Shown piece after piece: positions 1 to 26,759 of a stretch of 26,759 bases of DNA. Under the pieces are notes generated by a model, which made no database searches, was not told the origin of the DNA, and worked only from the letters and a program-made list of their open reading frames with translations. This stretch comes from a virus, in the IMG/VR virus record IMGVR_UViG_3300046777_001551, positions 1 through 26,759 of that record; one strand, 5' to 3'. The position numbers and the translations under genes were made by a program. Every line of letters begins with the position of its first letter. Position 1 is the first letter of the stretch.

Positions 1-30
1 GCCTTTAATGTCCAGAATTTCAATTTTCAT
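1..30 (-). CDS. Pentapeptide-repeat protein paralog, 5' end only
   Basis: Only the first ten codons are inside the window, reading leftward from an ATG at 30-28: MKIEILDIKG. They closely match the start of the next gene upstream ([11 protein letters not shown]), so this is almost certainly a second copy of the same family, cut by the window edge. A purine-rich GGAGAAAG stretch precedes the ATG. It starts 15 bases after the stop of the upstream copy, so the two look co-transcribed. The repeats themselves are not visible, so the family call rests on the N-terminal match alone. Confidence 0.55.
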   Translation of the reverse strand, partial: MKIEILDIKG

Positions 31-45
31 AACTTTCTCCACTGG

Positions 46-543
46 TTAAAAATCCATCTTCGCATCTGTCAGATCAGTGCCCTCCAAATTCGCTCCGCTG
101 AGGTTTGCGCTGCTCAGATCCGCTCTGCTAATACTCGCCCAGCTCAGATCCGCCCAGCTCAGGTCGGCCCTGGTCAGATCAGCTTCGCTTAGATTTGCTT
201 CGCTCATATTTGCCACGCTCAGATCCGCTCCGCTCAGATTTGCCACGCTCAGATACGCTCTGCTCAGCTTCGCAAAGCTCAGATCAGCGCTGCTCAGATC
301 CGATCTGCTCAGATCCGCTCTGCTCAGATCCGCCCAGCTCAGATTCGCTCCGCTCAGATTGGCCCCGGCTAGATTTGCCTTTCTCAGATACGCTCCCCTC
401 AGATTCGCTCTGCTTAAATCCGCCCCGATTAAATTCACTCCAGCCTTTAGCGCTACTCGTACTGTTATTTCTATATTGTTTCCCTCGCACTCGTGAGAGA
501 ACAGGACATTGCCTGCAATGTTCAGAATTTCAATCTTTTTCAT
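46..543 (-). CDS. Pentapeptide-repeat protein (165 aa)
   Basis: Residues 1-34 form a short N-terminal domain ([18 protein letters not shown]...). Residues 35-159 are about 25 uninterrupted pentapeptides of the A(D/N)LSx type, with Leu, or occasionally Met or Ile, at the central position. Such repeats are known to fold into a right-handed quadrilateral beta-helix; some members mimic DNA and bind gyrase, but most phage members have no known function. The ATG at 543 was chosen because GGGGGAAA lies just upstream and the N-terminus matches the paralog at 1-30; the frame stays open to 690, but that part overlaps the next gene and lacks the family look. The 15-bp codon periodicity leaves long spurious ORFs on the plus strand. 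The family is secure; the function is not known. Confidence 0.9.
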
Positions 544-581
544 AATTTCCCCCTTGTTTCCTTGTTGTGGGGCCGAAGCCA

Positions 582-668
582 CTAAAAATAAAGGCCGAAA
601 ACAACTCCGAACGCTGCACCAAGCAGTGCAGCAAAGACCCAATCCCAAAATTGATCGTTTTTTTTCAT
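582..668 (-). CDS. 28-residue single-span membrane peptide
   Basis: The protein begins [12 protein letters not shown] and continues with a Gly/Ala/Phe/Val-rich stretch to the C-terminus, which looks like one transmembrane helix after a short charged cytoplasmic N-terminus. An AGGGGGAAAT ribosome-binding site lies directly before the ATG at 668. The longer open frame to 806 runs antisense-like through the neighbouring gene and was not used. It sits 8 bases downstream of the gene at 677-988 and 38 bases upstream of the pentapeptide gene, so it belongs to the same leftward operon. The role is unknown; small phage membrane peptides of this kind can act in host takeover, exclusion or lysis control, but nothing here distinguishes these. 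Confidence 0.6.
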
Positions 669-676
669 ATTTCCCC

Positions 677-988
677 CTATGCAGCCACAAGGCGGGTTAC
701 CGCGATTACCTGGCCGTTCTCTCGAACGGCGGTGGGCCCCGAATCTGGGGCATATACCCCAACCCTTCCAGGGCAGGCGCTCAAAACGAGCGCGGAAACA
801 AGGCATGGGGTGCCCGCAGGAGGGAGGCCCTCGACCTCAAAAAACCTGCGTTCAACTACCGGCACCCCCAAAACTTTGCCCACCACCGTTTCAGCGGTGG
901 AGACCCGGGCAAGTTGCCCTGAGGGGGGGATTGTCACGTCCCCCTCAGGGGTGCGAACAATGATTGTGTGGGGGGTGAGGTTAATCAT
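677..988 (-). CDS. Conserved phage/mobile-element protein of unknown function (103 aa)
   Basis: The N-terminus ([19 protein letters not shown]) has the look of a small conserved protein I recognise from proteobacterial phages and integrative elements, where it is annotated hypothetical. The protein is largely beta-strand and loop in character, rich in Val, Pro and Gly, with no membrane segment, no Cys cluster and no catalytic motif that I can see. An AAGGAAACC ribosome-binding site precedes the ATG at 988. It lies 24 bases after the Ala-rich gene and 8 bases before the membrane peptide, within one leftward operon. No function is assigned. Confidence 0.75.
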
Positions 989-1012
989 GGTGGTTTCCTT
1001 CTGTTGTTTAAT

Positions 1013-1972
1013 TCAGTTTTTTAATAAGGCTGCGAGAACGTCGAAGCCTTTAGGCGGTTGTTGTTTTACTTCGGCTTTTGCTGCACGTTGTGCAGCTTTT
1101 GCAGCTTTTTTTGCTGCTATTTCAGCATCATCGATCACGGGCTCCAGCGCACGCAGCGCTGATTCCCAAAAGAAAACGTAATTTTGGCGCCGGAAGTCAT
1201 CCATAACGGGTGCGGATTCCATTGGGAGCCAGTTACTCGGCTCGACCTCTTTTACAACTGCGGCCTCCTTCGCGGCTTTTTCGGCTTTTTCGGCCTCAAG
1301 CTTAGCCGTATAGGCTGCATACTCAGCCCTTACCGCTGCCACAGCGGCCCTATCCGCCTCTTCATCAGCGGCTTTTTTTGCCGCACGTTGTGCAGCCTCT
1401 TCAGCCCTGGCGGCCTTTGTGGCCTCCCTGATTGCGGCCACCTCTTGATTGAATCTCTCACGAGCGGCCCGCGCCTCTGCGCGGTTTTTCTCCCTTCTAG
1501 CTTCACGCGCAGCTATCTGCGCATCCACCCGCGCGGCGTATTCCGCATTGGCTTCAAGCCACGCAGCTTCCCTGGCTGGTGCTTCTGCGGCCTGTTTTTC
1601 AGCGGCCGCTTTTTGTTCGGCAGCCCGATGGGCCGTCCTTTGTTCTGGGGTCATTGACTCCCAGAGGGCAATCTCTGCCCTTTGTGCAGCGTGGAACGCT
1701 GCTCGTTCGGCTTTCGCCGAAGAAATAGACTCAAGTGAGCCTATCTCAAAATCCGCATGCGCGCAAAAGTGCGCATGCTCTAGCACCTCCGACTCAGTAA
1801 CACCGAGGCGGGCCATTTCGGCCATGTTCATCATGGCCTGGGCGTAGCGCGTGGCCACGCCATCGAGGAGGCTTTTTGCCTCCGACTCTTGGGGGTATGT
1901 CCCCCAGTCTTGCCCACATCGGGGCCACTCCTGGGCCCCTTGGTACAGCTGAACCGCTTTTTTGTAGTCCAT
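1013..1972 (-). CDS. Ala/Glu-rich long-helix protein (319 aa), unknown function
   Basis: The N-terminal 70 residues look folded (MDYKKAVQLYQGAQEWPRCG...). From about residue 90 to 255 the chain is almost entirely Ala, Glu, Lys and Arg, with repeated AAxKAA and ARxAR patterns, predicting a very long helix or coiled coil. A short non-repetitive block (about 255-285, with WLPMESAPV and NYVFFWESAL) interrupts a second Ala/Lys helix, and the protein ends in GFDVLAALLKN. The ATG at 1972 was chosen because AGGAGAAGAAG sits directly upstream; a TTG at 2023 is in frame but falls in the -10 region of the inferred promoter. It is the first gene of the leftward accessory operon. Low-complexity composition makes database matches unreliable, so no role is proposed. 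Confidence 0.7.
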   Translation of the reverse strand: MDYKKAVQLYQGAQEWPRCGQDWGTYPQESEAKSLLDGVATRYAQAMMNMAEMARLGVTESEVLEHAHFCAHADFEIGSLESISSAKAERAAFHAAQRAEIALWESMTPEQRTAHRAAEQKAAAEKQAAEAPAREAAWLEANAEYAARVDAQIAAREARREKNRAEARAARERFNQEVAAIREATKAARAEEAAQRAAKKAADEEADRAAVAAVRAEYAAYTAKLEAEKAEKAAKEAAVVKEVEPSNWLPMESAPVMDDFRRQNYVFFWESALRALEPVIDDAEIAAKKAAKAAQRAAKAEVKQQPPKGFDVLAALLKN

Positions 1973-2022
1973 CTTCTTCTCCTGCTGATCTTTTGGCCAA
2001 TTCCGTTCGATCAGTTGTTGCA

Positions 2023-2052
2023 ACTTTACATTGTTTGAGCTTAAGATGTCAA
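2023..2052 (-). promoter_or_regulatory. Sigma70-like promoter for the leftward operon
   Basis: On the minus strand a perfect -35 box TTGACA (2052-2047) is followed after 18 bases by TAAAGT (2028-2023), which matches TATAAT at four positions. Transcription would start near 2016, about 45 bases before the Ala-rich gene's ATG at 1972. This supports the ATG over the upstream TTG codon at 2023. Confidence 0.55.
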
Positions 2053-2109
2053 CACCAAATGAAAATTTCTTTCACTTTCTTTGCAAATTTTTTTTGAAAG
2101 CAAAATTCT

Positions 2110-4002
2110 ATGACGACAAAATCTGAAGCAGCGCTCATGTATGCCTCCTGGGGGTGGCATGTCATCCCAGTCGTACCGAACGGCAAAGTTCCAGCTACGC
2201 AGCATGGAGTAAAAGACGCTACGACAGACCCGGAGCAGATCGCGAGATGGTGGGCGCAGAACCCAGATTTCAACATCGGCATTGCAGCCGGAGAACGCTC
2301 AGGGATCGTAGTTTTCGACGTTGACCCGCGCAACGGGGGCGACGCATCGTGGGCAAAGTGGCAAGCGGAAAACGGACAAGTTCCCGCCGATGGAGCCATT
2401 CAAATGACTGCAGGCGGTGGAGAGCACCACTTAGGCGTTTATAACTCAGAAATACGGTCTTGTAAGCTTGCCGAAGGGGTAGATTTGCTGGCCGATGGCA
2501 GGTACTTTATCGCTTTCCCGTCGACCATCGAAGGTAGAAAATATGAATGGGAAGCGTCATCCGATCCATTTGACGGCGTTGCGCCATTCAAAATACCAGA
2601 CAACTGGCTGCAGCAATATAGAGCAATGCGCAAGCCTGAGGCACGCCAAGCGGTCAACACGGGCGGCGGTCTGATCCAGGGGAGCAGAAACAACGGATTG
2701 ACAGCGCTGGGCGGCGCAATGCGGCGCTACGGCATGACAGATGCCGAGATAATGGCTGCTCTGTCTATTGCAAATGAGACCCGCTGTGAGATTCCACTTC
2801 CATCTTCTGAGCTGTCTCAAATCGTCAGATCAGTTTGTCGATATGAACCCGATTTGGACATTGCAGCTGACGTTAGTTTAGGTACTGATGCAGCAGAATC
2901 TATTTTAGCATCAATCAAAGCAGAGACTCAAGAATACTATTTTACACGTGCAACGTCTTATCTTGGCCAGCCTGCGCCGCTACGCTGGATCATCAAAGGA
3001 TGGCTTCCAGAAGGCGGCGTGAGCATGGTTTACGGCGAGTCAGGCTCAGGCAAGACATTCATCACACTAGACATTGCTTGTCACATCGCAGCTGGACTAG
3101 CGTGGAATGGTTACAAAACAAAATCAGGTCTTGTAGTCTATCTGGCCGGAGAAGGAAATTATGGAATCCGTCAGCGAATAGCAGCTTGGTGCAAAGCACA
3201 CAGCATTCAAAATCTTGACAATCTTCTGATCTCGAACAAAGCAATCGACATCGACAGCCCGGCTGCTGCTGCACAGATCATCAACGCTGTGAGAGAGCTC
3301 ACACAAGATGATGCTGTGAGTTTGTTTATTGATACTGTGAATAATCACATGTCCGGCGACGAAAACAGCGCAAAAGACACTAGAAATATGCTCAATGCTT
3401 GCAACATCGTTGCACGGGCAATGAATGCTGGCATCTGTCTCAATCATCATACGGGCCACGCGATAGAGTCAAAGCAGCGTGCGCGGGGATCAAGTGCTTG
3501 GAAAGCATCGCTCGATGCTTCAATTTTAGTTTCAAAAACAGATAACAGAATTGAGATTTCATGCACAAAAATGAAAGATGCAGAGCCACCCGCGCCATTT
3601 TTCGGAAAGCTCGAAACTGTGCCGCTAGGCTGGTTTGATGAAGATGGCGAGGAAATAACAGGCGCTGTTTTCAAAATTGATCATGAACCAGTGGAGATAA
3701 TCGAGAAAAAAGAATCTGAAATTCAGAAAGATATTAGGAAATTCACAAATGCTTGGTGGCATTCTGGAGCAGAAGAAAGAAATAATAGCCCATACCTTTC
3801 AAGAAGCGCATTGCTTTATTATTTAATGCAAAACGAGGGCTTGACAGAGTCAACAGCAAAAACATATTCAAAAGAAAGCAAAAAAGGAAGGCTTATTTAT
3901 AATCTTTTGAATTCTGAAATTATTATTGCACACGAGCACGGATGGATTGTCTCAGACAATGCAACTGCATCAACTTTAATGATAAGGAGGTGTCAAAAAT
4001 AG
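2110..4002 (+). CDS. Bifunctional PrimPol primase-polymerase / RepA-like helicase fusion (630 aa)
   Basis: Likely the phage replication initiator. Residues about 8-165 are an archaeo-eukaryotic-type Prim-Pol domain: VVFDVDPRNGG at 67-77 gives the metal-binding DxD, GGGEHHLG at 102-109 the motif with the catalytic His, and GVDLLADGRYFIAFPS at 123-138 the third motif. Residues about 194-245 resemble the PriCT helical domain that follows such primases. Residues 285-500 are a RecA/RepA-type ATPase (AAA_25 class) with Walker A GESGSGKT (309-316), Walker B SLFIDT (404-409) and a CLNHHTGH sensor region (443-450). The last 100 residues look like a winged-helix DNA-binding end. The start has only a weak ribosome-binding site. 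The protein would prime and unwind at an origin; the repeat array directly downstream is a natural candidate for it. Confidence 0.9.
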   Translation: MTTKSEAALMYASWGWHVIPVVPNGKVPATQHGVKDATTDPEQIARWWAQNPDFNIGIAAGERSGIVVFDVDPRNGGDASWAKWQAENGQVPADGAIQMTAGGGEHHLGVYNSEIRSCKLAEGVDLLADGRYFIAFPSTIEGRKYEWEASSDPFDGVAPFKIPDNWLQQYRAMRKPEARQAVNTGGGLIQGSRNNGLTALGGAMRRYGMTDAEIMAALSIANETRCEIPLPSSELSQIVRSVCRYEPDLDIAADVSLGTDAAESILASIKAETQEYYFTRATSYLGQPAPLRWIIKGWLPEGGVSMVYGESGSGKTFITLDIACHIAAGLAWNGYKTKSGLVVYLAGEGNYGIRQRIAAWCKAHSIQNLDNLLISNKAIDIDSPAAAAQIINAVRELTQDDAVSLFIDTVNNHMSGDENSAKDTRNMLNACNIVARAMNAGICLNHHTGHAIESKQRARGSSAWKASLDASILVSKTDNRIEISCTKMKDAEPPAPFFGKLETVPLGWFDEDGEEITGAVFKIDHEPVEIIEKKESEIQKDIRKFTNAWWHSGAEERNNSPYLSRSALLYYLMQNEGLTESTAKTYSKESKKGRLIYNLLNSEIIIAHEHGWIVSDNATASTLMIRRCQK

Positions 4003-4009
4003 CATGTTG

Positions 4010-4207
4010 GGGGACAAGGGGACAAAGGGGGACAAATGGGGGACATTGTCCCCAGGGGCAGGGGGGCAAGGCGAGGAACAAATGGGGGACATTGTGACAC
4101 CCCCCTACTTTAGTAGGGGTGTCTTTTGTCCCCACTGTCCCCGAGCGGCATTTTTTTTCCCTGTCCCATGCCACCACCCTGTCCCATGTCCCCAGTCCCC
4201 TGTCCCC
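4010..4207 (+). repeat. Opposed GGGGACA / TGTCCCC repeat array (candidate replication origin)
   Basis: Five GGGGACA copies start at 4010, 4018, 4028, 4039 and 4085. Five TGTCCCC copies start at 4047, 4127, 4136, 4187 and 4201, plus TGTCCCA at 4162 and 4180. Nearly all copies left of the hairpin at 4096-4123 are in one orientation and all copies to its right are in the other, so the region forms a large imperfect inverted array. One strand of the left half is G-run rich. It sits directly after the replication-initiator gene and is not convincingly coding. The layout resembles initiator-binding iterons, but the function is inferred. Confidence 0.6.
4096..4127 (+). terminator. Hairpin plus T-tract at the centre of the repeat array
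   Basis: GACACCCC (4096-4103) pairs with GGGGTGTC (4116-4123); after a two-C bulge, TAC pairs with GTA around a TTTA loop. TTTT follows at 4124-4127. The form is that of a Rho-independent terminator after the primase-helicase gene, but its place at the symmetry centre of the array means a cruciform role in replication is equally possible. Confidence 0.55.
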
Positions 4208-4237
4208 AGTCTTGATGAAAATTTTGAAGGAATACGC

Positions 4238-4480
4238 ATGAATAACGCAAATGAAAATCAAATCGGCGGCTATCACTACAAAACAAAGAAAATTCAACCG
4301 TGGGATTTCATCGCAGAAAATAATCTTGGTTATTTCGAAGGAAATATCATAAAATACGTTTCAAGATGGAAAGAAAAAAACGGTATCGAAGATTTGCGAA
4401 AAGCCCGGCACTATCTCGATAAGCTCATTGAGCTTCAGAGCATCGAAAAGATGCAAAACAGCCCAGATGATGAAGAATGA
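4238..4480 (+). CDS. DUF3310-family phage protein (80 aa)
   Basis: The core YHYKTKKIQPWDFIAENNL, followed by NIIKYVSRWKEKNGIEDLRKARHYLDKLIEL, is the signature of DUF3310 (PF11753), a small helical phage family sometimes annotated as a nucleotide-kinase-like protein; its biochemical role is not established. GAAGGA at 4226-4231 lies six bases before the ATG at 4238. The frame is open back to an ATG at 4004, itself 13 bases after a strong AAGGAGG, but that extension only translates the GGGGACA repeat array into low-complexity sequence. I judge the short form real and flag the long one as possible. It probably shares a transcript with the primase-helicase gene. Confidence 0.8.
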   Translation: MNNANENQIGGYHYKTKKIQPWDFIAENNLGYFEGNIIKYVSRWKEKNGIEDLRKARHYLDKLIELQSIEKMQNSPDDEE

Positions 4481-4499
4481 ATTTAAAGGCCCTTAGACG

Positions 4500-4522
4500 A
4501 AAAAAAGCCCTCAGGTGAGGGC
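4500..4522 (-). terminator. Rho-independent terminator of the zinc-ribbon gene
   Basis: GCCCTC (4507-4512) pairs with GAGGGC (4517-4522) around a four-base loop. On the minus strand this stem is followed by seven T residues (4506-4500), the classic layout. It lies about 30 bases beyond the stop of the minus-strand gene at 4552-4851. A second small inverted repeat, TAGAGC 4533-4538 with GCTCTA 4549-4554, overlaps that gene's stop codon. Confidence 0.75.
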
Positions 4523-4551
4523 AAGGGTAGGGTAGAGCTAAAATAATCGCT

Positions 4552-4851
4552 CTAAGGGCACTTAAAACGATCCAGAAGCCTGAATGCTTTGACGATCGCA
4601 ATGCGATCAATCGTTGCGCATGAACTACCAGAAACCGCAAGGGCTTCTAACACCTTAAGTGCTTCTGTATACGTCGGAAGTCCCTCAGCGTCCAAAATAC
4701 GATCAACCTCTTTAGTATCAAACCCATAGGTTGACCATCTGAAACCACAATTGAAACATTTAATTCGGCGTCTTTTACATCCGCCTTTTTTATTGCTGAA
4801 CCTGGTCTCTATTACTCGACCAGATGAAAAACATTTCGGGCAAGTTTTCAT
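4552..4851 (-). CDS. Zinc-ribbon protein with NrdR-like N-terminus (99 aa)
   Basis: Residues 1-45 carry C4-x2-C7 and C32-x2-C35 separated by a basic stretch (KKGGCKRRRIKCFNCG) and followed by RWSTYGFD. This is the shape of the NrdR N-terminal zinc ribbon (CPxC...RRRRxCxxCxxRFTT). The ATP-cone of true NrdR is missing; residues 46-99 are a short helical tail (DRILDAEGLPTYTEALKVLEAL), so this is not NrdR itself but probably a small nucleic-acid-binding phage regulator. It stands alone on the minus strand between replication and packaging genes, with its own terminator at 4500-4522 and a 233-base divergent intergenic region upstream, which suits a regulator of the switch between early and late genes. 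A TTATCC-type context gives a usable AGGATAAATA ribosome-binding site. Confidence 0.75.
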   Translation of the reverse strand: MKTCPKCFSSGRVIETRFSNKKGGCKRRRIKCFNCGFRWSTYGFDTKEVDRILDAEGLPTYTEALKVLEALAVSGSSCATIDRIAIVKAFRLLDRFKCP

Positions 4852-4953
4852 TATTTATCCTCCCCAAAAATTTTTAATTTAATCTTGCTCATCTTCATCT
4901 CCTTTGTTTTGCGCCTTCTGAACAATTCATATCGCTCAGTGATTTAACTTTAA

Positions 4954-4967
4954 CACTACACGTAGTG
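4954..4967. promoter_or_regulatory. CACTAC-AC-GTAGTG inverted repeat, possible operator
   Basis: A perfect 6+6 inverted repeat with a two-base centre lies in the 233-base region between the leftward zinc-ribbon gene and the rightward terminase genes. On the minus strand it falls just downstream of a TTGGCA that could be a -35 box for the zinc-ribbon gene, so a repressor bound here could control that gene. The promoter match is weak and the operator role is inferred. Confidence 0.35.
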
Positions 4968-4995
4968 CCAATTCAATCGCTTTATATGAAAAAAA

Positions 4996-5009
4996 GTGAA
5001 AAATTTCAC
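4996..5009. promoter_or_regulatory. GTGAAA-AA-TTTCAC inverted repeat, possible operator
   Basis: A perfect 6+6 inverted repeat with a two-base centre sits 17 bases upstream of the -35 box of the inferred late promoter. A related sequence (GAAAGTGAAAGAAATTTTCA on the minus strand) lies at about 2061-2080, upstream of the primase-helicase gene, so both could be sites for one regulator. This is inference from the sequence match only. Confidence 0.35.
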
Positions 5010-5025
5010 AAACTATGATGATTAT

Positions 5026-5054
5026 TTGCAGCTAACACAAAAAATGCTTACAAT
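5026..5054 (+). promoter_or_regulatory. Sigma70-like promoter for the packaging and late genes
   Basis: TTGCAG (5026-5031) is followed after exactly 17 bases by TACAAT (5049-5054), one mismatch from TATAAT. Transcription would start near 5061, about 24 bases before the small-terminase ATG at 5085. It is the only good promoter I see at the head of the long rightward block. Confidence 0.65.
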
Positions 5055-5084
5055 CAAGACTGCGCCACCTTAAAAGGCAGAATC

Positions 5085-5519
5085 ATGACAAAAGAATCAT
5101 CTAAACCTAGGCAAAGCAAATATCACAATAAAGATGAAATTTGTGAACTCGTACTATCAGGAATGCGCTCCGGACTAAGCGCATTCAAAGCATGCGAAAA
5201 AGCGGGAGTAGCTCAGAGCACTTTCAATCTCTGGTGTGATTCTGACGCTGCCCTCGCTGAAAAATACGCGCAAGCTAGAGCAGATTTGATCGAGCGCATT
5301 GCAAACGAAGTAATGGAGCTCAGTGATGCAGACGTCGGAGTTCTATCCGATGGCAAAAAAGATTGGGCAGCGGTGCAAAAGCATAAACTGCAAGTTGATA
5401 CCCGCAAATGGTTGCTTTCTAAGCTGGCCCCAAAGAAGTATGGCGATAAGCTGGAGCTGACGGGCGACCCCGACCGGCCTTTGGCAATTCAGAAAATTGA
5501 GCGCGTCATTGTCAAATGA
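5085..5519 (+). CDS. terS: Terminase small subunit (144 aa)
   Basis: This is the DNA-recognition subunit of the packaging motor. Residues 14-62 contain a helix-turn-helix of the terminase type (GLSAFKACEKAGVAQSTFNL followed by WCDSDAALAEKYAQAR). A helical middle (residues 60-112) would form the oligomer, and WLLSKLAPKKYGDKLEL at 108-124 is a hallmark of many proteobacterial phage and prophage small terminases. The C-terminal tail (IQKIERVIVK) would contact the large subunit. The 144-residue length is usual for the family. It begins the late operon after the promoter at 5026-5054 and is followed by the large subunit after 57 bases. Confidence 0.88.
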   Translation: MTKESSKPRQSKYHNKDEICELVLSGMRSGLSAFKACEKAGVAQSTFNLWCDSDAALAEKYAQARADLIERIANEVMELSDADVGVLSDGKKDWAAVQKHKLQVDTRKWLLSKLAPKKYGDKLELTGDPDRPLAIQKIERVIVK

Positions 5520-5576
5520 TTGAAGCAGCCCGCATTGCATTGCAGAGATTAACTTTGAAACAATTGAATTGTTCGC

Positions 5577-6803
5577 ATGACAACTCTACAAATTCAAACT
5601 CCCGGGTGGGCGCTGCCACTGCTTGAGCCTGCACGCTATAAAGGCGCTTATGGAGGACGAGGCAGCGGAAAATCACATTTCTTCGCAGAGATGCTGATTG
5701 AATCACATCTTATTGATCAGAAGCGGCGTAGCGTTTGCGTGCGCGAGGTGCAGAAATCTTTGGCGCAATCTGTGAAGCGATTGCTAGAGCTGAAGATTGA
5801 AAAGCTTAATGCCGGCGCTTACTTTGAAGTGCAAGAGGCTGTTATCAAGTCAAAAAAGGGGGACGGCTTGATCATCTTTCAGGGTATGCAGAATCATACC
5901 GCTGACTCGATCAAATCAATGGAGGGTTTGGACGTTTGCTGGGTCGAAGAAGCTCAGAGCTTGAGCCAGCGCAGCCTAGACTTGCTTCGGCCCACGATTC
6001 GCAAGCCTGGCTCAGAGCTCTGGTTCACTTGGAACCCGAGCCAGGCCAGCGATCCGGTTGACCAGCTATTGCGCGGTGATAAGACACCCCCTGACTCAGT
6101 TTTGATCGAGGTCAATTTCGACGACAATCCCTGGTTTCCCGAAGTGCTGCGTGCAGAGATGGAGTACGACAAAGCGCGAGACCCGGACAAATATGCGCAC
6201 GTATGGCGGGGGAAATACTTCACCAACAGCACGTCACGCGTTTTCACAAACTGGCGCATCGAGGACTTTGAGACACCGAAAGACGCGATTCACAGGCTCG
6301 GCGCAGACTGGGGCTTTGCATCTGATCCGACCGTTCTTGTGCGATGTCATATTGTCGGTCGCACGCTGTACATCGATCACGAAGCATATATGATTGGCTG
6401 CGAGATTATGAACACGCCTGAACTGTTCATGACCGTGCCCGAGGCCGAAAAATGGCCAATTGTCGCTGATAGTTCGAGGCCGGAAACAATCAGCCACATG
6501 CGCAAGCATGGATTCCCAAAAATGCTGGCGGCTGTGAAAGGTAAAGATTCAGTGCTTGAAGGCGTTGAATGGCTGAAATCTTACGATATCGTTGTTCATT
6601 CGCGCTGCAAGCATACTATTGATGAATTAACATTTTATAGCTATAAAACTGACCCCCTTACTGGCAAAATCCTGCCAGTTTTGCAAGATAAGAAGAATCA
6701 CGTCATCGACGCACTGCGCTATGCTTGCGAAGGGGTAAGGCGGGCTGTGTTAGTAAATCGTTCAGTAAACTTCACTCCGCTTCCAAATGTGCATAAATGG
6801 TAA
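5577..6803 (+). CDS. terL: Terminase large subunit (408 aa)
   Basis: The packaging ATPase and headful nuclease. The ATPase domain has Walker A GGRGSGKS (26-33), Walker B DVCWVEEA with the catalytic Glu pair (119-126) and the WNP coupling motif (152-154). The RNase H-like nuclease follows with acidic residues in GADWGF (D244), IVADSS (D298) and NHVIDALRYA (D378). The layout is that of the Terminase_3/PBSX-type family and the length is close to the usual 400-450 residues. No clear ribosome-binding site precedes the ATG at 5577, but an in-frame stop at 5565 leaves little choice; translational coupling to the small subunit is possible. Headful (pac) packaging is expected from the family and the P22-like setting, not shown here. 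Confidence 0.95.
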   Translation: MTTLQIQTPGWALPLLEPARYKGAYGGRGSGKSHFFAEMLIESHLIDQKRRSVCVREVQKSLAQSVKRLLELKIEKLNAGAYFEVQEAVIKSKKGDGLIIFQGMQNHTADSIKSMEGLDVCWVEEAQSLSQRSLDLLRPTIRKPGSELWFTWNPSQASDPVDQLLRGDKTPPDSVLIEVNFDDNPWFPEVLRAEMEYDKARDPDKYAHVWRGKYFTNSTSRVFTNWRIEDFETPKDAIHRLGADWGFASDPTVLVRCHIVGRTLYIDHEAYMIGCEIMNTPELFMTVPEAEKWPIVADSSRPETISHMRKHGFPKMLAAVKGKDSVLEGVEWLKSYDIVVHSRCKHTIDELTFYSYKTDPLTGKILPVLQDKKNHVIDALRYACEGVRRAVLVNRSVNFTPLPNVHKW

Positions 6804-6824
6804 ACTTGAAAAAAGGGGTGATTT

Positions 6825-8879
6825 GTGGCACGCATTTCTAAAGAACAATATCTTGCAGAGCTTCACTCTGAAGCACTAGAACAGTTTAATGATATTCAAA
6901 CTGCATTGCGCGACGAGCGTTTGCAGTGTTTGCAAGATCGGCGATTTTATAGTTTAGCTGGCAGTCAGTGGGAAGGCCCGCTGCTTGATGTTTATGAGAA
7001 TAAGCCGAGGTTCGAAGTAAACAAAGTTCACTTAGCTGTTATCAGAATTATCAATGAGTATCGAAACAATAGAATTACTGTTGATTTTGTCAGCAAAGAA
7101 TCAAGCGATGACAAACTAGCGGAAACCTGCGACGGGCTGTATCTTGCTGATGAGAAAGATAGCGTAGCTGACGAAGCTTATGATAATGCCTTTGAAGAAG
7201 CGGTGGGGGGAGGATTCGGCGCTTGGCGCTTGCGTACAGTTTACGAAGACGAAGAAGACGAAGAAAACGAAAAACAGCGGATTCGAATTGAGCCTATTTT
7301 TGACGCTGACAGCTCGGTGTTCTTCGACTTGAACGCAAAGCGACAAGACAAGTCAGATGCGCGTTATTGCTTTGTGATTACATCGATGACCCGCGCAAGC
7401 TACAAGGAGGAATGGGGAGATGACCCAACCGACTGGCCAAAAATTATTCATCAACATGAGTTCGATTGGTGTACACCCGACGTTGTTTATGTAGCAGAGT
7501 ATTACAAGATCGAGGACGTCACAGAAACTATTCGGATATTCAGAGCGATTGACGGAACAGAAGAGCGTTATCGCAAGTCCGATTTTGATGCAGACCCCGA
7601 ACTAGAATCAACGCTTGCAGCAATTGGAAGTCAAGAAGTACGTCAACGCAAGGTCAAATCAACTCGCGTTCACAAATATATAATGTCCGGCGGCAAGATT
7701 TTGGAAGATGCTGGATATATCGCTGGCAAGTGCATCCCGATTGTGCCTGTTTACGGCAAAAGATGGTTTGTTGATAATGTTGAACGCTGCATGGGTCATG
7801 TACGACTTGCGAAAGATGCGCAGCGATTGAAGAACATGCAGCTATCCAAGCTGGGCGAGATTAGCGCATTGTCCAGCGTCGAAAAGCCGATTCTCTTGCC
7901 TGAGCAAGTTGCTGGCCACCAGGTCATGTGGGCTGAAGATAATCTGAAAGATTACCCATATTTGCTTGTTAATCCGATAACTGGCCCTGATGGGAGCCAG
8001 CAAATAGCTGGCCCGGTCGCATACACAAAGAGCCCGCAAATCCCACCCGCTATGGCCGCGCTTCTTCAGATCACTGAACAAGACATGCAAGACATTCTTG
8101 GAAGCTCGCAGCAAGCAGATAAGATGGTTTCAAACATCTCTGGCAAAGCAGTAGAGATGATTCAGACGCGCCTTGACATGCAGACGTTTATATATATGTC
8201 GAATTTTGCAAAAGGCATGAAGCGATGCGGCGAAATATGGCTATCGATGGCGCGTGATGTCTACGTCGAAGAAGGCCGGAAAATGAAATCAATTGGAGCT
8301 GATGAAAAAGTAAAAATCATTGAACTCATGCGCCCGATGATTAGCGAAAACGGCGAAGTAGTCACTGAGAATAATATCGGAAATGCCAAATTTGATGTAA
8401 CTGTTGATGTCGGCCCATCGAGCTCTAGTAAGCGAGCTTCAACTGTTCGTGAGCTTACCGGAATGATGTCAATCAGTGATGATCCAGAAACAAAACAAGT
8501 ATTGCAGGCAATGGCAATGATGAATATGGAGGGTGACGGTATTAGCGAAGTGCGAGACTATTTCAGAAGTAAACTTGTTCGCATGGGCGTTGTTAAACCA
8601 ACCGATGAAGAAAAAGCGCAAATGACAATTGAAATGCAAGGTAAGAAACAAGACCCGAATGAGATTTTCTTGCAAGCTGCTGCTGAAGAAGCAATGGCAA
8701 AAGCTGCAAAGGCCCGGGCAGATACTGTTAAAACTGTGGCCGATGCTGGATTGTCTCGAGCACGAACTGCTGAGACACTCGCAAAAACTGGCGTGCAGGA
8801 ACAGAATATTGCAATGACAGCTATGGAATCAACCCAGAAAGCTATTATGGGACAAGAAGTGCAGCCTCTTGCAAAATAA
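6825..8879 (+). CDS. P22-type portal protein (684 aa)
   Basis: This would form the dodecameric DNA entry and exit ring at one capsid vertex. The start FNDIQTALRDERLQCLQDRR, the following FYSLAGSQWEG and NKVHLAVIRIINEYRNNRITV, and the later block KDAQRLKNMQLSKLGEISAL are typical of the P22 gp1 / Podoviridae-type portal family. The C-terminal 80 residues are strongly helical and Ala-rich (AKAAKARADTVKTVADAG), matching the barrel or crown extension of P22-like portals. P22 gp1 is about 725 residues, so 684 is in range. Translation starts at a GTG with AAGGGGTGA upstream. It lies between the large terminase and the scaffold, as in P22. Confidence 0.92.
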   Translation: MARISKEQYLAELHSEALEQFNDIQTALRDERLQCLQDRRFYSLAGSQWEGPLLDVYENKPRFEVNKVHLAVIRIINEYRNNRITVDFVSKESSDDKLAETCDGLYLADEKDSVADEAYDNAFEEAVGGGFGAWRLRTVYEDEEDEENEKQRIRIEPIFDADSSVFFDLNAKRQDKSDARYCFVITSMTRASYKEEWGDDPTDWPKIIHQHEFDWCTPDVVYVAEYYKIEDVTETIRIFRAIDGTEERYRKSDFDADPELESTLAAIGSQEVRQRKVKSTRVHKYIMSGGKILEDAGYIAGKCIPIVPVYGKRWFVDNVERCMGHVRLAKDAQRLKNMQLSKLGEISALSSVEKPILLPEQVAGHQVMWAEDNLKDYPYLLVNPITGPDGSQQIAGPVAYTKSPQIPPAMAALLQITEQDMQDILGSSQQADKMVSNISGKAVEMIQTRLDMQTFIYMSNFAKGMKRCGEIWLSMARDVYVEEGRKMKSIGADEKVKIIELMRPMISENGEVVTENNIGNAKFDVTVDVGPSSSSKRASTVRELTGMMSISDDPETKQVLQAMAMMNMEGDGISEVRDYFRSKLVRMGVVKPTDEEKAQMTIEMQGKKQDPNEIFLQAAAEEAMAKAAKARADTVKTVADAGLSRARTAETLAKTGVQEQNIAMTAMESTQKAIMGQEVQPLAK

Positions 8880-8952
8880 TTGAGAATAGTTAAGAATGCA
8901 ATAAATGGCAACCGCTCAGCCATCAAATTGAGTGAGTTAGAAGGAATCAAAG

Positions 8953-9831
8953 ATGAATTTAACTGAACAACATGCAGAAGAAAACGACGAAATGATTATT
9001 GAGGATGAGCAGGAAAATTCTGGTAGTGAAGTCAGCGAGAGTGATTCTGCTGATCGCCAGAATTCTGTTGAATCAGATAATCAATCGACGGAAGAGCATG
9101 ATGAAGAAGTTATTGTTTCAATAGGCGGGTCAGAAGAAGAAAGCCCTCCCGTTTCTGCTCCGGGGTGGGTTAAAGAGTTACGAAAATCAAATCGAGAGAA
9201 AGAACGAAGAATTCGTGAACTTGAGGCCAAACTTGCGACATCTGCACCTGAGACCAAGCCAGTGCAATTAGGCGCGAAGCCAAGGCTGGAAGATCACGAT
9301 TATGACACTGAAAAATTTGAGCAAGCAATAGACTCTTGGCATGAGCGCAAGCGACAGCTCGATCTTGAGACTGAGAGAGTCAGACAGAGCGAGCAAGCGC
9401 AGCAGAAATTATGGCAAGACAAGCTGGATGGCTACAGCAAAGCTAAAGCCGAACTTAAAGTTCGAGATTATGAAGACGCTGAAGCTGTCGCTCAAGAATT
9501 ATTTAGCGTAACGCAGCAGGGAATTATATTGCAAGGGTCTGAAAATCCAGCGTTGTTAGTTTATGCGCTGGGGAAGAACCCGAAAAAATCTTCTGATCTC
9601 TCGAAAATAACTGACCCGGTTCAATTTGCTTTTGCAGTTGCAAGACTGGAGAAAGAATTGAAAGTGACAAACCGAAAAGCAGCACCCGCTCCAGAGCGCG
9701 TCATACAAGGTACAGGGCGTTCCTCTGGTTCAGTTGATTCAACACTTGAAAGACTGCGAGTTGAAGCTGAAAAGACTGGAAACTATACAAAAGTTCTACA
9801 GTACAAACGGCAGAAACAAACATCAAAGTAA
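8953..9831 (+). CDS. Scaffolding protein (292 aa), P22 gp8-like by position
   Basis: The first 65 residues are highly acidic and disordered (EENDEMIIEDEQEN...), the middle is charged and helical (about 75-170, KSNREKERRIRELEAKL), and the C-terminus is basic (LQYKRQKQTSK). This charge layout, the length near P22 gp8 (303 residues) and the position between portal and coat identify a procapsid scaffold whose basic C-terminal helices bind the coat. Scaffold sequences diverge quickly, so the call rests on architecture and order more than on motifs. An AGAAGGAATCAAAG ribosome-binding site precedes the ATG. No protease gene is seen nearby, so as in P22 it probably exits the procapsid intact. Confidence 0.82.
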   Translation: MNLTEQHAEENDEMIIEDEQENSGSEVSESDSADRQNSVESDNQSTEEHDEEVIVSIGGSEEESPPVSAPGWVKELRKSNREKERRIRELEAKLATSAPETKPVQLGAKPRLEDHDYDTEKFEQAIDSWHERKRQLDLETERVRQSEQAQQKLWQDKLDGYSKAKAELKVRDYEDAEAVAQELFSVTQQGIILQGSENPALLVYALGKNPKKSSDLSKITDPVQFAFAVARLEKELKVTNRKAAPAPERVIQGTGRSSGSVDSTLERLRVEAEKTGNYTKVLQYKRQKQTSK

Positions 9832-9852
9832 TTTTTTAAAGGAGCCACAATC

Positions 9853-11127
9853 ATGGCAAATATTTTTTCTAAAGAAGAGCGTGTAGCGTTCGAAGACTTG
9901 CTCGAGGGCTTTCAAGATGCTCTTGTTTTGAGCAAGAACGTTGCGGTATATAACACCGAACAAACGATGATGGAGCGCACGAATAATGTGATCTGGCGTC
10001 CTCAGCCGAATATCGCAGTGTCTTATTCAGGCACTGATATGACGACCAATTTCGACGATTACACACAGTTAAGTGTACCAGCAACGATTGGTTTTTCTCG
10101 ATCAGTACCTTGGACGATGACGGCAACTGAATTGCGTGACGCATTGCAAGAAAAGCGGCTTGGTGATTCTGCCAAGCAAAGACTCGCGAGTGATATTAAC
10201 GTCGCTGTAATGAACGTTGCAACATCGCAGGGTACCTTGTTTGTTAAAAGGACTGGCGCCGCATCGGGTTTTGATGACGCGGCAGAAATTGAAGCAGTCA
10301 TGAATGAACAGGGAATTCCAGCTTTTGACCGCTATCTGGCGTTATCTACCCGTGACTATAACGGAATGGCCTCAGACTTGGCGAAGAGTACTCGAAGTTT
10401 TGGCAATGAAATTTCTGATACTGCATACCGTCAGGCGTATGTTGGACGTGTTTCAAGCTTTGAAACTTTCAAATTAGATTATTCTGTTCGCAAAACCGCA
10501 GCCGCTGGCGGCGCTGGTTTGACTGTCAGCACTTTACCAGCAGCAAATAACTTCTGGGTACCTCGTGCGCAAACTGTCGCGGTAACTGGTGAAGCTGCGA
10601 ATATCGATAACCGATTCCAAACCATTACCGTTTCAAGCACTACTAACGTGGCTGCTGGTGATGCGTTCACGATCGGCAATGTCTTTGCTGTTCATCAAAT
10701 TACCAAACAAAGCACGGGCGTTCTGAAAACTTTCCGAGTAATTTCTGTCCCAAGCTCAACCACTTTGGTTATTTCTCCGCCCATTATTTCGGGCCAAGGC
10801 GGAAGCGATTCAGAAGCTCAATATCAGAACGTGACGATTCCCACTACATCGGCCACAGCTCCGATTGTGTTCTTGAACACTGTTTCAGCTGCGATGAATC
10901 CTTTCTGGCAAAAAGATGCTTTAGAGATTTTGCCAGGAAAGTATGTTGTGCCATCTGACGCTGGTGTTGCTGTTATTAGAGCAAGCACAGATCAGGGCAT
11001 TGAGCTTGTGATGACTAAGCAATATGACATCAATACGATGAAAATCAAATACCGTGTTGATACTCTATTTGGTGTTGTCAACAAACAACCCCAAATGTCA
11101 GGAATTATCATGTTTGGTCAAACTTAA
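9853..11127 (+). CDS. Major coat protein with P22-type I-domain (424 aa)
   Basis: HK97-fold coat of the P22 gp5 type (430 residues in P22). The N-terminal half gives the helical arm and P-domain (1-90; TNNVIWRPQP parallels SNTIWMPVEQ in P22), and the A-domain and spine helix follow (LRDALQEKRLGDSAKQRLAS at about 94-113). Residues about 222-345 form the inserted telokin-like I-domain: NIDNRFQTITVSSTTNVAAGD lines up with [21 protein letters not shown] as I recall it from P22. The HK97 fold then resumes (FWQKDALEILPGKYVVPSDA). AAAGGAGCC gives a strong ribosome-binding site. In P22 the I-domain stabilises the subunit and sets capsid size, so a similar procapsid is expected. The next gene is a probable decoration protein. 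Confidence 0.93.
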   Translation: MANIFSKEERVAFEDLLEGFQDALVLSKNVAVYNTEQTMMERTNNVIWRPQPNIAVSYSGTDMTTNFDDYTQLSVPATIGFSRSVPWTMTATELRDALQEKRLGDSAKQRLASDINVAVMNVATSQGTLFVKRTGAASGFDDAAEIEAVMNEQGIPAFDRYLALSTRDYNGMASDLAKSTRSFGNEISDTAYRQAYVGRVSSFETFKLDYSVRKTAAAGGAGLTVSTLPAANNFWVPRAQTVAVTGEAANIDNRFQTITVSSTTNVAAGDAFTIGNVFAVHQITKQSTGVLKTFRVISVPSSTTLVISPPIISGQGGSDSEAQYQNVTIPTTSATAPIVFLNTVSAAMNPFWQKDALEILPGKYVVPSDAGVAVIRASTDQGIELVMTKQYDINTMKIKYRVDTLFGVVNKQPQMSGIIMFGQT

Positions 11128-11142
11128 TTTGGAGATCATAAA

Positions 11143-11751
11143 ATGTCATTTTTTGTTCAACCCCAAGGGCTTGCAGTTGTTCAAATTCCAGCCAGCGGAT
11201 CGATTGCAGTTTTCTGCCAAGGGCAGGCAACCGTTAGCAGAATTTCTACATCTCCGAATTATCCTGATCAGCCCGTTCTATTGGGCACTGTCAATAATGG
11301 ACAAGTTGTTTTCGGGCCGTTTACCACTGCAACTACTGTTCAAGTAGAAGCAAGCGGTGGAGTTCAAACTTTCTACGAAATTGGTTCTTCTCCAGCTGTT
11401 ATTCAGAATCGATTGTCTTATCAAGTTCAACCGACTCCCGGAACCCTGAATGCTACGGGAACTATCACTTTTGCGTTGATTGCAAGCGGCATCATAACAT
11501 CGACCACAGCAGCTGCAGTAACTGGCACGCTCGCAACAGGCGCTGTGATGGATGCTTCAAGCAGTTTTGCAATTGGTGATTCTGTAGATTTCAGCGTGAT
11601 CAATACCGGAGCAACCAATGCTTTTACTGTTGCAGCCGCCGCCTCTGGTCATACTGTCGTTGGGAATATGACAGTAGCATTAAGCAGCACTGGTCGATTT
11701 AGAACGACAAAAACTGCCGCTGCTACTTTTGTGACTTATCGCTTATCGTAA
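11143..11751 (+). CDS. Probable head decoration or fibre protein (202 aa)
   Basis: The whole chain is Thr/Ala/Ser/Val-rich beta-sheet with no catalytic residues. Residues 1-85 form one domain; residues about 90-202 (LSYQVQPTPGTLNATGTITF ... RFRTTKTAAATFVTYRLS) match a C-terminal domain pattern I recognise in phage capsid-decoration and fibre proteins. It starts 15 bases after the coat gene with its own TTTGGAGAT ribosome-binding site and is followed by a terminator, so it would be made at levels similar to the coat, as expected of an abundant surface protein. The C-terminal end resembles that of the gene at 13413-13868 (both end aromatic-R-hydrophobic-S). The exact role is inferred. Confidence 0.6.
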   Translation: MSFFVQPQGLAVVQIPASGSIAVFCQGQATVSRISTSPNYPDQPVLLGTVNNGQVVFGPFTTATTVQVEASGGVQTFYEIGSSPAVIQNRLSYQVQPTPGTLNATGTITFALIASGIITSTTAAAVTGTLATGAVMDASSSFAIGDSVDFSVINTGATNAFTVAAAASGHTVVGNMTVALSSTGRFRTTKTAAATFVTYRLS

Positions 11752-11762
11752 TAATTTAATAA

Positions 11763-11805
11763 AGCGGTCAACGTTGTTTGTTGTTGTTGATCCGCTAAAT
11801 TTTTT
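11763..11805 (+). terminator. Rho-independent terminator inside the late operon
   Basis: AGCGGTCAAC (11763-11772) pairs with GTTGATCCGCT (11786-11796) over ten base pairs with one bulged T, around a 13-base GT-rich loop; a run of T follows at 11800-11805. It lies 12 bases after the decoration-gene stop. No strong promoter is seen between it and the next gene, so it probably acts as a leaky attenuator, keeping coat and decoration transcripts above tail transcripts. Confidence 0.65.
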
Positions 11806-11833
11806 ATATTCTTTGAATGTCAGTTTAATAAAA

Positions 11834-12139
11834 ATGGAAAAAGAGAAAATTGCAATCTATCGCAGCCCTGGCCCGCACTTTGGGCCGCCAGGCAAGACTT
11901 ATGAATGCTCTGGCGTTTATGTCGATGAATTGCATCAAAAACTTCAAGACGGATGGTTTGATACTTTTTTGACTGCGCTTAATATCGATATTACAAATGA
12001 AGTTGAAAATAATTCTGCACCGACACGCGCAGAATTGGAGCAAAAAGCATCAGAATTAGGTATTAAAGTTAGCAGCAAGTGGAGTGATCAAACTTTACTT
12101 GAAAAAATAAATTTTTCTACGCTTGAGACAATCAATTAA
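11834..12139 (+). CDS. Small virion-module protein with LEM/HeH-like C-terminus (101 aa)
   Basis: The N-terminus (IAIYRSPGPHFGPPGKTYEC) and the centre (VYVDELHQKLQDGWFDTFLTAL) are of a type often found next to phage capsid genes and annotated hypothetical. Residues about 64-96 (APTRAELEQKASELGIKVSS...SDQTLLEKI) resemble the short HeH/LEM-like helix-extended-helix motif seen at the end of many small phage head proteins. The ATG at 11834 was chosen over a TTG at 11774, which lies inside the terminator hairpin; neither has a good ribosome-binding site. A head-completion or minor capsid role is a guess from position. Confidence 0.65.
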   Translation: MEKEKIAIYRSPGPHFGPPGKTYECSGVYVDELHQKLQDGWFDTFLTALNIDITNEVENNSAPTRAELEQKASELGIKVSSKWSDQTLLEKINFSTLETIN

Positions 12140-12148
12140 AGGATCAAA

Positions 12149-12913
12149 ATGCCAGACATTATCAAAAGCCGTGATCAGGTAAATAGGCTTAACATTGATC
12201 TAGGCAATGGAACGTTTTCTGAAGTTTTTTACTCAAACAGTGGATCAAATTATATATCTCGTGATGTTTTATCCTCAAGTTTAACATCTAATGCCACAGT
12301 CTCTGCCTTAGCTCAATATGTCGGAATCTCTTATCAAGTAAATATACCAGTAACAGCGGTAACTGGAACAAATCCAACGCTTGATATTACTGTTGAAGAG
12401 TCAGACGATTCCGGAGTGAACTGGTATAAAGTTTATGACTTTCCGAGAATAACTGTGGCTGGAATTTATCGAAGTCCAATGATTCCGTTTATCGGTAATC
12501 GTATTCGATACGTTCAAACTGTCGGCGGAACTACTCCGAGTTTTACTCGTTCTATAAATCGTTTACAAAGCAATTATCCGGCACTTCCTCAGAGACAATT
12601 GATTGATCGTACTATTGCACTAGGAACTTTAGATAGCACAACGCCAATTTTGCTTGCTAGAGATTGCGGCAACGCCACGCAGTTAATCATCAACGTGGGT
12701 GCGATCACGACCACGGCGCCAGCCCTGCAATTAGAGGGCAGCGACGACTTCGGTCTGACGTGGTACGCCATCGGAACGCCATTAACTGCGGTGGCTTCAT
12801 CGACGGTGCAAGTGACTGTGCCAGACATCAATGCTGCGGCCCTGAGAGCAAGAGTTTCTACTGCTGGTGTTGGCGTTACCGCCGGTTATGTCATGATCAA
12901 AGCTCACGATTAA
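12149..12913 (+). CDS. Beta-rich structural protein with two related domains (254 aa)
   Basis: Two halves share a pattern: NPTLDITVEESDDSGVNWYKVYD at about 90-112 and APALQLEGSDDFGLTWYAIG at about 190-209 both place SDD(S/F)G-x-(N/T)WY between strands, and each is followed by a similar series of beta-strands. This indicates an internal duplication of a jelly-roll or Ig-like domain, fitting a surface or head-tail structural protein. An AAAGGATC ribosome-binding site precedes the ATG. Base composition changes abruptly near 12655: the first half is AT-rich, the second clearly GC-richer, as if the second domain was acquired by recombination. Its position just before the gp4-like gene suggests a capsid or tail-accessory role; the exact function is unknown. 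Confidence 0.65.
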   Translation: MPDIIKSRDQVNRLNIDLGNGTFSEVFYSNSGSNYISRDVLSSSLTSNATVSALAQYVGISYQVNIPVTAVTGTNPTLDITVEESDDSGVNWYKVYDFPRITVAGIYRSPMIPFIGNRIRYVQTVGGTTPSFTRSINRLQSNYPALPQRQLIDRTIALGTLDSTTPILLARDCGNATQLIINVGAITTTAPALQLEGSDDFGLTWYAIGTPLTAVASSTVQVTVPDINAAALRARVSTAGVGVTAGYVMIKAHD

Positions 12914-12920
12914 TTTATAA

Positions 12921-13403
12921 ATGAGTTACACAAAACGCCAGTTTGTTACCGCTGCACTCGAAGAAATCGGGATTGCTTCATATGCGTTTGACTTGCAACC
13001 CGATCAACTTGAGTCTGCACGAAGAAGGCTTGATGCAATGATGGCGGACTGGAACGGGAAGGGTATTAGACTTGGCTACCCGATCCCGTCAAGCCCACAG
13101 GATGGTAGCATCGACGAAGAAACCAACGTGCCAGATTCTGCTTATGAAGCAATCATCTGCAACCTTGGCATCAGGCTGGCACCTAGCTACGGAAAGCAAG
13201 TAGCAATAGAAACAAAAACAACTGCAAAACAAGGCTATGACGTATTATTGCAGAGGGCAACTATTCCGCCACAGCAGCAATTACCTGGAACAATGCCTTC
13301 GGGGGCTGGGAATAAACCATGGAGAAGTTATGACAACCCATTTTTGAGGCCGCCCATCGATCAAGTGACAGTTGGCCCAGATGGGCCTTTAGAATTCAAT
13401 TAA
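12921..13403 (+). CDS. Head-completion / tail accessory factor, P22 gp4-like (160 aa)
   Basis: In P22, gp4 binds below the portal ring and closes the packaged head. The mainly helical N-terminal part (TKRQFVTAALEEIGIASYAF then QPDQLESARRRLDAMMADWN), the GxRLGYPIP segment (residues about 50-57) and the C-terminal extended tail (NPFLRPPIDQVTVGPDGPLE) are typical of the family; the length (160 versus about 166 in P22) also agrees. It is placed two genes before the gp10-like protein, matching P22 order apart from two small inserted genes. There is no obvious ribosome-binding site; the ATG is 8 bases after the previous stop, so translational coupling is likely. Confidence 0.87.
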   Translation: MSYTKRQFVTAALEEIGIASYAFDLQPDQLESARRRLDAMMADWNGKGIRLGYPIPSSPQDGSIDEETNVPDSAYEAIICNLGIRLAPSYGKQVAIETKTTAKQGYDVLLQRATIPPQQQLPGTMPSGAGNKPWRSYDNPFLRPPIDQVTVGPDGPLEFN

Positions 13404-13412
13404 GGAATCAAA

Positions 13413-13868
13413 ATGGCTCAGATAAATCAATTGGCATTGATGTCTAGCGTTTCCTCTGGCGAGCAATTGCCAGTATATAGCCCAACCAATGGAGATGCTC
13501 GAAGGGTCTCAATTGGAACGCTGCTAGATTACTTTGAACAGACGTTTGCATCTCCCACTCTAGCCACCAACGTCTATACGCCTGGCACTGGCTTTAACCT
13601 GGCTGTGCCAACGCCTGTGGCGGCCCAGCAGTGGATGCTTATCCAACCAACAGGCACGCTGGCCACTGGAACGATAACACTTCCTCTGAACACGCAAACT
13701 CCCAACGGCACTGAAGTATTAATCACTTCAACGCAGATTATCACGACGTTTACTCTAGCGCTAAATGGGGCATCATCAGCGTTTGGCGCACCGACAACGC
13801 TGGCCGCCAATGCGTTCTTTAGGATGCGATTTGTTCAGGCCACAAACTCTTGGTATCGGATTTCTTGA
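13413..13868 (+). CDS. Small beta-rich virion protein (151 aa)
   Basis: The N-terminus (MAQINQLALMSSVSSGEQLPVYSPTNGDARRVSIGTLLDYF, residues 1-41) looks like a short virion-anchoring segment often found at the start of phage tail or head-fibre proteins; the rest is Thr-rich beta structure that ends FFRMRFVQATNSWYRIS. The C-terminal domain resembles in style that of the decoration protein at 11143-11751. TAAGGAATC serves as the ribosome-binding site. It is inserted between the gp4-like and gp10-like genes, where P22 has none. A head-fibre or tail-ornament role is inferred. Confidence 0.6.
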   Translation: MAQINQLALMSSVSSGEQLPVYSPTNGDARRVSIGTLLDYFEQTFASPTLATNVYTPGTGFNLAVPTPVAAQQWMLIQPTGTLATGTITLPLNTQTPNGTEVLITSTQIITTFTLALNGASSAFGAPTTLAANAFFRMRFVQATNSWYRIS

Positions 13869-13872
13869 TTAT

Positions 13873-14160
13873 ATGGCTACCAAGAAAGACACAAGGCTTG
13901 AGCGCGCAGGCGTTGAAGGCTATAACAAGCCAAAGCGCACCCCTAGCCATCCGACCAAATCTCATGTAGTTGTTGCCAAATCTGGCGATCAAATCAAAAT
14001 GATTAGGTTCGGCCAGCAGGGGGTGTCTGGTTCGCCCAAGCGTGAGGGAGAATCAAAAGCTGATAAAGCCCGTCGAGAATCTTTCAAGTCTCGTCATGCT
14101 GAAAACATCGCAAAGGGAAAGATGAGCGCAGCATATTGGGCCGATCGCGTTAAGTGGTGA
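13873..14160 (+). CDS. Conserved basic phage protein (95 aa), unknown function
   Basis: The protein is small and very basic (MATKKDTRLERAGVEGYNKP, RTPSHPTKSHVVVAKSGDQI) with a conserved IRFGQQGVSGSPK segment at its centre and a C-terminal FKSRHAENIAKGKMSAAYWADRVKW. I recognise this pattern from many phages, where it sits near structural genes; no biochemical role is established to my knowledge. The basic charge suggests nucleic-acid contact, perhaps in the packaged head. The ATG at 13873 lies 4 bases after the previous stop; the frame stays open further upstream, but that part only overlaps the preceding gene. Confidence 0.75.
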   Translation: MATKKDTRLERAGVEGYNKPKRTPSHPTKSHVVVAKSGDQIKMIRFGQQGVSGSPKREGESKADKARRESFKSRHAENIAKGKMSAAYWADRVKW

Positions 14161-14167
14161 CATTAAA

Positions 14168-15580
14168 ATGCAAATCCCAATTCTTAATGGAATTTACACT
14201 GATAACGGCCCAGACTTCCGCACATCTTACCCGGTTAATCTAGTTCCGGTTCCAAAGAATAGCGGAATCAGCTCAGGCTACTTAAGGCCGAGCAGTGGAA
14301 TTGTTGCAAACGGAAGCGGGCCCGGAGGAAGTGATCGCGGGGGAATTAACTGGAACGGAATCTGTTATCGAGTGATCGGAACATCACTTGTGAGAATTTT
14401 AAATTCTGGAAGCATTGATATTCTGGGAAATGTCGGAGGGGATAGCGCTTCTTTAGTATCAATTGATTATAGCTTTGACCGACTTGCCATTGCATCTGGG
14501 GGCAGGCTTTACTATTGGTCGCCAACGATCGGACTGGTGCAAGTCACTGATCCTGACTTAGGAAATGTAGTTGATGTTGTCTGGGTAGATGGTTATTTTA
14601 TGACCACCGACGGAACCAGTTTAGTTGTGACTGAACTATCAGACCCGACGCAGGTCAATCCGTTGAAATATGGAAGCTCAGAAGTTGACCCTGATCCGGT
14701 GGTTGCACTAATCAAGCTGCGCAATGAAGTCTATGCTCTGAATCGAAATACCATCGAAGTATTCGACAACGTTGGCGGTGAGTTATTTCCTTTCCAGCGT
14801 ATCGATGGCGCTCAGATTACTAAAGGGGCGGTCGGAACATTTGCTTGTTGCGTATTTATGGAAGCTTTGGCGTTTTTAGGTGGTGGACGCAATGAGCAGC
14901 CAGGAATTTACATAGGAGCAAACGCAACAGCTACGAAGATTAGCACGCAAGAGATAGACGAGATTTTGATGCAGTACACAGAGAGGGATCTTTCTAATGT
15001 AAAGATTGAATCTCGCAATGACAAATCTCATAATTATCTTTATGTGCATCTTCCAGATAGAACGCTTGTTTACGATAGCGCTGCTTCTCAAGAACTTGGG
15101 TCTCAAATCTGGTTCACATTAACTTCTTCGATCGTCGGATTTGCACAGTATCGCGCTCGCAATTTCGTCTGGGCTTATGACAAGTGGCTGGTTGGTGATC
15201 CTCAGTCAAATAATATCGGTTATCTAGTAGATAATATAAGCACGCACTGGGGGCAGAAAGTACGATGGGAGTTTGGAACGCTCATTGCTTATAATGAGGG
15301 TAATGGGGCTGTATTTCATAGACTTGAGCTTGTCACACTGACGGGTCGCGTTGCCTTAGGTATCGATCCGATAATCACAACAAGCTACAGTCTCGACGGT
15401 GTATCATGGAGTCAAGATAGGCCGCTGAGGATTGGTGCAATCGGAAACACTAAAAAGAGATTGGCTTGGTTTCAGCAAGGAAACATGAGGCAATGGCGTA
15501 TTCAGCGCTTCCGTGGCGACAGTGATTCTCACTTGTCATTCGCACGTCTTGAGGCGCAAATTGAAGGTCTGGTGAATTGA
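14168..15580 (+). CDS. Packaged-DNA stabilisation protein, P22 gp10-like (470 aa)
   Basis: In P22, hexameric gp10 forms the tail hub between the gp4 ring and the needle. The length (470 versus 472 residues) and several blocks agree with P22 as I recall it: YPVNLVPVPKNSGISSGYLR at about 20-39 parallels YLPVNMLATPKEILNSSGYLR; ALNRNTIEVFDNVGGELFPF is like the FGSSTIEYFSLTG region; and NYLYVHLPDRTLVYDSAAS at about 291-309 parallels LLIIHLPRHVLVYDASSS. The fold is a beta-propeller-like all-beta protein. It is followed after one base by the needle-like gene, as gp26 follows gp10 in P22. Confidence 0.9.
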   Translation: MQIPILNGIYTDNGPDFRTSYPVNLVPVPKNSGISSGYLRPSSGIVANGSGPGGSDRGGINWNGICYRVIGTSLVRILNSGSIDILGNVGGDSASLVSIDYSFDRLAIASGGRLYYWSPTIGLVQVTDPDLGNVVDVVWVDGYFMTTDGTSLVVTELSDPTQVNPLKYGSSEVDPDPVVALIKLRNEVYALNRNTIEVFDNVGGELFPFQRIDGAQITKGAVGTFACCVFMEALAFLGGGRNEQPGIYIGANATATKISTQEIDEILMQYTERDLSNVKIESRNDKSHNYLYVHLPDRTLVYDSAASQELGSQIWFTLTSSIVGFAQYRARNFVWAYDKWLVGDPQSNNIGYLVDNISTHWGQKVRWEFGTLIAYNEGNGAVFHRLELVTLTGRVALGIDPIITTSYSLDGVSWSQDRPLRIGAIGNTKKRLAWFQQGNMRQWRIQRFRGDSDSHLSFARLEAQIEGLVN

Positions 15581-15581
15581 T

Positions 15582-16598
15582 ATGGCTATTGGCTCGCGCA
15601 CTCCTCCCCTCGGGTTAACTCGCGATCAGCTTGCATCTTTTTTGAAAGATCACGAGCAGATAAAGCAGTTTGAAAATTTGTTTGCAATTACATCTTCGAT
15701 AGCGCCGGATGTTGTTAATGAAGTTAAGATTGATGCAGGTACCGCGCAAGCAACAGCCATTCAAGCAATTGGGCAGATTTCTTCTATCGCTCAAGAACTG
15801 GCTATTGGGTGTTCCATTAATGATATAAAAGTAACACAGGCACTGGATCAAATTGCAGCCTTGGCCCAAGAGGTAGCAACAAGCGTTGCTTCAATAGAAA
15901 GCAAAGCAAATCAAGCGCAAATTCAATTCGCACTTTTGGGCCAAGAGGTAGCATCAAGCGTTGCTTCAATAGAAAGCAAAGCAAATCAAGCGCAAATTCA
16001 ATCCGAACTTTTGGGCCAAGAAATAGCGGTTAGCATATCTTCAACAGAATACAAAGCAAATCAGGCTCTGGCATTGCTTGCAAGACTAGCTGAAGCGGTA
16101 GAAGGTTTACAAATGCTGCCGCGAGCTCGCGAGTTTAAGAGAACCCGATACGGTTCATTTTACGATACCACAACTCAATCAGCTGCAATTATCAACACGG
16201 CAACAGCGATCACATTCAACACCACAGACATTAGCAATGGAGTTTATAGAGGAACGCCAACATCTAGAATATACGTAGACACTGAAGGAATATACAATTT
16301 TCAGATTTCTGTACAACTTGATTCTACAGTTTCAACGGCAGAGACGTTTTACATATGGTTTCGTATTAACGGAGTTGATGTTACATATTCAGCAAGCCAA
16401 GTTAGGATACAAGGAAACAATGCAGAAGTTTTTGTTGCGCTGAATTTATTTTTCAATTTGAAGTCTGGAGATTACATTGAGATAATGTTTAGTGTGAGTG
16501 ATCTTGGAGTTCAGTTGCTTTCCTCTGGAGCCGTATCACCCTATCCCGGCATTCCGTCTATTATTCTCACAGTGTCGAATATACAAGGAGTCCAATAA
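15582..16598 (+). CDS. Tail-needle-like trimeric fibre with coiled-coil repeats and TNF-like knob (338 aa)
   Basis: The position directly after gp10 is that of P22 gp26, the needle that plugs the tail and penetrates the outer membrane. Residues 1-45 would be the tail-plug end. Residues 46-170 are five tandem 25-residue repeats starting at 46, 71, 96, 121 and 146 (for example QEVASSVASIESKANQAQIQ), a period that fits 7+7+11 heptad/hendecad coiled-coil spacing. Residues about 185-338 are an all-beta domain with the strand pattern of C1q/TNF knobs (GVYRGTPTSRIYVDTEGIYN, FNLKSGDYIEIMF). The needle of phage Sf6 is known to end in a TNF-like knob, so this architecture fits. A separate trimeric side fibre is the alternative. 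Confidence 0.7.
   Translation: MAIGSRTPPLGLTRDQLASFLKDHEQIKQFENLFAITSSIAPDVVNEVKIDAGTAQATAIQAIGQISSIAQELAIGCSINDIKVTQALDQIAALAQEVATSVASIESKANQAQIQFALLGQEVASSVASIESKANQAQIQSELLGQEIAVSISSTEYKANQALALLARLAEAVEGLQMLPRAREFKRTRYGSFYDTTTQSAAIINTATAITFNTTDISNGVYRGTPTSRIYVDTEGIYNFQISVQLDSTVSTAETFYIWFRINGVDVTYSASQVRIQGNNAEVFVALNLFFNLKSGDYIEIMFSVSDLGVQLLSSGAVSPYPGIPSIILTVSNIQGVQ
15867..16016 (+). repeat. Near-identical 75-bp tandem repeat within the needle gene
   Basis: Units 15867-15941 and 15942-16016 differ at only a few bases and encode two copies of the 25-residue coiled-coil unit. The flanking units are diverged at DNA level. This implies a recent in-frame duplication that lengthened the coiled coil. 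Confidence 0.85.
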
Positions 16599-16934
16599 AT
16601 GACAGTAACCGTAAAAACCTTAGTTGCACCAAAACAAATGGAAGCAACACAAACTACGCAGTATGTTGCAACAGCGGCCAAAGCGCTGATAGATAAAGCC
16701 ACTGTGACAAACACGGACACAGTAAATCGGACGTTTAGCGTTAACTTGATCCAACTCGGTGGGACTGCTAACAATTCCAACTTGATCATCAATAACAGAA
16801 CAGTTGTGCCCGGAGAAACTTATCTTTGTCCTGAATTGATCGGTCACGAGCTGGAACCAGGGGCATTTATTAGCACAATTGCAAGCAATGCTACAGCTCT
16901 GAGTCTGCGCATTTCTGGCCGAGAAATCACATAA
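16599..16934 (+). CDS. Small beta-rich virion-module protein (111 aa), unknown function
   Basis: The chain alternates short strands and turns with many Thr, Asn and Val residues (ATVTNTDTVNRTFSVNLIQL, LIINNRTVVPGETYLC) and no enzymatic motif. Similar small beta-sandwich proteins occur in many phage tail modules and are usually annotated hypothetical. It has a strong ribosome-binding site (CAAGGAGTCC) and starts at the base after the needle stop codon. It occupies the region where P22 has gene 14; a morphogenesis role is possible but unproven. Confidence 0.6.
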   Translation: MTVTVKTLVAPKQMEATQTTQYVATAAKALIDKATVTNTDTVNRTFSVNLIQLGGTANNSNLIINNRTVVPGETYLCPELIGHELEPGAFISTIASNATALSLRISGREIT

Positions 16935-16945
16935 GGAAAAGTAAC

Positions 16946-17353
16946 ATGGAAGGCGCAAATAGACCCAAGATTTTCTTCTCTCGCTTTAGTGGACTTCCGG
17001 TTGAAGAGCCATTTATCACAGCAGCAGAGAACAAGAAAAACACTCAGGTGGTTATTGATAAATGGATGCTAGGGCCTGAAAAGCCAACTAACGAACGTGG
17101 AGCAAATAAGCAATACTGGCTTGCGCTTAGCAAAGCCATGCAAACTGATGAACCCGAGGCCAGGCGGCGACGATGCTCAAACTGTGAATATTATGATAAT
17201 TCTATCCTAGCTCAAATAAAAATGGATAAAATACCATGGAACGAATGGGACATAGCTGCCGGCTTCCGTGGTCATTGTAAGAAATTTGACTTTATATGCC
17301 ACGACCTGCGATCATGCCAAGCATGGGAAGAACGCGAATTTGAAGATGATTGA
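16946..17353 (+). CDS. Cys-rich metal or Fe-S binding candidate in the virion module (135 aa)
   Basis: The C-terminal half carries five Cys: C77-x2-C80 (RRCSNCEYYDN), C111 (FRGHCKKF), C118 (FICHDL) and C124 (RSCQAW). The CxxC...C...C-x2-W spacing recalls high-potential iron-sulfur proteins or a small zinc site. The first 70 residues are a less conserved leader (FFSRFSGLPVEEPFITAAEN). I recognise this as a family that recurs in podovirus-like structural regions, with no function assigned. A TAAGGAAAAG ribosome-binding site precedes the ATG. Whether it is a virion part or a redox or assembly factor cannot be told from sequence. Confidence 0.65.
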   Translation: MEGANRPKIFFSRFSGLPVEEPFITAAENKKNTQVVIDKWMLGPEKPTNERGANKQYWLALSKAMQTDEPEARRRRCSNCEYYDNSILAQIKMDKIPWNEWDIAAGFRGHCKKFDFICHDLRSCQAWEEREFEDD

Positions 17354-17355
17354 TC

Positions 17356-17805
17356 ATGGAAAATTCGAAATTGCTGCATGCGAACTTAAAAAATGTTTTA
17401 TCTCTTCCTGATCCTGCCTGCGAGTGGCTGATCATGCTTTGGGGCGCTATTCAGCTTTTTGATGATGTAGCAGACGGCGACCCTATTGATCGAGAAGACT
17501 TGAACGCAGTAATCTGGAATACTTTAATTGGAATGAATCAGAACAGCTTCTGGATTACTAATTCAATAACTCTTGCGCCAGTCATAGCAACAATGGTATT
17601 GAAATGGCAGGGATCTGACAAAGCAGAACGCTCTGGCAAAGCTGATGCGCGCTCTTATGTTTGGCGCGCTGGGTATTACGATGTTGTGATGCTTGTGGTT
17701 GCACTTTGTAATGGCACAAAGTATGCTACAGACAATGCAAATTTAGTTATGTCGCTCTACGGTGAAAAACTTGAAGATTATTTGAGGGAGTTTAATAATG
17801 CCTGA
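17356..17805 (+). CDS. Helical phage protein with FDDVADGD motif (149 aa), unknown function
   Basis: The chain is mostly helical: CEWLIMLWGAIQLFDDVADG at about 25-44, then ITLAPVIATMVLKWQ, SYVWRAGYYDVVMLVVALCN at about 98-117, and a C-terminal YGEKLEDYLREF. The LFDDVADGDPIDREDL motif is conserved in a family I associate with phage structural regions; the paired acidic residues could bind a metal, but no enzyme can be named. The ATG at 17356 is used; a TTG six bases earlier overlaps the previous stop. The gene overlaps the gp7-like gene by 8 bases, which suggests coupled translation with the ejection proteins. Confidence 0.65.
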   Translation: MENSKLLHANLKNVLSLPDPACEWLIMLWGAIQLFDDVADGDPIDREDLNAVIWNTLIGMNQNSFWITNSITLAPVIATMVLKWQGSDKAERSGKADARSYVWRAGYYDVVMLVVALCNGTKYATDNANLVMSLYGEKLEDYLREFNNA

Positions 17806-18529
17806 CCCCATTTCTGCTTTAGTCGTTGGAGGAAGCCAGCTGGTCAGTGGCATGATGGCTTCTGATTCTGCGTCTGATGCAGCTGAAGCACAAATCAACG
17901 CCAGTGATGCGGGGATTGCAGAACAGCGCCGTCAATTCAACGCCATTCAAGAAATTCTTAAGCCGTACATTAATGCGGGAACTGGCTCCCTCGCCGGCTT
18001 GCAGCCATACGCCGCGGCTGGCGTTCCGGCTTTAGAACAACAGCAAGCGTTGCTTGGGTTGCGCGGACAAGAGGCACAACAGGCGGCGATCTCTGGCATT
18101 GAAAGTGGCGCTGGCTACCAGGCGCAAGTGCGCGCTGGTGAAGAGGCGCTCCTGCAGCGTGCTTCGGCCACTGGCGGGTTGCGTGGGGGAAATATGCAAG
18201 CCGCGCTGGCTCAGTTTCGTCCGCAGATGTTGCAAGCAGAAATTGAAAATCAATATGGGCGACTCGGCGGCCTGACCGCGCTTGGCCAAACTACTCAGCA
18301 GAATATTGCGCAGATGGGTCAAGCATCGGCAGCAAACACGGCTGCGGCTGGACTACGCACTGGCGCTGATATAGCTGGTTTGCTGGGGCAACAAGGGGCC
18401 GCTCGGGCCGGTGCAGAGATGGAAAGAGGCAGAGCAATGGCGGGACTGTTTAACATGCCCGCGCAGTTTTTAGGCATGCAGTACGGTGCAAAGGTTGCTC
18501 AACCTGGGTTTGGAAGCATCTTTGGCTAA
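17798..18529 (+). CDS. Ejection (DNA transfer) protein, P22 gp7-like (243 aa)
   Basis: In P22, gp7, gp16 and gp20 leave the capsid ahead of the DNA and form a conduit across the cell envelope. This protein has the same build as gp7 (229 residues): a Gly/Ala/Ser-rich hydrophobic N-terminus, then QRRQFNAIQEILKPYINAGT (compare QNQQFNTIMNNLKPFTPLAD as I recall it), a Gln/Ala-rich body with ASATGGLRGGNMQAALAQ (compare AEATGGLGSTATSNQLSA) and a Gly-rich C-terminus. A GAGGGAGTT ribosome-binding site lies inside the end of the upstream gene. It is GC-richer than its neighbours, hinting at module exchange. Confidence 0.82.
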   Translation: MPDPISALVVGGSQLVSGMMASDSASDAAEAQINASDAGIAEQRRQFNAIQEILKPYINAGTGSLAGLQPYAAAGVPALEQQQALLGLRGQEAQQAAISGIESGAGYQAQVRAGEEALLQRASATGGLRGGNMQAALAQFRPQMLQAEIENQYGRLGGLTALGQTTQQNIAQMGQASAANTAAAGLRTGADIAGLLGQQGAARAGAEMERGRAMAGLFNMPAQFLGMQYGAKVAQPGFGSIFG

Positions 18530-18550
18530 AACAATAAGGACGTCAGCATC

Positions 18551-19816
18551 ATGGTTCAACCCATCAATTATAACTTAAATGTCCAAACACCCTTTGAAGC
18601 TGCACTGGGAGGCATGCAAATTGGAGCAACAATCGCTGACATTCGAGCCAAGCAACAAGCTCAGGCTATCAAAGCTCAGCAAGATCAAATAGCAGCACAA
18701 GAATCGCAAAATAACAAAGCAAATTTGACTCTTGGTGCTCAAGCTATTTCAGCAATTGAAGCCGGGAATACTGACGCCGCTATTAGTCTTATCAATTCAC
18801 GTAGAGACGCATTCAGAAATTCTGGTGACGAGAAACAAGCCAATGCGCTCGATGCGTGGTCTAAGATAATGCAGATGAATCCTCAGGTTGCATCGACAGC
18901 AATAAACAGGCTATTAGCAACAACGCCGGGCGGTAAAGAAATGCTGGAGGCTGTAAAGATTGCGGGTGAAGAACAGCGGGCCGCAGCTCTTCAATCTACG
19001 ACACTACAAACAAAACAAGCAGAAGCAGAACAAAAACAAGTAGAAGCAGAAATCATCAGAAAAAGTGCTGATGCAAAAATATCTAAAGAAAAATCAGAAG
19101 CACAACAGGCCGCTGTTGCTGCAAAGTTTGCAGAATCAAAAGCGGTGCGAGAACTCGAGAAAACTGGATGGGATATAAAAAAGATACAGTCTGACATTCA
19201 AGTTGCTAGGCAAAATGTGGCGATTGCGTCAACAAATGCTGCCATTGCAAGAGAAGGAAATGAATTAAAACGATCTGAATTACGTTTGAAACTTATGGAT
19301 TTACAAGACAAAAGAGATCAAACTGTAAGAGATAAAGCTGCAGAAGCAACTAAGACGGCAATGCAATCAGATAATTTGTTAAATACAGTTGATGGCTTGA
19401 TGCAAAATATTGTTCAAGGCAAAGATAAAAAAGGCAACCCGATATTTTCATCAGCTTTCAGGGCTGCTGTTGGCCCACTGGACGAAAGAATAATCACACT
19501 CCAGCCAGACGTTGCCAATATCGAAGAGTCATTCAAGACTTTAGGTAGTCAGATAACGATGTCTAGAATCGAAGAGATGAAAGGCGCATTGTCAAATGCC
19601 GACCTTGAAACTTTAAGAACATCTCTGCAAGCACTATCACTTAGACAATCTCCTGATCAAATTTACAAGAACTTGCAAGAAGTACAAAGACTGACTTTGA
19701 AAGCGAGAAAAATTGCTTTTGATAAATACGGCCTTCCAGAATCTCGGCCAGATACTCCAAACGTCCAACCAAGCTCACAAGAAGTTGATGATATTCTTAA
19801 AAAATATGGCAGGTGA
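18551..19816 (+). CDS. Ejection-protein candidate, P22 gp20-like by position (421 aa)
   Basis: The chain is almost wholly helical, rich in Gln, Ala and Lys, with a long coiled-coil-forming stretch at about 140-275 (QTKQAEAEQKQVEAEIIRKS). A conserved C-terminal region follows (SRIEEMKGALSNADLETLRT, then LQEVQRLTLKARKIAFDKYG) and the protein ends in DDILKKYGR. Its start (INYNLNVQTPFEAALGGMQI) is typical of internal virion proteins. It lies between the gp7-like protein and the third ejection gene, exactly where P22 gene 20 lies, and its length is near that of gp20 (about 470). The sequence match to gp20 itself is not obvious to me, so the call rests on order and architecture. Confidence 0.68.
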   Translation: MVQPINYNLNVQTPFEAALGGMQIGATIADIRAKQQAQAIKAQQDQIAAQESQNNKANLTLGAQAISAIEAGNTDAAISLINSRRDAFRNSGDEKQANALDAWSKIMQMNPQVASTAINRLLATTPGGKEMLEAVKIAGEEQRAAALQSTTLQTKQAEAEQKQVEAEIIRKSADAKISKEKSEAQQAAVAAKFAESKAVRELEKTGWDIKKIQSDIQVARQNVAIASTNAAIAREGNELKRSELRLKLMDLQDKRDQTVRDKAAEATKTAMQSDNLLNTVDGLMQNIVQGKDKKGNPIFSSAFRAAVGPLDERIITLQPDVANIEESFKTLGSQITMSRIEEMKGALSNADLETLRTSLQALSLRQSPDQIYKNLQEVQRLTLKARKIAFDKYGLPESRPDTPNVQPSSQEVDDILKKYGR

Positions 19817-19818
19817 TT

Positions 19819-21720
19819 ATGGCAACTCTTAAAGAATTAGAGGTGGCACTGATTAACGCTGACAAAGCTGGCGATACCGACGCGGCCAGAAAATTGGCCG
19901 CTGTCATATCAAGAGCCAGGAAAGACCCTGCGAACTTGATTCCTGGAACCCCAGTGATATGGGAGGAAAAACCAGAGCAAACTATTTCTGAAAAGCTTAT
20001 CGGTGCAGGTGAGGCTGGCGCTGCTTTAGCCACCGGCTTAATCGGAAGCGCTGTTGCGGCACCCATAGGTGCAGTCAAGGGGATTGCACAATCTATTCTT
20101 GACGGAAGTTTCGGGACGCCAGAAGCCGTGAGAATGGTTGAAGAAGAAGCCTCTAAAGCGTCTGAAGCATTGACTTATGCCCCGCGCACTGAAGCTGGGC
20201 AAGAAGCAACTAGGGGAGCCGCTGAGGTTCTTTCCCAAGTTCTTCCGCCATTCATTCCGATGCTCGGAGGCCAACCTGGCCAGATTTCAACATCAGCCCG
20301 AATGGCCGCACTTCCTGTTGAAGCAGCAGCAAGAGCTGCTGTTCCTGTTGCCAGAGAAGCTGCAAACAGAGCCGGGCAAGCTGTTAGATCTGGAGTTTCA
20401 ATGCTAACCGGATCAGCTCCAGAATCGGCAAACGCTCCAAGGCCACAATCGGTCGGAGCTGCTGCAACAGATCCAGCTCTGAGACGGGTTGAAAAAGCCT
20501 CTAGTTTGCCGGTTCCTATAACATTAACAAAGGGTGCAGCAACAAGAGAAGCTCAACAACTTGCTTTTGAAAAAGAGCAGATAAAAAGCGCCCTGGGTGG
20601 GCCATTGCGTCAAAGAGCAGAAGAAAACAATCTGCAGACATTGCAAAATTTTGATGCTCTGCTAGACATGACAGACGCACAAATCACTGATATTGCGTCA
20701 ACAGGAAATAAAGTAACAAAAGCTTTGTCATCTGGTCTTGCAAAATCAAAGACAAAAGTACGCCTTGCATATGCGGATGCTGATAGAGCCGGAGAATTAG
20801 AGACGGGAGTAAATTTAAATTCTGTCATCAAATATATCAATGAAAATTTGCCTGAAGCAGATTTAGCACCAGTCCTGAGTGCAGCAAAAAAGAAAGCCCT
20901 TGCAGTTGGCGCTGCTTCACTTGATCAAGATGGCAACCTTGTTCCAGTTCAGACTACGTTAAAAAATGCGGAAAGCTTAAGAAAAACATTTAACAACGCT
21001 GGATTTGAGAAAGCAGACGCTTTTCATGGCCTTCAACTCAAATTAATTTTTGATGCCGAAACCGATGGCCTCGGGGGGGATTTATATAAAAAAGTTAGGA
21101 GCTTAAGAACTCAACAAGCTCGAAAATATGAGAATAGAGCAATCGTTGCTAGGCTTGTTCAAAATAGAAAAAAAATGGATGATCCGATGGTTGCCGCGGA
21201 TAAAGTTTTTAAAAAGTCAATTTCTGACGCTTCACCTGAAGAAATTACATTTTTAAAAAGAGTTCTAAATACGTCTGGAAATGATGGAAAGCAAGCATGG
21301 AAAGAACTACAAGGGGCTACAATCAGGTATATTAGAGATGAGTCAACTAAAGGACTTGGTAGAGACTCCATGGATCGGCCGATTGTTTCACCAGCGCAGA
21401 TGCACAGAACAGTAAGAGCTCTTGATGAAAATGGTCGTCTTGATGTAATTTTTGGAAAGAAAAATGCTCAAACAATAAGAGACCTTAACGCAATTCTGAT
21501 TGATGTTGTTACAGCTCCCCCTGGGACACTTATAAACACGTCTGGGACAGCTGGAACATTGCTTGCGACAATGACAGAACTTGGCTTAACTGGTATGTTA
21601 ACTGGCCTTCCTATTCCCGTCGCAACAGGCCTTAGACAAATTGTGAAACTGAAAAAAGAAAGAGCTACGAAAGCAAGAATTATAGACGCATTGAACGCGT
21701 TGCCGAACGAAGCTCCATAA
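19819..21720 (+). CDS. Ejection-protein candidate, P22 gp16-like by position (633 aa)
   Basis: This is the third and largest internal-protein gene, as gene 16 is in P22 (about 609 residues). Residues 5-35 form a short repeat-like helical hairpin (ALINADKAGDTDAARKLAAV) that I know from the start of many phage internal virion proteins. A Gly/Ala-rich hydrophobic segment at 61-90 and another at about 577-609 (AGTLLATMTELGLTGMLTGL) could insert into the inner membrane during DNA entry. The rest is helical. The ATG at 19819 has AGGTGAT just upstream and sits 3 bases after the previous stop; an in-frame GTG at 19813 is the alternative. No muramidase motif is seen. Confidence 0.68.
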   Translation: MATLKELEVALINADKAGDTDAARKLAAVISRARKDPANLIPGTPVIWEEKPEQTISEKLIGAGEAGAALATGLIGSAVAAPIGAVKGIAQSILDGSFGTPEAVRMVEEEASKASEALTYAPRTEAGQEATRGAAEVLSQVLPPFIPMLGGQPGQISTSARMAALPVEAAARAAVPVAREAANRAGQAVRSGVSMLTGSAPESANAPRPQSVGAAATDPALRRVEKASSLPVPITLTKGAATREAQQLAFEKEQIKSALGGPLRQRAEENNLQTLQNFDALLDMTDAQITDIASTGNKVTKALSSGLAKSKTKVRLAYADADRAGELETGVNLNSVIKYINENLPEADLAPVLSAAKKKALAVGAASLDQDGNLVPVQTTLKNAESLRKTFNNAGFEKADAFHGLQLKLIFDAETDGLGGDLYKKVRSLRTQQARKYENRAIVARLVQNRKKMDDPMVAADKVFKKSISDASPEEITFLKRVLNTSGNDGKQAWKELQGATIRYIRDESTKGLGRDSMDRPIVSPAQMHRTVRALDENGRLDVIFGKKNAQTIRDLNAILIDVVTAPPGTLINTSGTAGTLLATMTELGLTGMLTGLPIPVATGLRQIVKLKKERATKARIIDALNALPNEAP

Positions 21721-21770
21721 TTGATCGATAAATAGCCGAAAGATAATTTTTTTAAAAAGGAGTAATGAAG

Positions 21771-23477
21771 ATGAGCGCTCTTTCAATTATGCAGCCATAC
21801 CCTGTTTTTACTGATGCGGATGGTCAACCTTTAGAAAATGGCTATGTCTGGGTCGGACAAGCTAATCTTGATCCTCAGGTTAATCCTATAGCCCTTTACT
21901 GGGACACTGCTCTGACAATTCCAGCAGCCCAGCCAATCCGGACAATTAAAGGATACCTTTCAAATTCCGGGACTCCAGCTCAAATTTTTGCCGCCGAATC
22001 TTCGTATTCAATGCGAATTCAAAACAAAAATGGCCAGATTATTGCATCAACTGCTAATGCAACGGGTTACGCAATTGGTACTGTTGTTCCTGCTGGTCAG
22101 ACGGTGACTCTTAACGTGCCAGCAGGGTTTGCAGATGTGCAAGCGGCTTTTGACTACATGAAGGGTTGGGTAATTCTTGGATCTGTAGAAGTAAAAATTG
22201 CAAATGGGACATATAACTGGACTCGCGGACAGAATTGCAATCATCCATTCGGTGAGAATATCCGAATTATCGGGAACCAAGCCAGCCCAAGCAGTGTCAT
22301 TATCCGTGGCCCGACCGGGCCGACGTTCGACATGTTTTATGTGACCGCTGGTAATACTCTCGGTTTTATCGATGGTATGACTATTGACCTGCCGACCAAA
22401 GCTACTTTAGCTAACAATTGGACTGCTATCCTTGCAACTCAGGGTTCTACTCTAATCACGGGCAATAAGATCATCACCAATAACTGGTACTACGGTATTG
22501 CTGCTCGCGACGGATCATATATTTATTGCCCCGACGCGCAAGTGTCGAACGCGGGTGACGTCGGAATATGGGCTTTTTGTGGTTCAACTATCGTGGCTAA
22601 TGGCGCAGTGTCGAATTATGCAAGTGATACAGTAAACGGCTATGGTTTTGGCTTTCAAAGCGAGTTTGGATCGACGCTTGTGGCGACAGGTGCGAAAGCC
22701 ATGGGATGTTATAAAGCCGGTTTTGCTGCTTTATCAAACTCTACTGCACGGATTCACAACTGTGAATCTTACCAAAATGTTGGAAGCGGGTTTTTGTCTT
22801 GGGCTGGCGGTCAAGTCGAAGCATTCGGGAGTTCTTCGCACGACAACCAAAGATATGGTTTAGAAATAACAGAATATGGAAATATCATCGGTATTTCTAC
22901 AAACACGAATAACACACTTGGCGCTGCAAACAAATTCGCTTATTTTGACACATCGACAGGATCAGCACGCGTCGCTTCCTCGATTGGAAATTTGCGGTTA
23001 GATGCTGAAGGGACTAATGGAGTTTATTTTCATAACGGTCAAGGCCTGCAATTCGGAATTGGTAATTCGACATCTGCGACAAGTTTTGTTGAAGTGCGCG
23101 GTGGTGGTGTTGATAACGGCAATCAACCACAGATTAGTGCGAACGGAGCAGCTACAAACATTCCAATCAGGTTTGATGCAAAGGGAAATGCCAACCAGTT
23201 CTTCAACAATGGTAACGGGTTACAGTTTCAGATTCAAGGCGCTGTGGCAAATACAGTAAATCAAGTATATGTATCCGGCAGTAAGACCGGCGATCCCGCA
23301 ATTATCGGAGCAACTGGGACAGATGCTATTGTCGATCTTGCATTGTTACCGCAGGGTACTGGGTCATTTGTTAAATTTGGAGCTGGTTTTTTTTCAACGT
23401 CTGACGTTCCAATAATAGGATATATTCAAGTAAAGGATAACAATGGAACAGTTCGCAAGCTTGCTGTTGTGGCCTAA
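21771..23477 (+). CDS. Tailspike with P22-type head-binding domain and beta-helix (568 aa)
   Basis: Residues 1-105 match the head-binding domain that fixes P22 gp9 to the tail hub: YPVFTDADGQPLENGYVWVG, then NPIALYWDTALTIPAAQPI, and SYSMRIQNKNGQIIAST. Residues about 110-395 form a right-handed parallel beta-helix with repeated short strands and Gly/Asn turns (NGAVSNYASDTVNGYGFGFQ). The last 170 residues hold two related repeats (HNGQGLQFGIGN... and NNGNGLQFQIQG...) and end in a small beta domain with KDNNGTVRKLAVV. The protein binds and possibly cleaves a surface polysaccharide, but I cannot point to catalytic acids. The ATG at 21771 has AAGGAG at suitable spacing; an ATG six bases upstream is too close to it. 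Confidence 0.85.
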   Translation: MSALSIMQPYPVFTDADGQPLENGYVWVGQANLDPQVNPIALYWDTALTIPAAQPIRTIKGYLSNSGTPAQIFAAESSYSMRIQNKNGQIIASTANATGYAIGTVVPAGQTVTLNVPAGFADVQAAFDYMKGWVILGSVEVKIANGTYNWTRGQNCNHPFGENIRIIGNQASPSSVIIRGPTGPTFDMFYVTAGNTLGFIDGMTIDLPTKATLANNWTAILATQGSTLITGNKIITNNWYYGIAARDGSYIYCPDAQVSNAGDVGIWAFCGSTIVANGAVSNYASDTVNGYGFGFQSEFGSTLVATGAKAMGCYKAGFAALSNSTARIHNCESYQNVGSGFLSWAGGQVEAFGSSSHDNQRYGLEITEYGNIIGISTNTNNTLGAANKFAYFDTSTGSARVASSIGNLRLDAEGTNGVYFHNGQGLQFGIGNSTSATSFVEVRGGGVDNGNQPQISANGAATNIPIRFDAKGNANQFFNNGNGLQFQIQGAVANTVNQVYVSGSKTGDPAIIGATGTDAIVDLALLPQGTGSFVKFGAGFFSTSDVPIIGYIQVKDNNGTVRKLAVVA

Positions 23478-23495
23478 CAAAGAAAGAGGTAAATT

Positions 23496-23750
23496 ATGGA
23501 TCAACAACAATTATTTAATGTTGCATTCACTGTCTTTAGTTCGCTCGGGGGATGGTGGATGAAAACTATGTGGGACAGTCTAAAAGAGCTTCAGAATGCT
23601 GATAGAAATATAAATTATGAGATGAATGAAATTAAAGTTCTGGTCGCTGGTCAATACGTTAGACGTGAAGAATTTGATCGAATGAGCCAAGCAATTTTTG
23701 CAAAACTGGACAGAATCGAAGAAAAACTCGATAGAAAGGAAGATAAATGA
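23496..23750 (+). CDS. Membrane-anchored coiled-coil protein in the lysis cassette (84 aa)
   Basis: An N-terminal hydrophobic segment (FNVAFTVFSSLGGWWMKTMW, residues 7-26) would anchor the protein in the inner membrane. The rest is a charged helix (ELQNADRNINYEMNEIKVLV then DRMSQAIFAKLDRIEEKLD) likely to form a coiled coil. AGAGGTAAATT precedes the ATG, and the gene overlaps the endolysin start by 4 bases. Proteins of this layout often stand beside phage endolysin genes and may act as a pinholin, antiholin or spanin-like factor; which of these applies here is not known, as a clear 3-TM holin follows the endolysin. Confidence 0.65.
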   Translation: MDQQQLFNVAFTVFSSLGGWWMKTMWDSLKELQNADRNINYEMNEIKVLVAGQYVRREEFDRMSQAIFAKLDRIEEKLDRKEDK

Positions 23751-24145
23751 GCTACTCATTAAGCAATCGTTCTATAGATCGTTTATCTGGCGTTCATCCT
23801 GATCTAGTCAAAGTTGTTCAACGCGCAATAGAAATTACAACAATTGATTTTGTTGTTCTCGAAGGAGTCCGCACTCCAGAGCGTCAAAAGATTTTATTTG
23901 ATGCTGGAGCTAGTCAGACATTGAACAGCAGGCACATAAAAGGCCCAGATGGTTTTGCAAAAGCAGTTGACCTCGGAGCCTGGATTGATGATGAGGTAAG
24001 GTGGGATTGGCCGTCTTATCATCATATTGCTAAAGCAATGAAAACAGCAGCTGCCGAACTCAAAATACAAATTGTCTGGGGTGGTGATTGGGTTCGGTTC
24101 AAAGATGGCCCGCATTTTGAACTTGATCGGAGAAAGTACCCATGA
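23747..24145 (+). CDS. Endolysin, M15-type peptidoglycan peptidase (132 aa)
   Basis: This would cut peptide stems of the cell wall at the end of infection. It shows the zinc-peptidase M15 (VanY / L-alanyl-D-glutamate peptidase) pattern: VLEGVRTPERQ at 38-48, SRHIKGPDGFAKAVDLG at 61-77 with Zn ligands H63 and D75, and GGDWVRFKDGPHFEL at 112-126 with H123 as the third ligand and D120 nearby. The 132-residue single-domain form without signal peptide is usual for phages of Gram-negative hosts that use a separate holin. It overlaps the upstream gene by 4 bases and the holin gene by 4, showing a tightly coupled cassette. Confidence 0.92.
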   Translation: MSYSLSNRSIDRLSGVHPDLVKVVQRAIEITTIDFVVLEGVRTPERQKILFDAGASQTLNSRHIKGPDGFAKAVDLGAWIDDEVRWDWPSYHHIAKAMKTAAAELKIQIVWGGDWVRFKDGPHFELDRRKYP

Positions 24146-24531
24146 TGCACGCACTTATTCCAGCTCTTGCGCCGATTATTGGCCAGATTGTTTCCAGCCT
24201 GTTTCCTGATCCAAAAGAAAAAGCAAAGGCTGAAGCTTATGCCATGCGGCAGTTACTTGCACATCAAGCTGAAATTGAATCAGCGGCCGCAAAAATCATC
24301 AACACAGAAGCCGCCAGCTCGCATTGGCTCGCTGCAAACTGGCGTCCACTCACAATGATTGTTTTTGTCGGGCTAATCGTCGCAAGGTGGTTTGGTTGGG
24401 CTGCTCCTGGGCTTGCTGAAGCTGAATATATCAAGCTTTGGAGCATCGTTGAGTTCGGCTTGGGGGGCTATGTCGTTGGACGTAGCGTTGAAAAAATCGC
24501 CCCAAGCATTGCAAGCTCACTTAAGCGATAA
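24142..24531 (+). CDS. Holin, GTA-type 3-TM family (129 aa)
   Basis: The protein would open the inner membrane to let the endolysin out. Hydrophobic stretches lie at about 4-20 (LIPALAPIIGQIVSSLF), 68-88 (WRPLTMIVFVGLIVARWFGW) and 100-117 (LWSIVEFGLGGYVVGRSVEK). The central HWLAANWRPLTM signature and the C-terminal GGYVVGRSVEKIAP are typical of the 'holin of 3TMs' family (PF11351) first described with gene transfer agents. The start overlaps the endolysin stop (ATGA); a second ATG directly follows the first. It is the last rightward gene and ends before a strong hairpin. Confidence 0.88.
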   Translation: MMHALIPALAPIIGQIVSSLFPDPKEKAKAEAYAMRQLLAHQAEIESAAAKIINTEAASSHWLAANWRPLTMIVFVGLIVARWFGWAAPGLAEAEYIKLWSIVEFGLGGYVVGRSVEKIAPSIASSLKR

Positions 24532-24552
24532 CAAACCAATTGATATCTAGAT

Positions 24553-24579
24553 CAACTGTCAAGGAATCCTTGACAGTTG
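24553..24579. terminator. 12-bp hairpin at the convergent gene junction
   Basis: CAACTGTCAAGG (24553-24564) pairs perfectly with CCTTGACAGTTG (24568-24579) around an AAT loop. It lies between the rightward lysis genes and the leftward early genes, the usual place for a bidirectional terminator. Neither side has a T-tract, so it may work with Rho, protect 3' ends, or be a protein-binding palindrome instead. Confidence 0.45.
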
Positions 24580-24615
24580 CAACCAGTCCGATGGATCGCT
24601 CGGTATTGTCGTGTG

Positions 24616-24864
24616 TCATTTGTCCCCCCTCTCTCGGATAGCCTCAGCTGCTCTTGTGCCATAAATATTTATGACATATTTATTTGTTCCCATTGGTGTA
24701 AACCTGTCGCAGATTGTTTGCGCGGCTAACTTCGCGCACGCTTCTCGCTCTGCTTCTGCTACTAGGTTTGCAAACAATTCAAACAGTTCAAATTTTGATC
24801 CAATATCAGTCACCGGGTCGAACCCAGATTTCTGAGACATTTTGATAATTTCATCTCTTGTCAT
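24616..24864 (-). CDS. Small early phage protein (82 aa), unknown function
   Basis: The protein (MTRDEIIKMSQKSGFD..., then FELFANLVAEAEREACAKLA and AAEAIRERGDK at the end) belongs to a widespread type of small phage early proteins that combine a helical N-terminus with an EREACAKLA helix; none has a known function. The ATG at 24864 has AAAGGACAGAGA upstream; a GTG at 24879 is in frame but overlaps that site. It is the last gene of the leftward cluster and ends 36 bases before the junction hairpin. Confidence 0.72.
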   Translation of the reverse strand: MTRDEIIKMSQKSGFDPVTDIGSKFELFELFANLVAEAEREACAKLAAQTICDRFTPMGTNKYVINIYGTRAAEAIRERGDK

Positions 24865-24937
24865 TCTCTGTCCTTTCACTTACATACAAAACCGAGTCGA
24901 CGCAATGTGTTCTTCTCATTTAGCTTGACCAAAAAAA

Positions 24938-25144
24938 TTACAACTCAATATCAACAGCGTTAAAAACAGGAACATCGCGCCACTCACCGTTTGCAACCCC
25001 CTCATATTTCTCTGGGGGTTTCCAATACTGCTGAAGTACTGGCACTTTCTCAACTGTGTAGTGATTCCACAGCTTAGACTCACGATCAACGACAGTGACA
25101 TCTCGCATCACGATCCTCAACTCCATTGTTCTTATGAGTTCCAT
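24938..25144 (-). CDS. Small phage protein (68 aa), unknown function
   Basis: The chain starts MELIRTMELRIVMRDVTVVD and continues VEKVPVLQQYWKPPEKYEGV to ...WRDVPVFNAVDIEL. The ...PVLQ.YW.PP.......G.W.DVP pattern is one I recognise from phage accessory regions. It looks like a small beta-strand protein with no Cys, membrane span or catalytic motif. GGAGTGATT precedes the ATG at 25144; an in-frame GTG two codons earlier is less well placed. It lies 37 bases downstream of the DfrB-like gene on the same strand, so the two are probably on one transcript. Confidence 0.65.
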   Translation of the reverse strand: MELIRTMELRIVMRDVTVVDRESKLWNHYTVEKVPVLQQYWKPPEKYEGVANGEWRDVPVFNAVDIEL

Positions 25145-25181
25145 AATCACTCCGTATCAGAAAATTTAATATGTGAATTGC

Positions 25182-25421
25182 TCAAATGACCGTTGCCTTT
25201 TTTACACGTTCGAGAGCAGTTTCTGGGTATATCTGCACCGATCCCTTATGTGAATTACTTTCAACAGCGTACCCGGCTACAGTCAAATCCGTAGAATAAA
25301 ACCCGACGATCTTTCCCTCCCATTGAGACCCTGACTTCTTACTTACAATATCTCCTAGCTTAAAATCTAACAATCCCATTGCAAAATACACATGTAGGTT
25401 GTCTAACTTTTGCTGTGTCAC
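25182..25421 (-). CDS. dfrB: DfrB-type (R67-like, type II) dihydrofolate reductase homolog (79 aa)
   Basis: Predicted to reduce dihydrofolate to tetrahydrofolate with NADPH. R67 DfrB is a 78-residue SH3-like barrel, active as a homotetramer around one central pore, and unrelated to chromosomal FolA. Residues 23-72 align without gaps to R67 27-76 as I recall it, with 34 of 50 identical. The active-site residues are all kept: K28 (R67 K32), S61, Q63, I64 and Y65 (R67 S65, Q67, I68, Y69), in GSVQIYP; W34 and H58 at the subunit interfaces are also kept. The N-terminal 22 residues differ, as this tail does among DfrB proteins. Translation starts at a GTG with GGGAG upstream, overlapping the upstream regulator's stop by 4 bases; ATG at residue 15 is an alternative. 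No integron attC site is seen. Activity is predicted, not shown. Confidence 0.88.
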
Positions 25422-25765
25422 ACTATTCTCCCGGCTGTCATTTCAATCATTCTTTTTGCTCTATATCTATCTCGATCAATCCTTCTTTTTTCTTCAACTG
25501 TACGCTTAGGCGGTTTTTTAACGTCGCGCTTTATTGCTCCGTATGAGAATGCGTACAGCTTTTTTTGCTTTCTACCTCTCGAATCTTCACACCATCCTGC
25601 TATGTGTATAGTTTTTCTTTTCCATAGCATTTTCGTGTAAGCCAGGACAGTCGTGTAGTGCAATCCGGTTTCTTCGACAATTTCTTTGCATGTAACGCCT
25701 TCTTTTTGCATCAAGCATTCAAGCATGATTGCAAATGTTAATGCGCTAACTCTTGTAGTACCCAT
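25418..25765 (-). CDS. Winged-helix DNA-binding protein (115 aa)
   Basis: Residues about 6-65 form a helix-turn-helix with wing: [20 protein letters not shown], then [20 protein letters not shown] as turn and recognition helix, and [20 protein letters not shown] as wing. The C-terminal third is very basic ([27 protein letters not shown] in two blocks), suggesting further DNA or RNA contact. Similar small wHTH proteins are common in phage early regions. The ATG at 25765 has GAGGAGTTTA directly upstream. The gene overlaps the DfrB-like gene by 4 bases (GTGA), so the two are translationally coupled, and a candidate promoter lies just ahead. Its target is unknown. Confidence 0.78.
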
Positions 25766-25787
25766 TAAACTCCTCACTAGTTAAACA

Positions 25788-25816
25788 AAGATAGAAGATC
25801 AGAAAAATTACATCAA
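25788..25816 (-). promoter_or_regulatory. Candidate promoter for the wHTH-DfrB pair
   Basis: On the minus strand TTGATG (25816-25811) is followed after exactly 17 bases by TATCTT (25793-25788); each box matches the sigma70 consensus at four positions. It lies in the 55-base gap between the VRR-NUC gene and the winged-helix gene, the only notable gap in this part of the cluster, so it could allow separate expression of the regulator and the reductase. Confidence 0.35.
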
Positions 25817-25820
25817 ACGT

Positions 25821-26159
25821 TTATGTATAAATCTGCTTTGATGCTTCCGTAATTTTTTGTTTTGCCTCATCTGCTCCTTTGCAGACAATGCACTGATAAC
25901 CACAGCTTTTTAAGTATTCGATCCAGTCTTTCTGTTCTTGGCTGAGGCTGCCGCCTTTTATGCGCTTCATTTCGACCCACATGCGCCATTCAGGTATGAA
26001 AAGATCAGGCACACCAGAAACGACGCCTTCCGCTTTCAATCTTCCTGCTGTTGCTTTGCTACGCGCTCCACCATTTGGGATTGCAAAAATTCGCACATCT
26101 GGCCAAGACTGTCGAAACCAGTGGACAAACTCTCGCTGTTCTTCGTGTTCTGTTTTCAT
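25821..26159 (-). CDS. VRR-NUC family nuclease (112 aa)
   Basis: A minimal PD-(D/E)xK nuclease of the VRR-NUC type (PF08774), the stand-alone phage form of the domain found in FAN1. FAIPNGGARSKATAGRLKAE at 25-44 gives the conserved N-G-G region, GVPDLFIPE at 49-57 holds D52, and WVEMKR at 61-66 holds E63 and K65; SLSQEQKDWIEYLKSCGY at 71-88 is the usual following helix. The length agrees with phage members. In phages it is linked to processing branched DNA or recombination intermediates. GAGGACGACAA precedes the ATG, which overlaps the upstream stop (ATGA). Confidence 0.92.
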   Translation of the reverse strand: MKTEHEEQREFVHWFRQSWPDVRIFAIPNGGARSKATAGRLKAEGVVSGVPDLFIPEWRMWVEMKRIKGGSLSQEQKDWIEYLKSCGYQCIVCKGADEAKQKITEASKQIYT

Positions 26160-26335
26160 TTGTCGTCCTCAAATTTTTCATCAAGTGCTCTCTGTACAGC
26201 TTCAAGACGCATTTTTATATCTACAAGTTCATAAAGAGTGTCTCTGTATGCTGCCCACGCTTTTTCTGCTCTTTCTCTCTCAGCTTCAAGCAATCGCTCA
26301 AGCTTTTGAAATTTGCGTTGTTCGTTCTTTGTCAA
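26156..26335 (-). CDS. Small coiled-coil protein (59 aa), unknown function
   Basis: The chain is one charged helix (KNEQRKFQKLERLLEAERER, then YELVDIKMRLEAVQRALDEK) likely to form a coiled coil. I start it at a TTG (26335) because that codon overlaps the upstream stop (TTGA) and has GGGAG eight bases ahead, the same arrangement as its neighbours; an ATG ten codons upstream (26365) lacks a ribosome-binding site and would overlap the upstream gene by 34 bases. Either start gives the same helix. It precedes the VRR-NUC gene with a 4-base overlap; no function can be assigned. Confidence 0.65.
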   Translation of the reverse strand: MTKNEQRKFQKLERLLEAERERAEKAWAAYRDTLYELVDIKMRLEAVQRALDEKFEDDK

Positions 26336-26526
26336 AATGGCAGCTCCCAAACCCAATCCACGCATTGATCAATTGATTCTGCAAAATCTTCAGGAACCTT
26401 TTCTTCGAACCTTGTGCAGAAGCTGTGATTTGCATAGTTATCGCAGGTGTAACAGCACTTTGGCGGCCCAGCTTTAACTAGATCACGCCACTTCGTCACG
26501 ACCTCTGGCTCTTTTTGTCTACTCAT
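26332..26526 (-). CDS. Small Cys-rich, probably zinc-binding phage protein (64 aa)
   Basis: Residues 24-55 hold C24/C25, C28, C37 and C55 in the order CCYTCDNYANHSFCTRF ... SIDQCVDW, and the protein ends VWELPF. The pattern CxxCxxY...C..F...VPEDF...C..W is one I recognise from small phage early proteins presumed to bind zinc. The Cys-W ending is reminiscent of the Cys cluster in the virion-module protein at 16946-17353, though the spacing differs. AAAGGAGTTGGCA is a strong ribosome-binding site for the ATG at 26526, which overlaps the upstream stop by 4 bases. Confidence 0.75.
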   Translation of the reverse strand: MSRQKEPEVVTKWRDLVKAGPPKCCYTCDNYANHSFCTRFEEKVPEDFAESIDQCVDWVWELPF

Positions 26527-26759
26527 TGCCAACTCCTTTTAATAACTTTGTGAAAGTTTCCATTCATTCGATATTCGATGGCCTTCGGAGGCTGGCTATT
26601 GCTCATTTGCGTTGCTAGATATTCCAAACTTTCTTCGCCTAATTCCATCCGCGCGGCCTCGGCAAGATTGGCTCCCGATGATGTTGCCATCCTCAGAAGT
26701 GTCCGCATGGCTATGTCTCCAGCATCGCCTCCGTGCAGTACTGCAAAATATTCTGTGAT
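26523..26759 (-). CDS. Phage early protein, 5' end beyond the window (at least 78 codons)
   Basis: The frame is open from the right edge of the window to a stop at 26525-26523. The visible part reads ITEYFAVLHGGDAGDIAMRT and later ATSSGANLAEAARMELGEES and KAIEYRMNGNFHKVIKRSW. Met codons occur from 26708 on, but the frame continues without a stop to the edge and no ribosome-binding site is seen before 26708, so the real start is probably outside. The 4-base overlap with the next gene puts it in the same leftward operon. I do not recognise the family. Confidence 0.65.
   Translation of the reverse strand: MTEYFAVLHGGDAGDIAMRTLLRMATSSGANLAEAARMELGEESLEYLATQMSNSQPPKAIEYRMNGNFHKVIKRSWQ

Follow-up and report, generated by a model that had tools for sequence, protein, structure and literature searches.

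Relatives of the R67-type dihydrofolate reductases (R67 and DfrB1-DfrB21; PF06442) were reported from phages in 2020, 2023 and 2025 (PMC7265639; PMC9835603; PMC12466917) and are annotated in GenBank phages, which takes away the novelty that a preliminary description of the locus analysed here had implied for a phage-borne DfrB. The published examples comprise DfrB2-like ORFs in freshwater viromes (PMC7265639), DfrB-H3 from Pseudomonas phage PS-1 and DfrB-H4 from a Vibrio phage (PMC9835603), and eight dfrB genes in lytic phages (PMC12466917). DfrB-H4 made E. coli resistant to trimethoprim at up to 600 ug/ml; the same study called both the native function and the origin of DfrB unknown (PMC9835603). 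Ten environmental homologs, 63-92% identical to known DfrB proteins, all conferred resistance when expressed in E. coli, and environmental DfrB alleles were nearly all active (PMC9774602). T4 frd and other phage dihydrofolate reductases of the FolA type (PF00186) possibly share the reaction (NADPH and dihydrofolate) with DfrB, but their fold is unrelated. The phage 7-deazaguanine pathway, which involves FolE, QueD and QueE, was described in a paper that does not use the word dihydrofolate (PMC6884629), and no paper linking dfrB with this pathway was found in a literature search. New in the present study are the count of viral versus prokaryotic loci, the near-invariance of the pore, the dN/dS values, the placement of the resistance cassettes as a twig of the tree and the link of dfrB with folE, queD and queE.

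The DNA analysed is a viral stretch of 26,759 nucleotides (the window). A dfrB-type gene with a GTG start, encoding 79 amino acids, is located at 25182..25421 on the minus strand, exactly where an R67-like gene of 79 codons had been proposed. The protein consists of a variable N-terminal part of 19 residues and an R67-like SH3 domain (residues 19-73). With 86.3 bits (E=1.3e-24, residues 19-73) it scores above the curated cut-off (25 bits) of the Pfam family DHFR_2 (R67 DHFR, PF06442), which identifies it as a member of the DfrB family, while its score of 94.3 bits against NCBIfam NF000331 (trim_DfrB) is below the cut-off for resistance alleles (137 bits). FolA-type dihydrofolate reductase (PF00186) was not matched in the Pfam search. 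The R67 chains in the PDB align with the protein (79 versus 78 amino acids) without gaps (E ~1e-18, 64% identity over 55 residues), as had been claimed, and the equivalents of R67 K32, W38, H62, S65, V66, Q67, I68 and Y69 are kept, all of which except V66 had been named before. Alignment to 1vie places the pore tetrad V66-Q67-I68-Y69 at V62-Q63-I64-Y65 (codons at 25227..25238, minus strand), and K32 and W38 correspond to K28 (25338..25340, minus strand) and W34 (25320..25322, minus strand), respectively. In R67, K32 interacts with the negatively charged groups of folate and NADPH, W38 lies at the dimer-dimer interface and H62 is important to tetramer stability. R67 W45 is F in the window protein; this position is free among the viral domains and was described as replaceable (PMC9835603).

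An AlphaFold2 model of the window protein (monomer, from 41 homologs of the locus) has a core pLDDT of 90-95. A Foldseek search with this model returned seven significant matches (E<=0.001), every one of them R67, and comparison with 1vie gave a TM-score of 0.90 by target length and an rmsd of 0.6 A at 64% identity. The next fold matches were a chromodomain, PWWP and NusG, the chromodomain being the best of these (E=8e-3) and five orders of magnitude weaker than R67. The predicted structure is an SH3-like barrel with R67 topology, and judged by profile, alignment and model the gene encodes a true DfrB/R67-type domain, with a resemblance far beyond chance. The N-terminus is unrelated to those of R67 and DfrB1-DfrB21. 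Its 19 codons (25365-25421) are far more variable than the core among the window and the short viral contigs L002 and L003, which resembles the situation in R67, where the N-terminus is disordered; the start codon in L002 is TTG instead of GTG. An apparent absence of any change, synonymous ones included, from codons 36-75 of these three sequences was considered and rejected as a signal: the flanks show that background divergence is patchy, and what stands out is the N-terminal stretch.

The dfrB gene lies in a leftward cluster in which the end of a helicase gene is followed by two small genes, a VRR-NUC nuclease gene, a winged-helix gene, dfrB and further small genes. The first gene of the visible operon (26523..26759, minus strand) is cut by the window end, and its product corresponds by homology to the C-terminal end of a helicase that is 535-545 aa long in L002 and L003. 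The VRR-NUC nuclease is encoded at 25821..26159 (minus strand; PF08774, E=3.3e-9), and such a gene is also found near dfrB in L013 and L034. The winged-helix DNA-binding protein of 119 aa is encoded at 25418..25777 (minus strand); its match to PF13412 (E=2.3e-4) is just under the cut-off. Its stop codon (TGA, 25420-25418) overlaps the dfrB start codon (GTG, 25421-25419) in the sequence GTGA, and a ribosome-binding site GGGAG (25428..25432, minus strand) precedes the GTG by 6 nt, so that both the overlap and the separate ribosome-binding site proposed earlier are real. Just downstream of dfrB, a 70 aa hypothetical protein (24938..25150, minus strand) is conserved in L002 and L003. Phage genes thus flank dfrB on both sides, a setting that is not that of an integron, and no attC-like site was detected within 160 bp downstream of dfrB using a simple attC regex, which misses many chromosomal cassettes and served only as a negative for the window. 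Together with the identical gene order in L002 and L003, this bears out a native phage operon lacking cassette features; the label 'early' is derived from the replication and nuclease neighbours. Because terminase, P22-like portal, scaffold and coat genes are present at 5577..11127 (plus strand; PHROGs phrog_3717, 156, 648 and 283; relative MW202867), the replicon can be assigned by gene content to a P22-like tailed phage. Endolysin and holin genes are likewise present in the virus record.

L002 and L003 are ~93% identical to the window at the DNA level and carry a DfrB protein with 92-94% identity in the same operon. The nearest named relative, MW202867 (a complete circular genome of 34.5 kb), has the helicase, the VRR-NUC nuclease and a 66-aa gene in common with the window, but it has no dfrB. 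The gene is therefore resident at approximately the species level and accessory beyond it, and the suggestion that it is long resident holds for the close relatives and not for the next one. The winged-helix/dfrB pair was rejected as a conserved module, since the winged-helix partner was found in L002 and L003 only.

At least 225 IMG/VR contigs encode a DfrB relative as detected with one nine-residue pattern, compared with 52 dfrB loci detected with two patterns in 84,980 prokaryotic species genomes; because the sizes of the collections differ, these counts are an indication of enrichment and not a rate. About half of the 52 prokaryotic loci belong to the canonical cassette clade, mostly in Burkholderiales, and at least 12 of the others have neighbour genes in common with phage loci, as expected of prophages. 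In a phage collection, 26 records encode the domain, many of them with a DHFR annotation. The PHROGs family phrog_31682, labelled 'unknown function', is the DfrB/R67 family and was matched by all 42 fusion members and by the window protein. The DfrB domain seems to have one of its main natural homes in phages. As a stand-alone protein it has ~60-80 aa; in other cases varying early-phage modules are joined to one end or the other, including Lar restriction alleviation protein (L132, over the Pfam cut-off, and L138, below it), DUF3850/ASCH (L194), MazG-type pyrophosphatase (L071, L144), Ea22-like linkers and long mosaic linkers (L007, L009, L012, L019, PS-1). Over the domain, the published homologs of PS-1 and Vibrio phages share 65-66% identity with the window protein; DfrB-H3 and DfrB-H4 are longer fusion proteins, whereas the window protein stands alone and its gene overlaps that of the winged-helix protein.

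Because the VQIY motif was part of the first search pattern, the viral homologs were rescanned with the N-terminal 37 columns only, which yielded 59 distinct viral domains. In this set V66 and Q67 are invariant (58 of 58 each), I68 and Y69 are each kept in 57 of 58, K32 in 58 of 59 and W38 in all 59. Position 62, which is H in the window protein, is E in 37 of the 59 domains and H in the remaining 22. The median dN/dS of dfrB in a group of freshwater phages was 0.031 at a synonymous p-distance of 0.61, which is near saturation and makes this value approximate; for the group encoding mosaic proteins the median was 0.22. The near-invariant pore residues and the low dN/dS indicate, therefore, that phages retain the domain for a function dependent on the pore residues of R67.

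In the same freshwater phage group, characterized by the domain sequence FKLGDxVKKVSGSQWHG, dfrB is located within a block encoding FolE (an NCBIfam equivalog match of 330 bits), QueD-like and QueE-like proteins, a gene block like that of the phage 7-deazaguanine pathway. QueD was found in all 23 and FolE in 21 of the 23 records of the group, which are not independent as they represent one phage lineage, and neither was found in the 36 other DfrB records, window included. In 16 of the 17 loci holding these genes dfrB adjoins folE, queD or queE, in three arrangements: the dfrB start lies within the folE stop (ATGA) in L052, L072 and L076, or within the queD stop (4-nt overlap) in L075, L089, L092-L094, L097, L102 and L105, or dfrB directly precedes queE (L066, L083, L084). 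Strong selection on dfrB and the link with these pterin genes are thus each observed in one phage group. The FolE/nucleotidyltransferase/QueD/QueE block with dfrB occurs in L045, L052, L066, L072, L075, L076, L078, L083 and L084, and further in L089, L092-L095, L097, L101, L102 and L105. QueC, TGT and QueF were not found in the freshwater-group phages (sub-threshold QueF matches fall inside FolE), and hence the pathway should end at 7-carboxy-7-deazaguanine. A role of DfrB as a preQ0 nitrile reductase replacing QueF was rejected because QueC and TGT are absent as well and no nitrile reductase is needed. A general queD dependence was also rejected, as dfrB accompanies only one of the 80 closest queD relatives in viral contigs. 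R67 reduces the N5=C6 bond of 7,8-dihydropterin, the compound class made by FolE, and it is plausible that in the freshwater group DfrB natively reduces an oxidised pterin of the pathway. The position of dfrB next to folE, queD and queE makes a dihydropterin-reductase role testable.

The window gene combines DfrB family membership, the R67 fold and the conserved pore with a phage location and operon coupling, and we consider it fairly probable that its product is a native phage member of the family that forms an R67-type tetramer and is an early accessory protein selected for dihydropterin reduction. Four SH3-like protomers would assemble into a homotetramer around a single central pore lined with VQIY and K32. 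There NADPH would meet a dihydropterin, which in the enzymes known so far is dihydrofolate, and hydride would be transferred by proximity. Phage DfrB would accordingly be an early, translationally coupled accessory protein under purifying selection that converts dihydropterin to tetrahydropterin, and trimethoprim insensitivity would be a by-product of the unrelated fold. The match to family and fold, the near-invariant pore, the low dN/dS and the adjacency to folE, queD and queE argue for dihydropterin reduction, as does the resistance conferred by Vibrio-phage DfrB-H4 and by the ten environmental homologs (PMC9835603; PMC9774602). Arguing against it are the E at position 62 in most viral domains, the single dfrB among 80 queD relatives, the restriction of the pterin link to one freshwater lineage, and Pseudomonas-phage DfrB-H3, which yielded neither resistance nor soluble protein (PMC9835603). 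The window phage differs from the 7-deazaguanine-pathway phages in that neither FolE and QueD nor a thymidylate gene is in view, the record being a fragment; close to dfrB itself there is no gene of folate or thymidylate metabolism. The DfrB family is intrinsically indifferent to trimethoprim and is kept in phages under strong selection without the drug; its pterin-gene neighbours point to a role before antibiotics, and their coupling with dfrB in one group suggests a concrete substrate class. A wider scheme, in which DfrB proteins are fundamentally dihydropterin reductases of phages, some of them serving the FolE-QueD-QueE pathway, and the integron cassettes are one late capture, is tentative and, taken as a whole, rather unlikely. 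As an example within this scheme, DfrB would return oxidised 6-carboxy-dihydropterin to the tetrahydro form needed by QueE.

Phage DfrB could also serve mainly in assembly or in binding (of nucleic acid or a nucleotide), together with the winged-helix protein whose gene overlaps dfrB or as part of mosaic early proteins, with dihydrofolate reduction as a latent side activity, an idea already proposed for the DfrB-H proteins (PMC9835603). The occurrence of the domain alone or fused to Lar, DUF3850/ASCH, MazG-type pyrophosphatase or Ea22-like linkers is consistent with such a module, as are the gene overlap in the window and the frequent binding of nucleic acid or protein by SH3-like barrels, to which the chromodomain, PWWP and NusG matches would relate. 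However, K32 and VQIY, which face the pore in R67, are the residues that hardly vary, dfrB adjoins the FolE, QueD and QueE genes in rearranged orders, and the winged-helix partner is confined to L002 and L003. We therefore regard a mainly binding function as unlikely.

That phage DfrB is, like T4 frd, a dihydrofolate reductase dedicated to supplying the thymidylate synthesis of the phage is more doubtful still. Such a role would fit the 59 DfrB phage records in that none encodes FolA (PF00186) while ThyA is present in six and ThyX in one, and in that the td gene of phiM9 is near dfrB across the record ends and ThyX of L004 is 0.6 kb upstream of dfrB. Yet a thymidylate synthase is missing from 52 of the 59 records and is not in view in the window, and ThyX does not yield dihydrofolate. 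As FolA occurs in none and thymidylate synthase in only seven of the 59, a general thymidylate role is not supported; a T4-frd-like role may apply in a few phages.

The origin of the gene was addressed with an unrooted tree of 138 distinct domains over 55 columns, in which many forks are weak. Cassettes from Burkholderiales and the references DfrB1-DfrB10 make up a single shallow group (support 85), viral L048 is its neighbour (support 94), and both are nested in a larger assembly of mostly viral domains. The 20 distinct cassette sequences in the test all fall in one shallow clade that excludes the window protein, in line with the earlier view that the gene is not a recent transfer from an integron. 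Although DfrB4, the most similar cassette allele, is 72% identical and is among the best protein matches, and a clade of the window trio and the cassettes was not rejected (p-AU 0.68; the trio is outside the cassette group in the tree), recent capture from a trimethoprim-resistance integron is extremely improbable and already largely refuted, given the absence of an attC downstream, the N-terminus unlike those of the cassettes, the same operon in phages with 92-94% identical protein and the shallow cassette clade without the window gene. Judged from these sequences, a recent integron origin is unlikely. The phage pool is a candidate source of resistance cassettes: a phage origin fits the tree, with the cassettes nested among mostly phage sequences, but is not shown, because the tree is unrooted and short. 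The proposed 'ancestral pool' therefore agrees with the topology, although 55 columns can neither root nor resolve it.

The canonical loci (L108-L124, L126-L128, L130) are mostly Burkholderiales chromosomes or MAGs encoding DfrB of ~78 aa with a 22-residue N-terminus, and in several of them the 3' end is attC-like, as would be expected of chromosomal integron cassettes. Two divergent dfrB genes (L141, L150) are present on contig JALRHB010000011.1, which was binned as Polynucleobacter; several proteins of this contig share 90-99% identity with those of Aeromonas phage AsC4_1, and it is therefore probably a phage contig. AsC4_1 itself (L029, PV158446.1) contains an unannotated dfrB fragment at 9-149 that is cut by the start of the linear record. 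A divergent bacterial DfrB clade (GDYAAKKGRASWRGKIVGWYRTDLT) occurs on replicons of Ensifer, Bradyrhizobium and sphingomonads, in most cases with no phage genes as neighbours (L137, L139, L145-L149, L155 and plasmid NZ_CP117257, L319). On the Rhizobium Ti plasmid pTi1078, a dfrB gene of this clade adjoins genes for a Tn3-family transposase and a recombinase.
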